This document shows, piece after piece, positions 1 through 64,000 of a stretch of DNA of 64,000 nt. Made by a program: the position numbers and the translations under genes. Below the pieces are notes generated by a model. It was not told where the DNA came from. It ran no database searches and was given only the letters and a program-made list of their open reading frames with translations. Source of the stretch: Gallionella sp. (GTDB lineage: Bacteria > Pseudomonadota > Gammaproteobacteria > Burkholderiales > Gallionellaceae); the NCBI GenBank assembly GCA_028710525.1, contig JAQTTY010000009.1, forward strand, positions 64,053-128,052, written 5' to 3'. Each line of letters begins with the position of its first letter. Positions within the stretch are counted from its first letter, which is position 1.

Positions 1-690
1 GTTGCCCAACTGCTCTATCAACCAAGCACGTGCAGAGTGTGCGTTAGTCAAAGTTTCTTGGGTGGTGAAGGTTTTGGAGCTAACCACAAACAGTGTGGTC
101 TCTGCGTCGACTTTCTTTAGGGTCTCGCAAAGATGCGAAGCATCGATGTTAGATACGAAGTGCACACGCATGTCTTTGCTGGCGTAAGACTTCAAAGCCT
201 CACAGACCATCAACGGGCCTAGATCGGAACCACCTATGCCGATATTGACGATATCCGTGATGCGTTTACCGGTGTGCCCAAGATGCGTACCGTTGCGCAC
301 TGCATCACTGAAGCGTCTCATCAAACCTAACACGCGATTTACATCCGGCATCACATTCTTGCCGTCCACCATCACGGCTTTATCAGAACGGTTGCGCAGT
401 GCGGTATGCAAGGCGGCACGACCTTCCGTGCTGTTAATCTTCTCGCCCGTGAACATGCGCTCTATATTGGCGGGCAGCTCGGCTTGTTTAGCAAGGTCTA
501 TCAACAACCCCATGGTCTTTTGATCGACGCGGTTTTTGGAGTAATCAAACAACAAACTTTGCAACTGCACAGTAAAGCGATCAAAACGTTGAGCATCATC
601 TTGAAACAACTGGCGCATATGCACCGATTTCATCTCGTTGTGATGCGCGGCTAGCGCCTGCCAAGCTGGGGATAGAGTAAGTTTAGACAT
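1..690 (-). CDS. pgi: Glucose-6-phosphate isomerase (partial, C-terminus outside window)
   Basis: Interconverts glucose-6-phosphate and fructose-6-phosphate in the cytoplasm, linking glycolysis/gluconeogenesis to the glycogen genes next door. The reverse strand from an ATG at 690 reads MSKLTLSPAWQALAAHHNEM and stays open to the window edge for 230 codons. Recognisable Pgi blocks are NSTEGRAALHTALRN (about residue 80) and the sugar-phosphate segment DIVNIGIGGSDLGPLM (about 150), followed by VSSKTFTTQET. About 550 residues are usual for the family, so more than half lies beyond position 1. It is followed upstream (24 bp) by glgB on the same strand. Confidence 0.95.
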   Translation of the reverse strand, partial: MSKLTLSPAWQALAAHHNEMKSVHMRQLFQDDAQRFDRFTVQLQSLLFDYSKNRVDQKTMGLLIDLAKQAELPANIERMFTGEKINSTEGRAALHTALRNRSDKAVMVDGKNVMPDVNRVLGLMRRFSDAVRNGTHLGHTGKRITDIVNIGIGGSDLGPLMVCEALKSYASKDMRVHFVSNIDASHLCETLKKVDAETTLFVVSSKTFTTQETLTNAHSARAWLIEQLGN

Positions 691-714
691 GAAGACGATC
701 TCTGGAATCTGGAA

Positions 715-2877
715 TTAGGCCTCTGCGACAAGTACGACACCCGCCAAAGGTGGCAAGGTGATCTCAGCTGAATAGGGCATATCCATCCAAGGTATACCTT
801 CGGCTTGTAACAGACCGGCATTGCCGATGTTGCTACCTGCGTAATAATCTGAGTCGCTGTTCAATACTTCACGATACATACCTGCCTTGGGTAGACCAAT
901 GCGGTAATGGCGGCGTGGCAAGGGTGTCAAGTTAAGAGAGACAGTCACAGCAGATCCATCGCGTGCAAGACGTTGATAGGACAGTACGGAATGACTAGCG
1001 TCATTGCAATCCAACCAACGGAAACCCGTATGCTCAAAATCAAGATCGTGCAAAGCGGGAATGTCGCGATAGAGTTTGTTTAGGTCGTGAGCCAGGTTCT
1101 GCATGCCGCGATGTAGTTTCTCACCCAGTTGCCACCATTCCAATTCCCATTTGGATTGCCACTCGCGACCTTGAGCGATCTCATTGCCCATGAAGTTGAG
1201 TTTCTTACCAGGATTAGTCATCTGATAAGTGAGCAAGAGACGCAGATTGGCAAATTTCTGCCAACCGTCTCCGGGCATCTTGGATAGTAAGGAACCTTTA
1301 CCGTGCACCACCTCATCATGTGAGAAAGGCAACACGAAGTTTTCACTGTATGCATACACCTGAGCAAAGGTCAGCTCGTTGTGGTGATAGCGGCGATAGA
1401 CTGGGTCATGTTCGAAATAGCGCAGGGTATCGTTCATCCAACCCATGTTCCACTTGATGGAGAAACCTAGTCCGCCCAAATAGACTGGACGTGAAACGCC
1501 GGGCCACGCAGTGGATTCTTCGGCCATGGTCAGGGCGCCGGGGAAGTCTTCATGCACCATGATGTTCATCTCGCGCAGGAAGTCCACTGCCTCAAGATTC
1601 TCGCGACCGCCGTATTTATTCGGTATCCATTCACCCGCTTTACGTGAGTAATCCAGATAAAGCATGGAGGCGACTGCATCCACGCGTAGGCCATCGAAGT
1701 GGAACTCTGACAACCAGTAGTGCGCGCTGGACATCAGGAATGATTTAACCTCGTTGCGTCCGAAATTGAATATGTGCGTACCCCAGTCCTGATGGAAGCC
1801 TAGACGTGGGTCTTCGTGCTCAAAGAGCGCAGTGCCATCAAATCTGGCCAAAGACCAACTGTCTTGTGGGAAATGCGCAGGCACCCAATCCAAAATCACG
1901 CCCAAGCCAGCTTGGTGGCAGGCATCAATTAGTTGACGCAACTCGTCGGGCGAACCGAAACGACTGCTAGGTGCAAAATACCCCGAACACTGATAACCCC
2001 ATGATTCATCCAGCGGATGTTCAGTGACTGGCATTAATTCGATATGGGTATAGCCCATGCCTTTTACATAGGGCACAAGATCCAGAGCCAACTCGCGGTA
2101 GCTGTAAAAACGCCCATCGGGATGGCGTTTCCATGAACCTGCGTGCACCTCATAGATATTGATAGGAGCATGTAACCAATCCCAGCCCGCACGTTTTTGT
2201 ATCCATTCGCCATCTTGCCATTGATGCTCATTTGCTGGCGCGGCAAGCGAGGCTGTACCTGGACGCAGTTCATAGCCTTGCGCATATGGGTCTGTCTTGG
2301 TGAGAATGTGCCCAGTGTCACGGTTGCGAATCTCGTAGCGATACAAAGCGTGCTGCGCGACCTCAGGTATGAACAACTCCCATATTCCGCTGGAACCGTG
2401 CGAACGCATCGGATTCAGGCGACCATCCCACTGGTTGAATTCGCCGACCACACTGACACGTTCTGCGTTGGGTGCCCATACGGCAAAGCGCGTGCCATGT
2501 ACGCCATTCATCTGGATAGGATGTGAGCCCAGCACACGGTAACTTTGTTTAAGTTTGCCTGCGCTAAATAGATTCAGATCTTGAGGGGAAAGATGAGCGG
2601 GAAACTGATAGGCATCGTAGATATCACGACTCAGCTCACCTTCATTGATACGGACTTTGTATGGGCGCTTAGGTTCTACTTTGCCGCGCCATTCGAATAC
2701 ACCTGCAGGGTGGGAACACTTAAAGCTAGAGGCTTCAGGAGCATCTAGGAGAGTTACCTTGGTAGCGTAGGGGTGATATACACGGATGACCCATTCTGAT
2801 CCTTCACGATGTAAACCCAGCAAACTAAAAGGGTCGTAAAGACGGGCTTGCAACAGCGTTTCCAATAAACTATTCAC
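715..2877 (-). CDS. glgB: 1,4-alpha-glucan branching enzyme
   Basis: Introduces alpha-1,6 branches into glycogen (GH13). 720 aa, the normal full length with an N-terminal extra module, a CBM48-like domain (RFAVWAPNAERVSVVGEFN, about 130-150) and the TIM barrel. The catalytic triad is visible: nucleophile D400 in GLRVDAVASM, acid/base E453 in TMAEEST, and the transition-state Asp in FSHDEVVHGKGSL (about 520). The gene is divergent from glgC, with 87 bp between the two starts, so a shared regulatory region is likely. It is 24 bp upstream of pgi on the same strand and may be cotranscribed with it. Confidence 0.97.
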   Translation of the reverse strand: MNSLLETLLQARLYDPFSLLGLHREGSEWVIRVYHPYATKVTLLDAPEASSFKCSHPAGVFEWRGKVEPKRPYKVRINEGELSRDIYDAYQFPAHLSPQDLNLFSAGKLKQSYRVLGSHPIQMNGVHGTRFAVWAPNAERVSVVGEFNQWDGRLNPMRSHGSSGIWELFIPEVAQHALYRYEIRNRDTGHILTKTDPYAQGYELRPGTASLAAPANEHQWQDGEWIQKRAGWDWLHAPINIYEVHAGSWKRHPDGRFYSYRELALDLVPYVKGMGYTHIELMPVTEHPLDESWGYQCSGYFAPSSRFGSPDELRQLIDACHQAGLGVILDWVPAHFPQDSWSLARFDGTALFEHEDPRLGFHQDWGTHIFNFGRNEVKSFLMSSAHYWLSEFHFDGLRVDAVASMLYLDYSRKAGEWIPNKYGGRENLEAVDFLREMNIMVHEDFPGALTMAEESTAWPGVSRPVYLGGLGFSIKWNMGWMNDTLRYFEHDPVYRRYHHNELTFAQVYAYSENFVLPFSHDEVVHGKGSLLSKMPGDGWQKFANLRLLLTYQMTNPGKKLNFMGNEIAQGREWQSKWELEWWQLGEKLHRGMQNLAHDLNKLYRDIPALHDLDFEHTGFRWLDCNDASHSVLSYQRLARDGSAVTVSLNLTPLPRRHYRIGLPKAGMYREVLNSDSDYYAGSNIGNAGLLQAEGIPWMDMPYSAEITLPPLAGVVLVAEA

Positions 2878-2964
2878 CTAAGCTCCCTTTGTTCTTGTCT
2901 AGTTGGTCGATTGTAAACGATAATGAGCGAGGGACGATAACGTAAATGACGGGAGAGAGAAAAA

Positions 2965-4290
2965 ATGAATGCTGAGTTAGGCTATTTACAAAAAAAATAC
3001 CATGTTGCTTCAGGGGATCCAGCTCCACGTTTTGTTAGTCGAATAACCAAGAATACCTATGCGATGGTTTTAGCCGGTGGTCGTGGTAGCCGTTTACATC
3101 AGCTTACCGATTGGCGTGCCAAGCCCGCCGTACCATTTGGGGGCAAGTTCCGCATTATCGATTTCGTACTTTCAAATTGCGTCAATTCCGGCATACGTCG
3201 TATCGGCGTCGCCACACAATACAAATCGCATAGCCTTATCCAGCACATCCAACGCGGTTGGTCATTTTTGAATGGTCAGTTCGGTGAGTTCGTTGACTTA
3301 TTGCCTGCGCAACAACGCGTCAGTGAAGATCATTGGTATCAGGGTACGGCAGATGCTGTTTTCCAGAATCTGGATATCATCCGTGAATCGAAATGCGACT
3401 TTGTTTTGGTACTAGCCGGTGATCACATCTACAAGATGGACTACGGCAAATTGTTGGCCTTTCACGTGGAAAGCAAAGCTGACATGACTGTCGCTTGCTT
3501 AGAAGTGCCGCTTGCTGAAGCAACCGCTTTCGGTGTGATGGATGTGGATAAGGACTCGCGCGTAGTTGGTTTCGTAGAGAAGCCCGCGAATCCACCCTCT
3601 ATCCCTGGCAATCCAGAGAAGTCATTGGCCAGCATGGGTATCTACGTATTCAACAGTCAGTTCCTTTACGAGCAACTGATACGTGATGCAGACGATCCTA
3701 AATCTAGCCATGATTTCGGCAAGGATCTGATTCCGCACATGGTGCAAAAGTATCGTGTATTTGCCCAAAGTTTTGAGCAAAGTTGTGTAGGTATGGGCGA
3801 TGACAATATCCCTTACTGGCGTGACGTTGGTACGATCGACTCCTACTGGGAAGCCAGCATGGAACTAACCAAGGTCATCCCCGACTTGAATATGTACGAT
3901 CAAGAATGGCCGATTTGGACCCATCAAGAACAATTGCCACCTGCCAAGTTCGTCTTCGACGAGCCTGATCGTAGAGGTGTTGCAGTGGACTCATTAGTCT
4001 CTGGCGGTTGTATCGTAAGTGGTTCTACAGTTCGTCATTCGTTGCTGTTCTCAGATGTACGTGTGAATAGTTATTCCACTATCGAAGATTCAGTGTTATT
4101 GCCTAATGTCGACGTAGGTCGCTATGTGACTTTGAAGAAGGTCATCATAGACAAGAATTGCAAGATACCAGAAGGCATGAGCATAGGTGTAAATCCTGAT
4201 GAAGACCGCAAGCGTTTCCATGTTAGTGCCAACGGTGTGACGCTAGTCACTCCTGAGATGCTAGGTCAAGTCGTACATAGTATTCGCTAA
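2965..4290 (+). CDS. glgC: Glucose-1-phosphate adenylyltransferase
   Basis: Makes ADP-glucose from glucose-1-phosphate and ATP, the committed step of bacterial glycogen synthesis. 441 aa, slightly longer than the E. coli enzyme (431). The pyrophosphorylase signature [20 protein letters not shown] is near residue 37, the sugar-phosphate loop [10 protein letters not shown] near 152, and FVEKPANPP near 205. A C-terminal left-handed beta-helix region ([18 protein letters not shown]) follows. The start at 2965 has a purine-rich GGGAGAGAG upstream. A strong hairpin terminator follows the stop codon directly. Confidence 0.97.
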
Positions 4291-4302
4291 TTCCATCTGT
4301 AC

Positions 4303-4330
4303 AGCCCCGTCGTTAGATGGGGCTTCTTTT
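4303..4330 (+). terminator. Intrinsic terminator between glgC and the GH57 gene
   Basis: Stem AGCCCC (4303-4308) pairs with GGGGCT (4319-4324) around a 10-nt loop and is followed by TCTTTT. The T-run ends at the base before the GH57 start codon (4331), so the hairpin occupies the place where a Shine-Dalgarno sequence should be. Confidence 0.75.
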
Positions 4331-6043
4331 ATGAAAAAATCTGTAGACCTCGTATTCCTCTGGCATATGCATCAGCCGGATTACCGTGACTATTCAACGG
4401 GTGATTTTGTCTTACCTTGGACCTATCTGCATGCCATCAAGGATTATACCGACATGGCATATCACCTAGAGAAGCATCCCAAGATCAGAGCCATACTGAA
4501 CTTCGTCCCTATCTTGGTCGATCAACTTGAAGACTATGTCGATCAATTTGCCACCGGAAAACTGCGCGATCCATTATTGAGATTGTTGGCGCATAAATCT
4601 CCCAACGATATGACGGCCGATCAACGCGATCTTCTGCTCGATGCCTGCTTCAGATGCAATCACGAGAAGATGGTCGAGCCATTTCCGGCATACCAACGTC
4701 TGATGGATCTACACTCTGAAGTTCAAGGTCAAGGTGACGCTGCATTGTCGTATCTGTCTGGTCAGTACATGGCAGACCTGGTGACTTGGTACCACTTGGC
4801 TTGGTGCGGCGAGAGTGTCAGACGCGAATTCCCTCTATTGTCTAGATTGATGCATAAGGCTGAGGGATTTAGCTATCAGGATAGAAAAGAGCTGCTGGAT
4901 CTGATCGGCGAACTGGTCACCAACGTCATTCCGCGTTATAGGAAGTTGGCCAAGACCGGACAGATAGAGATCTCCGCTACCCCGCATTACCACCCCTTGG
5001 CACCATTGATGATCGACTTTGCCAGCGCTCGTGAAGCGATGCATGATGTCCCTTTGCCTGTATCTGCCTTTTACCCAGGTGGCAAGGAAAGAGTCGCACA
5101 ACACATCGCCAAAGCAAAGAAGAGTCACGCCGCACGTTTCGGCACCGAGCCCAAAGGAATGTGGCCGGCAGAGGGCTCTATTTCCGATGCCACCTTGCAG
5201 GTCATGGCGGAGGAGGGCTGTCATTGGGCGGCTAGTGGGCAAACGGTGTTGGTGAATAGCCTGCGCCGTCACCAGATGCCATCTGATAATCGAGCACAAT
5301 ATCTTTATCGCCCGTACACAGTTACTGCGTCTAATGGCGATATCAGTTGCTTCTTCCGTGATGATAATCTTTCCGACTTGATTGGCTTTGAGTATGCACG
5401 CTGGGATGGAAAAGCGGCCGCCTCACACTTCATAGGTCAAATTGAAGAAATCGCAAGACAGGCTTTAGGGGCTGAGTCGCCGGTCGTCAGCGTTATCTTG
5501 GACGGCGAAAATGCATGGGAGTATTACCCTTACAACGGATTTTATTTCTTGGATCATTTGTATAGCGAGTTGGAACATCATGCCAAGATTCACACAACCA
5601 CCTACAGCAACTACCTAAAACTTAGCCCTATTCGTTCTGATGTAGCTAAGACGATGGAACTGCCGAGTATCGTTGCTGGCAGTTGGGTATATGGTAATTT
5701 CTCTACTTGGATAGGCTGCAAGGACAAAAATCTCGCTTGGGATCTTTTGTGCGAGGCTAAACTAAGTTATGACAAAGTCATGGCGAGTGGCAATTTGACT
5801 GATAAGGAACAGATTGCTGCCGAACAGCAACTTTGCTCATGTGAAAGTTCAGACTGGACATGGTGGTTCGGTGATTACAATCCTTCATTGTCGGTAGCAA
5901 GTTTCGATCGACTATATCGTCATAATCTTCGAGAGCTGTACCGCTTGATTAAGTTACCAGCACCCCACAATCTTTCCGAGCCGGTCAGCTTGGGGAGTGT
6001 GGCTACAGATGTTTCCGGTGCGATGCGCCGTGCATCAGAATGA
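4331..6043 (+). CDS. Glycoside hydrolase family 57 alpha-amylase/4-alpha-glucanotransferase
   Basis: A retaining GH57 enzyme acting on alpha-1,4-glucans, here most likely in glycogen remodelling or breakdown. 570 aa. Conserved GH57 regions are seen in order: WHMHQPDYRDY (about residue 11), GMWPAEGSISD with the nucleophile E281, and LDGENAWEYYPYNG with the acid/base D391. No signal peptide is visible, so it should be cytoplasmic. It lies between glgC and malQ (36-bp gap to malQ), all on one strand. No Shine-Dalgarno is evident before ATG 4331, because the glgC terminator hairpin fills that space. Amylase and transferase activity cannot be told apart from sequence alone. Confidence 0.9.
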   Translation: MKKSVDLVFLWHMHQPDYRDYSTGDFVLPWTYLHAIKDYTDMAYHLEKHPKIRAILNFVPILVDQLEDYVDQFATGKLRDPLLRLLAHKSPNDMTADQRDLLLDACFRCNHEKMVEPFPAYQRLMDLHSEVQGQGDAALSYLSGQYMADLVTWYHLAWCGESVRREFPLLSRLMHKAEGFSYQDRKELLDLIGELVTNVIPRYRKLAKTGQIEISATPHYHPLAPLMIDFASAREAMHDVPLPVSAFYPGGKERVAQHIAKAKKSHAARFGTEPKGMWPAEGSISDATLQVMAEEGCHWAASGQTVLVNSLRRHQMPSDNRAQYLYRPYTVTASNGDISCFFRDDNLSDLIGFEYARWDGKAAASHFIGQIEEIARQALGAESPVVSVILDGENAWEYYPYNGFYFLDHLYSELEHHAKIHTTTYSNYLKLSPIRSDVAKTMELPSIVAGSWVYGNFSTWIGCKDKNLAWDLLCEAKLSYDKVMASGNLTDKEQIAAEQQLCSCESSDWTWWFGDYNPSLSVASFDRLYRHNLRELYRLIKLPAPHNLSEPVSLGSVATDVSGAMRRASE

Positions 6044-6079
6044 TCATTTATTAATCGGCAACTCCAACTAGGCCTGGCT

Positions 6080-7609
6080 ATGTTATCCAAACGCACCAAT
6101 GGCATTCTCTTACACCCCACATCATTGCCGGGACCATTTGGATCGGGTGATTTCGGGCAAGGTGCATATCAATTCGTAGATTGGCTGAAAAGTGCAGGGC
6201 AGAGCTACTGGCAGATTTTGCCATTGGGCGAGATTGGGCCTGGTAATTCTCCCTATATGAGCTGTTCAGCTTTTGCTGGAAATATGTTGCTTATCGATCT
6301 AGTCGATTTGGCAGAGCAAGGCTGGCTAACAGATGCCGATCTTGTGCCTAGCCCTGATGTTAATGATAGACACGTCGATTTCGGAGTAGTCATTCCTTAT
6401 CGTATGCAGCGTTTGCGCAAAGCTGCGACCGCATTTTTTTCTAATACCAGCAAACCGAAAGCCGATTACGAAACATTCTGTCTGTCTGAAAGCGTTTGGC
6501 TGGAAGACTACGCGCTCTTCAAAGCGATAGAGCACAAAGAAATGGGGTGCGGCTGGAGCCATTGGCCCGTCGATCTTGCCAAACGTGAACCTCAAGCCTT
6601 AGTTAAATTTGCCCAGACTTTTGACAATGAGATCAACTTCTGGAAGTTTTGCCAGTGGCGCTTTGCACGCCAGTGGCAAAATCTGAAGCAGTACGCTAAC
6701 GATGCTGGAATATACCTAGTCGGTGACGTGCCTATATTTGTTGCATATCAGAGCTCAGATGTATGGGCTAACCAAGGTCTTTTTGAACTTAATCCAGAAG
6801 GGCTTCCCAATGTTGTTGCAGGAGTTCCACCTGATTACTTCAGTGAAACTGGGCAACTGTGGGGTAATCCTTTATATAACTGGGATAAGCACGAGGCAAC
6901 AGAATACGCTTGGTGGGTGTCACGCTTAGGCCATGCGTTGAAGTCATTTGATATTGTTCGTATCGATCATTTCCGTGGTTTTTCAGAATACTGGGAAGTG
7001 CCTGCCGAGGAAAAAACTGCAATGAATGGGCGTTGGATGCCGGGTCCTGGGGGTAAACTATTCTCAGCATTCCAAGTCGCCTTCGGTGACGATTTGCCCA
7101 TTATAGCCGAGGACTTAGGCTTGATTACCGCTGACGTGATCAAGCTTAGAGACGACTTCTCCTTGCCTGGCATGCGCATTTTACAGTTTGCTTTCGGTGA
7201 TGGAGAGACTAATCATTTCCTTCCTCATCACTATGTCACCAATACAGTTGCCTACACAGGTACGCATGACAATGACACCACCCAAGGTTGGTGGAATACT
7301 TTGGCTCAGCACGAGAAGGAGTTTGCACTCAGATACCTGAATAGTGACGGCCTGGCTATACACATCGATATGATGAAGGCACTTTCAAGTTCTGCAGCCA
7401 ACACTGTTATTTTCCCTCTGCAAGATGTCCTAGGTTTATCCGGGCAACATAGAATGAATTTTCCTGGTTTGCCACAAGGAAATTGGGAGTGGCGTTTTAC
7501 TTGGAAGATGATGGACTCAACCCATTTGGATTTCCTTAAATCACTTTCCATAGAGCACAATAGATTTGGAAATATCAAAACAAATCATATAATTGAATTC
7601 AATATTTAA
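6080..7609 (+). CDS. malQ: 4-alpha-glucanotransferase (amylomaltase)
   Basis: Transfers alpha-1,4-glucan segments between maltodextrins (GH77), producing chains for phosphorolysis and free glucose. 509 aa, the size of the short bacterial and plant D-enzyme type. The N-terminus KRTNGILLHPTSLPGPFGSG is typical. The catalytic residues are visible as D296 in VRIDHFRGF, E344 in IIAEDLG and D397 in TGTHDND. It closes the glycogen cluster and its stop lies 236 bp before the left end of the Mu-like element. The AT-rich last 40 bp differ in composition from the body of the gene. Confidence 0.96.
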   Translation: MLSKRTNGILLHPTSLPGPFGSGDFGQGAYQFVDWLKSAGQSYWQILPLGEIGPGNSPYMSCSAFAGNMLLIDLVDLAEQGWLTDADLVPSPDVNDRHVDFGVVIPYRMQRLRKAATAFFSNTSKPKADYETFCLSESVWLEDYALFKAIEHKEMGCGWSHWPVDLAKREPQALVKFAQTFDNEINFWKFCQWRFARQWQNLKQYANDAGIYLVGDVPIFVAYQSSDVWANQGLFELNPEGLPNVVAGVPPDYFSETGQLWGNPLYNWDKHEATEYAWWVSRLGHALKSFDIVRIDHFRGFSEYWEVPAEEKTAMNGRWMPGPGGKLFSAFQVAFGDDLPIIAEDLGLITADVIKLRDDFSLPGMRILQFAFGDGETNHFLPHHYVTNTVAYTGTHDNDTTQGWWNTLAQHEKEFALRYLNSDGLAIHIDMMKALSSSAANTVIFPLQDVLGLSGQHRMNFPGLPQGNWEWRFTWKMMDSTHLDFLKSLSIEHNRFGNIKTNHIIEFNI

Positions 7610-7648
7610 AGTAACTTATTGCATTAAGTTTCTCTTTATCACTATCAG

Positions 7649-7744
7649 TCAATGATGCAGCTCCCCTGATATTTTTATATTTGCTAGTACCTCAGTGATG
7701 ATGGAGTGGCGAGTCATCTTGAAGCGTAGCTGCAAATCAGACAT
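7649..7744 (-). CDS. Possible 31-residue small ORF or gene remnant
   Basis: An ATG at 7744 preceded by AGAGGA at good spacing opens a 31-codon frame (MSDLQLRFKMTRHSIITEV... ending GELHH). It lies in the malQ-to-element gap and looks like a helix-turn-helix fragment by composition only. It could be the remnant of a short regulator or chance. I do not recognise a family. The rest of 7610-7845 is AT-rich, with an inverted repeat CATAAT/ATTATG near 7770 and no other gene. Confidence 0.2.
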   Translation of the reverse strand: MSDLQLRFKMTRHSIITEVLANIKISGELHH

Positions 7745-7840
7745 AGTTCCTCTAGTTATTAAATTCGCATAATGTATATTATGTCAAATTAAATACAAGT
7801 AACTCATTCGATGCTTCAAGACATTAGACGAGCCTACTGA

Positions 7841-7845
7841 TACCC
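7841..7845. repeat. Left copy of the 5-bp target-site duplication (TACCC)
   Basis: TACCC here is repeated at 15607-15611 directly outside the opposite end of the element. Removing the element and one copy joins malQ-side sequence to the region upstream of the helicase gene. Confidence 0.85.
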
Positions 7846-7853
7846 TGACGGCA

Positions 7854-7919
7854 GACACATGGTTTGAAATATTCGGACACATGGTTTGAAATATTCGGAC
7901 ACATGGTTTGAAATATATT
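7854..7919 (+). repeat. Left-end array: three tandem 22-bp transposase-site-like repeats
   Basis: Three head-to-tail copies at 7854-7875, 7876-7897 and 7898-7919. The first two are identical and the third diverges in its last four bases. Each contains ACATGGTTTGAAATAT. The first copy starts 8 bp inside the left terminus. Position, number and matching inverted copies at the other end fit L1-L3 MuA-type binding sites. Mu's own left sites are unevenly spaced, so this strict tandem layout is distinctive. Confidence 0.85.
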
Positions 7920-7971
7920 GCAATTCAAGCGTCCAATATCTAACAATATTTGCGCGGCATATGGCACAAAA

Positions 7972-7996
7972 GCAAAAGGGCTAAATATAGCCCCTT
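7972..7996 (-). terminator. Terminator downstream of the protease-I gene
   Basis: On the minus strand a GGGCT/AGCCC stem around a 6-nt AT loop is followed by TTTTGCTTTTG. It lies 15 bp past the stop of the leftmost element gene and would end transcription before the left-end repeats. Confidence 0.6.
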
Positions 7997-8011
7997 GCTT
8001 TACCGTCAGCA

Positions 8012-8698
8012 TTATTTAATTTGCGGTGCATCCTCTCCAAACATCCGCCGCATTACATAATTATCATGCTCTTTTTGTTGTGCCGTACCAGAATAAACCA
8101 GGGCATCATTTACGCCTACATCAACGGGAGGAATTAGTGACGCGTTAACACCGAAGCAACTCAAAAGTACGCGGTTTGCGTGATCTCTATCGTATTTGGA
8201 CATAACAGAACGCTGAAAACCACTCTTAGCGGCCACCATATCCGTCAATCCATCTAGTGCGGGGTCGTTGGTGATAGCGGCGGAATGCAAGCCTTGCACG
8301 TCTCCCGTTTTAAAATCAAAGGTAAACACGGGCGAAATATAACGATACTCGCGCGCCGCAATCATTGCGGCGGCGCGCTCAGTCCATCGCACATCTAAAG
8401 CAAACAGGCCTCCGCTGTCACCATTGCGCCATTCCAACCGTTTAAACCATCCCGCCGCTGGAGCTGGTAGCCCGTTTTTGCTTGCCGATATGGTTTGGTG
8501 CTCATAATCTATTAAAAAATCATTGGCGCGCAATGTTGCAGCCTGAATAATGGCCGCCGCATTGCTTGCGGTCAACTTCCAGCCAGGCAAACCAGCCGGG
8601 CGGCCATCGGTAGCGCGAAAAATTCCTGCTGGAATTAATCGAATAATTTTCCCCGCTCCGAATAGAGGGGATGCGGTGCACGTGGTTAGCCTAGACAT
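8012..8698 (-). CDS. Mu protease-I-like protein, short form lacking the scaffold region
   Basis: Homologue of phage Mu gpI, the prohead protease whose C-terminal part (also made alone as Z) is the scaffold. 228 aa, against about 360 in Mu. Family blocks are DFLIDYEHQTI (about residue 62), AAGWFKRLEWR (about 81), EYRYISPVFTFD (about 117) and LHSAAITNDPALDG (about 136). The frame ends soon after the protease domain with an unrelated-looking tail, so the scaffold is missing. The gene follows the 208-aa unknown by 1 bp and is the last gene of the leftward unit. Its substrate would have to come from another phage, since the element has no capsid gene. The family call is firm; the biological role is inference. 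Confidence 0.75.
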   Translation of the reverse strand: MSRLTTCTASPLFGAGKIIRLIPAGIFRATDGRPAGLPGWKLTASNAAAIIQAATLRANDFLIDYEHQTISASKNGLPAPAAGWFKRLEWRNGDSGGLFALDVRWTERAAAMIAAREYRYISPVFTFDFKTGDVQGLHSAAITNDPALDGLTDMVAAKSGFQRSVMSKYDRDHANRVLLSCFGVNASLIPPVDVGVNDALVYSGTAQQKEHDNYVMRRMFGEDAPQIK

Positions 8699-8699
8699 A

Positions 8700-9326
8700 T
8701 CAACCCTTAACCACTACGCCCAATTGGCGAAGATTGTCGGCAAGCGCGCTTTTGCTTACTTGTAGCGCGGAAAGTGTATCTTGTGCGGCTTGAATTGCGG
8801 CGCGGCGTGTCACGCGGTCAGTGCCTATCTGCTCCGGCAATAGCCCATCATAACCAAAATCGGCATCCACCATGCCAGCCATAGCACTGGTTAACCCGGC
8901 CTTAACCAGTGCGCCGAAAAATGCGTAAAGAGCAAGGTCATTAAATTGAAACTTATCAAAGGCAGTAATAAGTTGCGCGTTTGAACTTGCACCACTTACG
9001 CCATTAATTGCATTTTCTAAATCTCTGAAAAGAATAGGCTTACCAATTGAATGCAGATCAACGGATCCCCCTGCCATTTGGTTTGTTGCAAATTGCTGAA
9101 TTGAGGGCCGAATATATTCCGCCAAATAAGCCTGCCCGCGCGCATCCACAAAGTCTAAGATGGCGGCTTTTAAGTCGGCAATAGGCACGGGCAGTAATGG
9201 AAAATCTGACAACTGATTTTCCGTCGTTGCAATCTCTACGCACACAGCATCATATTGAGCTTGTATGGCTGCGACGGAGGATTTTACCTGGTTAAATGCG
9301 TCTATTTCTTGCTGAGTAAGTGCCAT
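8700..9326 (-). CDS. Unknown element protein, 208 aa
   Basis: I do not recognise a family. The protein begins MALTQQEIDAFNQVKSSVAA and is strongly helical by composition. It has heptad-like segments at both ends (about 5-40 and 175-205) and a central hydrophobic stretch LALYAFFGALVKAGLTSAM (about 130-148), which could be a buried helix or, less likely, a membrane segment. There is no signal peptide. AAGAGGAAAAATC precedes the ATG at 9326. It lies between mor and the protease-I homologue and is probably cotranscribed with the latter (1-bp gap). The pairing suggests a joint function. Confidence 0.7.
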   Translation of the reverse strand: MALTQQEIDAFNQVKSSVAAIQAQYDAVCVEIATTENQLSDFPLLPVPIADLKAAILDFVDARGQAYLAEYIRPSIQQFATNQMAGGSVDLHSIGKPILFRDLENAINGVSGASSNAQLITAFDKFQFNDLALYAFFGALVKAGLTSAMAGMVDADFGYDGLLPEQIGTDRVTRRAAIQAAQDTLSALQVSKSALADNLRQLGVVVKG

Positions 9327-9378
9327 GATTTTTCCTCTTAAGTATTAAATGAGTTCGCGATTTTGTGAATGGTTCGTA

Positions 9379-9855
9379 TTACGTTCTTTCGTGTTGCCGC
9401 CCTTTCGTTGCTGGGTGCTGGTTGGTTTCATCAACCATGATTAGCTGGCTTATTTTTCGGACGGTTCGCGCAGTTAATTGATACTTTTGGGCGCATTGAT
9501 TTTGAGATAATCCCGCCGCTAAATCTGCGCGTATCAGCCTATTGCGCTGGTCACGCAAAACCGACACAGCGCGGGGAATTTCAACCGTCAAGCCGCCATA
9601 TTCGGCGGCTATACATTGCGCGGCTTCCTGCCCCAACAGCCGCACCAGGTCATGCTCTGGAGCCATGCGGGCGGGGATATACAAAGCCGACAAACCGCCG
9701 TATCGCTCAATCAGCTTTGTGGTGGCCTCTTCCCCGATTTTTTGCACGATTTCATATAAAATGCCGGGATAATTGGCCGCTCTTGCCCGTGATAAAACAA
9801 AACTACGCATCTTTTCGCCCCTTGGTAATTTCAAGCGGAACTTTATCCGCTCCAT
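9379..9855 (-). CDS. Mor-family transcription activator
   Basis: Resembles the Mu middle-operon regulator Mor/C family, which activates phage promoters after replication begins. 158 aa. It has the dimerisation-type segment with YGGLSALYIPA (about residues 53-63) and a C-terminal helix-turn-helix DLAAGLSQNQCAQKYQLTAR (about 111-130). Two starts are possible: M1 at 9855 or M16 at 9810 (MRSFVLSRA); the usual family length fits either. A strong terminator lies directly upstream, so it probably has its own promoter. In Mu this protein turns on late gene control; here its only obvious downstream targets are the unknown 208-aa and protease-I genes. Confidence 0.75.
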   Translation of the reverse strand: MERIKFRLKLPRGEKMRSFVLSRARAANYPGILYEIVQKIGEEATTKLIERYGGLSALYIPARMAPEHDLVRLLGQEAAQCIAAEYGGLTVEIPRAVSVLRDQRNRLIRADLAAGLSQNQCAQKYQLTARTVRKISQLIMVDETNQHPATKGRQHERT

Positions 9856-9886
9856 GCCGTGCGGTTAATGCGGAACACATTCCGCC

Positions 9887-9919
9887 AAAGAAAAAGCCCG
9901 CCGGGATAACGGCGGGCTT
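9887..9919 (-). terminator. Strong intrinsic terminator separating small genes from mor
   Basis: A perfect 10-bp stem (9894-9903 with 9910-9919, AAGCCCGCCG pairing CGGCGGGCTT) with a 6-nt loop is followed on the minus strand by TTTTTCTTT. It lies 23 bp past the stop of the 73-aa gene and 32 bp before the mor start, so it splits the leftward genes into two transcription units. Confidence 0.85.
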
Positions 9920-9942
9920 GCTGGGGTGCAATGAAAAAATCG

Positions 9943-10164
9943 TTATAACTTTAAGGTGGCTTCAATCTGTTTAACATCCTGTTCAATCAGTTTTAAAATA
10001 TCCTGCATTGCGCCGATCAGGTTGGCGGCGTGGTTGCAGCGCGCTTGATTGTCCACATCATGCGGCACGGCCTCCAGTGCGCAACTAGCGACCGATTGCA
10101 GGATGCTAACGCGCCCCGCCAGGTCATACCATGCGCCGGGCATTTGCTGATTATTGTCACTCAT
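9943..10164 (-). CDS. Small unknown element protein, 73 aa
   Basis: Starts at ATG 10164 (MSDNNQQMPGAWYDLAG), preceded by GGGAGGTG and overlapping the stop of the upstream gene as ATGA, so translation is probably coupled. A longer in-frame start at 10227 would overlap that gene heavily and is rejected. The product looks all-helical, with CALEAVPHDVDNQARCNHAA in the middle and a charged C-terminal helix (about 50-73) suited to oligomerisation. I do not recognise a family. Confidence 0.65.
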   Translation of the reverse strand: MSDNNQQMPGAWYDLAGRVSILQSVASCALEAVPHDVDNQARCNHAANLIGAMQDILKLIEQDVKQIEATLKL

Positions 10165-10454
10165 GCGACACCTCCCACCGCACGGCGTGGAACGGCGGCA
10201 ATGGCGTTGCGGGACATGGCGGCGCAAGAGGCTTTTTCCTGCTCGACTTCCAGTTTGCTGCCTTGTTTAATAGTGATTGCACCCGCCATAGTCAAGGCCT
10301 GAATCAGGCCGTGGATATAGCCGCCATGCCATTGGCTGGCATCTGCATCCTTGATGCGGGCGGATACAAAGCGCGCGGCGCGTTGTTGTGCTGTTGTGGG
10401 TGCTGGGATTGCGTGGCCGTTGATAACGGCGAGGTGTGGGCGTGCGGTTTGCAT
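10161..10454 (-). CDS. Small unknown element protein, 97 aa
   Basis: Begins MQTARPHLAVINGHAIPAPT after AAGGA at 8-nt spacing. It is downstream of a TTGACA-type promoter and a perfect palindrome, and its stop overlaps the next gene (ATGA). Basic overall. It contains AARFVSARIKDADASQWHGG (about 25-44) and an alanine-rich C-terminus. I do not recognise a family. Coding is supported by the ribosome site, promoter and coupling rather than by homology. Confidence 0.6.
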   Translation of the reverse strand: MQTARPHLAVINGHAIPAPTTAQQRAARFVSARIKDADASQWHGGYIHGLIQALTMAGAITIKQGSKLEVEQEKASCAAMSRNAIAAVPRRAVGGVA

Positions 10455-10470
10455 GGCGAGAATCCTTTAC

Positions 10471-10503
10471 GGTTTAAGTTAAACCGCGCTCGCATACTGT
10501 CAA
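10471..10503 (-). promoter_or_regulatory. Promoter with overlapping palindromic operator for the small-gene operon
   Basis: On the minus strand TTGACA (10503-10498) is followed about 16 bp later by TTAACT, which lies inside the perfect 15-bp palindrome GGTTTAAGTTAAACC (10471-10485). The palindrome straddles the -10/start region, so a dimeric protein bound there would block or tune transcription of the 97-aa and 73-aa genes. Which element regulator binds is not known. Confidence 0.55.
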
Positions 10504-10627
10504 ATATGGGAGGGCGGCGGTGCAGGTTGACAGACCGGGTAAAGGAACCGGCAAGCCCGAAGGCTTCCCACACCGCCGCCCAATTGGGTTGCTGTGTTGA
10601 CGGATGCGCACCTAAAAACTAGGGGCG

Positions 10628-10653
10628 TAAAAATAGCCGCATTGCTGGCGGCT
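10628..10653 (-). terminator. Terminator downstream of gemA
   Basis: Minus-strand stem AGCCGC/GCGGCT (10635-10640 with 10648-10653), a 7-nt loop, then ATTTTTA. It would end the long leftward transcript through ner, muA, muB and gemA, and it lies upstream of the TTGACA promoter of the next operon. Confidence 0.6.
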
Positions 10654-10750
10654 GTATCCGCCTTTACTCCGAGCTGTCAAACTCGTATCACGTTTTTTTC
10701 GTGACGGTTAAACTTTGCACCTAGTGGGTTTATTCGTCAAGCGGTTTTTT

Positions 10751-10860
10751 TGATATACTGCGCTTGTGTGTAGCAAATACGGGGCGTTTTGGGCGTATAG
10801 GTCAGGGGATGTCAAAGGCATTGCATTGACTTCTGTAGCTACACACACCCGCCATTTTCC
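10751..10860 (+). ncRNA. Candidate structured small RNA with its own promoter
   Basis: An extended -10 (TG-A-TATACT, 10751-10759) is followed 5 bp later by TGTGTGTAGC (10765-10774), which pairs perfectly with GCTACACACA (10838-10847). Within this 10-bp closing stem are two hairpins: ATACG/CGTAT (10777-10798 region) and GTCAA/TTGAC (10811-10830). The result is a three-way junction of about 83 nt. The predicted start coincides with the base of the closing stem. A tail ACCCGCC could pair with the GGGGCG loop. There is no clear -35 and no T-run terminator. It is on the plus strand, opposite to all neighbouring genes. The remaining 10574-10985 sequence contains a TCACG-T7-CGTGA hairpin at 10688-10704 and no ORF I trust. 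Confidence 0.45.
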
Positions 10861-10985
10861 CGGCAAAGTCACAAACCCCGCTCTACCCTTCCCCCACGAA
10901 TCGAATTAAACCCCGTTACCCTACGTTAAAACCTTGCGGCGGGCCGTTGCCTATACCTTCGCCTACCCAGCACAAGCAAAACGCC

Positions 10986-11435
10986 TTAAAGCGCGTTTAA
11001 ATCGGTTTGTGGTTTTTTCTTGAAACTCATCAGCGAACCAATCACCTTGCGGGCTTTTTCCGCTGAACAAAATTTTACGGCCGACACACCGTGATGATGT
11101 TCCAGCCAGCGGCGCAAGCCGTCTGGGTCATGGTATCCCTTCCAGTCGTCCCATAATGCAACGATCTTGCTACGTTGCGCCGGGCTGGCTGTCCAGGCGG
11201 CGCGGGTTTGGTGCAATTCAGCCTCATGGCGCGCTGTGGAAACAAACCCCAGCCGGGCGAATTCATCCATCACCAGGGCAAACCCCGCTGGTGTTAGTTT
11301 GGTTGCCGACTGCACCCCGGTCACGCGTTGCAACAAGGCGCGGTAATCGGCATCCGCCATATCAAGGCGTTTCTGTGCGATCTTGACTTGCTGCACACAG
11401 GCGGCGGATAGAGTTGTTTTGGCGGGGGCGGAAAT
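10986..11435 (-). CDS. gemA: GemA/gp16-like regulatory protein (probable ATT start)
   Basis: Homologue of Mu GemA (gp16), a protein reported to modulate host gene expression and DNA supercoiling. The family core VKIAQKRLDMADADYRALLQ and VTGVQSATKLT is at the N-terminus, and a middle segment with SKIVALWDDW follows. The open frame extends back to ATG 11561, but that would overlap muB by about 120 bp and add 42 residues unlike the family. A GGGAGG at the muB stop lies 8 nt before an in-frame ATT at 11435, giving a 149-aa protein, the usual length. The nearest other start is GTG at about 11396, which would cut into the conserved core. I therefore favour ATT, with moderate confidence. Confidence 0.75.
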   Translation of the reverse strand: MSAPAKTTLSAACVQQVKIAQKRLDMADADYRALLQRVTGVQSATKLTPAGFALVMDEFARLGFVSTARHEAELHQTRAAWTASPAQRSKIVALWDDWKGYHDPDGLRRWLEHHHGVSAVKFCSAEKARKVIGSLMSFKKKPQTDLNAL

Positions 11436-11437
11436 GG

Positions 11438-12439
11438 TTATAACCTCCCGGTCAGGGTCAAGGTTTGATGGTTGATTGCGCCGAATTTGCGCGCAGCCAG
11501 CTTGAAGGCACTGGTTAAGGCGCGCAAGCCGCCCGCCCCTTTGGCTTTGTTGATACACCATTCGCGGGCGGATTTGCCGCTGATTCCCCAGGCGGTCATA
11601 ATCAAATCAACATCTTCATCGGGCACGGCACGAACTTCAACCCGCCATGCTTCCATTCGGCTGGATAGCTGCGCATATTTCGCGCCCTTCACGCGGCGAT
11701 AGATTTCCCCGTTGCTTAAAAAGGCAATGCCAAATAGTTTTTTATCGGTGAAGTAGCGCAAGCCGTTCAGGATATTCAAGCCTTGTATCAGGTGAGCATC
11801 GCCTATATGTTGCGCTTCATCCACGATCAGCAAGCCGCCGCGCCCTTCCGTTTTGGCTTCAATCTCCGCGATACTGACACCCCCCGCGCCCGCATCGAGT
11901 TCAGCCCCGATCAGGTTCAAAACGCTTTTGAGCGATAAAGAAAATTCACTTAAGGTTATACGCCACACCGGGCAAGAAAAGCTTTCCAGCTTGCGACATT
12001 GCGCTAGATATTGCTCCGCCGCGCAGGTTTTACCCGTGCCAGGTGGCGCGGCGATTTCCACCAGTTCGCACAGTTCGCGCGCCTGCTCGAAGCCGTCCCA
12101 TATCTTGCGCGATACCGCTGTTTCAATGAAGGTTTCAGCGGCTGCTTGATTATCGGCGCGCTCCGCGTCCAGCGCGGCAAACCAGGCGCTTAACTTTTGC
12201 TCAATTTCATCGGCGGGGGCGATCTGGTCAATATACCGCGTTTCGCGCATCGCTTCGGGATTGAGCGTCCAGGCTTTGATACGATCAGGGGCAAGCTTTA
12301 CAAAAGTATGGCCGCGCTCGGTGTTCAATCCTGATTCAATCGCGATACGGTTCAAACTGTAGCCGCGCGCCAGCTCGTCAGCCAGGCGGGCGGTTAATTG
12401 CTCCCAGCGTTCATAATTTACAACGGGTTTATCTTGCAT
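11438..12439 (-). CDS. MuB-type AAA+ ATPase, target-DNA activator of transposition
   Basis: Binds target DNA with ATP, delivers it to the transposase and stimulates strand transfer. 333 aa, close to Mu B (312). An N-terminal helix-turn-helix region (about 20-45, SLNRIAIESGLN) precedes the ATPase domain with Walker A APPGTGKT (K137) and Walker B LLIVDEAQ (D207/E208). Sensor-type residues lie near AFLSNGEIYRRV. It sits 31 bp after the transposase gene. Its last codons carry the Shine-Dalgarno used by gemA. Retention of the ATPase residues indicates a functional partner. Confidence 0.9.
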   Translation of the reverse strand: MQDKPVVNYERWEQLTARLADELARGYSLNRIAIESGLNTERGHTFVKLAPDRIKAWTLNPEAMRETRYIDQIAPADEIEQKLSAWFAALDAERADNQAAAETFIETAVSRKIWDGFEQARELCELVEIAAPPGTGKTCAAEQYLAQCRKLESFSCPVWRITLSEFSLSLKSVLNLIGAELDAGAGGVSIAEIEAKTEGRGGLLIVDEAQHIGDAHLIQGLNILNGLRYFTDKKLFGIAFLSNGEIYRRVKGAKYAQLSSRMEAWRVEVRAVPDEDVDLIMTAWGISGKSAREWCINKAKGAGGLRALTSAFKLAARKFGAINHQTLTLTGRL

Positions 12440-12470
12440 GATCTCTCTCTTATAGTGGGGGGGTATAGGG

Positions 12471-14513
12471 TCAGGCGGCTTTAAATCGTTTTTCTAGGCG
12501 AGCCGCTTCGCGCCGTTGCGCAATCAGGCGGTACTTTTCAGCCTCTGCCGCTTGAGTATCGGCAGGCTTTTCGGCTTTGGATATACCAAAACTTTCACCC
12601 GTGGCCGTGTCGGTAAACACGCCCGGCGATGTTTCAACCAGGGGCGTGGGTATGGGTAAGGCAACTAGGGCGGCGGGCTTCTCAATCACGACTGGAACGG
12701 CAAACACGGGCGCGGCGGGTGTGGGTAAACAAACGGGGGCGGCCTTCTTGAGTGTCTTAAATCCAGCGGCGCGCGTTTTCTTGAAAGCGGCTTTATTGAT
12801 GCAATGCTGCGCGGCGGCTTCCTTGCTTCCTATTAAGCCAATACGTGACGCTTCACAAACAAAGCGAATATCGTCATAAACCAACACGGGCGAATCCGGC
12901 AAGGCTGAATTATGGAAAATATGGTATTTTTTGGCGCGGGCGGCCATCGGTAAATCAGCCAAGGTTTCAGACCAAAAGCGCGCTTCCCCATAACCGGGAA
13001 TCTTGAAACGAATGCTTGCATCCTTATTATTGAGCGTCAAAACCCGCTGCTCAAGCTGTAATAAGCGCATATCTTCCGCACTGGGGTGCGGCCATTCTTT
13101 CAATGGTTCGGCCTGTATCAATTCTTCATAAACTTGTTGGGGTGGCTTGCCGTTCATTCCGCGCCCCCGGTGTTTGTGTTCGCGGTTGAATACATCAAGG
13201 ATTTCAGCCAGTTTTCCGGAAAAAATCTCAATCGGAATAGCATTCTTTTGCGCGTCAAAGTCAGACGGCTTTGAGGCGGTATCCTTGCCGCAATATGCGC
13301 CTTGAAACATCGGTAATTTATCAAACTGGTAAGCCACCCACTTCCAAAATGATTCAATCGGTTTTTCCTGCCCGCGATAGGGGCGCGACCAATCCGCTAC
13401 AACCCCCATCCGAGTTAGTGCGCCTATTGGGTCATCCTCTTTTATCTGGAAGCGATAGCGAGTTTTTTGCCCGCCCGTGACAGACTTGGCGGCATATTCC
13501 CGCCCGTTGTCCAGCAAGGTGCGCTGGGGTTTGATCTGGGTGTTTTCCAGTGCAGAGCGAAACGCGGCAAGCGTAAGGGCTGCATTAGGATGAATTCCCC
13601 CGCGTACGCCCAGTATTTTTCGTGTTCGCATCTCTACCCATGCCACGATAAACGGGCGGGCAATTGTGCCATCTGGCCACACACAAAATACGTCAAAATT
13701 ACGCCCATCTGATACCCATGTATTATGCAAGGAGTAAGACAAGTAATCCCTCTCAGCCGCTGGATAGGCCGCATCAAACGCCTCCACGCCCTTGCGCCCT
13801 AGCAAGTATTGCGTTGCGGGTAAGCTGTTTATTTTCCTAGTAATCGTTTTTTCTGATGGAAAAATCCAGCCGCGCGCCCTGCCTTCCTTTTTGGCTTCCT
13901 TGATAATCACACAGGCGGGCGTTTCTGACGTGTTCAGATAGTGCGATTTTATCCAGTCCCATGCGTCAGGCGTTAACTCCGCCTCTTTGGTGCGGCCTTT
14001 GTATCGGGGCAGCAATAAAGCCGTCCACAGCTCGCGGGGCTGCCCTTCGATCCGAAGGCGGGCGCGCCATAGCGTCGCATTGTCAACCTGATAAGCTGCT
14101 TTAATCTGCGCGGCGGCGTTGCCTTTACTTGCGCCCGCTGCGCGCAAGTCTTCAAAATCCGCCACAGCGGCGGCGAGGTTGTCCGCGCGTTCTTTGGATT
14201 TTATAGGGGAGCGGCGATAGGCTAGATGCAAGGCATCCGCGTCCAGTAAAGGCTTATCAACTAGGGGGGGCAAAATGGCGGGCGGCGCGGCGATTTGTGT
14301 CGGGTATTGCGCTTCCATGTATCGCTGTTGTACAGCTACAGGCAAGGCGATCAGCGGGATAATCCAGCCGTTTGCGTCCTTGATTGCGCCGGGATATTTT
14401 TCAGCAATGCAAGCCCGGCGGATAGTTGATTCGTGCTTTTCCAGCCAGTAGGCGGCTTGCGCACTGGTTAACATTTGCGGGGTGAGTTCGCCGCTTTGGC
14501 GGGTTAGTTTCAT
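12471..14513 (-). CDS. MuA-type DDE transposase
   Basis: Catalyses cleavage and strand transfer at the element ends. 680 aa (Mu A is 663). An N-terminal winged-helix DNA-binding domain (LTSAQAAYWLEKHESTIRRA) is followed by end-binding domains and the RNase-H-fold core. The catalytic triad is D269 (WVSDGRNFDVF), D335 (LLDNGREYAAK) and E387 (GQEKPIESFW). These are nearly the same positions as D269/D336/E392 in Mu. The C-terminal domain III ends in EARRLEKRF. The start at 14513 is 6 bp after the stop of the Ner-like gene. All catalytic residues are present, so the enzyme is probably active. Confidence 0.95.
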   Translation of the reverse strand: MKLTRQSGELTPQMLTSAQAAYWLEKHESTIRRACIAEKYPGAIKDANGWIIPLIALPVAVQQRYMEAQYPTQIAAPPAILPPLVDKPLLDADALHLAYRRSPIKSKERADNLAAAVADFEDLRAAGASKGNAAAQIKAAYQVDNATLWRARLRIEGQPRELWTALLLPRYKGRTKEAELTPDAWDWIKSHYLNTSETPACVIIKEAKKEGRARGWIFPSEKTITRKINSLPATQYLLGRKGVEAFDAAYPAAERDYLSYSLHNTWVSDGRNFDVFCVWPDGTIARPFIVAWVEMRTRKILGVRGGIHPNAALTLAAFRSALENTQIKPQRTLLDNGREYAAKSVTGGQKTRYRFQIKEDDPIGALTRMGVVADWSRPYRGQEKPIESFWKWVAYQFDKLPMFQGAYCGKDTASKPSDFDAQKNAIPIEIFSGKLAEILDVFNREHKHRGRGMNGKPPQQVYEELIQAEPLKEWPHPSAEDMRLLQLEQRVLTLNNKDASIRFKIPGYGEARFWSETLADLPMAARAKKYHIFHNSALPDSPVLVYDDIRFVCEASRIGLIGSKEAAAQHCINKAAFKKTRAAGFKTLKKAAPVCLPTPAAPVFAVPVVIEKPAALVALPIPTPLVETSPGVFTDTATGESFGISKAEKPADTQAAEAEKYRLIAQRREAARLEKRFKAA

Positions 14514-14519
14514 AGCTGG

Positions 14520-14714
14520 TTAACTGTTTATGATTTCGCCTTTTTTCATTCCCAGCTTGACGGCTACCGCGTGAGACTTCCCCCAGTTTCCTTTAGCACG
14601 TCCATGAATAACATTCTGTACCTGTTGAAAAGTGAAACCGTTTTTATTTGCCCATGCGGTCACTGTTTCGCCCCGTCTTCTCATTTCTTCGATTACTTGC
14701 GCCCCAGTTTTCAT
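14520..14714 (-). CDS. Ner-like DNA-binding protein (BcepMu gp16-type family)
   Basis: 64 aa, beginning MKTGAQVIEEMRRRGETVTA. It has the pattern of small phage-associated regulators that sit first in the early operon of BcepMu-like phages: a helix-turn-helix WANKNGFTFQQVQNVIHG followed by GKSHAVAVKLGMKKG. In Mu, Ner damps early and repressor transcription. Here it is the first gene of the leftward early operon, 6 bp before the transposase gene and divergent from the repressor. AAGGCATGGTAATCAAATG precedes the start codon. Confidence 0.8.
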   Translation of the reverse strand: MKTGAQVIEEMRRRGETVTAWANKNGFTFQQVQNVIHGRAKGNWGKSHAVAVKLGMKKGEIINS

Positions 14715-14777
14715 TTGATTACCATGCCTTTATATTAAATTAACAACATGCATATTAAAACATGCATAAGTATAATT
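14715..14777. promoter_or_regulatory. Divergent control region between the Ner-like gene and the repressor
   Basis: This AT-rich spacer contains the direct repeat ACATGCATA at 14746-14754 and 14760-14768. Each copy holds the palindrome ATGCAT, with centres 14 bp apart, and they look like operators. On the minus strand TATACT (14775-14770) is a good -10 for the early operon, placed so that the repeats cover its start site. No convincing -35 is seen for either direction. Confidence 0.5.
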
Positions 14778-15212
14778 ATGCAACCATTAAATAGTGAAAA
14801 GAATAGTTTTGGTGGGAGATTAAAAGAGGAGCGCCAAAGACTAGGGCATACTCAGGATGCTTTTGGGGCTGGTGCGGGGGTAACGCGGCTAACTCAGTCA
14901 AAATATGAAAAAGGCGAAAGTTCACCTAATGTTCAATATTTAACTGCTATTGAAGAAATGGCCGTTGATATTAATTACTTACTTACTGGCAACAAACGCA
15001 GCGATGTAATTAGTACAGACGTTCACGGTAAATATGCCGATCTTGCCGCCGATATTATTATGGAGTTGGAAGTGTTGATTAACGCAAAAGGGGTAAAACT
15101 ACCCCCGGCAACGAAAGCTCAGCTTGTCGCTACAATCTACCGGAATAGCCAGGTAAATTCCCCAGTTAATACGCGGTTAATTTCTGATTTATTGTCTCTT
15201 GCAGTAGCGTAA
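14778..15212 (+). CDS. XRE-family repressor of the element
   Basis: 144 aa from ATG 14778 (MQPLNSEKNSFGGRLKEERQ). An earlier ATG at 14748 would add ten residues and lies in the operator region. The N-terminal helix-turn-helix is visible: RLKEERQRLGHTQDAFG, TQSKYEKGESSPNVQYL. It is followed by NYLLTG, typical of phage and toxin-linked XRE regulators. The C-terminal half (about 75-144) is helical and probably dimerises; no LexA-type protease motif is seen. It is the only rightward gene of the element, divergent from the Ner-like gene, the layout of a lysogeny or transposition repressor. A terminator follows at 15334. Confidence 0.85.
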   Translation: MQPLNSEKNSFGGRLKEERQRLGHTQDAFGAGAGVTRLTQSKYEKGESSPNVQYLTAIEEMAVDINYLLTGNKRSDVISTDVHGKYADLAADIIMELEVLINAKGVKLPPATKAQLVATIYRNSQVNSPVNTRLISDLLSLAVA

Positions 15213-15333
15213 AAAACGCACGCAGAATGCGCGGGTATGTTTTTAGCGTTAAATTTCTCCTTGATTTATCATAAACCAAGTAGGTAAAGGCTTTTCGGGG
15301 GGGGTGTGCATCGTTTTAGCACTGCACGCAAAA

Positions 15334-15361
15334 CGCACGCAATGCACGCGTGCGCTTTTTG
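15334..15361 (+). terminator. Terminator downstream of the repressor gene
   Basis: Perfect 7-bp stem CGCACGC (15334-15340) with GCGTGCG (15348-15354), a 7-nt loop, then CTTTTT. It prevents repressor transcription from running through the right end into the helicase promoter. The region 15213-15417 otherwise holds only short CGCACGCA repeats and no gene. Confidence 0.7.
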
Positions 15362-15417
15362 TCTATTTTTTACTTTTAATTTCACTGATTGCTAGTAACG
15401 GCGTGGTATGGCTGGTG

Positions 15418-15598
15418 TTTGAAATATTTCAAACCATGTTTTCATCTGCGCGGTCGGTGTTCGTTTTTGCGTGAAATCTGCGCGAAATTGTTTAAAATAT
15501 TTCAAACCCAAATTTGCCGCCTATCCCGCTACATCCCGCATAGAATCGGGTCTTCCAGCTTAATTCCCTTAGATTCCATATATTTCAAATCAACTGTC
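15418..15598 (-). repeat. Right-end transposase-site-like repeats (three copies)
   Basis: On the minus strand the motif TTTGAAATAT occurs near 15424-15433 (within the palindrome TTTGAAATATTTCAAA, preceded by ACATGG exactly as at the left end), near 15497-15506 (preceded by GG), and at 15580-15589 with flank GACAGTTGA ending at 15598. The last lies 8 bp inside the right terminus, matching the first left-end copy. Spacing is about 75-85 bp, unlike the tandem left array. These fit R3, R2 and R1 sites. Confidence 0.8.
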
Positions 15599-15606
15599 CC
15601 CCGTAA

Positions 15607-15611
15607 TACCC
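15607..15611. repeat. Right copy of the 5-bp target-site duplication (TACCC)
   Basis: TACCC follows the terminal CCGTAA of the element and matches 7841-7845. Confidence 0.85.
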
Positions 15612-15956
15612 ACCCCCAAAGAAAATAACACTAGCTTTTATTTATTCCCTGACTATAATGCGCATCTTGCCGCAAACATGCGGCATTGAGTTCATCGTTA
15701 TCTGACCTATCTCTCGCGCGTTTACAATCGCGCCTGTCTATATAAATCCTACCGCCTGCTTACTTGGCTCTGGATTTTCCGGTTAGCAACGATGTTTATT
15801 GCGCCGGTTGATCGTCTGCCCAATTCGGGTTGTCTTACCTGCGCTTACCTAAGGGAATTTACAAGTTCGTTACGCTCATTCGCGTAAAACGATCAGCTTT
15901 ATGCTGAAGTTTTATTCTGTTCGTAATGTTCGTTCCCGTATAAAAAAGGAAGCAAC
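15612..15956 (+). promoter_or_regulatory. Promoter and long 5' leader of the DEAD-box helicase gene
   Basis: TATAAT at 15654-15659 is the best -10; no clear -35 stands 17 bp upstream. A transcript from about 15666 would have a leader near 290 nt. It begins with a hairpin GCCGCA/TGCGGC (15669-15684) and holds a second possible stem GCGCG/CGCGC (15718-15735 region). AAAAAAGGAAGCAAC precedes the ATG. Long structured leaders are common on cold-induced RNA helicase genes; that link is inferred. The element ends 48 bp upstream of the -10. Confidence 0.5.
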
Positions 15957-17615
15957 ATGTCGTTTGAAATTTTGAATCTGAACTCCAATATCCTTAAGGC
16001 TATTACCGAATCCGGTTATACCGAAGCAACACCTATCCAAGCACAAGCAATACCCGAAATCATGGCTGGCCATGATTTGATGGCATCTGCTCAAACTGGT
16101 AGCGGCAAGACAGCAGCCTTTATCCTGCCAGCGTTGAATCGTTTGGCAACTCCATCGACATTGCCTGGCAAAGGCCCTCGCGTATTGGTTCTGACACCTA
16201 CACGTGAATTGGCTCAACAGGTTTGCGATGCAGCAACAAAATACGGCAAGAACATGCGTTTCAAGATCATCAGCATCTTGGGCGGTATGCCTTACCCTGT
16301 GCAGAACCGTATGCTTTCAGGTCAAGTTGATATTCTGGTGGCAACACCCGGCCGTCTGATCGACCATTTGGAACGCGGTCGTATCGACTTTTCACGTCTG
16401 GAAATGCTGATTCTGGATGAAGCTGACCGCATGTTGGACATGGGTTTTGTGGATGATGTAGAGCGTATCGCTTCTGCTACCCCTAATACTCGTCAAACTT
16501 TGCTTTTCTCTGCAACTTTGGATGGCGTTGTTGGCAACCTAGCATCTCGTCTGCTCAAGACACCTAAACGCATCAGTGTTTCTGCAGCTAAAGATAAACA
16601 TGAAAACATCGAGCAGCGCATGATGTTCGCTGATGACGTAGCTCATAAAAACAAGATGTTGAGCCATTTGTTGACAGATACTGAAGTCAACCAAGCAATC
16701 GTCTTCACAGCGACTAAGCGTGATGCAGATGGACTGGCCGATCAACTTTCTGCACAAGGTCACTCTGTTGCTGCGTTGCATGGCGATATGAGTCAACGTG
16801 AACGTAACCGTACCCTGCTCAGCATGCGTAATGGTAGCGTCCGTATCTTGGTGGCGACCGACGTTGCTGCTCGTGGTTTGGACGTGCGTGGTATCTCCCA
16901 CGTGATCAACTTCGACTTGCCTAAGTTCGCAGAAGACTACGTACACCGTATCGGTCGTACTGGTCGCGGCGGCGCTTCTGGTATCGCGATCTCTTTCGCA
17001 TCTAACCGTGATGCACAGATGCTCAAGCGTATCGAGCGTTACACAGAGCAGACCATCAAGATGCATACGATTGAAGGTTTAGAGCCTAAGTACAAGTTGC
17101 GCACTGGTGGCAGCGCCCCTTCTGATCGCGGTCCTCGTCGTAGCAATGGCGGCGGCTTCGGTGGCGGTAATGGCGGCGGCTTCGGTGGCGGTAATGGCGG
17201 AGGTTTTGGTGGTGGTAATGGCGGCAATCGTGGCAATAGTGGCGGCTACGCTGGCAACCGTGATAACAACGCAGGGGGATTCGGTGGTGGCAATCGTGGT
17301 ACTAGCAATAATGCTGGTGGCTTCGGTGGCAATCGCGCACCGTATCACACTGCTCCTGACAGCCGTCACGAACACGCTCCTCGTCGTGAATCTCAAGGTT
17401 TCGGCGCTCCACGCACTGCTAACACTCAAGGTGCTGGTCAAGGTTTTGGCGCACAGAATCAAGAGCGCAGTTCTGGTAACAACCAGAACCGAGGCTTTGG
17501 TGCTCAGAACCGTGGTGGCAACAGTGCCCCACGTCGCAACACTGGCGACCGTCCTGCATTTGGCGGCAACCGTGGCGGTAACAATGGCGGCAATGGCGGA
17601 TTCGGTAGCCGATAA
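15957..17615 (+). CDS. rhlE: DEAD-box ATP-dependent RNA helicase, RhlE type
   Basis: Unwinds short RNA duplexes; the type acts in ribosome assembly and RNA turnover, often at low temperature. 552 aa. Motifs are seen in order: Q motif (GYTEATPIQAQAIP), I ASAQTGSGKT, Ia PTRELAQQ, II LDEADRML, III SAT, V ATDVAARGLD, VI YVHRIGRTGRGG. From about residue 395 to the end the protein is a glycine/asparagine/arginine-rich disordered tail with GGGFGGGN repeats, which should give nonspecific RNA binding. An in-phase 24-bp DNA repeat underlies the start of the tail. A bidirectional terminator follows. Confidence 0.93.
   Translation: MSFEILNLNSNILKAITESGYTEATPIQAQAIPEIMAGHDLMASAQTGSGKTAAFILPALNRLATPSTLPGKGPRVLVLTPTRELAQQVCDAATKYGKNMRFKIISILGGMPYPVQNRMLSGQVDILVATPGRLIDHLERGRIDFSRLEMLILDEADRMLDMGFVDDVERIASATPNTRQTLLFSATLDGVVGNLASRLLKTPKRISVSAAKDKHENIEQRMMFADDVAHKNKMLSHLLTDTEVNQAIVFTATKRDADGLADQLSAQGHSVAALHGDMSQRERNRTLLSMRNGSVRILVATDVAARGLDVRGISHVINFDLPKFAEDYVHRIGRTGRGGASGIAISFASNRDAQMLKRIERYTEQTIKMHTIEGLEPKYKLRTGGSAPSDRGPRRSNGGGFGGGNGGGFGGGNGGGFGGGNGGNRGNSGGYAGNRDNNAGGFGGGNRGTSNNAGGFGGNRAPYHTAPDSRHEHAPRRESQGFGAPRTANTQGAGQGFGAQNQERSSGNNQNRGFGAQNRGGNSAPRRNTGDRPAFGGNRGGNNGGNGGFGSR
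17145..17216 (+). repeat. Three tandem 24-bp units in the glycine-rich tail of rhlE
   Basis: Units at 17145-17168, 17169-17192 and 17193-17216 each encode NGGGFGGG. The first two are identical at DNA level and the third has only synonymous changes. Copy number could vary between strains without breaking the frame. Confidence 0.85.
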
Positions 17616-17640
17616 GCTTAGCTCGCTAGGCTAGTTCGAT

Positions 17641-17668
17641 AAAAAAGCACGCCTAGGCGTGCTTTTTT
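17641..17668. terminator. Bidirectional intrinsic terminator between rhlE and ald
   Basis: A perfect inverted repeat AAAAAAGCACGCC / GGCGTGCTTTTTT around TA. The T-runs on both strands serve the convergent rhlE and ald transcripts. Confidence 0.92.
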
Positions 17669-17691
17669 ACGCCCGTCTGAAAAAACAAATA

Positions 17692-18807
17692 TTACTCAAT
17701 GCATGTTTTTGCTGAGTGATATGCCAGACCAAAAGCCTCAGCGACCTTCATATGAGTAACGATGCCATGCCAAATATTCAATCCCTGTAGGAGTGCAGGA
17801 TTAGATTTCAATGCCTTTTGGTACCCCAAGTCGGCGAGTTGCTGAATATAGGGGAAAGTCGCATTGGTCAAAGCCAGCGTTGCAGTCATTGGTAAACCAC
17901 CTGGCATATTTGCGACTGCGTAATGCACGATACCATCGACAATATAGGTTGGGTCTTGATGTGTAGTGGGATGGCTAGTCTCGAAACACCCTCCTTGATC
18001 AATCGCCACATCTACTAATACCGCCCCTTTACGCATCAAGCTGAGATCATCGTGTCTAATCAGCTTCGGGGTCAAACCACCCGGTATCAGCACTGCTCCA
18101 ATTACCAGATCGGCATCGGCAAGTTGCAACATCAGGTTATGGCGATTAGATAAGATCAATTGCACATTGGCCGGCATCACATCGCTTAAGTAACGTAGTC
18201 GTTCCAGAGAGACATCCAAAATGATCACTTGCGCACCCAGACCAGCCGCCATTTTCGCGGCATTTACGCCCACCGTTCCACCTCCCAGAATCAAGACCTT
18301 AGCAGGTGGGACACCAGGCACGCCGCCCAATAAAATACCGCGACCACCATATAATCGTTCCAGATATTTGGCCCCCTCTTGCACCGCCATCCGACCTGCG
18401 ACTTCGGACATAGGCGTCAGTAATGGCAAGTCGCGGTTGGGTAGCGCAACCGTCTCGTAGGCTATGCATACCGCACCGGAATTAAGATGAGCACGAGTCA
18501 AAGCCTCACTGGCAGCGAAGTGAAAGTAGGTGAAGATCACCTGCCCTGCCCTGATATTTGGCCATTCAGAAGCGATAGGCTCTTTGACTTTTACAATCAG
18601 ATCCGAAGCAGTCCATACTTGGGTCGCATCAGCGACGATGGTTGCGCCCACCGTTCTATAGTCAGCATCACTGAAACCACTACCCTGCCCTGCACCTGAC
18701 TCTATGAGTACAGAATGGCCTGAGGCTAGCAAGGCTGCCGCACCAGCGGGTGTTAATGAAACTCTATGTTCATTCGCCTTGATCTCTTTGGGTATGCCGA
18801 TTTTCAT
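17692..18807 (-). CDS. ald: Alanine dehydrogenase
   Basis: NAD-dependent oxidative deamination of L-alanine to pyruvate and ammonia, or the reverse. 371 aa, the family length. The N-terminus MKIGIPKEIKANEHRVSLTP is diagnostic, with VKVKEP (about 72-77, substrate-binding Lys) and YFHFAAS (catalytic His about 96). The NAD-binding fold follows with VLILGGGTVGVNAAKMA (about 170). It starts 18 bp after the exbD stop on the same strand, so it probably ends the tonB-exbB-exbD-ald transcript. That pairing has no obvious functional reason. Confidence 0.95.
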   Translation of the reverse strand: MKIGIPKEIKANEHRVSLTPAGAAALLASGHSVLIESGAGQGSGFSDADYRTVGATIVADATQVWTASDLIVKVKEPIASEWPNIRAGQVIFTYFHFAASEALTRAHLNSGAVCIAYETVALPNRDLPLLTPMSEVAGRMAVQEGAKYLERLYGGRGILLGGVPGVPPAKVLILGGGTVGVNAAKMAAGLGAQVIILDVSLERLRYLSDVMPANVQLILSNRHNLMLQLADADLVIGAVLIPGGLTPKLIRHDDLSLMRKGAVLVDVAIDQGGCFETSHPTTHQDPTYIVDGIVHYAVANMPGGLPMTATLALTNATFPYIQQLADLGYQKALKSNPALLQGLNIWHGIVTHMKVAEAFGLAYHSAKTCIE

Positions 18808-18825
18808 ATTCTTGGCCTTTCGACT

Positions 18826-19233
18826 TCAATGTACCGCGTTGCTGACAAAGGATAGATTGGCGACACCCGCACGTTGCGCTATCGCCATCAGTTGCGCGAC
18901 CTTGCCATAAGGCACTGTTGTATCGGCATCGACCCGCAATTCAAGATTTGGATCTTTACTAGTCATAGCAGAGAGTTGCGTGGCTAATATAGACTCATCC
19001 ATATGTATGTCATTGAGTTTGATTTCACCCTGTGCATCTATGCTGACTATCTGATGTAGTGATGGACTTGTCACCCCTGTCGTTACGGTTTTAGGTAGCT
19101 TTACACCGACAGATTGTGTGAGTAAAGGGGCTGTCACGATGAATACGACCAACAACACCAACATGACATCTACCAAAGGAGTGACGTTGATCTCACTCAT
19201 CATCTCCTGATCTGATCGGTTTTGAAATGACAT
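18826..19233 (-). CDS. exbD: ExbD/TolR-type proton-channel subunit
   Basis: Inner-membrane partner of ExbB that couples the proton gradient to TonB. 135 aa. A single N-terminal membrane segment follows SEINVTPLVDVMLVLLVV and contains the essential membrane Asp (D22). The rest is a periplasmic domain. It lies 9 bp after exbB. The short length and the adjacent tonB gene favour ExbD over TolR. Confidence 0.88.
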   Translation of the reverse strand: MSFQNRSDQEMMSEINVTPLVDVMLVLLVVFIVTAPLLTQSVGVKLPKTVTTGVTSPSLHQIVSIDAQGEIKLNDIHMDESILATQLSAMTSKDPNLELRVDADTTVPYGKVAQLMAIAQRAGVANLSFVSNAVH

Positions 19234-19242
19234 GGTGATTCC

Positions 19243-19899
19243 CTATATCTTGTAGTCGTGCCTAGCAGCTAGACGCATGAAATCATGGGCGAAATTCTCT
19301 AGGTCGGCTACGGCCAAGCGCATGCGGCGCAAAAAGTAGTTGTAGGCCAGTACAGCCGGTAGTGCGGTAGCGATGCCGATTGCGGTCGCGATCAAGGCTT
19401 CTCCTATAGGTCCTGCCACCACATCCAGACTGGCTGAACCAGTGGCACTGATGTTCTGCAAGGCATGCATGATTCCCCAAACCGTACCAAACAAGCCTAC
19501 AAAGGGCGCAGTTGAACCTATACTGGCCAGCGTTGCCAAGCCACTTTCCAGACGGCGCTGAAGGTTTTGCACTGTCTGTCTCAGGCTACGCTCCAAGCCA
19601 TCTTGGGGAGAACCAAGATGCTGCATCGCGCCACTTTGCTGCAATGCGTCACGCAACTCGGCAAAGCCTGCCTTCGCCAAATAGGCCTGCTTGCCGTTCA
19701 TAGACTCACTGACTTTCGCCGCTGACGGCCATTCTTTTGCGGCCCAGAATGCGGCGATAAATGACTGGTCCTCTTGGGCATCACGCCACTGCTGATATAG
19801 CTTGGTCAACATAATGGACCAAGTGACGATGGAAAAAACCAGTAATACCAGCAGCGTGGCATTCACGATAGATGATGAAGTGGCAGAAAATAAACTCAT
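19243..19899 (-). CDS. exbB: ExbB/MotA/TolQ-family proton-channel protein
   Basis: Forms the proton-conducting channel with ExbD. 218 aa with three membrane segments (about 12-32, 125-147 and 165-187). The family signature VGLFGTVWGIMHALQNI lies near residue 130, followed by GPIGEALIATAIGIATALPAV. It starts within the last codons of tonB (overlap of 4 bp). It should power TonB-dependent receptors such as the one at 42138. Confidence 0.9.
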   Translation of the reverse strand: MSLFSATSSSIVNATLLVLLVFSIVTWSIMLTKLYQQWRDAQEDQSFIAAFWAAKEWPSAAKVSESMNGKQAYLAKAGFAELRDALQQSGAMQHLGSPQDGLERSLRQTVQNLQRRLESGLATLASIGSTAPFVGLFGTVWGIMHALQNISATGSASLDVVAGPIGEALIATAIGIATALPAVLAYNYFLRRMRLAVADLENFAHDFMRLAARHDYKI

Positions 19900-20534
19900 T
19901 CAGATTCTTTCAGTACAAAGGGAATAGGGACTAAAAACCATTTATCGACAGGCTGCCCAGCATGTCTGGCGGGACTGAAGTGCCAATCCTTTACGGCGTT
20001 AATTGCTGCATCGTCAAGGACCGGATGTCCGCTGCTATGTTGCAACTTGACCTGCCCTGCTCTGCCATCTGCCAGAACCTCGACACTGACCAGCACCTTT
20101 CCTTGCCAACCTAAACGTCGGGCTACCACAGGATATATAGGGGCAGAATTATTCAAATATGCGGCCAGATAGTCTGGCTCGTTATCAGGTAAGGACAATG
20201 TAGAAGCCTGTACAGCCGTAGTTTCCGTTATATTGGCTGGTACAGATTCACTAGAGACTAAAGAGTAGGTTGAATCAGATTCAACTTTAGATACAGTTAC
20301 TTGCTTAAATTTATGTGGGACAGATTGCCTTGCGGTGGGCGTGTGTGTTTCTGTTGACTGAGTAGCGTCTTGCAATACAAAACTCACCGTCATTTCCTTG
20401 TGTGTGCCAGATATCGGGGCAACATGGTGATAGTTGAACAATATGATGAGATGCAAAAAAGTCACTGCCGCGATTACGGATACGCGTTGACTTAATGGCA
20501 TTGATAATGGAGAAGAGACAGTCGTTTTAAGCAC
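19896..20534 (-). CDS. tonB: TonB-family energy transducer
   Basis: Transmits proton-motive energy to outer-membrane receptors. 212 aa with an N-terminal membrane anchor (about 18-36, VSVIAAVTFLHLIILF), a variable Ser/Thr-rich periplasmic linker instead of the usual proline-rich spacer, and a C-terminal TonB domain (YPVVARRLGWQGKVLVSVEV, then DDAAINAVKDWHFSPA). It is first in the leftward tonB-exbB-exbD-ald unit. Confidence 0.88.
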   Translation of the reverse strand: MLKTTVSSPLSMPLSQRVSVIAAVTFLHLIILFNYHHVAPISGTHKEMTVSFVLQDATQSTETHTPTARQSVPHKFKQVTVSKVESDSTYSLVSSESVPANITETTAVQASTLSLPDNEPDYLAAYLNNSAPIYPVVARRLGWQGKVLVSVEVLADGRAGQVKLQHSSGHPVLDDAAINAVKDWHFSPARHAGQPVDKWFLVPIPFVLKESE

Positions 20535-20572
20535 AAGTCAGTCTACCTGAGTTAAAGCCGCTACTAATAAAA

Positions 20573-20599
20573 AAGCCGACTTGCGTCGGCTCTTTTATT
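20573..20599 (-). terminator. Terminator downstream of the cytochrome c gene
   Basis: Stem AGCCGAC/GTCGGCT around TTGC, followed on the minus strand by TTTTTTATT. It lies just past the cytochrome stop at 20617 and upstream of tonB. Confidence 0.85.
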
Positions 20600-20616
20600 T
20601 CATGACAGAAACTGAA

Positions 20617-20931
20617 TTACTTCAGAGTCAGGATGAATTTTGCCAAGCTAGCAATTTGAGCATCGTTTGCGCCCATACCTTTAGCAGGCATCATGCCCAT
20701 TTTCCAACCATATGCACCACCCTTGGTGATGTTCTTAACCAGAGTCGCTTCAGCATCTGCTTTACCAGCATACTTAGCTGCAACATCTTTCCATGCTGGA
20801 CCGACTTTTTTAGTGTCGATAGAGTGACAAGCGCCGCACTTTGCTTTACCGTCAGCTGGCATGTCTGTTGCCATTGCGTTACCAGCAACCATCAAACCTG
20901 CTACTGCCAAAACTGTGAAGATAGCTTTCAT
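20617..20931 (-). CDS. Small periplasmic class I cytochrome c
   Basis: A periplasmic electron carrier of 104 aa. A signal peptide (MKAIFTVLAVAGLMVAGNAMA, cleavage near residue 21) leads to a mature domain of about 83 residues. The heme site is CGACH (C32, C35, H36) and the distal Met lies in GMMPAKGM (about M81). The size and the VGPAWKDVAAKYAG motif fit the c551/c8 or c5-like carriers of beta- and gammaproteobacteria. It is a single-gene unit with its own terminator. The partner oxidoreductase is not in the window. Confidence 0.92.
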   Translation of the reverse strand: MKAIFTVLAVAGLMVAGNAMATDMPADGKAKCGACHSIDTKKVGPAWKDVAAKYAGKADAEATLVKNITKGGAYGWKMGMMPAKGMGANDAQIASLAKFILTLK

Positions 20932-21197
20932 ATTATTCCCTCAATTGATTGTAAGTTTTGTAATAAGCCCAAAAACCCTATCGCATCACGGTCAATGAAA
21001 TCACAACTTTCTGTCAGATATCACGATGTTTAAACGATGTAGCAGATTATGAGCAGTCGTGATTATCTTATAAATTTTCCAAATTGGGAATGCAACTTGG
21101 CAATCAATGCAAAAAAACCAATAAATTTTTACAAATGATAGGTTGCCTAGCTGACTTAGAAAGCTACAATCTCAAGCCACATCAAGCATTTCCAACT

Positions 21198-22637
21198 ATG
21201 TCTGCATTAGCTCTCAGATTTTTGACTTTACTTCTGTTTTCCTTGAGCAGCAGCTTTGTGGTGGCCGAAGAACAACCCGACCCTTACGATACGCATGCCT
21301 TGCTGCCGCTTAAGTCGTCTTTACGCTTGCAAGGTGCACAAGGTGATCCCTGTGAGAAAACAAGTCTACCAAACCATGCGCTGAGCTTGTTTGAAGTGGT
21401 GGACATTGCCTTGTGTAACAATCCTCAGACACGTGAGGTCTGGGCCAGCGCCCGAGTTCAGGCTGCTCAGGTAGGTGTAAATCAGGCAGCGTACCTCCCC
21501 AATCTAAACCTGAACGCTGGACTAAGCCGTAACTGGCCCGCCAACGGAGCGGCCTACAATCAGCGCAATATAGGCTTATCACTTTCTTATCTCATTTATG
21601 ATTTTGGTGCCCGTTCCGCTAATCTGGATAGCGCTAAACAGTTGTTGAATGCAGCATCGTACACACAAGATAGTATAGTTCAGACTGTCTTTCTTGCTGC
21701 GGTGCAGTCTTATTATCAGACGCAATCAAGCTTGGCCGCGCTAGAAGCTACACGCGAGTCTGAAGCAGCAGCTAAAGCCAGTTTCGATGCGGCACAGGCT
21801 CGCTATCAGGCCGGTAGTGCAACACCAGCCGACAAATTTTCCGCTCAAACAGCCTACTCCCAAGCGACGCTCAACCGTATCACCGCGAGTGGCACACATC
21901 AGATAGCACGCGGCACTTTGGCGAATATCATGGGATTTGATGTTCCGCAACCAATAGAGCTGATTACCGCCGACCCATTGCCAAACGCTGAAGATTTCCA
22001 GCGCAACATTGCCGCACTCATCGATAAGGCGCGCGAACTGCGACCTGATTTGCGTGCCGCCGAGGCACAAGTGCTTTCAGCCCAAGCCAATAGTGAGGCG
22101 GCACGGGCTGCGGCACTGCCGACAATTTCTTTAGGCGCAACCAGCAACTATCAAGGTGTGATGGGTAACGGGATGAACCGTGGTTCTACTTTGGGTATCA
22201 CACTCACCGCCCCACTGTTTGCAGGCTATGCACCCACCTACCGCATCCGCTCTGCGGATGCACAAGTTGAAGTCAAACAAGCTCAATTGGAAAGGTTGCG
22301 ACTGCAAGTCGCTTTAGATGTATGGAATGCTTACCAGAACCTCACTACTGCAACTCAGGCAATTCGTGCTACGGCAGATCTGTTACAAAGCGCCAGCCAA
22401 TCTGAGCGCGTTGCCTCGGGGCGCTATAAGGCGGGCGTAGGGGTTATGCTGGATGTACTCAATGCGCAGAGCGCGTTGGCAAATGCCAGACAGCAAGAGA
22501 TACAAGCACGATTTAACTGGAACGTCAGCCGCGCCACTTTAGCTCAGACTATGGGAGATATGGACGTGGGGCTGTTGCAAGAACTCTCCACCACCGCTGC
22601 TACCGAGCATCCAACCAATATAAAGAAGACCGAATGA
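21198..22637 (+). CDS. TolC-family outer-membrane efflux channel
   Basis: Outer-membrane/periplasmic tunnel component of a tripartite exporter. From ATG 21198 the product is 479 aa, with signal peptide MSALALRFLTLLLFSLSSSF. An upstream in-frame ATG at 21084 would add 38 residues with no export signal and is rejected. Two OEP repeats are seen (each with long helices, e.g. AALEATRESEAAAKASFDAA), and GVGVMLDVLNAQSALANARQ is the classic motif of the second. It overlaps the next gene by 4 bp (ATGA), so it belongs with the MacA-MacB genes. Confidence 0.9.
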   Translation: MSALALRFLTLLLFSLSSSFVVAEEQPDPYDTHALLPLKSSLRLQGAQGDPCEKTSLPNHALSLFEVVDIALCNNPQTREVWASARVQAAQVGVNQAAYLPNLNLNAGLSRNWPANGAAYNQRNIGLSLSYLIYDFGARSANLDSAKQLLNAASYTQDSIVQTVFLAAVQSYYQTQSSLAALEATRESEAAAKASFDAAQARYQAGSATPADKFSAQTAYSQATLNRITASGTHQIARGTLANIMGFDVPQPIELITADPLPNAEDFQRNIAALIDKARELRPDLRAAEAQVLSAQANSEAARAAALPTISLGATSNYQGVMGNGMNRGSTLGITLTAPLFAGYAPTYRIRSADAQVEVKQAQLERLRLQVALDVWNAYQNLTTATQAIRATADLLQSASQSERVASGRYKAGVGVMLDVLNAQSALANARQQEIQARFNWNVSRATLAQTMGDMDVGLLQELSTTAATEHPTNIKKTE

Positions 22638-23809
22638 TGATGAAAATGATGCGCTCAAAACCATTTTGGCTGCTACTTCTGATAATCATCGGTGGCGCTG
22701 CCGCATACGCATATCAGCGTTATGACACTGTGCCAGTTGAGCAACAATACCGTACCCAAGCCTTGCAAACCGGCGATCTCAGTCTCACCGTTTCTGCTAA
22801 TGGCACGATCAATCCTGTCTCTCTAGTCAACGTGGGTACCCAAGTTTCAGGCACAGTTAAAAAGCTATATGTGGATTTCAATAGCAAAGTCAGCAAGGGA
22901 CAGGTACTACTAGAACTAGATAACTCTCTACTGTTCGCGCAGCAAAAGCAGAGTCTGGCCAACGTAGATAGCGCCCGCGCAACCTTAGAACTTGCCAGTG
23001 CCAATGAAGCACGCACCCGTGGGCTGTACCAGCAAGAATACGTATCTAGACTGGAAATGGATACCGCTATTCAGGCCAAAAAAGCTGCCCAAGCAGGTCT
23101 TAGAGTTGCACTTGCAACAGTAGAAAAAGACACCGCCAACTTGGCCTACTCGGTGATTCGCTCCCCTGTTTCCGGTGTGGTCGTGGACAGAACAGTGGAT
23201 GTGGGCCAGACCGTGGCGGCCAGCTTGCAGACCCCTACTCTATTCAAGATTGCTCAGGACTTAGCATCGATGCAGATCGATGCAAACTTTGCTGAAGCTG
23301 ACATCGGCAGCATCAAAGCAGGGTTGCCTGTTAAGTTCACGGTAGATGCTTTCCCCAGTCGCAGCTTTCAGGGAGTCGTGAAACTGGTGCGGTTGAACCC
23401 GACCACCCTACAGAATGTCGTCACCTACGATGTGGTCATCAATGTCGCTAATCCTGATGAGACTTTGCTGCCAGGCATGACAGCCTATGTGAATATCCCT
23501 GTGGCCGAGCGTAAGTCTGTGTTGCTGATTCCCAACGCCGCGCTACGTTTCAAACCAGCCAACTATGAAGCGACTAAGCTCAGCACCAAAAGTGGTGAAA
23601 ACAGCAAGCGTGATAGTTTTAGTGGGCGAGTCTTTATCCTCAAGGCCGGAAAGTTAGTTCCGGTGGCGGTCTCCTTGGGTATCAGTGACAACCGTAACAC
23701 CGAGATTATCAGTGGCGAGATTAAGGCCGGCGACCTAGTACTTTTAGGTGAGAGCCAGTCGGACAGTAAATCCTCAAGTGCAGCTTCCCCTCCCAGAAGG
23801 ATGTTCTGA
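22634..23809 (+). CDS. macA: MacA-like periplasmic adaptor (membrane fusion protein)
   Basis: Joins the MacB-type ABC transporter to the TolC channel. 391 aa with an N-terminal membrane anchor (FWLLLLIIIGGAAAYAY), a biotinyl-lipoyl half-motif (VSKGQVLLELDNSL, then VIRSPVSGVVVDRTVDVGQT), an alpha-hairpin between them (about 90-150) and beta-barrel domains. It overlaps tolC at the start and shares one base with the ATPase gene at the end, so translation is coupled. The substrate (macrolide, peptide, siderophore or lipid) cannot be told. Confidence 0.88.
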   Translation: MMMKMMRSKPFWLLLLIIIGGAAAYAYQRYDTVPVEQQYRTQALQTGDLSLTVSANGTINPVSLVNVGTQVSGTVKKLYVDFNSKVSKGQVLLELDNSLLFAQQKQSLANVDSARATLELASANEARTRGLYQQEYVSRLEMDTAIQAKKAAQAGLRVALATVEKDTANLAYSVIRSPVSGVVVDRTVDVGQTVAASLQTPTLFKIAQDLASMQIDANFAEADIGSIKAGLPVKFTVDAFPSRSFQGVVKLVRLNPTTLQNVVTYDVVINVANPDETLLPGMTAYVNIPVAERKSVLLIPNAALRFKPANYEATKLSTKSGENSKRDSFSGRVFILKAGKLVPVAVSLGISDNRNTEIISGEIKAGDLVLLGESQSDSKSSSAASPPRRMF

Positions 23810-24513
23810 TGCCGGACGCCCTAATCAATATCGCTGGCTTGCATAAGGCCTACCAAACTGCTGCTGGGCCATTCCCTGTATTGAAAGACGTCAGTCTGAG
23901 CATCGTTGCGGGGGAATTCGTGGCCATCATGGGGCATTCAGGGTCTGGAAAATCCACCCTTATGAATATATTGGGCTGCTTGGATAGTGCCACGACAGGA
24001 GAGTATCGCCTGACCGGACGTAACGTCGCACAGTTGGGCAAGGACGAACTCGCTCACTTACGCAACGGTACTATCGGTTTCGTCTTCCAAGGTTTCAACC
24101 TATTACAGCGCATGACCTTACTGGACAACGTTGCTCTGCCGCTCATCTATTGCGGCGTGGAACGGGAAGAGCGCCAAGTACGCGCCTTGGATCTATTGAG
24201 CAAAGTCGGCTTGGCTGATAAAGCACAGTCTTTACCCAACCAGATTTCTGGCGGACAACAGCAACGGGTAGCAATCGCGCGTGCCCTAGTGAACCGTCCC
24301 AGCCTGATACTTGCCGACGAACCCACGGGGAATTTGGACAGCCATACCAGTGCAGAGATCATGGCCTTGTTTGAGTCGCTCAATCGCGATGGCATCACCA
24401 TCGTGTTGGTCACGCACGAGGATGACATCGCGCGCTATGCGCAACGCCAGATTCATTTTCAGGATGGCAGGATAGTTAGCGACCAAGTTACCCCAGCCAA
24501 GGTGACGTCATGA
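23809..24513 (+). CDS. MacB-type ABC transporter ATPase
   Basis: 234 aa with Walker A GHSGSGKST, Q-loop FQGFNLLQ, signature ISGGQQQR, Walker B LILADEPTGNLD and H-loop LVTHE. This is the LolD/MacB-N subfamily. In E. coli MacB the ATPase and permease are one chain; here they are two genes overlapping by 4 bp. It energises the following FtsX-type permease. Confidence 0.93.
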   Translation: MPDALINIAGLHKAYQTAAGPFPVLKDVSLSIVAGEFVAIMGHSGSGKSTLMNILGCLDSATTGEYRLTGRNVAQLGKDELAHLRNGTIGFVFQGFNLLQRMTLLDNVALPLIYCGVEREERQVRALDLLSKVGLADKAQSLPNQISGGQQQRVAIARALVNRPSLILADEPTGNLDSHTSAEIMALFESLNRDGITIVLVTHEDDIARYAQRQIHFQDGRIVSDQVTPAKVTS

Positions 24514-25730
24514 CGCTGGCAATGCTGGGTGAAGCTTGGCGTGCGATGGGGGCGAACCGACTACGCACTTTGTTGACCATGTTGGGTATGGTCATAGGCG
24601 TGGGGGCGGTGGTTCTAATGATGTCCATAGGGCAAGGTGCACAATATGCAATCAAGCAATCCATCGCTGCTATGGGCAGTAATCTGTTCATCCTGTTGTC
24701 TGGGAGTAGCTCATCCGGCGGTGTGCGTTCCGGTTCAGGTGGTGGCTATACCCTCAACGTTGCGGATGGCGAAGCGATCAGCGAACTTCCTGGTGTAGCG
24801 GCTGTTGCACCCATTCATCCTGGCAGCGCTCAGGTGATTTATGGGCCCAATAATTGGAATACCTCTGTGATAGGCACGACGCCAGACTATCTGTCTGCAC
24901 GCTCATGGAACATCACTAGCGGTTCAGCATTCACTGCTTCGGATGTGCGTTCCTCCACACGCGTCGCACTGATAGGACGAACTGCCGCACAAAACCTATT
25001 TGGTGACGAGGACCCCGTTGGCAAGACTATACGTATACGCCAAAGCCCATTTCTGATACTTGGGACACTGGCATTGAAAGGCCAAGGTATGGACGGACGC
25101 GATCAGGACGACACCATACTGATCCCGCTCAGCACCGCGCAAAGGCAGGTGTTCGGTACGCAGTTCCCCGGCTCGGTACGGATGATGATGGTGCAGACCA
25201 CTACTCAGGAAATCATGCCGCAGGTAGAGCGCAGCATGAACGAATTATTAAGACAAAGGCATCGCATCCGTGAAGGTATGGACAATGACTTCTATCTGCG
25301 CAACCTCACCGCCGCCGCAGATTCTGCTGCCGAAAGTACACGGGTGATGTCGCTATTGCTGGGTGCCATCGCTTCGGTATCATTGTTAGTGGGTGGTATA
25401 GGCATCATGAATATCATGTTGGTATCGGTGACCGAGCGCACTCGCGAAATCGGCATACGTATGGCGATAGGCGCACGTCAGCGTGACATCCTGCTGCAGT
25501 TTTTACTAGAAGCCATCATCATCTCGGTGTTGGGTTGCAGCATCGGTCTGCTCTTGGGGATAGGTGGAGCGCTACTGGTCGAATCACTCACCGGCACGGC
25601 TGTGATCATCTCGGTCAGCGCGGTATTGGTAGCGTTCAGTGTCGCCGCCACGGTAGGTATCTTCTTTGGCTACTACCCTGCCCGCAAAGCTGCACAACTC
25701 GATCCTATCGAAGCACTGCGCTATCAATAG
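24510..25730 (+). CDS. MacB-type ABC permease (FtsX family)
   Basis: 406 aa. Membrane helix 1 (about 20-42, LLTMLGMVIGVGAVVLMMSI) is followed by a large periplasmic MacB_PCD domain (about 45-275), then three C-terminal helices with the FtsX motif LVSVTERTREIGIRMAIGAR (about 315). It ends LDPIEALRYQ, typical of MacB. It is the last gene of the exporter operon, with a hairpin after the stop. Confidence 0.92.
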   Translation: MTLAMLGEAWRAMGANRLRTLLTMLGMVIGVGAVVLMMSIGQGAQYAIKQSIAAMGSNLFILLSGSSSSGGVRSGSGGGYTLNVADGEAISELPGVAAVAPIHPGSAQVIYGPNNWNTSVIGTTPDYLSARSWNITSGSAFTASDVRSSTRVALIGRTAAQNLFGDEDPVGKTIRIRQSPFLILGTLALKGQGMDGRDQDDTILIPLSTAQRQVFGTQFPGSVRMMMVQTTTQEIMPQVERSMNELLRQRHRIREGMDNDFYLRNLTAAADSAAESTRVMSLLLGAIASVSLLVGGIGIMNIMLVSVTERTREIGIRMAIGARQRDILLQFLLEAIIISVLGCSIGLLLGIGGALLVESLTGTAVIISVSAVLVAFSVAATVGIFFGYYPARKAAQLDPIEALRYQ

Positions 25731-25744
25731 CGCTTTCTGAAATG

Positions 25745-25772
25745 AAAAACGGCAGACCTAGGTCTACCGTTT
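25745..25772. terminator. Hairpin between the exporter operon and aroF
   Basis: AACGGCAGACC/GGTCTACCGTT with one mismatch around TA, between two convergent genes. The flanks are AAAA on one side and TTTCGTTT on the other, so it may serve both directions. Confidence 0.65.
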
Positions 25773-25794
25773 CGTTTGGGTACTGATCTAAAAC

Positions 25795-26811
25795 TTACAG
25801 CGTACGACCAATTGCTTTGGCGATACCGCCCAAGGTGCCCATCAGTTTCTTCAACTCATCCGGCGTCAAAGCCTGATCCGCATCACACCATGCCTCACAT
25901 GGATTTGGATGCATCTCGACCAACAGACCATCCGCACCCGCTGCCACCGCTGCCTGTGACAAGGCAGCTACCATCCAAGCCTTACCACCCGCGTGTGATG
26001 GATCGACGATGACAGGCAAGTGTGTCTCTTTTTTCAGGACAGGAATCGCCGTTACGTCCAACACGTTACGGTAGTAAGTCTCGAAAGTACGGATACCACG
26101 CTCGCAGAAGATGATGTTGTGGTTACCGCCGGCGGCGATATATTCCGCTGCCATCAACCATTCCGAAATCGTCGCTGACATGCCGCGCTTAAGTATGACC
26201 GGCTTGTTGATACGGCCGACTTCTTTGAGCAGGTCGAAGTTCTGCATATTGCGCGTACCAATCTGGATCACGTCTACATCGCGCTCTAAGAACAGGTCGA
26301 GCTGGCGTGCATCCATCAACTCAGTGACGATAGGCAATTTGTACTTGCTGGCCGCGTTGCGGAACATGGTCAGACCATCAGCACCCTTACCTTGGAAAGT
26401 GTACGGGCTGGTACGCGGCTTGAATGCACCACCGCGCATCAAGCGGCAACCTGCTTCGTTTACGTATTGAGCAGACAGATCCATTTGCGACTGAGTTTCG
26501 ACTGAGCAAGGACCGGCGATGACTTGTATCTGATTGCCACCGATGGGGATGCCGCCTACATCGACGATGGTGTTGTTCTTGTGTGACTCACGCGACACGA
26601 TCTTGTACTGTTTGGCGATATGCATGGCTGATTCGACACCAGGCAAGGGGGTGAACATCTCTTCGGTCAAACCACGCTCATCACCGATAGCACCGATCAC
26701 GGTACGTTCGATACCGCGCGAAATATTGGCCTTCAGGCCAGCTGTCTCCAAACGTTTCACCACTGCACCGACTTGATCATCGGTTACGTCTTTACCCATC
26801 ACTATAATCAT
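25795..26811 (-). CDS. aroF: 3-Deoxy-7-phosphoheptulonate synthase, type I-beta
   Basis: First step of the shikimate pathway, condensing PEP and erythrose-4-phosphate. 338 aa. The N-terminal ferredoxin-like regulatory domain (MIIVMGKDVTDDQVGAVVKR, about 1-70) and the barrel motifs IAGPCSVET, MRGGAFKPRTSPY and DPSHAGGK (metal/substrate) mark the Bacillus/Thermotoga-like subtype, not the E. coli AroFGH type. It overlaps hisC by 4 bp (ATGA) and closes the gyrA-to-aroF block. Confidence 0.95.
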   Translation of the reverse strand: MIIVMGKDVTDDQVGAVVKRLETAGLKANISRGIERTVIGAIGDERGLTEEMFTPLPGVESAMHIAKQYKIVSRESHKNNTIVDVGGIPIGGNQIQVIAGPCSVETQSQMDLSAQYVNEAGCRLMRGGAFKPRTSPYTFQGKGADGLTMFRNAASKYKLPIVTELMDARQLDLFLERDVDVIQIGTRNMQNFDLLKEVGRINKPVILKRGMSATISEWLMAAEYIAAGGNHNIIFCERGIRTFETYYRNVLDVTAIPVLKKETHLPVIVDPSHAGGKAWMVAALSQAAVAAGADGLLVEMHPNPCEAWCDADQALTPDELKKLMGTLGGIAKAIGRTL

Positions 26812-27911
26812 TGCTGCTCTCCTAATATCGCTTTCAATGCGGTCAAAAATTTCTCATTCTCATTCTTCAAACCTATGCTCACGCGCAGATAGTCCGGCAT
26901 CGCGTAATTCCAAACCGGACGTACGATTACGCCGGATTCAAGTAAGCGTCGGTAGATACGTGCCGCGTTCACCACATGAAAACTGACGAAGTTGCCATAG
27001 GATGGGATATAGCTCAGCCCCAATCCGGTTAGGCCTACCGTCAGTTGTTCCATGCCGCGGCGGTTGTGTTCAAAAGTCAGTTGTACGAACTCTTGGTCAC
27101 TCAATGCAGCAACGGCTGCAGCCTGTGCCATGCTGTTCACGTTGAATGGCTGTCGTACACGGTTCAACATGTCGATGACTTGCGCGTGTCCCAAGGCATA
27201 ACCTACACGCATCGACGCTAAGCCATAAGCCTTGGAGAAGGTACGCGAGATGATAAGGTTGGGGAATTCACGCAACCAACTCACGCTGTCGTAGCGGCAA
27301 TCTTCTGGCAAATACTCGTTATAAGCCTCGTCCAGCACGACCAAGATATTGGCCGGCAAACCCAGCAAGAAAGCATGTAATTGCGCGCCAGTTAGGAATG
27401 TGCCGGTTGGATTGTTGGGATTGGCGATGAAGATGATCTTGGCACCCTGCGCCACTGCAGCTTTGTGCATCGCAGTCAGATCATGGCCAAAAGACTGCGC
27501 AGGGACGCTGATACCAGTTGCCCCGACTGCTTGGGTAGCAAGTGCATAAACCGCAAAAGCGTGGTCGGAATAGACCGCCTTGTCGCCTACCGTTAGGAAG
27601 GCGCGTGCGGCCAATTCGAGCAGATCGTTGGAACCGTTGCCCAAAACCACTTGGTTGAGTGCCACGCCATAACGCTGTACCAAGGCATCTTTCAGCGCAT
27701 AACCATTACCGTCCGGATACAGACTGATCTCATCGAGCGCATTGCGAGCTGCGGCGATGGCCGACGTGCTCGCACCCAAGGGGTTTTCGTTGGATGCCAA
27801 CTTGACGATGTCAGTGATGCCCAGTTCACGCTCCAGCTCGGAGATGGGTTTACCTGGTTGGTATGGTGCGATGGCACTAATATAGGCCGGAGCTAGTTCG
27901 GAGTAATTCAT
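26808..27911 (-). CDS. hisC: Histidinol-phosphate/aromatic aminotransferase
   Basis: A PLP enzyme of fold type I making histidinol phosphate, and often phenylalanine/tyrosine when placed in aromatic operons as here. 367 aa. Motifs are ASNENPLGAS (about 40), NPNNPTGTF (about 163), DEAYNEY (about 194) and the PLP lysine in RTFSKAYGLASMRVGY (about 223). It lies between pheA and aroF, so a role in prephenate or phenylpyruvate transamination is plausible. It is coupled to aroF by an ATGA overlap. Confidence 0.93.
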   Translation of the reverse strand: MNYSELAPAYISAIAPYQPGKPISELERELGITDIVKLASNENPLGASTSAIAAARNALDEISLYPDGNGYALKDALVQRYGVALNQVVLGNGSNDLLELAARAFLTVGDKAVYSDHAFAVYALATQAVGATGISVPAQSFGHDLTAMHKAAVAQGAKIIFIANPNNPTGTFLTGAQLHAFLLGLPANILVVLDEAYNEYLPEDCRYDSVSWLREFPNLIISRTFSKAYGLASMRVGYALGHAQVIDMLNRVRQPFNVNSMAQAAAVAALSDQEFVQLTFEHNRRGMEQLTVGLTGLGLSYIPSYGNFVSFHVVNAARIYRRLLESGVIVRPVWNYAMPDYLRVSIGLKNENEKFLTALKAILGEQQ

Positions 27912-27928
27912 ATAGCAGGGATATGTGA

Positions 27929-28144
27929 TTAACGGGAAGTCCCGGAAGGTGTTGTAGTCTCTGTTACTTCATGCTCGCGCAGCTTGTTCCGCTCCGCTTC
28001 GTATTGATCATAGTTCAGCTGTTTGGTAGCAGGTTGTGCATGCGGGTTTGCTATTCCTTCGCGCTGTTGCATGCCCTCATATAGATTGCGCGCCGGATCA
28101 GCACAAGCGGTCAACAACAATAGGAGCAGCCAAGCGGACCTCAT
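27929..28144 (-). CDS. Small lipoprotein of unknown function, 71 aa
   Basis: A lipoprotein signal sequence (MRSAWLLLLLLTACADPARN) with lipobox LTAC, cysteine at residue 14 and Asp at +2, which in enterobacteria would favour inner-membrane retention. The short mature part is polar and contains LYEGMQQREGI and YDQYEAERNKLRE. It lies 2 bp after pheA and 17 bp before hisC, so it is cotranscribed with them. I do not recognise a named function. Similar tiny lipoproteins are easily missed in annotation. Confidence 0.75.
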   Translation of the reverse strand: MRSAWLLLLLLTACADPARNLYEGMQQREGIANPHAQPATKQLNYDQYEAERNKLREHEVTETTTPSGTSR

Positions 28145-28146
28145 TA

Positions 28147-29211
28147 TCAGTTGGCTACCGGATAAGAGCCTAGTACTTTGACGAAGGCGGCAAGTTGTTG
28201 CAGCTCGAGCAAGGCAGCAGCCACTTTTGTGTCGCTCTGATGACCGTCAACATCCATGTAGAACACGTACTCCCAAAGGCCAGCACGCGCTGGGCGCGAT
28301 TCCAGCTTAGTCATAGATACACCATGCCTAGCCAAAGGTGCCAACAGTTCATGCACCGCTCCGGGGCGGTTCGGGGCCGATAATACCAGCGAGGTCTTAT
28401 CCTTGCCGGATGGAGATACATGTTGTTTGCCCAATACCAAGAAGCGTGTGGTGTTACGCGCATCGTCCTCGATGTTCTCTACACACAGGGATAAGCCAAA
28501 ATGCGCAGCGGCCTGACTACCTGCAATGGCTGCACTATTTGGATTCTCTGCCGCTAATCGAGCCGCTTCGGCGTTGCTGGATGCAGGCACGCGCGCAGCA
28601 TGAGGCAGGTGTGTGTTTAGCCAGCCCTGACATTGACCCAGTGATTGCGGATGTGAATACACGGTCTTGATGGTACTCAGTTCACAATGTTGTGCCAGCA
28701 GACATTGATGTATCGCCAGTTTCACTTCGCCACAGATCTGCAGACTGCTTTGCATCAATAGATCTAGAGTACGACCTACGGCACCCTCAGTGGAATTCTC
28801 TACGGGTGCCACGCCATAATTCACTGCACCAGATTCCACAGCACGGAATACATCATCGATGTTGGCACAAGGATTACCCTGTACCGCACTGCCGAAGCGT
28901 TTCATCGCAGCCGCCTCGGAGAATGTCCCTTCTGGCCCCAGATAAGCGACCGCCAGAGGCGACTCTAGCGCACGACATTGCGACATCACCTCAGTGAACA
29001 AGGCCGCGATTGCGTCATTACTTAAAGGACCGTGGTTATTGCCCTGCAAACGTGCCAGCACCTGTGCCTCACGCTCAGGACGCAGTACTACACCGTTCTC
29101 TTTAAGATGGCCTATCTGTTGCGCGAGCTTGGCGCGCTGATTCAGCATCTGCAACATCTCATTATCGAGGCGATCGATCTCGTCGCGGCATTTCTTCAAA
29201 TTTTCACTCAT
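28147..29211 (-). CDS. pheA: Bifunctional chorismate mutase/prephenate dehydratase
   Basis: Converts chorismate via prephenate to phenylpyruvate. 354 aa. An AroQ-type chorismate mutase comes first (about 1-85, CRDEIDRLDNEMLQMLNQRA), then prephenate dehydratase (AYLGPEGTFSEAAAM, and NTTRFLVLG with the catalytic Thr), then an ACT domain (KTSLVLSAPNRPGAVHELL, LESRPARAGLWEYVF) that gives phenylalanine feedback. The start overlaps the serA stop (ATGA). Confidence 0.96.
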   Translation of the reverse strand: MSENLKKCRDEIDRLDNEMLQMLNQRAKLAQQIGHLKENGVVLRPEREAQVLARLQGNNHGPLSNDAIAALFTEVMSQCRALESPLAVAYLGPEGTFSEAAAMKRFGSAVQGNPCANIDDVFRAVESGAVNYGVAPVENSTEGAVGRTLDLLMQSSLQICGEVKLAIHQCLLAQHCELSTIKTVYSHPQSLGQCQGWLNTHLPHAARVPASSNAEAARLAAENPNSAAIAGSQAAAHFGLSLCVENIEDDARNTTRFLVLGKQHVSPSGKDKTSLVLSAPNRPGAVHELLAPLARHGVSMTKLESRPARAGLWEYVFYMDVDGHQSDTKVAAALLELQQLAAFVKVLGSYPVAN

Positions 29212-30398
29212 ACAGCCTCAAGCAATGGCAGATCACGCACCATCAATACGCCGGGTATGGCGGAAAGGTGTGCGACCAGTTGTGCGGGAAGTTCGGTGTC
29301 GGTATCCACCAAGGTATACGCCATATCACCGCGGGACTTATTCATCATATTGCTGATATTGATACCTGCTTGCGCCAGCGCGGTAGATATCTGACCCAGC
29401 ATATTGGGTACATTACTGTTGGCGATGGCCAGACGGAAACGCGACTCGCGCGGCATCACCAAATTAGGGAAGTTGACGGTGTTAGTGATATTGCCGTGTT
29501 CCAAATACTCACGCATCTGGTCCACCACCATTACCGAGCAGTTATCCTCCGCTTCCTCAGTGGAGGCTCCCAGATGCGGCAAAGTCACCACATGGTCTTG
29601 CCCCTGCAAAGCTTGTGCTGGGAAATCACATATGTAGTAACGCAGATGCTTGCTTGCCAACCCTGCTAACACTGCCTCGTTATCCACGATGGGCGCTCGC
29701 GAGAAATTCAATAGCACACTGCCTGTACGCATCGTTTTGATTCGTTGTTCATTGATCAGACCGCGCGTGGCATCTAATAAGGGCACGTGTAGAGTGACAA
29801 AATCACTATGTTTAAGCAGTTCTTCTATGCTCTGCGCCTTTTTTACTTGGGAAGAAAGACTCCAAGCCGCTTCCACGGTGATCTCGGGGTCGTAACCGTA
29901 GACACGCATACCCAAGCCGAGAGCAGTATCGGCAACCAGTCTACCGATTGCACCCAAACCGATGATGCCCAGACTACGGCCGCGCAACTCTATACCCGCA
30001 AACTGTTTTTTGCCGTCCTCGACCAACTTGTGCAGCACCTCATCATCGCCCAGTAGGCCGGAGGTAAATCTCAGTGCAGGGCTGATATTGCGTGCTGCCA
30101 GCAACATGGCCGCGATGACCAACTCCTTGACCGCATTGGCATTAGCACCCGCCGCATTGAACACTGGGATGCCTCTGGCACTCATCTGTGCAACTGGGAT
30201 GTTATTGGTACCTGCACCTGCTCTGCCGATAGCTTTTACGCTGGCGGGGATATCCATATCGTGCATCACATGAGAACGTACCAAGAACGCATCCGGCATT
30301 TCCATGTCGTTGCCAACCTGATACATAGCCGCGGGGAAACGTTTCAGCCCGTGGGCTGAGATCTTGTTCAGTGTCTGGATGCGATAGGTATGCGTCAT
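29208..30398 (-). CDS. serA: D-3-phosphoglycerate dehydrogenase
   Basis: Oxidises 3-phosphoglycerate to 3-phosphohydroxypyruvate, the first step of serine synthesis. 396 aa: substrate and NAD domains (GRAGAGTNNIP; GLGAIGRLVADTALGLGMRV), the catalytic Glu/His region (LPHLGASTEEAEDNCS) and a C-terminal ACT domain (about 320-396). It lacks the extra intervening domain of long SerA forms. It lies between serC and pheA, with 3 bp to serC, so serine steps 1 and 2 are cotranscribed. Confidence 0.95.
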   Translation of the reverse strand: MTHTYRIQTLNKISAHGLKRFPAAMYQVGNDMEMPDAFLVRSHVMHDMDIPASVKAIGRAGAGTNNIPVAQMSARGIPVFNAAGANANAVKELVIAAMLLAARNISPALRFTSGLLGDDEVLHKLVEDGKKQFAGIELRGRSLGIIGLGAIGRLVADTALGLGMRVYGYDPEITVEAAWSLSSQVKKAQSIEELLKHSDFVTLHVPLLDATRGLINEQRIKTMRTGSVLLNFSRAPIVDNEAVLAGLASKHLRYYICDFPAQALQGQDHVVTLPHLGASTEEAEDNCSVMVVDQMREYLEHGNITNTVNFPNLVMPRESRFRLAIANSNVPNMLGQISTALAQAGINISNMMNKSRGDMAYTLVDTDTELPAQLVAHLSAIPGVLMVRDLPLLEAV

Positions 30399-30401
30399 AG
30401 T

Positions 30402-31484
30402 TCAGCCGTGGTTAGCTGCAAACTCGCCCATGAATGACACTAAGGCTTGCACGCCCTCATAGGGCATAGCGTTATAGATAGAGGCGCGCATGCCGCCGAC
30501 CGAACGGTGCCCCTTCAATTGCAACAAGCCGCGGGCATCCGCCTGTTTGAGGAACTCGCCATCCAGCGCCGAATCTTTCAGGGTGAACGGCACGTTCATG
30601 CGGGAACGATCAGCCTTGGCTACTGGGCAATGGTAGAAACCATTACTGTTATCTATCGCTGCATACAACAACTCAGCCTTGGCGATGTTGTGACGCTCCA
30701 TCACGCCAATACCGCCGTTGCGTTTCAACCAGCTAAATACCAATCCAGCCATATAGATGCCAAAGGTGGGTGGCGTGTTGTACATAGACTCGCCATCGGC
30801 ATGCACCTTGTAATCCATCATGGTGGGTAGACGTGGGTCAGCATGACCGACCAAATCGTCTCTGACGATAACCAAGGTCAGTCCAGCGGGACCGATGTTC
30901 TTTTGTGCGCCTGCATAGATAAGTCCATATTTCCATACGTCAATGGGGCGTGACAGGATATTGGAGGACATGTCAGCAACCAAAGGCACATCACCCGTAT
31001 TGGGCACCCAGTTGAACTCCACACCACCTATGGTCTCGTTGGGTGTGTAATGCACATAGGCTGCATCTTTATCCAGCTTCCAAGTATCGAAGGTCGGTAC
31101 GTAAGTGCATTTCTTATCTGAGTTATCCGCTACCACGTTCACATGGCTGAACTTCTTCGCTTCTGCGATCGCTTTCTTGGACCACTCGCCAGTGTTGACG
31201 TAATCAACCGAAAGTTTGCCGCGCAACAGATTGAGCGGAATCATAGAAAACTGCAGATGCGCTCCGCCTTGCAGGAACAGCACTTTGTAATTGTCCGGTA
31301 TCGCCATCAGTTCACGCAGATCAGCTTCTGCTTGAGCGGCGATACTGATGAATTCTTTGCCGCGATGGGACATTTCCATCACCGACATCCCACTACCGTG
31401 CCAATCCAGCATCTCGGCTTGAGCTTGCAATAACACTTCTCTGGGCAATACCGCTGGACCTGCGCTAAAGTTATAGATAGTCAT
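30402..31484 (-). CDS. serC: Phosphoserine aminotransferase
   Basis: A PLP enzyme making phosphoserine from phosphohydroxypyruvate; also used in pyridoxal synthesis. 360 aa. The N-terminus [15 protein letters not shown] is diagnostic, with [17 protein letters not shown] (about 69) and the PLP lysine in [13 protein letters not shown] (about 196). It lies 97 bp downstream of gyrA. This gap is AT-rich and could carry a promoter. Confidence 0.97.
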
Positions 31485-31581
31485 TTAAGATGCCTTTATA
31501 AATAGATGGTTAATGCCGATTGTTAAAGTTATTTTTAATATTGTGGCGTGCCTATAAGGGCCTTAGATGCACGCTGTAAAA

Positions 31582-34143
31582 TTACTCTTCCGCTTGTGTG
31601 TCGTCTTCAGGGTCTGCGATGCGACTCAGGCTGACCAATTTGTCACCCTTCTCCACGCTCATCAGCGTCACGCCTTGAGTAGTACGCCCCATCTCACGGA
31701 TCTCACTTACGCGAGTACGTATCAGTACACCGCTGGAACCGATGAGCATGATTTCGTCTTCCGGCTTGACCAAGGTCGCAGCAACGACCTTGCCGTTACG
31801 CTCAGAAGTCTGGATAGCGATCATGCCTTGCGTACCACGACCATGACGGGTGTATTCGACGATAGGACTGCGCTTGCCGTAACCATTTTCGGTAGCGGTC
31901 AAGACACTCTGCTCTTCATCTTCTGCAACCAGTAAAGAGATGACCTGGTTGTCTTTGGCTAATTTCATGCCGCGTACACCGCGCGAGGCGCGTCCGGTGG
32001 CACGTACATCTTCTTCGTCAAAGCGAACTGCCTTGCCGCCATCGGAGAACAACATCACATCATGTTTACCGTCGGTGAGCGCAACGCCAACCAAGAAGTC
32101 GCCTTCGTCCAAATTGATGGCGATGATGCCGCGCTTCATAGGACGGGAGAAGTCGACCAGCGGTGTCTTCTTAACCGTACCCTGTGCGGTGGCAAAGAAT
32201 ACGTATTTGTCTTCGCTAAACTCGACCACTGGCAAAATAGCATTGATCTTCTCGCCCGCTTCCAGTTGCAGCAGATTGACGATAGGACGACCGCGTGAAG
32301 CACGACTACCTTGTGGCAACTCATAGACCTTGAGCCAATAGACGCTCCCCATATTGGAGAAGCACAAGATGCTGTTATGGGTATTGGCGATGAAAAGATT
32401 GTCGATGAAATCGTCATCCTTAGTTGCTGTCGCCTGCTTGCCACGGCCACCACGTTTCTGTGCACGGTACTCATCCAGTGCTTGCGCCTTCATATAACCA
32501 CTGTGCGATAGCGTGACCACCACGTCTTCCGGTGCGATCAGGTCTTCCATGCTCATGTCATGTGTATGGGTGATGATCTCACTGCGGCGCTTGTCGCCAA
32601 ACTGTGCTTTCACCGCTGCTAATTCATCAGCAATGATCTGCGTCACGCGCACTGGCTTAGCCAAGATATCGAGCAGGTCGGTGATCTTATCCATCACATC
32701 GCGGTATTCACCTACGATTTTGTCTTGCTCCAAACCTGTCAAACGTTGCAGACGCAATTCCAAGATAGCTTGCGCTTGTGCATCAGATAGATGGTAGCCA
32801 CGTGCGCTTCCCTCACCAGTCAGACCAAACTCTGGCAACAGACCGTCTGGACGCGACGCGTCACTGACACGCGACAGCAGATCCTCAACCAAAGAAGAAC
32901 GCCAGCTGCGCTCCATCAAACCGCGCTTCGCATCGGCTGGAGAAGGAGCGGCCTTGATCAGCGCGATGATCTCGTCCACATTGGACAAAGCCACAGCCAG
33001 ACCTTCCAATACATGGCCGCGCTCACGCGCCTTGCGCAGTTCGAAGATGGTACGACGTGTCACGACTTCGCGACGGTGACGCAGGAACGCGTCTATGATC
33101 TGCTTCAAATTCAATAATTTAGGCTGGCCATCAATAATGGCGACCATATTGATACCAAAGCTATCTTGCAACTGAGTATCTTTGTACAGCTTGTTCAGAA
33201 TGACGTCAGCGTTCTCGCCGCGCTTCAACTCTATGACCGCACGCATACCAGATTTATCGGACTCGTCGCGAATCTCAGAAATACCTTCGAGACGTTTTTC
33301 GCGTACCAGCTCACCGATCTTGATCAGCAGGTTTGCCTTGTTCACTTGATACGGTAGCTCATCGATGATGATGGCTTCGCGATCTTTGCTGATATCCTCA
33401 AAGTGGGTGCGACCGCGCATGATGACGCGACCACGACCGGTACGGTAACCCTCTTTTACGCCAGCCAAACCATAGATGAAGCCAGCAGTCGGGAAGTCAG
33501 GCGCGGGTATGTATTCAATCAATTCATCCACACTCAACTCAGGGTTGGCCAGCAAGGCCAAGCAGGCATCCACAACCTCATTCAAATTGTGAGGCGGGAT
33601 ATTGGTCGCCATACCTACCGCGATACCTGACGAGCCATTGACTAAAAGATTGGGGAAGCGCGAAGGGAACACCAGCGGCTCGTGTTCGGATCCGTCGTAG
33701 TTAGGTCCGAAGTCAACCGTCTCTTTATCTAGGTCGGCCAGCAGTTCGTGAGCAATGCGCTCCATACGGATCTCGGTATAACGCATCGCCGCCGCGTTAT
33801 CGCCGTCCACCGAACCGAAGTTACCCTGCCCATCCACCAAGGTGTAACGCAGCGAGAAAGGCTGGGCCATACGAACGATGGTGTCGTATACCGCAGTGTC
33901 TCCATGCGGGTGGTATTTACCGATCACGTCGCCGACGATACGCGCTGACTTCTTATACGCGCGGTTCCAATCGTTGGACAGTTCGTGCATCGCAAACAAG
34001 ACACGTCGGTGTACTGGCTTCAAACCGTCACGCACATCCGGCAAAGCGCGCCCGATGATGACGCTCATGGCATAGTCCAAATAGGACTTGCGCATCTCTT
34101 CTTCTAGGCTGACGGGGAGTGTTTCTTTCGCGAATTGAGTCAT
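31582..34143 (-). CDS. gyrA: DNA gyrase subunit A
   Basis: The cleavage-religation subunit of gyrase. 853 aa. The active-site tyrosine is Y122 in [11 protein letters not shown]. The quinolone-determining region reads [11 protein letters not shown] with T83 and D87. Thr at 83 is a natural alternative to Ser in many proteobacteria. The C-terminal domain carries the GyrA-box-like motif [20 protein letters not shown] and the beta-pinwheel repeats. It is divergent from ubiG (162-bp gap) and heads the leftward serC-serA-pheA-hisC-aroF block. Confidence 0.98.
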
Positions 34144-34305
34144 GGGTATAGGCAGGTGGTTTAGGCTAAAAAACAGCTTGTGAGTTTACCACAGCCACAC
34201 AGGCACGAACTACCCCTGCTATAGGCCAAATCATTCGTCAGTATTTGGCGCAAACCCTCAAGATTTGCTAAAGTCGCGGCCTTATTCCAAAGTCCAATCG
34301 CCGCC

Positions 34306-35007
34306 ATGTCCAACGCTGATCCCATCGAAATCGAAAAATTCTCCCAACTCGCGCACAAATGGTGGGATCCACATAGTGAATTCAAGCCCTTGCATGAGAT
34401 TAACCCGCTGCGCTTGGCTTATATCGATCGCAATGCAGGACTGAGCGGCAAGACGGTACTGGATGTTGGTTGCGGTGGTGGAATCCTGTCCGAGAGTATG
34501 GCCAGAACAGGCGCGCAGGTAACCGGCATCGATCTATCTGATAAAGCTTTGCAGGTCGCCAAACTGCATCTACTGGAAAGCGGTCAGCAGGTCGATTACC
34601 GCAAAGTTCCAGTAGAGACCTTAGCGGATGAACTTCCTGCCCATTACGACGTGGTCACCTGTCTAGAGATGTTGGAACATGTACCGGATCCTGCCAGTGT
34701 CATCGCGGCTTGTGCCAAACTGGTCAAACCCGGCGGTTGGGTGTTCTTCTCCACACTGAATCGCAATCCCAAGTCTTATCTGCTCGCCATCATAGGTGCG
34801 GAATATGTGCTTAATATGCTGCCTCGCGGCACGCATGACTACGCCAAGTTCCTCAAGCCGTCCGAATTGGCACAAGCCTGTCGTAATGCAGAACTCAATG
34901 TCGTCGATCTGATTGGCATGAGTTACAACCCCATCAGCAAGGTCTATTCCCTAGGTAAGGATACCGACGTCAACTATATGATCGCCTGCCGCAGGGAAGC
35001 AGAGTGA
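34306..35007 (+). CDS. ubiG: Ubiquinone biosynthesis O-methyltransferase
   Basis: Carries out both O-methylations in ubiquinone synthesis, at the inner membrane. 233 aa. The N-terminal [20 protein letters not shown] and SAM motif [16 protein letters not shown] are typical of UbiG, as is [17 protein letters not shown] near 165. It overlaps gph by 4 bp. The arrangement gyrA / ubiG-gph is common in betaproteobacteria. Confidence 0.96.
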
Positions 35008-35657
35008 TACGCGCCGTCCTGTTCGATCTGGACGGCACCTTCGCCGATACGGCACCAGACTTGGCTGCCGCGCTCAACCATGTACGCGCCACCCGTGACC
35101 TGCCCCCACTCCCCTTGCAAGTGCTACGCCCACAGGCTTCGCATGGTTCTGCTGGATTGCTTAAGACCGGTATGGGTGTGACACCTGAGTCCCCAGACTT
35201 CCAAGCATTGCGTGACATTTTTCTAGCGCACTACACCGATAACATCTGCGTGCATACCAAGCTTTTCGTAGGAATGGCCGAGCTGATTTCGACACTTGAG
35301 TTGCGCGACATCACTTGGGGCATTGTTACCAATAAGCCACATCGCTTTACTGTTCCGCTTATGCAAGCGCTGGGTTATGCAGAACGTGCCGCCTGTCTAA
35401 TCAGCGGCGATACTTGCGCTCATGCAAAACCGCATCCAGAACCAATGTTGAAAGCCTGTGAGAGCATCAAGGTCACACCTAGCCAGTGTCTATATATAGG
35501 TGATGACAAGCGAGATATGGATGCAGCTAATGCAGTAGGCATGCGCGGCATCATCGCCAACTATGGCTATGTCAGCGACGATGTATCGATCACGAACTGG
35601 CAAGCCCATGGCAGCATCGATACGCCACTAGCATTGCTGAACTATTTGGAGAAATAA
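35004..35657 (+). CDS. gph: Phosphoglycolate phosphatase-type HAD hydrolase
   Basis: Hydrolyses 2-phosphoglycolate or a related small phosphate. 217 aa. The HAD motifs are [15 protein letters not shown] (nucleophile Asp at about 8), II VTNKP, III Lys in HAKPHPEPM, and [14 protein letters not shown]. The alpha-helical cap lies between I and II. It follows ubiG with an ATGA overlap. Some UbiG-linked HAD proteins act on N-acetylmuramate phosphate, so the exact substrate is open. Confidence 0.88.
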
Positions 35658-35683
35658 GCGATTTTCAGAGGGTGGAAAGTCAA

Positions 35684-35716
35684 TGAGCCCCGGAATCATT
35701 ATCATCCGGGGCTCAT
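35684..35716. terminator. Long hairpin between gph and ssrA
   Basis: A perfect 11-bp stem ATGAGCCCCGG/CCGGGGCTCAT with a 12-nt loop. There is no good T-run on either side. It sits between two converging genes and probably ends or protects one or both transcripts. Its AGCCCCGG arm can also pair with CCGGGGCT inside the tmRNA (35747-35754). Confidence 0.6.
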
Positions 35717-36002
35717 CTAGTTGTATTGTATGACAAGGCCACAACAGCCCCGGCTTACGGTTTTTTAGGCCGCTAAAGCGTAGTTTTCATCGTTTGCATT
35801 TACATGCTTGCTTCATTTACGTCGATCGCCTGACGTGTCGCCCCAAAACCTATCTGCTCACTGTCGAAGCCATGTCTGGCCCATCAGAAACGCTCTAAAT
35901 ATCAGAACTCTTCTGGTGGACCAGGGCGGAATTGAACCGCCGTCCAACAAGCCCTTAATGAATCGGAGTTTTCGCAGACCGAAATCTGCTCACAACAATA
36001 CT
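35700..36002 (-). ncRNA. ssrA: tmRNA, circularly permuted two-piece form
   Basis: Rescues stalled ribosomes. The minus strand first gives the acceptor piece: a GCAGA/TCTGC hairpin (about 35972-35990), then the T-arm GGCGGTTCAATTCCGCC and CTGGTCCACCA, with CCA ending at 35914. After a 31-nt spacer the coding piece starts at 35882 with GGGCCAG, which pairs over 7 bp (one G-U) with CTGGTCC. D-loop-like GGCTTCGACAG follows. The tag frame runs 35797-35765: GCA AAC GAT GAA AAC TAC GCT TTA GCG GCC TAA, giving ANDENYALAA. So the 3' acceptor half is encoded upstream of the 5' half, as in the permuted ssrA known in some betaproteobacteria. A -10-like TAGAAT is at 36012-36007. The outer ends are approximate. 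Confidence 0.93.
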
Positions 36003-36078
36003 GAGAATTCTAACATAGCTACTTGTTGATTAGCGACACTCCTTCCGACGACCGTTTCGATTTACTGCTGTTGATTGA

Positions 36079-37548
36079 ATGGCCAAAACACTCGTCTATT
36101 CGTCGCATCACTTCAAACAACGACAAAGTATCATGCATTTATCCTGTCACTTTGTTTGCCAAATGCACCCAGCTGAAGACAACGACAAGCCAAGCACCAC
36201 ACCTGAAGCGGAAGGCATACAAGACATCCTGCACAAGGTCATCATCGCCCACCAGCAGGCGCTGGCCTTGTTACAGCAAACTGAGGCGGCCTACAGTCGC
36301 TTGGTTCCTCACCAACTGTTGAGTCTGATGCATGCCAAAAGTATCATCGACGTAAAACTTGGCGATCAAGTGGAACGCAAACTGACCATCATGTTTGCTG
36401 ACATACGCGATTTCACCTCTCTCTCCGAAACCATGACGCCAACGGAGAATTTCAATTTCATCAACTCTTATCTGAGTCAGATGGAACCTGTAATCAGCAG
36501 ACATCACGGCATCATCGACAAATATATAGGCGATGCCATCATGGCGCTTTTTGAAAAGAGTGCAGATGATGCGGTTGCGGGCGCGATTGCCATGTTGGAG
36601 CGTTTGAACTTCTATAACGCTGGGCGCAAGCGAGCTGGATATAAACCAATCCAAATAGGGATAGGGCTGAATACCGGCATGGTGATGATAGGGACCGTTG
36701 GCGGTGTCAATCGTATGGACAGTACTGTGATCGGTGATGCGGTCAATCTTACAGCACGTCTAGAAGAGGCTAATAAAACCTATAACACCAAGTTACTGAT
36801 CAGTCACAACACGCTGTATGACCTCAACGAACCCGAGCGATATATGTTGCGCTTCTTGGATCGGTTCCGTGTAAAGGGTAAATCACAGCCGCTCTCCATT
36901 TATGAAGTCTTCAACAATGATGCCGAGGAGATACGTCAGGCAAAACTCAAAAGCCTAGATCGATTCGAGCGGGCCGTAGCCTATTATCATCTCAAGTTAA
37001 TAGATCGTGCTCTGCCCTTGTTCCAGCAATGCATAGAGATTTACCCCCATGATCAACCAGCACAAATCTATCTAGAACGCTGCTATAACTACCAAGCGAC
37101 CAGCCACCATGCTGGTACAGGAGAGCTCGATCTTTTGGCGACTTGGCAGCCAACTTTCCAAACTGGCATAGCAACATTGGACGACGCCCATCAGGAACTG
37201 CTAAGACTAATCACCCAATATGCGACACGCATCAGGAATGATCAGGACTTTGAGTTCAGAGACATCTACAACTTTCTAAACGAATACACTTCAAGTCAGT
37301 TTCCCATGGAAGAGGCATTGATGCGTGAGCATCACTATCCTTTCCTTGAGAGTCACACTCGAGAACACCGGCATTTCGTCCAGTATTTACAAGCTCTGCA
37401 AACACGCATGAATGCGGGAGATGAAGACCCACGTTATATCGCGTACCGTACCGAATTACTTTTATTGGACTGGTTTTCATCGCATTCCATACGCGCCGAC
37501 CGACACTTTGCGCGCCACTTGCAGAGCCGATTAAGTGATTCGAGTTGA
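36079..37548 (+). CDS. Class III nucleotide cyclase fused to a C-terminal hemerythrin-like domain
   Basis: 489 aa from the first ATG. No clear ribosome site is seen, and M19 (36133) or M29 (36163) are alternatives. The cyclase domain (about 98-280) keeps both metal aspartates (D108 in MFADIRDF, D152 in KYIGDAIMALF), K148, and D214 in MDSTVIGDAVN, which favours adenylate over guanylate cyclase. A helical linker (about 285-340) precedes a bacteriohemerythrin-like domain (WQPTFQTGIATLDDAHQEL). Its ligand series is H371, Q407 (normally His in HFxxEE), E411, H426, H430, H469 and D474. One iron ligand is thus changed. The layout suggests cAMP output controlled by oxygen, NO or redox at a di-iron site. 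No membrane segment is visible, so it is soluble. Confidence 0.85.
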   Translation: MAKTLVYSSHHFKQRQSIMHLSCHFVCQMHPAEDNDKPSTTPEAEGIQDILHKVIIAHQQALALLQQTEAAYSRLVPHQLLSLMHAKSIIDVKLGDQVERKLTIMFADIRDFTSLSETMTPTENFNFINSYLSQMEPVISRHHGIIDKYIGDAIMALFEKSADDAVAGAIAMLERLNFYNAGRKRAGYKPIQIGIGLNTGMVMIGTVGGVNRMDSTVIGDAVNLTARLEEANKTYNTKLLISHNTLYDLNEPERYMLRFLDRFRVKGKSQPLSIYEVFNNDAEEIRQAKLKSLDRFERAVAYYHLKLIDRALPLFQQCIEIYPHDQPAQIYLERCYNYQATSHHAGTGELDLLATWQPTFQTGIATLDDAHQELLRLITQYATRIRNDQDFEFRDIYNFLNEYTSSQFPMEEALMREHHYPFLESHTREHRHFVQYLQALQTRMNAGDEDPRYIAYRTELLLLDWFSSHSIRADRHFARHLQSRLSDSS

Positions 37549-37590
37549 AAATATGCTTCCTTTAAGCGCCAGTATTCTTAATACATCTGG

Positions 37591-39084
37591 CTAAGAACGA
37601 TCATCTAATTCATCACTATCTGATTCGATCAGATTGACTGGCAACTGTTTGGAGGGCTTTACCCCCATCACTTTGAGCATCTCTGCTTGGCGGATGACGT
37701 TACCCCTACCCCGCGTAAATTTTCCATAGGCTTTGTCATAGACATCCTTAGCTTGATTGAGCCTATCTCCCAACTTATCCAAATCCTCTACAAAGCCGAC
37801 TAGCTTGTCATACAGTTCAGCTCCCCTACTCGCGATGTCTTGTGCGTTGCGGTTCTGTTGCTCCTGACGCCACAAATGGGCAACAGTACGCACCACGAAC
37901 AATAAGGTGCTGGGGCTGACCAGCAACACGTTCTTTTTCCATGCGTCCTGCCATAGCTCGCTGTCATGGGCAATCGCCAACATGAAAGCTGGTTCTATGG
38001 GGATGAACATCAGCACGAAATCCAGCGATTGCAAACCATATAGTTGCTGGTAGTTCTTGTCCGCCAACTCCTTGATATGCGCACGAACCGATTCCAGATG
38101 ACGGCGCAAAGCAGCATCGCGCTGTGCGTCGGTCTCGGCATTGGCATGATCCTCGTAGGCATTCAATGACACCTTGGCGTCGATGATGAGGTGGCGATCT
38201 TCGGGCAGATGCACCACCACGTCTGGCTGCGCGCGCGTGCCATCGGAGCGGGTATGACTCTCCTGTACATCGTACTCATGACCTTTACGCAAGCCAGAGG
38301 CTTCCAGCACGCGTTCGAGTATCAACTCGCCCCAGTTACCCTGAGTCTTGGTCTGCCCTTTGAGCGCGCTAGTGAGATTATGGGCGTCTTTAGAGAGTTG
38401 GTTATTCAACGCCATTAGCTGCTTCACTTGTTCCGCCAAGGCGGAACGATCCTTGCCTTCGTTGACGTAGACCTGCTGTACCTGCCCTTGAAACTCAGTT
38501 AGTTTGACTTTGAGCGGCTCCAGCAACTGGTTGAGATTGGTCTGATTCTGCTCGGTGAAACGCTTGCTCTTATCTTCCAATATCTCATTGGCTAGCGCCT
38601 TGAAGCGATTGGAGAGTTGCTCTTCGGCATTCTGCAGTAGCTGCAACTTCTCGGTGCTTTGAGAACGTTCCGATGACAGCAAAGAATCCAGCTCTGCCAC
38701 TCGATTGCTAAGCCGTTGTCGTTCGCCGTTGAGCTGTTCTCGAACTTGCGCCAATAGTTCCTTTTCTTGCTGCAAAGCAGTCAGTTGCTCAGCCAGACCG
38801 GTGGCGCGCTCTTGCAGCTGCGCCCTTTCGTCTCTTGCAGTATCAAGTTGGTCGCGCCAAGCTGAGGCTTGCTGCTGCAAGTTCGTATGTGCGAGATTTA
38901 CACGACTTGATTCTTCTTGAGTAGAGACCAAGCGCTCGTTAAGTCTCGCTAGTTCAATCTGATACTCGGACTGAGTCTGGCGCACGGCGGCGGACATGCG
39001 CACACGCTGCACCAACCAACTGACTACAGCACCGGGCAGCAGACCGATGAATAAGGCTATAAAAAGGTAAAGCGAGAGTTCCAT
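37591..39084 (-). CDS. rmuC: DNA recombination protein RmuC
   Basis: Membrane-anchored coiled-coil protein with a nuclease-like core, which limits DNA inversion/recombination events in E. coli. The start at ATG 39084 gives 497 aa beginning with a membrane helix (MELSLYLFIALFIGLLPGAV). The longer frame from 39150 reads through the typA terminator region and is rejected. A long coiled coil follows (about 30-185), then the RmuC core with GNWGELILERVLEASGLRKG and VVHLPEDRHLIIDAKVSL. The C-terminus is acidic (ESDSDELDD). Same strand as typA but separated by a terminator. Confidence 0.92.
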   Translation of the reverse strand: MELSLYLFIALFIGLLPGAVVSWLVQRVRMSAAVRQTQSEYQIELARLNERLVSTQEESSRVNLAHTNLQQQASAWRDQLDTARDERAQLQERATGLAEQLTALQQEKELLAQVREQLNGERQRLSNRVAELDSLLSSERSQSTEKLQLLQNAEEQLSNRFKALANEILEDKSKRFTEQNQTNLNQLLEPLKVKLTEFQGQVQQVYVNEGKDRSALAEQVKQLMALNNQLSKDAHNLTSALKGQTKTQGNWGELILERVLEASGLRKGHEYDVQESHTRSDGTRAQPDVVVHLPEDRHLIIDAKVSLNAYEDHANAETDAQRDAALRRHLESVRAHIKELADKNYQQLYGLQSLDFVLMFIPIEPAFMLAIAHDSELWQDAWKKNVLLVSPSTLLFVVRTVAHLWRQEQQNRNAQDIASRGAELYDKLVGFVEDLDKLGDRLNQAKDVYDKAYGKFTRGRGNVIRQAEMLKVMGVKPSKQLPVNLIESDSDELDDRS

Positions 39085-39130
39085 AGATATTCCCCAAATG
39101 CGAGCCACAGTATAAATGAGACAAGCAAAT

Positions 39131-39158
39131 AAAAAGGGATGCTTGCGCATCCCTTTTT
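39131..39158 (-). terminator. Terminator of typA
   Basis: Perfect repeat AAAAAGGGATGC/GCATCCCTTTTT around TTGC, 22 bp past the typA stop. It is symmetric and has T-runs on both strands. Confidence 0.88.
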
Positions 39159-39179
39159 CACTTCAAGCCAGCAACTTAA

Positions 39180-40991
39180 TTAGCCGCGAACTTGACGCTT
39201 ACGCTCGTTCTCAGTCAGGTAACGTTTACGCACGCGGATAGACAATGGAGTGATTTCGACTAACTCGTCGTCATCGATGAATTCGACTGCAGATTCCAGC
39301 GTCAGGCGAACTGGAGGAGTCAAACGCACCGCTTCATCCGTACCAGAAGAGCGCACGTTGGTCAGCTGCTTACCCTTGATCGGGTTAACGATCAGATCGT
39401 TATCACGGCTATGGATACCAATGATCATACCTTCGTACAATTTATCACCAGGAACAACAATCATGCGACCGCGATCTTCCAACTTCCACAAGGCATAAGC
39501 TACTGCATCACCTTGTTCAGATGAGATCAACACACCGTTACGACGACCAGGCATGTCGGCTTTAACTGGTGCATAGTCATCGAACACGTGCGCCATGATG
39601 CCGGTGCCGCGTGTCAATGTCATGAACTCAGACTGGAAGCCGATCAGACCACGTGCAGGAATACGGTATTCCAGACGCACACGACCATGACCATCCGGCT
39701 GCATATCTTGCAAATCGCCACGACGACGACCCAGTTCTTCCATCACCGCACCTTGGTTTGCATCTTCGACGTCCACGGTCAAGACTTCGAACGGTTCGCA
39801 CTTCTCACCGTTGATCTCGCGGTACACAACACGTGGCTTACCCACGCCCATCTCGAAACCTTCACGGCGCATATTTTCCAACAAAATGGTCAGATGCAAC
39901 TCACCACGACCAGCTAACAGGAACACGTCGGTGTTGTCTGTCTCTTCAACGCGCAAAGCCACGTTGACCAACAATTCTTTAGTCAAACGATCGCGAATCT
40001 GGCGGCTGGTGATGAATTTACCTTCCTGACCGCACAGTGGTGAGGTATTTACCATCAGGTTCATGGTCAGAGTTGGCTCATCGACCTTAGGCATAGGCAG
40101 CGCTTCTGGCTTGTTAACGTCGGCGATAGTTACACCGATACCAATCTCTTCGATACCGTTGATCAACACGATGTCACCGGCTTTCGCTTCGTCCATCAAA
40201 TAACGGTCCACACCTTGGAAACCCAAGACTTGGTTGATACGACCTTTCTTGGCAGCCTTATCACCATTCATCACCATCACGTCTTGACCTGGCTTGATAC
40301 GACCACGCAACACACGACCCACACCGATACGACCAACAAAGCTGGAGTACTCGAGCGCGGAGATCTGCAATTGCAAAGGTTCATCTATCGCCGCAGCGGA
40401 AGGAGCTGGAACACTCTTCAATACAGTGTCAAACAAGGGACGCATATCAGGGCTAGGCTTGGCCAGATCCAATGTTGCGTAACCGTTCAATGCTGAAGCA
40501 TAAACGACAGGGAAATCCAACTGTTCTTCAGTCGCGCCCAATTTGTCGAACAAGTCGAAAGTCTGATCGATCACCCAGTCGCAACGAGCGCCAGGACGAT
40601 CTACTTTATTGATGACGACGATAGGACGCAGACCTAAAGCTAGTGCCTTCTTGGTCACGAAGCGCGTCTGAGGCATAGGGCCTTCAACCGCATCTACCAG
40701 CAGCAACACGCCGTCTACCATACCCAGCACGCGCTCTACTTCACCGCCGAAGTCGGCGTGGCCTGGTGTGTCGACGATGTTGATGTGCACGCCTTCGTAG
40801 TTCACTGCGCAGTTCTTCGCCAAAATGGTGATACCACGTTCCTTTTCCAGATCGTTGTTGTCCATCACGCGTTCAGCAACGTGTTGGTGAGCGGAGAATG
40901 AGCCGGCTTGAGTAAGCAGCTTATCAACCATGGTGGTCTTACCATGGTCAACGTGGGCAATGATGGCGATATTTCTGAGTGCGCGGGACAT
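39180..40991 (-). CDS. typA: Translational GTPase TypA/BipA
   Basis: A ribosome-associated EF-G-like GTPase needed for stress and cold growth and late 50S assembly. 603 aa, standard. G1 [10 protein letters not shown]2 region ERGITI, G3 [11 protein letters not shown] and G4 NKVDRPGA are visible, followed by the domain III/V regions and the TypA-specific C-terminus ([16 protein letters not shown]). It is transcribed alone, with a terminator after it. Confidence 0.98.
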
Positions 40992-41114
40992 GAATGCAGC
41001 CTTGCTAGATTAAAGGGCGCGCATTCTAACACAGGCGAGCCGACTATCCCGATAAAACTGAATATGGGCTAGCAAAGCGCTAAGCCTAGTAAAAGCAGAG
41101 AGTTACCTACTGCT

Positions 41115-41134
41115 TTTGGGTAACCCCAAAAGGG
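41115..41134. terminator. Hairpin downstream of the methyltransferase gene
   Basis: Perfect 8-bp stem CTTTTGGG/CCCAAAAG around TAAC, just past the stop at 41138. No T-run follows, so it may stabilise the 3' end rather than terminate. Confidence 0.45.
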
Positions 41135-41137
41135 GGT

Positions 41138-41992
41138 TCAGTATATAAAACGCGGCTTCAGATCGAGCAGGTTAAGCTCAGTCAAAATCTGCTCCAAACG
41201 CTGTTGGGCATTCTTGCGTGGCGCCCCGCTACGCTTGGCGATGATGAGTTCATTCTTCATCGAATGTTCCCAGCCTATCAACTCAGTAACCGTCACTTGG
41301 TAACCATGCGATTCCAGTAATAGGCAGCGCAACACATTGGTGATTTGACTACCAAATTCACGGGTATGGATAGGATGACGCCATATCTCAGACAGAGCCG
41401 TTATCCCGAAAGACTGATTCTTATGCTTATTCAAAACTGAAGCTACCTCCGCCTGGCAACATGGCACTAATACGATGAACTTTGCTTTTTTCTGCAATGC
41501 GAACTTGATCGCATCATCGGTAGCGGTGTTACAGGCATGCAAAGCCGTGACCACATCAATCATGGCTGGCAGTTGCGGCGTATCGATAGACTCTTCCACC
41601 GACACATTCAGAAAGGACATGCGCGGAAATGCAAGTTTATTGGCGAGTGCCTGTGACTTTTCGACCAATTCGCTACGTGTCTCTATGCCGTAAATATGTC
41701 CAACTTCTCGCGCTTTAAAAAATAGGTCATAGAGGATAAAACCTAGGTAAGACTTCCCCGCACCATGATCGACTAGCGTTAACTCAGGCTGCTTAGCCAA
41801 TACTTCTGCAAGCAAAGGCTCGATGAATCTGAACAAGTGGTACACCTGTTTGAGCTTGCGACGGCTGTCCTGATTGAGCTTGCCGTCCCGAGTCAAAATA
41901 TGTAGCTCTTTGAGTAGTTCCGTTGACTGATTGGGATTGATATCGGGTATGGCTGTCATAGCGTAAGGTAAGCGTGCTTTAAAGAATGACAT
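41138..41992 (-). CDS. SAM-dependent methyltransferase of unknown target
   Basis: 284 aa. The SAM-binding segment is LTLVDHGAGKSYLGFILYDL (about 74-93), with GIETRSELV as the acidic loop and VTALHACNTATDDAI and LVPCCQAEV further on. The CNTATD and PCCQ motifs match the Methyltransf_32/GSTCD-like family, whose members are poorly characterised and sometimes linked to RNA or protein methylation. The basic N- and C-termini could bind nucleic acid. It is a single gene without useful neighbours. Confidence 0.75.
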   Translation of the reverse strand: MSFFKARLPYAMTAIPDINPNQSTELLKELHILTRDGKLNQDSRRKLKQVYHLFRFIEPLLAEVLAKQPELTLVDHGAGKSYLGFILYDLFFKAREVGHIYGIETRSELVEKSQALANKLAFPRMSFLNVSVEESIDTPQLPAMIDVVTALHACNTATDDAIKFALQKKAKFIVLVPCCQAEVASVLNKHKNQSFGITALSEIWRHPIHTREFGSQITNVLRCLLLESHGYQVTVTELIGWEHSMKNELIIAKRSGAPRKNAQQRLEQILTELNLLDLKPRFIY

Positions 41993-42137
41993 TCTACCTT
42001 CAGCTATCGCTACTACTAAGACGGAAGGTGTTTAAATGATTTATATAGGCCTTTTTACCTAGTTATTCAGACTACAGACAATAGGGTTTTAGTACTGTAA
42101 TCTTAAATGAAAGCAAGCTCGCAAAGACGGAGTAGTG

Positions 42138-44204
42138 ATGCATCTGGGAAGCATAATCTTATTGATCTCTTTGTTAGTATCAACGCCTACGGTCGCGGCA
42201 GAGTCCATCGTCAGCGAACTTGACTATTACCAAGAACTCCCTGTTGTTTTGAGTGCTTCACGCTTATCGCAACCCTTGTCAGAAGCACCCAATGCAATGA
42301 CTGTGATAGACCGCAAAATGATTACCTCATCCGGTTTCCGCAACATCGCCGACCTATTTAAGTTAGTGCCCGGCATTTACGTCAGTTACTACAAAGGTAG
42401 CCAGCCCTTTGTCTCCTATCATGGTTCGACCGACCAATATGCACGACGCATGCAAGTCATGATAGATGGGCGCAGCGTCTATATGCCACCCTTGAGCGCC
42501 GTCGACTGGGCCTTTTTGCCTATCACCATAGAGGATATCGAGCGCATAGAGGTGATACGCGGCCCAGCTGCCGCCTCACATGGTGCCAACTCAACTCAAG
42601 GTGTGATCAGCATTACCACACGCGATGCCGGTGCGATACACGGCGGTGAACTTTCTGTCACGCGAGGCACAAAGGGCATCAACGATATGGCGGTGCGTTT
42701 TGGTGGAGGCTCTGAGTATATGGATTACCGTATGACGATAGCCTATAGCGCCGATAACGGCTATGACAACATTATCAACATGCCTAACAATCTGCCCTAT
42801 CTGCCCTCCCTGCTAAACAACAACAACGACAGCAACCAAGTGCGTCTGATGAACTACCGAGCCGACTATCACCCCGACGACGCAAATAGTTACAACATTC
42901 AAATCGGCTACAACCACGATGTACAGGGTGTGGGTTTCACCGACAAGAACCCCAGTGCCCTCATTCCCCTAAGTACCAATGGCAACACCCCGCACGACCT
43001 GTTTGCCAATAATGGTTTCGCGCAGCTTGACTGGACGCACCAGTTGCAGAATGACTCTGAGCTAGTCGTACGTTACTTCCATGAACGTAACGAACAACAT
43101 GAATCCTTTCCGGTCTATCTGGGCGGCACTTTCTTCGCCACACCCGTAGTGCAATCACTGCAAACCAGTCGAGACGAGCTTGAGTTGCAGCACACCCTTG
43201 CATTGGCTAATGCTAACCGCCTCGTATATGGAGCGGCTTATCGCGTGGATGAGGTGAATGGCAATGGATACATTCCAGCCCTGAACACGGTCTATTCATC
43301 TGTAATCAGTAAGAGTAAATATCGGGTGTTTGCACATGATGAGTGGCGGTTAAATGATGAGCTGTTGCTCAACACTGGGGGAATGTTTGAGAAAAGCAGT
43401 TTGGGCCAAGAGAATTTCTCGCCGAGGGCTGCTCTCAACTACCACCTCACTCAGCAACATACCTTGCGCATCGGTGCATCTGTCGCCTATCGCACACCTG
43501 CACTAGCCGAGAGCAACTTCCCCGCCTTGCAACCCGGTGCTTTATTCATTGTCAGCCCAACAATCACCTCACCAGGACTGGTGCCTGAACGTATGGTGTC
43601 GCGCGAGATTGGCTATTTGGGAGAATTTCCCGAGACCGGAACGTCACTGGACCTGCGTGTCTTCAACGATCATGTAAGCCGCGCGATCTATTTTGATAAG
43701 GCCTTTACTGGTACTTTCGTGAACGGCATGGCTGCTGTCTATCATGGCGTAGAAGCAACCTTCAAACAGAGCTACCACGACAATATCGAACTGACGGCCA
43801 ACTTTGCACACGAAGTTGCCAGTAGCAATGGCCCCGCTCTTAGGGCAGCTGGGCAAACTTCGATGGCGTCAGTCACACCCAGCAACAACGACCTACTGAG
43901 TGCCAGCGTACCGCGTAATAGCGCCAGTCTGCTTTATTCGCACACGCTAAACGAAGGTTGGAGTTACAGCGCTTCATACTATTTTCAAAGCGAATTACAA
44001 CCCTATGACCGCGGTTTAGTCGACAGACAACCTACTCAACACCGCACCGATATGCGTGTCGCTAAATCTTTCTCAGCAAGGCGTTCTTTGAACGGTGAAG
44101 TCGCTCTGGTGGTACAGAATTTGTTCAACCAAGGTTATAGCGAATATATCGTCAACAATGTATTCAACCGCAGAGCTTATGTGACCCTGAGGTTAGACTG
44201 GTGA
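42138..44204 (+). CDS. TonB-dependent outer-membrane receptor
   Basis: Energy-dependent uptake of a ligand across the outer membrane. 688 aa from ATG 42138 (GGAG 5 nt upstream; a GTG three bases earlier is too close to it). A signal peptide (MHLGSIILLISLLVSTPTVAA) precedes a plug domain (VVLSASRLSQPLSEAPNAMT, then IERIEVIRGPAAASHGANST) and a beta-barrel ending YVTLRLDW with the terminal aromatic. The plug sequence is of the vitamin B12/colicin type. The gene overlaps the binding-protein gene by 4 bp, which is in turn coupled to a diguanylate cyclase. The ligand is unknown, and no heme or siderophore genes are nearby. Confidence 0.88.
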   Translation: MHLGSIILLISLLVSTPTVAAESIVSELDYYQELPVVLSASRLSQPLSEAPNAMTVIDRKMITSSGFRNIADLFKLVPGIYVSYYKGSQPFVSYHGSTDQYARRMQVMIDGRSVYMPPLSAVDWAFLPITIEDIERIEVIRGPAAASHGANSTQGVISITTRDAGAIHGGELSVTRGTKGINDMAVRFGGGSEYMDYRMTIAYSADNGYDNIINMPNNLPYLPSLLNNNNDSNQVRLMNYRADYHPDDANSYNIQIGYNHDVQGVGFTDKNPSALIPLSTNGNTPHDLFANNGFAQLDWTHQLQNDSELVVRYFHERNEQHESFPVYLGGTFFATPVVQSLQTSRDELELQHTLALANANRLVYGAAYRVDEVNGNGYIPALNTVYSSVISKSKYRVFAHDEWRLNDELLLNTGGMFEKSSLGQENFSPRAALNYHLTQQHTLRIGASVAYRTPALAESNFPALQPGALFIVSPTITSPGLVPERMVSREIGYLGEFPETGTSLDLRVFNDHVSRAIYFDKAFTGTFVNGMAAVYHGVEATFKQSYHDNIELTANFAHEVASSNGPALRAAGQTSMASVTPSNNDLLSASVPRNSASLLYSHTLNEGWSYSASYYFQSELQPYDRGLVDRQPTQHRTDMRVAKSFSARRSLNGEVALVVQNLFNQGYSEYIVNNVFNRRAYVTLRLDW

Positions 44205-45148
44205 GTATAAGCGCCTTTTCACGTCTGAACATTCTTCATGTCTGCTTAAGGTGGGCACTGGCGATACTACTTTCTTGCGTGGCGATCAGCACTCAAGCTG
44301 CTACCGAATTCAAAGTGACGTTAGTCCTCAGCGACGACAATCCTATCTACCAGCGCTTCGCGAAAACCTACCAGGATAATCTCCCCACCACCCATAAATT
44401 GACCGTCATTTTCGGTGCCGATAGCTACCTAGCTGGTGCACAGACTGCAGATCTTGTTGTTACTGTTGGCAGCAAAGCTGCCAGTACCTTGGTCGGTAGA
44501 ACTAGCAAACCCATGTTGTTGACCATGCTACCTAGCAACCTATATCCGGAACTTGCCAGCCGACGCACTGTACCTAGCCAACTTTCTGCACTTTATGTAG
44601 ACCAGCCATGGAGTCGCCATATCGAATTGCTGTTCGCCGCCTTACCGCAGACACGAAAAATTGGAATATTGAATTCATCCGACTCCGGAATTGAGCCTGC
44701 AGAGTTACGTCAATTGGTCGCACGACATGGCGCCAAACTAATTGAAAATTTCGTGCCCGATTCCGAGAGTCTCTTCCATGCGCTCGAAGATACACTGAAC
44801 CACAGCGAGGTGTTGTTGGCCACCCCAGATAACTTGATCTATAGCAGCAGCAACATCCGCAACATACTGATGACCAGCTACAGGCATCAAGTACCTTTAA
44901 TCGGACTATCCAAGGGCTATGTCAATGCGGGTGCACTTTGCGCGGTGTATTCCAGCCCAGAAGCCTTGGCTAGACAAGCCGGTGCTATGACATTGGCATA
45001 TGCGCAAGGCAAGCACCTGCCGCCAGCACAATTCCCCATCGAGTTTGAAGTCGCGACTAATATCGAAGTGGCGCGTACGCTGGGCATCAAACTCAAGACT
45101 GTTGAGCAGTTACACCAGCAATTGCAGCGTGCGGAAGGTGGACAGTGA
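44201..45148 (+). CDS. Periplasmic substrate-binding protein without an ABC transporter
   Basis: 315 aa, starting at a GTG (44201) inside the receptor stop. A signal-like helix (LRWALAILLSCVAISTQAA, cleavage about 34) leads to a two-lobed periplasmic-binding fold of the uncharacterised ABC substrate-binding type: DLVVTVGSKAASTLVG, RKIGILNSSDSG, then SRHQVPLIGLSKGYVNAGAL-like lobe II and YAQGKHLPPAQFPIEFE. There is no permease or ATPase gene beside it. The 4-bp overlap with the diguanylate cyclase gene suggests it delivers a ligand signal to that protein's periplasmic domain. That role is inferred. Confidence 0.8.
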   Translation: MSISAFSRLNILHVCLRWALAILLSCVAISTQAATEFKVTLVLSDDNPIYQRFAKTYQDNLPTTHKLTVIFGADSYLAGAQTADLVVTVGSKAASTLVGRTSKPMLLTMLPSNLYPELASRRTVPSQLSALYVDQPWSRHIELLFAALPQTRKIGILNSSDSGIEPAELRQLVARHGAKLIENFVPDSESLFHALEDTLNHSEVLLATPDNLIYSSSNIRNILMTSYRHQVPLIGLSKGYVNAGALCAVYSSPEALARQAGAMTLAYAQGKHLPPAQFPIEFEVATNIEVARTLGIKLKTVEQLHQQLQRAEGGQ

Positions 45149-46575
45149 TGCTGAGTAGAAAATATAGCATACGTAAACATATTGCCTGGCTGACCTTGAC
45201 GCCACTATTAGTCATGGTCATTACGCTGGAGAGTTTTTTCCTCAGCGACAGAACTGACAGCCTGAGTCAGGACCTCATCACACGTGGTCGTCTGATCGGC
45301 AGCCAATTGGCTGCAAGCAGTGAATATGGCGTGTTTTCAAATAACCACACCTTCCTTAATAACATCGCTGAAAGCGCCATGCAGCAAGCCGATGTGCGTG
45401 CGGTTATCATCCTAGATGATACTCATATCATGGCGGCAGTCGGTTCCATGCCCCAAGTCTTGGCCGCCACGTCTCAAATGGCGAGCCGCAAAGTCTCGTA
45501 TAAAGACACGTGGCCAGAGAAACTCTCCCCCAAGCCGTTGCTGGCCTTGATCAATAAAGACGCACCCCTCTTAGATCAAGGCGAAACCGTGCTGCTATAC
45601 CAACCCATCATGTCGACGCAAATCGCATTAAGCGATATCGAGACGACCGAAACAGCGCGGCAGCTTGGTGCGGTCATCATAGAGATGAGTTGGAAGAACA
45701 CGCGGCTTATGCAATCGCGGATGCTATGGCTGACCATCACTGCGACGTTCGTCTTTCTACTGTTGACGCTGTACATCATCTATTTAGCTAGCCGCCGCAT
45801 CATAGAACCAATCAGCCAGCTAAATATGGCGATACAGGCCATCGGTGCGGGGAATCTAGACACACGAGTCTCCGTACCGAGCTGCATCAACGAACTGTGC
45901 AATCTCAGTAACGGCATCAATCAGATGACAGCCGATCTACAGTATGAACGCAGCCTACTGCAGCTTCGGATCGACGAGGCGACTATACAGCTGCGCACTC
46001 TCGCCTTTTACGACACTCTGACTCAGTTACCCAACCGCCGTCTACTCAATGACAGACTGGCACACGCGCTGGCAACCAGCAAACGCAGCGGAAAATATGG
46101 TGCTTTGATGTTCTTAGATCTGGATAACTTCAAGCCAGTCAACGACCAATACGGCCATGCCGCTGGTGATTTATTATTGATAGAAGCGGCACAACGTATC
46201 AGTAGCTGTCTGCGCGAGATGGACACAGTGGCGCGTTTTGGCGGTGACGAGTTTGTGGTGATGTTGGGTGAGCTGGACACCAAGGTTGAAGAGTCAGTGC
46301 GACTCGCCTATTTGGTCGCGGAGAAGATACGCAACAGCCTTGGGCAGACCTATCACCTGACGATACAACAGGAAGGCCAGCCTGAACGCACCATCACCCA
46401 CCGCTGCTCATCCAGCATAGGGGTGACCATGTTCCTTGATCATCATGCCAACCAAGATGAGATCATGACGAGTGCGGATGCCGCGATGTATCAAGCCAAA
46501 CAATCAGGACGTGACCGCATCAATTTCTATAACGCCGAAACTAAACGCGTTCTATCCACTGACGATCAGCCGTAG
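45145..46575 (+). CDS. Membrane diguanylate cyclase with periplasmic sensor and HAMP
   Basis: Makes cyclic di-GMP. 476 aa: membrane helix 1 (about 13-33), a periplasmic CHASE8-like domain (about 35-190, with SQLAASSEYGVFSNN), membrane helix 2 (about 193-215), HAMP (IIEPISQLNMAIQAIGAGNL), a short coiled coil and GGDEF (FGGDEF, residues 365-369). The inhibitory I-site RxxD (R356-D359) is present five residues before it, so product feedback is expected. The active-site residues are intact. It is the last gene of the receptor/binding-protein unit and its stop overlaps the convergent SemiSWEET gene by 10 bp. Confidence 0.92.
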   Translation: MMLSRKYSIRKHIAWLTLTPLLVMVITLESFFLSDRTDSLSQDLITRGRLIGSQLAASSEYGVFSNNHTFLNNIAESAMQQADVRAVIILDDTHIMAAVGSMPQVLAATSQMASRKVSYKDTWPEKLSPKPLLALINKDAPLLDQGETVLLYQPIMSTQIALSDIETTETARQLGAVIIEMSWKNTRLMQSRMLWLTITATFVFLLLTLYIIYLASRRIIEPISQLNMAIQAIGAGNLDTRVSVPSCINELCNLSNGINQMTADLQYERSLLQLRIDEATIQLRTLAFYDTLTQLPNRRLLNDRLAHALATSKRSGKYGALMFLDLDNFKPVNDQYGHAAGDLLLIEAAQRISSCLREMDTVARFGGDEFVVMLGELDTKVEESVRLAYLVAEKIRNSLGQTYHLTIQQEGQPERTITHRCSSSIGVTMFLDHHANQDEIMTSADAAMYQAKQSGRDRINFYNAETKRVLSTDDQP

Positions 46576-46820
46576 CGTAACTTCATCGCCAACACCATCC
46601 CCGCCAGCAATAAGGTAATACCGTTCGCGATGATGATGGGCCAAGCGCCCAACATCAGGCCGTAAGCCAACCACAACGCGACTCCCGAAGTGAACAATCC
46701 ATACATCGCCAGCGAGATGTCGGCCGTATGGCGGGTCTTCAAAACTTGCCATACCTGCGGAAGGAAAGAGACCGTGGTCAGCGTCGCTGCACAAGTCCCA
46801 AACACATCAATTAGATTCAC
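46566..46820 (-). CDS. SemiSWEET/PQ-loop-type small sugar transporter
   Basis: 84 aa, with three membrane helices as in SemiSWEETs, which work as dimers to move sugars. The GTG at 46820 is the best start, because AGGAGG lies 6 nt upstream. The ATG at 46856 would overlap the efflux gene by 50 bp. The family motif is TTVSFLPQVWQVLKTRHTAD (PQ loop), followed by SGVALWLAYG. It overlaps the czcC-like gene by 14 bp, so it is translated as part of the metal-efflux operon. A sugar transporter there is unexpected. Confidence 0.8.
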   Translation of the reverse strand: MNLIDVFGTCAATLTTVSFLPQVWQVLKTRHTADISLAMYGLFTSGVALWLAYGLMLGAWPIIIANGITLLLAGMVLAMKLRYG

Positions 46821-48075
46821 TAACACCCTCCTCACGTACCCATAGTCGATGCGCATCCAACTCTAAGCGATAACGAGACTCGTTAGCGTCCAACTGCGCA
46901 ATTTCTTCCGACAAGGTGGCTTCTTGGGCGATACGGCGCGCCGAAAGGCTATCGGACAAACTGCTCTCACCCAAACGGTATGCCTTGGCGATCAACTCCG
47001 AATTCGTAGTTATGGCGAGTGCAGCATCGTGTGCTTGCTGATAGGTTGCATAACTGCGCACTGCCTGCTGATAGGTCGCATAGATATCAGTCTGCAATCG
47101 ATGTTGCACAAACTTAGCCTGATCGTTGGCGATATCCGCTTGTTGCTGCACACCTTGCGCAGTCGCTGAGCGTTGACCAAAGGAGAAAGGAACGGTCAGA
47201 AATATCCCCGTCACCTTCTCGTTTCCGCCCATCTCATTGGCATAACGCAAGCCCACGGTAGGGTCAGGCACTTGATCGGCGCGACTACGTGCGGCCATCA
47301 ACTCCTGCACCTTGGCCTGCGCTTGCACCATGCCTAACTCATGATTGTCATCCAAAATACGCGCTTGCCATACTTCATAACTTTCGGTGATGGCCTGAGG
47401 TGTTTGGATAGCAACTTCGAGTGGCAGGACGATGGCTGGGAATTGACGTTGAAGATCATTACCCGCCATCTGAGCTCTTAATGAGGCTTGCTGCAAAGAA
47501 ACGTTCGCTTGAGCTACTGCTGCTCGAGCGATGTTAAGTTCCAGCTTGGGTGCGTCTCCGGCTTGTACACGCTTCTCCACCATTTCGGCTTGCTGAGTAT
47601 AAATATCGACCTGGTGTTGCCAAACACGGACTTGGGCTTGCTCACGCAACCAGACGAACCAAGAACGCAATAACAGGCGCCCCGCTTCATGGTAAGCATC
47701 TCCTAAGGCATAGTCGGCACGAGCAACGCTGGCTGCACCGATATCTGTATCTATACCAACCTTGTTGGGCAGACGCAAAGGCCGTTCTAACGCTACATCC
47801 CATTCCTTTAGTTTTTGACCGGCATTAACGATATGGCGTTGTGAAGTGCCAGCACGCAGATTGAACTCATAGTTACCACTGTTCCATTTACGCTGATTGG
47901 CTTGCTCCAACTTGAGTCCGCTATTCGCATTCAATACCAGTAGATTGCTATCCAAGGCATCCTCTACTTGCGACTTAGGAGGTAGATCGATCGCTTCCAA
48001 CCCGCCGGCCATTACGCTACTTCCATACAGCGTAGCAAGAACAACAAACATCGTAGTTCGTAGTTGATAACTCAT
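46807..48075 (-). CDS. czcC: CzcC-like outer-membrane efflux channel
   Basis: Outer-membrane factor for the CzcBA pump. 422 aa from ATG 48075 (GGGAGG 5 nt upstream; earlier in-frame ATG 48111 rejected). Signal peptide MSYQLRTTMFVVLATLYGSS. OEP-type long helices include QAEMVEKRVQAGDAPKLELN and SLSDSLSARRIAQEATLSEE. The start overlaps the DUF3240 stop (ATGA). C-terminal placement after czcA differs from the CzcCBA order. Confidence 0.87.
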   Translation of the reverse strand: MSYQLRTTMFVVLATLYGSSVMAGGLEAIDLPPKSQVEDALDSNLLVLNANSGLKLEQANQRKWNSGNYEFNLRAGTSQRHIVNAGQKLKEWDVALERPLRLPNKVGIDTDIGAASVARADYALGDAYHEAGRLLLRSWFVWLREQAQVRVWQHQVDIYTQQAEMVEKRVQAGDAPKLELNIARAAVAQANVSLQQASLRAQMAGNDLQRQFPAIVLPLEVAIQTPQAITESYEVWQARILDDNHELGMVQAQAKVQELMAARSRADQVPDPTVGLRYANEMGGNEKVTGIFLTVPFSFGQRSATAQGVQQQADIANDQAKFVQHRLQTDIYATYQQAVRSYATYQQAHDAALAITTNSELIAKAYRLGESSLSDSLSARRIAQEATLSEEIAQLDANESRYRLELDAHRLWVREEGVSESN

Positions 48076-48383
48076 GCCAACCTCCCGAACTCGATCACCG
48101 GTGTGATCCAATACGCAATTTCAGGATTGGCCTCTTCTTGCTTAAGATGGGCAATCAGCTCATTCGCATCATCAAGGTTCATCACCGTGACGATCTGCAC
48201 ACGCTGCGAACGACCACGCACCTGTTCCAACATACTAGGCAACTTCTCTTTCTGGCTACCACCTTCGATACGAGTCAAGGAAAAACCGCGCACCCATTGC
48301 GGATGCTCCAGTAATTGATCGACCAGACGTTCTTCCAGAGAACGGTGGCAAACCAGTGTCAGACAACAATTCATTTCAGACAT
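48072..48383 (-). CDS. DUF3240 family small protein, possible regulator of metal efflux
   Basis: 103 aa from ATG 48383 (MSEMNCCLTLVCHRSLEERL), with GGAGA upstream. The start lies within the last codons of the RND gene (8-bp overlap). The pattern (beta-strand, EERLVDQLLEHP helix, FSLTRIEG, then VQIVTVMN and helix) suggests a ferredoxin-like/PII-like fold. CC and CH residues near the N-terminus could bind metal. The family is typically found next to CzcA-type pumps. A role in sensing the metal or tuning the pump is inferred, not shown. Confidence 0.8.
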   Translation of the reverse strand: MSEMNCCLTLVCHRSLEERLVDQLLEHPQWVRGFSLTRIEGGSQKEKLPSMLEQVRGRSQRVQIVTVMNLDDANELIAHLKQEEANPEIAYWITPVIEFGRLA

Positions 48384-51300
48384 GTGATTTCTCCACAGGC
48401 GCGATGCCAAAACGGCGATACAGGATGGGTAGCATGATGAGAGTCAAGAGGGTCGAACTGATCAGACCGCCGGTCACCACCACCGCTAAAGGTTTCTGAA
48501 TCTCCGAACCTGGTCCAGTTGCAAATAGCACAGGCAACAGACCGAAAGCCGTGATGCTGGCCGTCATCAACACCGGTCTTAGCCTGCGCTTCGCACCTTC
48601 AAACACAACATCGGCGATGCTCATACCTTCCGCATGCAGCTGGTTAAAGTACGACACCATCACCACGCCGTTGAGTACCGCGATACCCAGCAAAGCGATA
48701 AAACCAACCGATGCTGGTACCGACATATATTCACCACTCACCCACAAGGCGACCACGCCACCGATCAAAGCGAACGGGATATTGGTCAAGACCAGTGCTG
48801 CTTGGCGTACCGAGCCGAAGGTGGCGAACAACAACATAAAGATCATGCCCAGCGCGATAGGAACTACCACGGCCAAACGTGCAGCGGCGCGTTGCTGGTT
48901 CTCGAACTGTCCACCCCAAGTCAGGCGATAGCCTTCCGGCATCTGGATCTGTGCTGCCACTGCCGCCTTGGCTTCATCGACGAAACCAACCAAGTCACGA
49001 CCACGCACATTGCTCTGTACCACCACCATACGTTGGCCATTCTCTCTGTCTACTTTTACTGGACCGTCCACACGTTCCAGATTGGCCACCACCGAGAGTG
49101 GCACGCTCTGCCCATTAGCCAGTGGCAAGGTCAGCGCAGCGAACAGTGCTGGAGATTGCTGCACATCGATCTCGCCACGCATGATCATGGGCGTGCGTCT
49201 GCCCTCCTCTATCACCATACCAATCTGCTGTCCCTCGATCTGGCTGCGCAAGGTGTTACTGATGTCGTCCACGCTCAATCCCAGACGGCCTGCGGCGAGA
49301 CGGTCTATCACTACGCGGTAATACTGCACACCGCTGTTCTTCACTGTGAACACGTCTTCGCTGCCCTTGATGCCTTCCAACACCTTGACCATGTGTTCTG
49401 CGGTCTCGTTGAGCTTGTCCAAATCGGTACCGAAGATTTTGATAGCGATATCGCCACGCGCTCCCGTCAACATCTCAGACACACGCATTGCGATGGGCTG
49501 GGTGAAGCTAAATTCCACGCCAGGGAAATCAACCATCACCTTGCGTATCTCATCGATCAACACGGCCTTGTCGGGATTGCGCCACTCTTTTTGCGGTTTG
49601 AGTACGAGGAAGTTGTCTGTCTCGTTCAGCCCCATAGGGTCCAGCCCCAGTTCGTCCGCACCGGCACGCGACACCATGCCTTTGATCTCAGGAACATTCT
49701 TGAGGATAGCTTGTTGGATACGCGTATCCATCTCGGCACTCTTAGCTAAGCTGATAGACGGCAACTTGGAGACCTGCATAATCAGATCACCCTCATCCAA
49801 CTCCGGCATAAAGGCCTTACCAATCAGAGTGTAGATACCACCAGCCACTACCAACATCGCGATGGCACCCACAATCACCACACGCTCTTTTTCCAGCGCG
49901 CGGCGCAACATAGGCAGATAGATGCCCATCGCCTTGCGTACCAACCAAGGTTCACCATGATCGCCTTCTTTGAGTAAGAAAGAGGCCATCATCGGCACGA
50001 TAGTCAGAGACAATAGTAAGGAACCAGCCAGTGCGAACACGATGGTCAGGGCTACCGGAATGAACAACTTTCCTTCCAGTCCTTGCAAAGTCATCAGCGG
50101 CAGGAACACGATGATGATGATAGCCACACCCGCTGCCACTGGCGTAATGACCTCTTTCACAGCACGGTAGATCACATGCAGATGCGGGATATGCTCACGC
50201 TTGTGCGCAAGGTGGTTGATGATGTTCTCCACCACCACCACAGAGCCATCTACCAGCATACCGATGGCAATGGCCAAGCCGCCCAGACTCATCAGGTTCG
50301 CCGACATGCCAAACTCTTGCATCAGGATAAAGGTGATGAGCACAGCCATAGGCAGCGTCAAAGCCACCACGATAGCAGCACGCAGATTGCCTAGGAACAA
50401 GACCAACAGAATCACGACCAAGCCAATCGCTTCCATGAGCGCCTTGGAAACCGTACCCACAGCGCGCTCCACCAAACTACCGCGGTCGTAGAACACCTTA
50501 GTTGTCACCCCTTTAGGCAGGGATGGCGCAAGTTCGGTGAGTTTGGCGCGCACCTCATCGACTACCTTCTGTGCATTGGATCCACGTAGACCGAGCACCA
50601 AGCCCTCTACCGCTTCACCTTTGCCATCTTTGGTCACCACGCCATAGCGTGTCAGGCTGCCAATGCGGACTTCCGCCACATCGCTAACACGTATGGGACT
50701 GCCTGCCACACTGCTGACCACAATGTTGCGCACATCCTGCAAAGTCTTGATGCTGCCCTCAGCTCTGACTAACAAGGCTTCGTCACCATCATTGATACGA
50801 CCAGCGCCGTCGTTACGATTATTGGCTTGTATCGCTTGTTGCAACATAGCAAAAGAGATGCCTCGGGCTGCCAGTGCAGTATGGTCGGGGACAATCTCAA
50901 AGCTACGTGCCAAACCACCCAATGAGTTGACATCGGCCACCCCTGGGAGGGTGCGCAAGGCTGGACGTATCGTCCAATCTAACAAGGTGCGACGCTGTTC
51001 CAGTGAGTAATCCTCACCTTCCACCGTAAACATAAACATCTCACCCAAGGGGGTAGTGATGGGGGCCAAGCCGCCACCGATATTGGCTGGCATATCACGC
51101 ATCGCGTTGTTCAAACGCTCCGCTACTTGTTGGCGAGCCCAATAGATGTCAGTGCCTTCATTAAAATCGATAGTGATATCGGCGATTGCATATTTTGAAA
51201 TGGAGCGCATCACGCGCTGATTGGGGATGCCTAGCATCTCCAATTCGATAGGCGTGACGATGCGCGCCTCGACCTCTTCCGGCGTCATGCCCGGCGCCTT

Positions 51301-51453
51301 CATGATCAGCTTTACTTGGGTAGAAGAAACATCCGGAAAGGCATCGATAGGAAGATCACGGAAAGCAGATACACCCGCGCCTAGCAATAGCAACGTCATT
51401 GCCGTTACCAGCAGACGCTGGGTCAGCGAGAACTCAACTAATTTGGATAACAT
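48376..51453 (-). CDS. czcA: Heavy-metal RND efflux pump, CzcA/CusA family
   Basis: Proton-driven export of metal cations across the envelope. 1025 aa, with the 12-helix RND layout and two large periplasmic loops. The helix-4 motif is AIGMLVDGSVVVVEN, which lacks the DFG start of classical Zn/Co/Cd pumps and the DAAIV form of CusA, so the substrate cannot be assigned. A nickel-type (HME5-like) pump is one possibility. It shares one base with the adaptor gene before it (TAATG). Confidence 0.93.
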   Translation of the reverse strand: MLSKLVEFSLTQRLLVTAMTLLLLGAGVSAFRDLPIDAFPDVSSTQVKLIMKAPGMTPEEVEARIVTPIELEMLGIPNQRVMRSISKYAIADITIDFNEGTDIYWARQQVAERLNNAMRDMPANIGGGLAPITTPLGEMFMFTVEGEDYSLEQRRTLLDWTIRPALRTLPGVADVNSLGGLARSFEIVPDHTALAARGISFAMLQQAIQANNRNDGAGRINDGDEALLVRAEGSIKTLQDVRNIVVSSVAGSPIRVSDVAEVRIGSLTRYGVVTKDGKGEAVEGLVLGLRGSNAQKVVDEVRAKLTELAPSLPKGVTTKVFYDRGSLVERAVGTVSKALMEAIGLVVILLVLFLGNLRAAIVVALTLPMAVLITFILMQEFGMSANLMSLGGLAIAIGMLVDGSVVVVENIINHLAHKREHIPHLHVIYRAVKEVITPVAAGVAIIIIVFLPLMTLQGLEGKLFIPVALTIVFALAGSLLLSLTIVPMMASFLLKEGDHGEPWLVRKAMGIYLPMLRRALEKERVVIVGAIAMLVVAGGIYTLIGKAFMPELDEGDLIMQVSKLPSISLAKSAEMDTRIQQAILKNVPEIKGMVSRAGADELGLDPMGLNETDNFLVLKPQKEWRNPDKAVLIDEIRKVMVDFPGVEFSFTQPIAMRVSEMLTGARGDIAIKIFGTDLDKLNETAEHMVKVLEGIKGSEDVFTVKNSGVQYYRVVIDRLAAGRLGLSVDDISNTLRSQIEGQQIGMVIEEGRRTPMIMRGEIDVQQSPALFAALTLPLANGQSVPLSVVANLERVDGPVKVDRENGQRMVVVQSNVRGRDLVGFVDEAKAAVAAQIQMPEGYRLTWGGQFENQQRAAARLAVVVPIALGMIFMLLFATFGSVRQAALVLTNIPFALIGGVVALWVSGEYMSVPASVGFIALLGIAVLNGVVMVSYFNQLHAEGMSIADVVFEGAKRRLRPVLMTASITAFGLLPVLFATGPGSEIQKPLAVVVTGGLISSTLLTLIMLPILYRRFGIAPVEKSHV

Positions 51454-52553
51454 TATTCCGCCCCTATGCCGAGCAGGCTAGATTTCAAACTAGACACACC
51501 GCGCACTGCAATCTGTTCATCACCGTTCAAGGCTGCTGTGATAACGCTGTTCTGTGAACCTTCGTTCTTTATCGTAACGGTCTGTGCACGAAAGCCTTGC
51601 GCGGTCGAAACGAAAATCATCGACTTGCCATCTATACGTGAAATAGCACTGTTGGGTATTTCCCATTGGGGGCCGGCGTTACCGCCACCACCTGTCGCGA
51701 TGCTCGCCTCGACAAACTGGTTAGGGCGCAGGTTCTCTGTGCCCTTAGTGATGATGCCGCGCAACAACACACTCTGATTGGTACCAGTAAGGCCGCGCCC
51801 TATGGCTGTCAATTTACCGCTGGCATTGAAGGCGGGGATATCGATCACCGCACCCACTCTAAGGTCACGTGTCATCGCAACGGGTGCTTGTATCTCTAAT
51901 GCCAAAGGAGTGAGTTTGGCTACTTTGAACATAGGCACAGCCGCGTCCAGACGTTGTCCAGCACTGACGGTCTTTTCGAGAACCACACCATCTATAGGTG
52001 CAGTGAGGGTCAGGCTGTTGGATAGATCACCATCCCGCAACTTGGACAAAGCACTGTCATTCATGCCAGACAGTCGCAACAACTGTTTACGTTCGGCTAG
52101 TGCCGCATGTGCCTCTAACGCCGCTCCCTTACTTTGACGGAATCGGCTTTCGGCGATGATGCCATCCTTGAACAAAGACTCATCCCGAGTCAGATTATCC
52201 TTGGCCAACTGGTCTTGCACACTGGCTTGCAGGTAACCACGTTGTGCTTCAGCAAAAGCCGGACTTTGCAGCGTCGCCATCACTTGGCCTTTGCGCACAC
52301 TATCGCCTACGCCCACCAGAGTCTGTTCAACTAGCCCAGGCATAGGTGAACTCATCACGAACAACTGATTGCCAGGAACGACCACCTGTGCGGGCAGGCC
52401 AGAGACATCCCCATTTGATTTTGTTGGTAAAGGAGCGGTGACGATCCCTAGTGTCTGTATCTGCTGGGTGGTCAAAACCACATTATCTGCAGCGTGAGTC
52501 AGTGGGGTCGTGGCCAACAACAGCAGCCCGAACAAAGTGGAAATACGTGACAT
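51453..52553 (-). CDS. czcB: CzcB-like periplasmic adaptor of the RND pump
   Basis: Membrane-fusion component. 366 aa from ATG 52553 (GGAG upstream; in-frame ATG 52583 rejected). Signal peptide MSRISTLFGLLLLATTPLTHA. Lipoyl-type half motifs VRKGQVMATLQSPAF and LTAPIDGVVLEKTVSAGQRL flank a helical hairpin, followed by a beta-barrel domain. It is first in the operon czcB-czcA-DUF3240-czcC-SemiSWEET, in which every junction overlaps. Confidence 0.9.
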   Translation of the reverse strand: MSRISTLFGLLLLATTPLTHAADNVVLTTQQIQTLGIVTAPLPTKSNGDVSGLPAQVVVPGNQLFVMSSPMPGLVEQTLVGVGDSVRKGQVMATLQSPAFAEAQRGYLQASVQDQLAKDNLTRDESLFKDGIIAESRFRQSKGAALEAHAALAERKQLLRLSGMNDSALSKLRDGDLSNSLTLTAPIDGVVLEKTVSAGQRLDAAVPMFKVAKLTPLALEIQAPVAMTRDLRVGAVIDIPAFNASGKLTAIGRGLTGTNQSVLLRGIITKGTENLRPNQFVEASIATGGGGNAGPQWEIPNSAISRIDGKSMIFVSTAQGFRAQTVTIKNEGSQNSVITAALNGDEQIAVRGVSSLKSSLLGIGAE

Positions 52554-52626
52554 AGTGAACTCCGAGTATTGCGCAATGCGCAATCTTATAACGATTACAG
52601 TGTAGAACGATGGGGGTTTGAAAATA

Positions 52627-52998
52627 CTAGTTCAGACGGGGAGGCGCTTGCGCCCATGGTAAGACATGCTGAGTAGCAGATTGCGCAGGAATGACGTAAG
52701 CGTTGGGGGAAAACGCCAGAAAGCTGGCTGGCTTGAAAATGGTGAAATTTGAGAGTGGCGCTTGTTGCCCATGAGATACGACTGGACCGTCGCTGGCTGG
52801 ATAAGCTAAGGACATCGCTATGACGGCGCCCTGCTCACTTTCGGCATGACTTTCTGCAGATGAAGCAGAAGACTCAAAATCATGGCTGTACACAATATGC
52901 CCCGCATCCACACCGTTCACGTGCGCGTGCGCCAGCGGTGACATGCATTGCAGCAGTGCGAACAATATCAACAGTGATCTTTGTATAGTCTTGTACAT
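52627..52998 (-). CDS. Small secreted protein upstream of the metal-efflux operon
   Basis: 123 aa with a signal peptide (MYKTIQRSLLILFALLQCMS, cleavage near HAHA, residue 25). The mature part is rich in Ser, Ala, His and acidic residues (HDFESSASSAESHAESEQG) and has no cysteine. It lies 73 bp upstream of czcB on the same strand. Small His-containing secreted proteins (CzcI-type) accompany czc clusters, and position suggests such a role. The sequence is not similar enough for me to name it. Confidence 0.6.
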   Translation of the reverse strand: MYKTIQRSLLILFALLQCMSPLAHAHVNGVDAGHIVYSHDFESSASSAESHAESEQGAVIAMSLAYPASDGPVVSHGQQAPLSNFTIFKPASFLAFSPNAYVIPAQSATQHVLPWAQAPPRLN

Positions 52999-53096
52999 GG
53001 AGTCGGATTATATCATCGGCATGTTGCTCTAGAATTACAGCCCAAAGGAAACAACTAACGAGAACCAGACCCTGCCGGTGCTGATAAGTTCAACTT

Positions 53097-54167
53097 TCAT
53101 ACACATTGTTTTTGTATCGCCCAAGTCACATGTTCGCGTACCACCGCCGAAGGATGATGCAAACGCGTCTCAAGTGCAGTACGCGCTGCCGCACTCCGAG
53201 GAGCGTTCCCCAGTGCAACAGCGATATTACGCAACCATTGTTCATGCCCTATACGGTAGATGGCACTTCCCGCCAACTTGTGCTCAAACTCTTCGGCTTC
53301 CCACCCGAACAGCTCGATCAAAGACGCATCATCCAAGCCGTGGCGGATGGCAAAGTCAGGCTCCACCGTGGTTTGGGCGAAACTATTCCAAGGGCAGACT
53401 AACTGACAATCGTCACAACCGTAGATACGATTACCAATCAGAGGACGAAGCTCAACAGGAATACTGCCTTTGAGCTCTATAGTCAGATAAGAGATGCAGC
53501 GGCGTGCGTCCAAGCGGTAGGGGGCGATGATGGCTTGGGTGGGACAAATGTCGATACAACGCGTGCAAGTGCCGCAATGCTCTTCCTGAGCAAAATCGAC
53601 AGGTAAAGGAAGATTGATAAAGATTTCACCAAGAAAAAACCAAGAGCCATGTTCCCGGTCAAGTAACAAAGTATGCTTACCACGCCAGCCTAGGCCACTC
53701 TTGCTGGCCAACGCAACTTCCATGACAGGTGCACTATCGGTGAACACCCTACCTTCACAGGATGGCACCTCGGCACGTATCTTGTCAGCCAAAAGTGATA
53801 AGCGCTTGCGCAACACCTTGTGATAGTCACGCCCCAAGGCATAGCGTGAGATAAATGCGCGTTCACCCTCCTCAATAACCTTCCAACTGTCTTTTGCACC
53901 TGCGGGCAAGTAATTCATACGCACCGAGATCACTCGTAAAGTCCCAGGAACTAGTTGCTCAGGCCGGCTTCGTTTAGTGCCATGTTTTGCCATATAATCG
54001 AGCTCGCCGTGCAGCCCGTCTGCCAGCCATTGCAGCAGGCCGGATTCTGCCTCCGCAAGATCAGTATCAGTGATACCCACAGCTTGAAACCCAAGTTCAG
54101 ATGCCCAAAGGCGTATCTGGTGGTTCAGTGCAACGTAGTCAATATGTTGAGGATGTGAGATTTGCAT
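53097..54167 (-). CDS. queG: Epoxyqueuosine reductase
   Basis: Cobalamin- and iron-sulfur-dependent last step of queuosine synthesis in tRNA. 356 aa. The conserved Asp is in VFTDSAPVME (D144), and there are two 4Fe-4S motifs: CGTCTRCIDICP (C198, C201, C204, C208) and CDDCQLVCPWN (C251, C254, C258), as in bacterial ferredoxins. A HEAT-like C-terminus follows. It is divergent from tsaE, and the two start codons overlap, so they share a very tight control region. Confidence 0.96.
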   Translation of the reverse strand: MQISHPQHIDYVALNHQIRLWASELGFQAVGITDTDLAEAESGLLQWLADGLHGELDYMAKHGTKRSRPEQLVPGTLRVISVRMNYLPAGAKDSWKVIEEGERAFISRYALGRDYHKVLRKRLSLLADKIRAEVPSCEGRVFTDSAPVMEVALASKSGLGWRGKHTLLLDREHGSWFFLGEIFINLPLPVDFAQEEHCGTCTRCIDICPTQAIIAPYRLDARRCISYLTIELKGSIPVELRPLIGNRIYGCDDCQLVCPWNSFAQTTVEPDFAIRHGLDDASLIELFGWEAEEFEHKLAGSAIYRIGHEQWLRNIAVALGNAPRSAAARTALETRLHHPSAVVREHVTWAIQKQCV

Positions 54168-54632
54168 AGTGCCGATGATAACGGAATCACAATTAGGCTC
54201 GCCGATGAAAATGCGACCTTGGCTTACGCACGTCGCTTGTCCAACATACTCACCCCGGGATTGGTGATTTACTTACAGGGCGATCTGGGTGCAGGAAAGA
54301 CCACCTTGGTACGCGGACTATTACAGGCATTGGGTTACACAGGCCGTGTAAAGAGCCCCACCTACACCCTACTTGAGCCCTACAGTGTGGGCAATTGGGA
54401 GATACGCCATTTCGATCTATATCGGATGAACACGCCGCTAGAGTGGGAAAGCGCCGGATTTAATGATGAGGTCGATGGCGATAACGTTTTTCTCATAGAA
54501 TGGCCAGCACAAGCGCAGGGACAGCTTCCTCCTCCCGACTTAGAGATCAACTTTGATATATTGGATGATGGTCGTGCGGTTACACTGCAGGCCTTCAGCC
54601 CTAAAGGTATCGGATGCATAAAGCGGTTCTAA
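54162..54632 (+). CDS. tsaE: tRNA threonylcarbamoyladenosine synthesis ATPase TsaE
   Basis: ATPase of the TsaB-TsaD-TsaE complex that makes t6A37. 156 aa. Walker A is LQGDLGAGKTT; KSPTYTLLEPY, HFDLYRM and LIEWP are typical. The best start is TTG 54162 with GAGG 9 nt upstream. There is no in-frame ATG before the conserved region. The start lies inside the divergent queG start, and the 3' end overlaps amiC by 19 bp. Confidence 0.92.
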   Translation: MHSADDNGITIRLADENATLAYARRLSNILTPGLVIYLQGDLGAGKTTLVRGLLQALGYTGRVKSPTYTLLEPYSVGNWEIRHFDLYRMNTPLEWESAGFNDEVDGDNVFLIEWPAQAQGQLPPPDLEINFDILDDGRAVTLQAFSPKGIGCIKRF

Positions 54633-55882
54633 GACTCACTACTTTCGTTATGCTGCTTTGGCTCAGTTCAGCCCAAGCAGAAATCAGTATCAGCTCGACA
54701 CGCATCTGGCCCGGCGAGGATTACACCCGTCTGACGCTAGAGTCCAAGCATCCCATACGCCACACTATGTTCACCATAGACAATCCCGACCGTTTGGTCG
54801 TGGATATGGAAGATGTGGAGATCAGCCCTACACTCAATCAGTTGAGTGACAAGATAGACAATGCCGACCCGTATATCAAAAGCCTGCGGATCGGTCGCTT
54901 CAAACCGGGCGTAGTGCGGCTGGTTTTTGATTTGAAGACTGGAATCAAACCCCAACTATTCGATCTCAAACCAGTTGGAGAATATGCTTACCGCATGGTG
55001 CTGGATATCTATCCGGCTCACCCTGTTGACCCGATGATGGCACTACTGGAGTCGAATGCCAGTGGCATACCTTCGGTCGAAACGCCCAGGACTGATCCAA
55101 CACCGACTCCCAGTGAAACGATTGTCAGCAAGCCCGACCCAAAGAAAGTTCCAGAGATGCGTGCCCGCACCCTAATCATCGCCGTGGATGCTGGTCACGG
55201 TGGTGAAGATCCGGGTGCACACGGTCGTAAAGGTACGCATGAGAAGAATGTCACCTTGGCAATCGCCCGCCGCGTAAAGGCTTTGATAGATGACACGCCT
55301 AATATGAAAGCCGTGATGATACGTGACGGAGATTACTTCATCCCGCTGGGTGGCCGTGTCGTAAAAGCGCGCAAAGCGAACGCCGACCTGTTCGTGTCCA
55401 TCCATGCTGACGCCTTCATCAAACCCAATGCTCGAGGATCTTCAGTGTTCGCCCTGTCCGAACATGGCGCGACCAGTACCGCAGCACGATGGCTGGCGAA
55501 AAAGGAAAATGAGGCAGATCTGATCGGTGGTGTGAATCTGGATATCAAAGATCCCTATCTTGCGCGTACCCTGCTTGATCTTTCGCAGACAGCAACCATC
55601 AACGATAGTATGAAGTTAGCCAAATACGTCTTGGGTGAGTTATCCACCATCAGCGATTTACATAGAGGACATGTGGAGCAGGCAGGATTTGCTGTGCTGA
55701 AATCTCCCGATATCCCTTCTATCCTAGTAGAAACAGCTTTCATCAGTAATCCGCAAGAAGAAAAGCGCCTCAACGACTCAGCCTATCAAGACAAGCTGGC
55801 ACTAGCCATATTGAAAGGCATCAAGCAATATTTTGCGCAGAATCCAGCCTTATCCAAACCGAAGTTCGCCCTATCCAACTGA
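54614..55882 (+). CDS. amiC: N-acetylmuramoyl-L-alanine amidase with AMIN domain
   Basis: Periplasmic zinc amidase that splits septal peptidoglycan during cell separation. 422 aa: signal peptide (LRLTTFVMLLWLSSAQA), AMIN domain (about 25-130, binds peptidoglycan/septum), a Pro/Thr linker (about 155-180) and an Amidase_3 domain with VDAGHGGEDPGA, SIHADAF and ILVETAFISN carrying the Zn ligands and the catalytic Glu. It overlaps tsaE, a conserved pairing. Confidence 0.95.
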   Translation: MHKAVLRLTTFVMLLWLSSAQAEISISSTRIWPGEDYTRLTLESKHPIRHTMFTIDNPDRLVVDMEDVEISPTLNQLSDKIDNADPYIKSLRIGRFKPGVVRLVFDLKTGIKPQLFDLKPVGEYAYRMVLDIYPAHPVDPMMALLESNASGIPSVETPRTDPTPTPSETIVSKPDPKKVPEMRARTLIIAVDAGHGGEDPGAHGRKGTHEKNVTLAIARRVKALIDDTPNMKAVMIRDGDYFIPLGGRVVKARKANADLFVSIHADAFIKPNARGSSVFALSEHGATSTAARWLAKKENEADLIGGVNLDIKDPYLARTLLDLSQTATINDSMKLAKYVLGELSTISDLHRGHVEQAGFAVLKSPDIPSILVETAFISNPQEEKRLNDSAYQDKLALAILKGIKQYFAQNPALSKPKFALSN

Positions 55883-55895
55883 AGGCACGCCCACC

Positions 55896-56849
55896 ATGGA
55901 CCAAAGACTATTGAGAATATTGGGTGGCGAGACTGCACACTACCCATATTCTCTGGAGGAAAAATATCCACGCGTGTTCAACAAAATTATGTCCTTGTGG
56001 GACTCTCCCGATATCGATGCCTATTTCATGGACCTAATTGTGGATACACGCGGTGGACGTGAAGGCTTTCCACAGGATGTAGCCGCGGAGATCGTTCATC
56101 TCAGCCTAGTACACGGCGCACACCACAAATCACAGCAAAAGACCGACGTTTGGGAGACGACCTCAAGCTCCTTTGTCGATTTTGCTGCGAGCGCCTTGCC
56201 CGAAGATAGTCGGGTATGGCACGACCCTTCCGAGCAGGTGCAAATAGCGATAAAACGTTTGGGGCTGAGTTGCACACCAGAAGGATTTTTGCAGGCCGCC
56301 GAGATCGGTGACCGAGCAGCCGTAGGTTTGTTTTTGGATGGCGGTGTAGGCACCGAGATTCGAAATGAACGTGGCTGGACACCTTTGATGCTTGCTTCAT
56401 TCAGCGGCCAACACGAGGTCGTGGAGCTATTACTCAAGTATGGAGCCGATGTTTATTCCAGTGATCTGGGCGGCAATTCCGCCCTGCATTGGGCATCCTT
56501 CTCAGGACATATAGATTGCGCCCAAGCGCTGGTCGATCAAAAAGCCGATGTGGATGCGCGTAGCAATTTTGGTTGGACCCCGTTACTGCAAGCCACTGCA
56601 CGCAGACACCTAGAAGTAGTGATGTTGCTGATCAACCACGGCGCTAATCTCAATCTCTGTGCCAGCGACGGCAATACAGCTCTGCATAAAGCTGCTGCAT
56701 TGGGTTATACCGAAATCATCAGACCTTTGTTGGCCCATCATGCGGATACCAATTTGAAAAATATGGAAGGGGAAACTGCAGTGAAACTGGCGATCAAAAA
56801 CAAAAATGATGCGGCGATTCGAGTACTACTCACTGCCCACCACGATTGA
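55896..56849 (+). CDS. Ankyrin-repeat protein
   Basis: 317 aa from ATG 55896 (MDQRLLRILGGE; in-frame ATG 55833 overlaps amiC and is rejected). The N-terminal half (about 1-140) is unfamiliar, with SLEEKYPRVFNKIMSLWDSP and an aspartate-rich region. From about residue 145, four to five ankyrin repeats follow (e.g. RGWTPLMLASFSGQHEVVEL, GNSALHWASFSGHIDCAQAL, FGWTPLLQATARRHLEVVML). It is cytoplasmic, with no signal peptide. It binds a protein partner by family logic, but which one is unknown. It follows amiC by 13 bp on the same strand and converges on fimV (2-bp gap). Confidence 0.85.
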   Translation: MDQRLLRILGGETAHYPYSLEEKYPRVFNKIMSLWDSPDIDAYFMDLIVDTRGGREGFPQDVAAEIVHLSLVHGAHHKSQQKTDVWETTSSSFVDFAASALPEDSRVWHDPSEQVQIAIKRLGLSCTPEGFLQAAEIGDRAAVGLFLDGGVGTEIRNERGWTPLMLASFSGQHEVVELLLKYGADVYSSDLGGNSALHWASFSGHIDCAQALVDQKADVDARSNFGWTPLLQATARRHLEVVMLLINHGANLNLCASDGNTALHKAAALGYTEIIRPLLAHHADTNLKNMEGETAVKLAIKNKNDAAIRVLLTAHHD

Positions 56850-56851
56850 AG

Positions 56852-58474
56852 CTATTTATCGTATAGAGAATTGCCGATATCGAGCTTCCTACCCATCTCT
56901 GCGACCTTGCTCCAAGTAGGTTCGTCGGCAATGACCTTGAATTCCTTGGCCAGCTTCTCAAATCCGTGTGCATCGGTGCGTGTATCAAAGATACCCAGTA
57001 AGGTCATGTATACATCGGGGTTCTTGGGGTTGATCTTCAAGGCGTCGTGCAATACCTCTTCCGCAAGTTTGTCGTGTCCGAAACGTAGGTAAATATTGGC
57101 TTCTTCCAACAGATCATATTCAGGCGGTAAGGTAGAAGGCGCCTTTTGATCTTTGAAGGCAGGAACCTTCATGGATTGCTCGCCGACAGTGAGCTTTTGC
57201 ACAGCTACTTTGTTGGGTGCCGCTGGTGCAGGGGCGGGTTTTGCAACCGGCTCAGCCACAATAGGATCGAAAGGTTTAGGGGTTTCAACTGTGGGAGTGA
57301 TGTTGGCAAGGTCATCGAACAAACCGCCTGGTATCCAACCCTTTTCCAATTTACGTTTACGCCACCAGTAGTATCCCCCTGTCCCCATGGCGATAACTGC
57401 GAGTCCTGCCCATATTTTTTTGCTATAGATTGAAAACCAAGCTAGAAACTCTTCCATCATCGTGGGCTGAGGAACGGCGAGGGCTGTCTCGATGTGTGCA
57501 ACAGGAACCTCCGTCACTGCGGACACTACCTCCACCTGACTAATCACCGCCACCGCGCTTTGATCCAACACTCCCGATTCGGGCACTCCTGATCCGGCCG
57601 TCATACTTAACTTAATCTGCAAGCCTTTGATAAGGGTCTGCATCTCGGCAATCTGTTCGTTTAGATCTTTCAGTGTCTTTTCTTTGGCGATCAAATCTTC
57701 TTGCAGCGCATCATTAGCCTCTTTCGGACTCAAAGGCAAGGTTGGATCACTGGTGGAGATAGACAATGAAGTGGATAAGGACAATGAAAGCTTATCTGAA
57801 ACCTGCTCACCATTCGCCACCGGAGCCACGTAGCGCGAACTTGGTTTAGATGATGCCTGACGATTTAAGTTGGAAGTTGTATGCGGTTTACGCTTCTTAT
57901 TCTTTCGTACCGTTACAACTTCAATCGCCGGCGATGCAGGTACTTGGATAGCTGACTCTGCGGTTTGCTTTGTGAGGGTAGCTGGCGTTTCAGGTTCGAC
58001 TGTCTTCACCGTAGTTGTCTGTGCCTCGCTCTGCTCAGAAACTTGCTTACGATAGTAGTCGGGAGAAGGATCGATCAATACAGTGAAACTTTTGAAGATT
58101 AGTCCCGTAGGAGAAATCACTTCTACCATCAGGTTGAGAAAGGGGTCTTCGATAGCCCGTAGACTTCTAACCTTCAAACGGGGATGTCGGCCATCTTCGT
58201 TAACCACTTCAAAGCTGTACTTCTTATCATAGGGATATGCCCAACCTGCCTTGCGGTACTCTTCAGGACTGGCTAGACGCACTTTCAAACTGGATTCGAA
58301 CTCGCCACCTAAATCAGTCAGATCGACCTGAGCACGCAAGGGTTCACCCAAATAACTCTGGACACGCATCTCCCCCAAGCCCAGCGCGAAACTCTGCTGG
58401 GCAAGCAAAAAGACCATGGGGAATATCCACAGTCTGCGCGGGTGCTTAAGCGATTTTATGTTTGACTCCCCCAT
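56852..58474 (-). CDS. fimV: FimV-like polar/pilus-assembly protein
   Basis: An inner-membrane protein with a periplasmic N-terminus that supports type IV pilus or secretion assembly and cell-pole organisation. 540 aa, short for FimV (about 900). The N-terminal FimV domain (ALGLGEMRVQSYLGEPLRAQ) follows a signal peptide, then linker and coiled-coil (about 250-290), a membrane helix (about 345-365, AGLAVIAMGTGGYYWWRKRK) and a C-terminal TPR-like FimV motif (EEANIYLRFGHDKLAEEVLH). No separate LysM is clear. No other pilus genes are in the window. Confidence 0.85.
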   Translation of the reverse strand: MGESNIKSLKHPRRLWIFPMVFLLAQQSFALGLGEMRVQSYLGEPLRAQVDLTDLGGEFESSLKVRLASPEEYRKAGWAYPYDKKYSFEVVNEDGRHPRLKVRSLRAIEDPFLNLMVEVISPTGLIFKSFTVLIDPSPDYYRKQVSEQSEAQTTTVKTVEPETPATLTKQTAESAIQVPASPAIEVVTVRKNKKRKPHTTSNLNRQASSKPSSRYVAPVANGEQVSDKLSLSLSTSLSISTSDPTLPLSPKEANDALQEDLIAKEKTLKDLNEQIAEMQTLIKGLQIKLSMTAGSGVPESGVLDQSAVAVISQVEVVSAVTEVPVAHIETALAVPQPTMMEEFLAWFSIYSKKIWAGLAVIAMGTGGYYWWRKRKLEKGWIPGGLFDDLANITPTVETPKPFDPIVAEPVAKPAPAPAAPNKVAVQKLTVGEQSMKVPAFKDQKAPSTLPPEYDLLEEANIYLRFGHDKLAEEVLHDALKINPKNPDVYMTLLGIFDTRTDAHGFEKLAKEFKVIADEPTWSKVAEMGRKLDIGNSLYDK

Positions 58475-58547
58475 GTGCTAAACGCAGTTTTTTATTATGA
58501 ATCCAGATATATATGCAAGTTTTGTGAGATTGTAGCTTAACTTTCCA

Positions 58548-59453
58548 TCATAAAGGGAATACACCGGTAGAAAGATACCTATCACCTCGATCACAGATGA
58601 TAAAAACGATGACAGCATTTTGAACTTGCATCGAAATACGCATCGCCACACTCAACGCGCCCCCAGATGAAATGCCGCAAAATATCCCCTCTTCCCGAAC
58701 TAAACGACGTGTCATTTGCTCGGCATCTGATTGACTCACATATTCCAGCGTATCAATGTTCTGATTAGAGTAAATTTTAGGCAGGTAATCAGGCGACCAC
58801 TTACGGATACCAGGAATTTGAGCACCCTGCTCTGGTTGCACGCCGATGACGCGCACTTTGGAATTCTGCTCTTTGAAGTAGCGTGAGCAACCCATGATGG
58901 TGCCGGTCGTGCCCATACTACTGACAAAATGCGTCAACTTACCGTGGGTGTCGCGCCAGATTTCTGGCGCGGTGCCTTCGTAATGTGCGAGCGGATTATC
59001 TGGATTGGCAAACTGGTCGAGGATAATGCCTACCCCGCTGTCACGCATCTGTTCAGCTTGGTCCCTGGCCTGCTCCATACTACCCTTGACGAGTACCAGT
59101 TCCGCACCAAAGGCACGCATGGTCTGACGACGTTCTACGCTTTGATTTTCCGGCATCACCAAAATCATCTTGTAGCCACGCGTCGCCGCAGCCATCGCCA
59201 AAGCGATGCCAGTGTTGCCACTGGTCGCTTCGATCAGCGTATCACCCGGCTCGATGTCTCCACGTATTTCAGCATGAGTGATCATAGACAGGGCAGGCCT
59301 ATCCTTCACCGAACCAGCGGGGTTATTCCCCTCCAGCTTAGCCAAAATCACATTACTAGTATTCCCTGGTATGCGTTGCAGACGCACCAAGGGCGTGTTA
59401 CCAACAAACTGATCTATAGTAGGGTAGTGAGTTACCTTAGAAGCGTCGGACAT
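58548..59453 (-). CDS. cysM: Cysteine synthase B
   Basis: A PLP enzyme making cysteine (or S-sulfocysteine with thiosulfate). 301 aa. The PLP lysine is in GNNPAGSVKDRPAL (about 48). TSGNTGIALA and ISSGGALSVAMR match CysM. It starts 1 bp after the hldD stop, so it ends the lapA-lapB-pyrF-hldE-hldD-cysM unit, although its function differs from LPS synthesis. Confidence 0.95.
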   Translation of the reverse strand: MSDASKVTHYPTIDQFVGNTPLVRLQRIPGNTSNVILAKLEGNNPAGSVKDRPALSMITHAEIRGDIEPGDTLIEATSGNTGIALAMAAATRGYKMILVMPENQSVERRQTMRAFGAELVLVKGSMEQARDQAEQMRDSGVGIILDQFANPDNPLAHYEGTAPEIWRDTHGKLTHFVSSMGTTGTIMGCSRYFKEQNSKVRVIGVQPEQGAQIPGIRKWSPDYLPKIYSNQNIDTLEYVSQSDAEQMTRRLVREEGIFCGISSGGALSVAMRISMQVQNAVIVFIICDRGDRYLSTGVFPL

Positions 59454-59454
59454 A

Positions 59455-60453
59455 CTAGCCAGCCGACTTGAGCATGTGTTCCACGTATCTTGACGTGCCC
59501 TGCTCTACCGTCAAAAATTCCTGATTGTAGCCAGTGGCGCGCAAAGCGCCGATATCGGCTTGTGTGTAACTCTGGTACTTGCCTTTGAGCGCATCAGGGA
59601 AAGGCACATAACTCAAGGCACCCTCTTTGATCAATCCTTCCAGACTTAGCTCAGTTTTGCCTTCTGCAACACGCAAGGTATTGATGGTGGCTACCGCCAC
59701 ATCGTTGAAGCTTTGTGCTTGGCCGGTACCTAGATTGAAGATGCCGGAATGCTGCGGGTTATCCAAAAAGAACATATTTACCTTAACTACATCTTCTACC
59801 GAGACGAAGTCACGCAACTGACCGCCGTTGGCATAACCGTCGCATCCTTCGAACAACTTAACCTTACCCTCTTTACGATACTGGTTGAAGAAATGGAAGG
59901 CTACCGAAGCCATACGGCCTTTATGTTGTTCACGTGCACCATAGACATTGAAGTAACGCAGGCCAACCACTTGAGCACCGCGCTTATGCCAGCGTCTACG
60001 CACGATTTGGTCAAATAGGAATTTGGAATAGGCGTATACATTCAATGGCGCTTCAAACTCGCGACTCTCCTTGAACACGCTACCTCCTCCGTATACCGAA
60101 GCCGATGATGCATACAGAAAAGGTATCTCTTCGTTCTGACAATAATTCAACAACTCCAAGGTATAGCGATAGTTATTCTCCATCATGTAGCGACCATCGC
60201 TTTCCATGGTGTCGGAGCAGGCGCCCTGATGCAGCACGGCAGTCACCAGACCATCAAAATAACCTTCCTTCAAGCGCTCCAAGAAGTCTTCTTTGTCCAA
60301 GTAGTCGGCAATCTCACAATCGATCAGATTCTTGAACTTATCAGCGCTCTTAAAGTTGTCGACGGCGATGATGTTGTTCTCACCGCGCTCATTGAGCGCC
60401 TTGACCAGATTGGAGCCGATAAAACCAGCTGCTCCTGTAACGATGTAATACAT
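59455..60453 (-). CDS. hldD: ADP-L-glycero-D-manno-heptose 6-epimerase
   Basis: Epimerises ADP-D,D-heptose to the L,D form for LPS inner core. 332 aa from ATG 60453 (AGGAGAG upstream; frame upstream to 60510 runs into repeat DNA). NAD motif [12 protein letters not shown], catalytic [10 protein letters not shown] and SSASVYGGG are seen. It is separated from hldE by a palindromic repeat element. Confidence 0.96.
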
Positions 60454-60471
60454 GACTTCTCTCCTAAAAAC

Positions 60472-60537
60472 GTAGGGGCGTGATTCATCACGCCCTTTGT
60501 ATAACTCCACAAAGGCGCAATAAATTGCGCCCCCTAC
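60472..60537. repeat. Paired REP-like palindromes between hldE and hldD
   Basis: Two palindromes, GGGCGTGATTCATCACGCCC and GGCGCAATAAATTGCGCC, are each bordered by GTAGGG-type ends pointing outward. Together they form a composite inverted repeat starting GTAGGGGCG and ending CGCCCCCTAC. The hldE stop codon TAG (60536-60534) lies within the outer GTAGGG of the repeat. Confidence 0.75.
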
Positions 60538-61475
60538 ATACCAATGTCCCGAACGATCTCTTCGCGGCTGACCACAGCCGTACCCAGCTTGCCCACCACA
60601 ATACCAGCGGCACGATTGGCAATACGCATCGCATCGGGAAGTTCGGCACCACTTGCCAGCATCACGGCCAAAGTTGCGATCACCGTATCCCCCGCACCGC
60701 TGACATCGAATACTTCTCGAGTGTGAGTGGGTTCATGCAACACGCTGTCCTGTCTGTAAAGACTCATGCCATCTTCACTACGTGTGACTAGCAAGGCCTC
60801 TAGACCCAATTCTAGACGCAGCTTCTCAGCTTTTGCGGTCAGTTCAGCCTCATTCTCCCAGTTGCCCGCAACTTGGCGGAATTCACTGCGATTGGGGGTG
60901 AGCAAGGTCGCGCCGCTGTAGCGGGCATAGTCATCACCTTTAGGATCAACCAGCACCGGCTTACCCGCCGCACGTGCCAAGCGGATCATCTCAGCGATGT
61001 GTGCCAATCCGCCTTTACCGTAGTCAGACAGAATCACTACATCGGCATCGGCAAGTTGTGCGCGAAAATCTTCCAACGCGGCATTCAACACTTCGTGTGA
61101 AGGCCGTGTCTCAAAATCGATACGCAGCAGTTGCTGATGGCGTGCGATAGCACGCAACTTGATGATGGTGGAGATGCTGCTATCCCTGTGCAGCAATGCC
61201 TTAACATTGCCATGTTGGGTCAATAATTTTTCCAGGCAGTCACCCGCCTCGTCGTCTCCCAATACTGATAGCAAAGTGGAGTTGGCACCGAGTGCAGCGA
61301 TATTGCGAGCAACGTTGGCTGCGCCACCGGGACGCTCTTCAACACGTTCAACTTTCAAAACCGGTACTGGCGCTTCGGGCGAGATGCGGTGCACATCACC
61401 GAACCAATAGCGATCCAACATCACATCACCCACCACTAAAACTTTTGCAGCGGTGAACTTTGGCAACGCACTCAT
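60534..61475 (-). CDS. hldE: D-glycero-beta-D-manno-heptose-7-phosphate kinase (kinase-only HldE)
   Basis: Phosphorylates heptose-7-phosphate at C1 for ADP-heptose synthesis. 313 aa, covering only the PfkB-type kinase domain; the nucleotidyltransferase half of E. coli HldE is absent and must be a separate gene (rfaE2 type). Motifs are [14 protein letters not shown] (about 50) and [19 protein letters not shown] (about 240). The last codon is followed by a TAG supplied by the REP-like repeat. It overlaps pyrF by 4 bp. Confidence 0.94.
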
Positions 61476-62173
61476 GCCTTTACTCCTATTTCCAGATTGA
61501 TATTGCGCAAGGCTTGCAAGGGATCAGCCGCCTGCGTGATGGGCCTACCGATCACCAGATAGCTGGAACCTGCCAACAGCGCGGCTTGCGGTGTCATCAC
61601 ACGCGATTGGTCATCCAGACTGGCTTGCGCGGGACGTATGCCCGGCGTGACCAGGCAGAAGGACTTGCCAAGACGCTCACGCAACAGACTCGCTTCCTGG
61701 GCCGAACACACCACACCATCTAAACCACTGTCACGTGTCAAAGTAGCTAAACGTAGCACCATCTCTGCGGGTGACGCAGTGATGCCGATGTCCGCCAAGT
61801 CTGCTTGCGCCATGCTAGTGAGCATAGTTACCGCAATGAGTTTGGGTGGCTTGCTACTGTTTGCGACCGCATTTGCCGCGGCCTCCAACATCTTGCGGCC
61901 ACCCAGCGCATGCACATTGACCATCCACACACCCAACTCAGCCGCGGCCTTGCAAGCTTGCCCTGTAGTATTTGGAATATCGTGGAATTTTAGATCGAGG
62001 AAAACCTCGAAACCGCGTTGCATGAGTTGCTCCAACACAGCGGGGCCGCATGCGGTGAATAATTCTTTGCCGACTTTCAAGCGGCATGCGCTGGCATCCA
62101 AACGCTCAGCTAAAGCTAATGCAGGCGCTGAAGTGGGATAGTCCAGCGCGATAATGATCTTGGGGTCCTTCAT
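61472..62173 (-). CDS. pyrF: Orotidine-5'-phosphate decarboxylase
   Basis: Final step of UMP synthesis. 233 aa. The catalytic segment [16 protein letters not shown] (D..K..D) is near residue 55 and TPGIRPA near 178. The N-terminus [19 protein letters not shown] is typical of group I PyrF. ATGA overlaps tie it to lapB and hldE. Confidence 0.97.
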
Positions 62174-63345
62174 AAGGTACTTCCTGTTTCCTCGGTACGA
62201 CGGGGTGAATAACTATCCCAAGCCTGACAAGCTGGGCAGTGCCAATAGAATTGACGGGCGTTGAAGCCGCATGATTTGCAGTGGTACATGGCAAGATTAC
62301 GAGTGCGTTTGTGCACCAGATTCTTAACGATCTCCAAGTCGGCGCGTTTATCCAGCGGAACCTCCAATAGACGCGCTTCCAGCAATTTATCCAGTCCTAG
62401 TAAGCTAGGATTGCGCTCCAATTCATCTCGCACGATTTGGTATGCAGCACTCGGGCCTTCGTTTTTTAGCACCCCCGCGAACACGACGTTAAGCAAATCA
62501 TGAGAATGGTATTTAGCAAGATAGCCTCGCAACAACGCCACACCATCCTGCTCGCGTCCCATGCTATTGAACGCGGCCAACATGCGCTCAGCGACTAAGG
62601 GTAGATATTGCTGATCTTGTGACTCTATCGCTTGCCAAGTCGCGATGGCATCGGCGTGTTTGCCTTCTGCGAGCAACAGATCACCCAACATCATCGTGGC
62701 GCGTACCGCCTGCGGGTACTCTTGCATAGCCTGCTGCAGATGCTCGCGCGCCATGACCAGATCGCCACCCGCTATTTCTTCTGCTGCAAGTTCGCAATAG
62801 AAGAACGAGATGGGTTTGCTATAAGACTCGCCGGTCTGCTCGGCCAATCGTTCGGCAATCTTGATCGCCTTGAGCCAATCATGTTCTTTTTGGAACAGGG
62901 CCAGCAAAAACTCCAAAGCTGGCTTTGCGTACTTAGTTTTACCCAGTTCACGGAACAAGCTCTCTGCGCGATCCAAGATACCGGCCTTGAGATAATCCTG
63001 CGCCAACTCAAAGATCGCCTGTTGGCGTTTGTCGTCGTCTAGGTCAGCTCTATCCACTAGATTGTGGTGCATGCGCAACGCCCTATCCACTTCGCCACGG
63101 CGACGGAACAAACTACCTAGTGCGAAGTGCAACTCTACGGTCTGCGGGTCGACCTTGACTACCTCGATGAACGCTTCTATCGCTTTGTCTTGCTGTTCAT
63201 TGAGTAAAAAATTGAGCCCCTGAAAATATGAGTCCGGCAAGGCACTCGATTCAGAGAGTATCTCCTTGATGTCTATACGTGCAGCCAACCACCCCATACC
63301 GAAGAACAGGGGGAAAACCAGCAGCATCCAAGGTTGAAATTCCAT
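62170..63345 (-). CDS. lapB: Lipopolysaccharide assembly protein B
   Basis: Inner-membrane anchored scaffold that directs FtsH to LpxC and coordinates LPS synthesis with export. 391 aa. An N-terminal membrane helix ([20 protein letters not shown]) is followed by TPR repeats (about 40-340) and a rubredoxin-type knuckle, [19 protein letters not shown], near residue 357. It lies 21 bp after lapA. Confidence 0.96.
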
Positions 63346-63366
63346 ATTTAATACTTATTAAAATAG

Positions 63367-63654
63367 TTATAAAGGCAAGTCCTGCTTACTTTCTATATTT
63401 GCCAGTTGATTCTTGACACGAATCTCGCGTTTTAGCGCAGTGATCTCTTTACGTTCCTGCAAGAGATTGAACAACATCGCCAACACACCTATCGCCACGC
63501 CGGCAGTAAAGAACAGCAACAGCACGATGACCAGCGAGGTATGCCACTCCATTTCAAAGAAGAAACGCAAGGTAACGGGCTGATTGTTCTTAACGGCGAA
63601 ACCGAGCAACACGATGAATGTGATGAAACGCCACAGCCAACTGAAGATACGCAT
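63367..63654 (-). CDS. lapA: Lipopolysaccharide assembly protein A
   Basis: 95 aa with two membrane helices (about 6-22 and 38-60) and a C-terminal coiled coil (LQERKEITALKREIRVKNQL). This DUF1049 layout is typical of LapA, always beside lapB. It follows the ihfB terminator by 44 bp, so it may have its own promoter. Confidence 0.93.
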   Translation of the reverse strand: MRIFSWLWRFITFIVLLGFAVKNNQPVTLRFFFEMEWHTSLVIVLLLFFTAGVAIGVLAMLFNLLQERKEITALKREIRVKNQLANIESKQDLPL

Positions 63655-63697
63655 GGACGGGTCCGCAAGGCGATTTAAAGACGTCGAACGATAACAT

Positions 63698-63735
63698 AAA
63701 AAATGGCGGCTATACCTTACGATACGCCGCCATTT
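63698..63735 (-). terminator. Intrinsic terminator of ihfB
   Basis: A 10-bp stem AAATGGCGGC/GCCGCCATTT with a partly paired loop, followed on the minus strand by TTTTTTATG. It lies 18 bp past the ihfB stop. Confidence 0.85.
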
Positions 63736-63752
63736 CTTAATATTTCAGCTAC

Positions 63753-64000
63753 TCAAGTACGTGGTTCGCTGACCCGTTCCCGCAACTCTTTTCCCGCTTT
63801 GAAGTGCGGCACATATTTAGCCGGCACTTTGACTTTATCACCTGTCTTAGGATTGCGCCCAAGACGGGGTGGTCGATAGTTCAAGCCGAAGCTGCCGAAA
63901 CCGCGAATCTCGATACGTCCGCCACGCGCTAGCGTGTTGGACAGACTATCTAGTATCACTTTTACGGCCAACTCCGCATCCTTTGCTAACAGCTGGGGAT
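63753..64000 (-). CDS. ihfB: Integration host factor beta subunit (partial, N-terminus outside window)
   Basis: A DNA-bending HU-family protein. The frame from the window edge reads [20 protein letters not shown], then [40 protein letters not shown] and a short tail ending SEPRT. The GRNPKTG beta-arm with its intercalating proline is present. About 15 N-terminal residues lie beyond 64000. An internal ATG at 63971 is not the true start, since the family sequence continues upstream of it. Confidence 0.95.

Follow-up and report, generated by a model that had tools for sequence, protein, structure and literature searches.

Phage Mu is the textbook case of near-random insertion, and its transposition proteins MuA and MuB are related to TniA and TniB. 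Tn7-like transposons have dedicated target selectors (TnsD, TnsF, CAST) and insert at a fixed spacing from the site they recognise, and integrative mobile elements exploiting Xer (IMEX) recombine into the dif site. The Tn5053/Tn402 transposons, called "res site hunters", integrate next to dimer-resolution sites and do so with a typical orientation (PMC7765201, in excerpt). In this study, we describe an element of Gallionella sp. which, judged from sequence, is with a probability of roughly 80% an autonomous short transposon of the Mu family with a fixed insertion point next to dif.

The window, i.e., the whole stretch of 64,000 nucleotides that was analysed, holds this element of 7,761 bp with both ends, at 7846 and 15606, intact and flanked by the 5-bp duplication TACCC. 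Three tandem 22-bp repeats at 7854-7919 recur as inverted copies at the opposite end, in agreement with the precise ends and 22-bp repeats reported in an earlier, sequence-only reading of this DNA. All ten element genes are open frames, as that reading had also stated, and the residues D269, D335, and E387 that it assigned to the DDE triad of MuA were invariant in a 46-row alignment. The element thus combines a MuA DDE transposase and a MuB ATPase with paired ends, repeated 22-bp sites and a 5-bp duplication. The MuB-type ATPase, GemA, Mor and repressor named in that reading were recovered by Pfam, and Ner by phrog_925; MuB matched TniB only below the Pfam cut-off (E 0.034). The features are listed in Table 1, in which the names of the dif halves at 7762-7789 are presumed from the E. 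coli convention. The dif site and the C4 antisense RNA at 10506-10587 had both been missed in the first reading. This RNA was also present in the related elements of genomes G057 and G009, while the RF01695 threshold was not reached in L064, L070, L085, and L086. The 97-aa ORF at 10161-10454 had a counterpart in G057, 62% identical over 76 residues.

Table 1. Features of the element and of its junction with the chromosomal dif site (positions within the window).
Feature	Position	Strand	Remarks
Chromosomal dif site	7762..7789	+	XerC half first, XerD half second; lies outside the element, 56 bp away
Target-site duplication TACCC, dif side	7841..7845		
Element end adjoining dif, attR-like	7846..7919		TGACGG terminus; three 22-bp repeats in tandem, presumed to be MuA sites
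Protease-only Mu I protein, 228 aa	8012..8698	-	Domain of a head maturation protease plus a short tail; PF10123, phrog_328
o208, all-helical, 208 aa	8700..9326	-	No assigned function; recurs in these short elements
Mor-type late/middle transcription activator	9379..9855	-	PF08765, phrog_836
Small ORF, 74 aa	9943..10167	-	No Pfam or PHROG match
Small ORF, 97 aa	10161..10454	-	Weak DUF7621 / phrog_6863 match, under the Pfam cut-off
C4 antisense RNA	10506..10587	-	Rfam RF01695, 62.3 bits against a gathering threshold of 45
GemA	10986..11561	-	PF06252
MuB-type transposition ATPase	11438..12439	-	PF13401, PF09077, phrog_296
MuA-type DDE transposase, 680 aa	12471..14513	-	PF02914, PF09039
Ner-like regulator	14520..14714	-	phrog_925, E 5e-22
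HTH repressor	14748..15212	+	PF01381
Element end, repressor side, attL-like	15417..15606		Spaced and inverted TTTGAAATATT sites (repeat families D17, I1, I4, I10)
Target-site duplication TACCC, far side	15607..15611		

Pfam and PHROG searches with the ten element proteins gave no match to terminase, portal, major capsid, tail or lysis families, and the only member of the late gene set of a transposable phage was the truncated I protease. The earlier statement that capsid, tail, packaging and lysis genes are missing has to be corrected for the capsid, given the head protease I (8012-8698). Neither TniQ, TnsD, TnsF, TniR nor a resolvase was matched among the ten proteins (Pfam). The best identity of MuA to a phage record was 30.4% (among the best 20 of 35 records), and a plasmid search with MuA gave six records, the best of them 31.7% identical.

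The genome of the window contained a single dif match when 3 mismatches in 25 positions were allowed, and there was one dif match per genome in the canonical cases. All six in-clade loci with readable context, the window included, adjoin dif or, in G772, a dif-like site, with gaps of 56, 53, 39, 44, 47, and 57 bp. The attR-like end always faces dif, on its XerD side and in a single orientation, and dif is intact and lies outside the 5-bp duplication. The site of G772 is only dif-like, with a degenerate XerC half, and the normal dif of that genome is about 113 kb away. It must be noted that the link with dif was first noticed in the window, G057 and G009, the latter two found by element DNA and not by dif, and that it then held in three further clade genomes found by the MuA profile alone (G435, G621, and G772). 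In the sister genomes G057 and G009 the element lies between malQ and dif, and both copies may go back to a single insertion event. For all five canonical loci to fall within 60 bp of dif by chance, on any side and in any orientation, a log10 P of -22.2 was estimated; it was -13.6 for the window genome (G000), G435, and G621 only, and -9.2 for G435 and G621 alone.

The pattern "dif, 36-66 bp, TGACGG" was found in 4 of 158 family genomes, namely the three that carry the element and G035, which has a remnant, and the reversed-pattern control gave no match. A pattern match in G130 had no repeats and was taken as chance, as were the IMG/VR matches L177 and L178, which lacked similarity to element proteins at E≤0.01. 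A pattern search for the element end gave no match. In Pandoraea, two identical copies of 7,382 bp lie 27 bp apart beside one dif; each has its own duplication (ATGGT and ATGTT), the two having inserted separately, and their spacing is at odds with Mu-type target immunity. The 5-bp duplications were unmatched in G009, G435, and G772, that is, in three of the seven dif-side copies, and matched in the other four. No precise empty site was recovered; 32 Pandoraea genomes searched with the dif flank yielded none that was clean, with mostly short matches at dif in 29. The genome searches scored part of the MuA candidates (for example 2 of 3 in G000, 5 of 18 in G621), and extra copies could be missed.

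The dif-side loci fell in a clade of 24 with a support of 1.0 (64 MuA sequences, FastTree, midpoint root). The tree took 22 of the 116 proteins of one search set, 24 of the last 65 loci of another (L088-L111) and L085-L087; the clade holds the six readable loci and 16 tree proteins without DNA context here. G245 (a 4.2-kb contig with a MuA outside the clade), G300 (a fragment with a stop, not in the tree) and L085 (no far end recognised) were left out before the counts. In L085, which belongs to the clade, the 665 bp past the I gene contained no dif and no far end that we could recognise; this locus was counted neither way, and could be a counterexample. At the loci of more distant MuA, no dif was present in the DNA scanned. 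Taken together, targeting of dif by this MuA clade is well supported. The protein o208 was considered as the targeting factor and rejected: L259, where o208 (44%) accompanies a distant MuA, lies upstream of groES; L086, with a protein resembling o208, lies upstream of mraZ; and neither the G435 nor the Pandoraea element gave any match to the o208 profiles at E≤1.

It is hardly credible that the element is a Mu-like prophage in decay, left over from a complete phage after internal deletion of most late genes, even if homologues of most of its genes occur in phages, protease I and other cargo belong to the late genes of phages, and a genuine remnant exists in G035. MuA is open in all six clade genomes, with both ends recognisable, and keeping one internal late gene beside the end would need two deletions every time. 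The pair of o208 and short I recurs in G057 (66 and 72% identical) and in L085 (39 and 56%). Protein I had the lowest pN/pS against G057 of the eight genes compared (0.218, with 0.345 for o208 and 0.370 for MuA) and is therefore the most constrained of them. Related short elements of 7.4-11.2 kb occur in another species of the same genus as well as in other genera and families, and the six clade elements are all short and differ in cargo. The earlier proposal of a stable small mobile design is borne out by these relatives, by the purifying selection on cargo and by the two identical Pandoraea copies with different duplications, which also led us to discard a one-off deletion. In addition, among the loci examined we saw no full-length phage with the same MuA at the same site, and no close relative that combined this insertion with a complete set of structural genes, which the sequence-only reading had named as the finding that would speak against it.

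Passive retention in surroundings of dif that merely tolerate insertions is very improbable. The landing of Xer-integrated phages at dif is known, and inovirus genes lie on the opposite side of dif in G009. Some transposable phages of Pseudomonas have hot spots near BIME hairpins (PMC5977238, in excerpt). Tolerance would, however, scatter insertions over kilobases, on both sides and in both orientations, instead of placing them at 39-57 bp on one side and in one orientation; nor does it fit the loci of more distant MuA, where the scanned DNA held no dif. Direct reading of the sequence or DNA shape of dif by MuA/MuB, with XerCD playing no part, is unlikely: insertion occurs at a distance and on the XerD side only, despite a nearly symmetric core, and the gap sequences showed no common motif by eye, although dif is nearly palindromic and no interaction partner has been identified. 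We infer that MuA/MuB may be guided to dif by bound XerCD, possibly with FtsK, much as the res site hunters of the Tn5053 family are drawn to resolvase-bound res sites. The site beside dif would offer a safe intergenic harbour. Additionally, with dif in the donor and an Xer site in the target both lying at the same element end, XerCD could resolve the cointegrates of replicative transposition, which predicts unmatched duplications, such as those of three of the seven copies, the other four being matched.

With respect to the cargo, protein I matched PF10123 (E 1.8e-58) over model positions 1-166 of 330, and phrog_328 with an E of 4.4e-59. Among the best-listed 120 relatives, 93 had at most 290 aa. 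In 23 of 90 short I proteins, the tail resembled the C-terminus of full-length I more closely than any of 20 shuffled versions did (about four expected by chance), while the window's own tail scored no better than shuffled (24 vs. a mean of 26.7). A plasmid search with protein I gave 33 records, the best 20 of which were 41-59% identical. For o208, 36 proteins were found at E≤1e-3, its own sequence included, and none among 50,697 phage records at E≤1. Its predicted fold (pLDDT 91.7) had no match in a fold search (best E 0.35 in PDB and 0.16 in viral models). The o208 profile was found in 8 of 10 loci tried and did not match G435 or Pandoraea; the Pandoraea element carries a gpT major capsid protein, and G435 and L086 a tape measure. 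At L179, o208 and short I stand beside an integrase, AlpA, a Toprim primase and DUF927 in a P4-like island, which comes after the truncated I gene of a Mu-like prophage. This island is probably a satellite-type element sharing cargo with that of the window, its status being read from its genes. Among the 2 of 3 MuA candidates scored in the genome of the window, there was no second MuA.

The truncated I protease, the capsid and tape-measure cargo and the pair at L179 suggest phage satellites, and the gene content looks of that type, with the full virion set absent and candidate capsid or late-gene modifying genes present. A satellite using a Mu-like helper, an option raised in the earlier reading too, is plausible and has indirect support from L179 and from the many short relatives of I, and we are less sure of this than of the guidance by XerCD. 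The delta protein of P4 switches on the late genes of P2; Mor might likewise switch on late genes, and the protease-only I with o208 might bias capsid assembly of the helper. CpmB of SaPI mimics the scaffold of its helper (PMC12409344, in excerpt). It is somewhat unlikely that the cargo is instead a host-protecting anti-phage device of dominant-negative capsid and tail proteins. Lone morphogenesis genes, unaccompanied by any for packaging, could poison assembly, and Mor could express them upon infection, but a PADLOC scan of six element proteins gave no match. This device and the satellite are inseparable from sequence alone. As a tentative proposal to which we give less than an even chance, these elements would form a new class of transposable phage satellites, moved by Mu proteins, placed at dif through host XerCD, resolved by XerCD, and carrying swappable capsid- or tail-modifying genes with which they exploit Mu-like helpers.

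The element shares with Mu-like phages MuA, MuB, Ner, repressor, GemA, Mor, end architecture and 5-bp duplications, but these elements have only 7.4-11.2 kb, lack the virion gene set and adjoin dif, and the near-random target choice of Mu is not seen at any of the six loci. As in Tn5053/Tn402, a DDE transposase and an ATPase accompany one-orientation insertion beside a dimer-resolution site, which is chromosomal dif and not res, with Mu-type transposition genes and neither TniQ nor TniR found. The fixed spacing between the insertion and its target site resembles that of Tn7-like transposons; however, TniQ, TnsD, and TnsF had no match in the ten proteins, and the presumed selector is a host protein. 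The small size, the activator of phage genes, the capsid-related genes and the o208-plus-short-I pair of a P4-like island are common ground with P4, PICI, and PLE satellites, which move by an integrase and not by MuA/MuB; helper and packaging are putative here. IMEX are likewise found at dif, whereas this element inserts outside an intact dif with its own duplication and is not flanked by dif-derived sites.

A lineage of Mu type that has dif as its fixed target would illustrate how target choice evolves in the MuA/MuB/TnsB/TniA superfamily when no selector gene is recognised, and it could exemplify, in nature, the guidance of a DDE transposase by a recombinase complex of the host. Should the guess about the cargo be right, these elements would also represent a type of phage satellite that moves by transposition instead of by an integrase.

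The element, a short Mu-type transposon of 7,761 bp between its ends, lies between malQ (4-alpha-glucanotransferase) on the side of dif, the chromosome-dimer resolution site with its XerC and XerD halves, and a DEAD-box helicase gene on the other. Read from the right, it encodes an HTH repressor, Ner, MuA, MuB, GemA, a C4 antisense RNA, two small ORFs, Mor, o208 (a 208-aa protein) and I (a short, protease-only Mu protein I), all genes being on the minus strand except that of the repressor (plus strand). The claim of the sequence-only reading that no head gene is present was wrong, since the last gene aligns with the first 166 of the 330 positions of the PF10123 model. Three tandem 22-bp repeats form the end beyond the I gene, and at the repressor-side end the sites are spaced and partly inverted; by the anatomy of Mu, these ends resemble attR (I-gene side) and attL (repressor side). 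C4 antisense RNAs are familiar from P1/P4-type immunity regions. Directly upstream of the C4 RNA, an isrK-like match scored 30.7, below the gathering score of 50. Parts of window positions 10377-10685 alone matched DNA of about ten other family or order genomes (69-87% identity), probably the C4 region within other elements.

Features of the element and cargo of related loci
Feature	Locus	Coordinates (strand)	Description
dif	window	7762-7789	gap to element 56 bp
Whole element	window	7846-15606	TACCC flanking both sides
C4 antisense RNA (RF01695)	window	10506-10587 (-)	inside Mu-type element
C4 antisense RNA (RF01695)	L022 (locus of G057)	10088-10170	inside Mu-type element
C4 antisense RNA (RF01695)	L023 (locus of G009)	8487-8570	inside Mu-type element
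Cargo	window and G057		o208 + short I
Cargo	L085		o208 + short I, 39% and 56% identical
Cargo	G009		DUF7210 protein, 180-aa protein, 100-aa protein
Cargo	G772		191-aa protein + truncated protease belonging to a different family (phrog_976, positions 30-173 of 415)
Cargo	Pandoraea (G621)		major capsid gpT, full-length
Cargo	G435		tail assembly chaperone, tape measure, two proteins without assigned function
Cargo	L086		239-aa protein + tape measure

A DNA search of 199 relatives revealed diverged copies in two genomes of the same genus, G057 (8,852 bp between ends) and G009 (8,534 bp). The link to dif was first noticed in the window and these two genomes together, which had already been found through element DNA without flanks. 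Further relatives were sought by MuA profile in overlapping sets of 158, 399, 18, 220, 120 and 258 genomes, only part of the first-look candidates being scored, and three clade members were thereby added: G435 (11,154 bp), Pandoraea G621 (7,382 bp, two copies) and G772 (8,602 bp). In all six clade genomes the same element end lies beside dif (in G772, beside a site resembling dif), with gaps of 56, 53, 39, 44, 47 and 57 bp, always on the XerD side and in one orientation; the labels of the two halves are assumed to follow those of E. coli. Each of the five canonical genomes has one dif match with at most 3 mismatches. In the G772 site the XerD half is intact and the XerC half degenerate; some 113 kb separate this site from the genome's normal dif, and the element there adjoins ParA, ParB and DUF2857 genes (Pfam), a type that occurs in conjugative elements (ICEs).

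Under random placement within 60 bp, on either side and in either orientation, log10 P was -22.2 for the five canonical cases, -13.6 for G000 (the window's own genome), G435 and G621, and -9.2 for G435 and G621 alone, the canonical genomes added once the link was known. The pattern dif + 36-66 bp + TGACGG occurred in 4 of the 158 family genomes, namely in the three carriers and, as a remnant, in G035, and the reversed control pattern had 0 matches in the same set. Five of the 399 order genomes contained it (G000, G009, G435, G487 and G130); in G487 the element end is 50 bp from dif and the contig stops about 230 bp beyond, and the match in G130 was taken as chance. The G035 remnant at dif (L031, 1875-2030) consists of a left end joined to an apparent inverted right end, the interior being lost. 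Within the genus, malQ adjoins the dif site in the window, G057 and G009. The elements of G057 and G009 may go back to one common insertion, and the duplications of the window and G057 differ. Inovirus genes (Zot, G2P-type Rep) lie across the same dif in G009 (L023, 2538-5218, 5551-5578).

In a FastTree tree of 64 MuA sequences, the dif-linked loci group in a clade of 24 members (support 1.0), which also includes G772 and L085. L085 is one of the 68 IMG/VR loci considered below; the 665 bp that follow its I gene contain neither dif nor a recognised end, and it was counted neither for nor against the link. In L085 (147-4891), inovirus genes (Rep_trans, Zot) adjoin the short element and are a possible vehicle for it. 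No dif was found at the non-clade MuA loci of G161, G533, G1003, G927 and G979 (two loci in the last; 14-60 kb each, at most 7 or 8 mismatches), whose control MuA proteins showed 25-29% identity; G161 and G533 are weak controls because no dif was recognised in their entire genomes either. Nor was dif found in any of 68 IMG/VR loci with MuA relatives (994,697 bases, at most 7 mismatches), many of them trimmed, so that a dif past the contig would escape. A complete short element of the sister group, L086 (9,501 bp, duplication matched), lies upstream of mraZ (9660 onward), and L259, whose MuA is distant, upstream of groES and groEL (7806 onward); other short Mu-type lineages perhaps prefer other conserved sites such as these.

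Given position, orientation and controls across six loci, membership of the element in a family of dif-directed Mu-type transposons is well supported, with putative XerCD guidance as the likeliest targeting mechanism. In the open-access texts as available, no account of dif targeting by Mu-like/MuA or Tn7-like/TniQ elements was found among the matches listed. The parts available treat dif and Mu-like elements separately (PMC8987985; PMC3914690), describe a typical orientation beside res for res site hunters (PMC7765201), and nowhere mention "dif site", XerC or XerD (PMC10293859) or dif or XerC (PMC8649781). For Pseudomonas transposable phages, insertion is described as mostly random in one and with hot spots near BIME hairpins in others, dif being nowhere mentioned in the portion available (PMC5977238).

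With respect to mobility, two copies of identical sequence lie beside dif in Pandoraea, both pointing the same way, spaced by 27 bp and each with its own duplication (ATGGT vs. ATGTT). The nearer copy is 47 bp from dif; were this copy and its duplication removed, about 69 bp would separate the other from dif. Therefore, at least two insertions of the short form took place at this spot and, given how close the copies are, without target immunity, a property ascribed to Mu-like elements in the part available of PMC8987985. The 5-bp duplications were matched in four copies (window, G057 and both of Pandoraea) and unmatched in G009, G435 and G772.

Between Mor and the end facing dif, gene content varies among elements. 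The 180-, 191- and 239-aa proteins jointly match the o208 profile (probability 97.2, E 4.7e-11), and with two profiles an o208-type protein was found in 8 of 10 loci (window, G057, G009, G772, L085, L086, L259 and L179), that of G772 only with the profile built including it; neither profile detected one in G435 or Pandoraea. The o208 protein is predicted with high confidence to be all-helical, and a fold search with its model gave no match. Between the window and G057, pN/pS was 0.218 for I, 0.322 for MuB, 0.345 for o208, 0.370 for MuA, 0.384 for GemA, 0.489 for Mor, 0.540 for Ner and 0.545 for the 97-aa ORF, rough values given that synonymous sites are close to saturation (pS 0.49-0.72); the cargo genes are nevertheless clearly maintained.

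Among the best 120 of 1,244 relatives of I, the window's own included, 93 have at most 290 aa and 27 at least 310 aa, with none between and the first long one at rank 31. Of the best 80 of at least 596 IMG/VR I loci, 76 were classed as full-length, having a frame of more than 300 aa or one that runs off the contig, and four as short, one of these on the L085 contig; dif was present in none of the 80 (at most 6 mismatches). The short proteins miss the long middle region of full-length I, and 23 of 90 short tails beat all 20 shuffles in their match to the full-length C-terminus (about 4 by chance); that of the window is not among them. L179, one of the short-I cases, has an island (7166-15314) in which o208 and short I adjoin genes for an integrase, AlpA, a Toprim primase and DUF927. 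The island comes after an I gene that ends past its protease domain, downstream of a Mu-like prophage portal gene, and we read it as a P4-like satellite within the I gene, the contig ending before the far junction. In the available parts of two accounts, CpmB of SaPI imitates the helper scaffold, which leads to small capsids (PMC12409344; PMC10945586). From the short I proteins, L179 and CpmB together, we infer that the cargo of the element would be directed at capsids, Mor serving as activator. It would be equally possible, judging from the genes themselves, that the cargo protects the host. No transposing phage satellite of such a kind is described in the available portions of the open-access literature searched. 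Our reasoned guess is that the element may act as a satellite.
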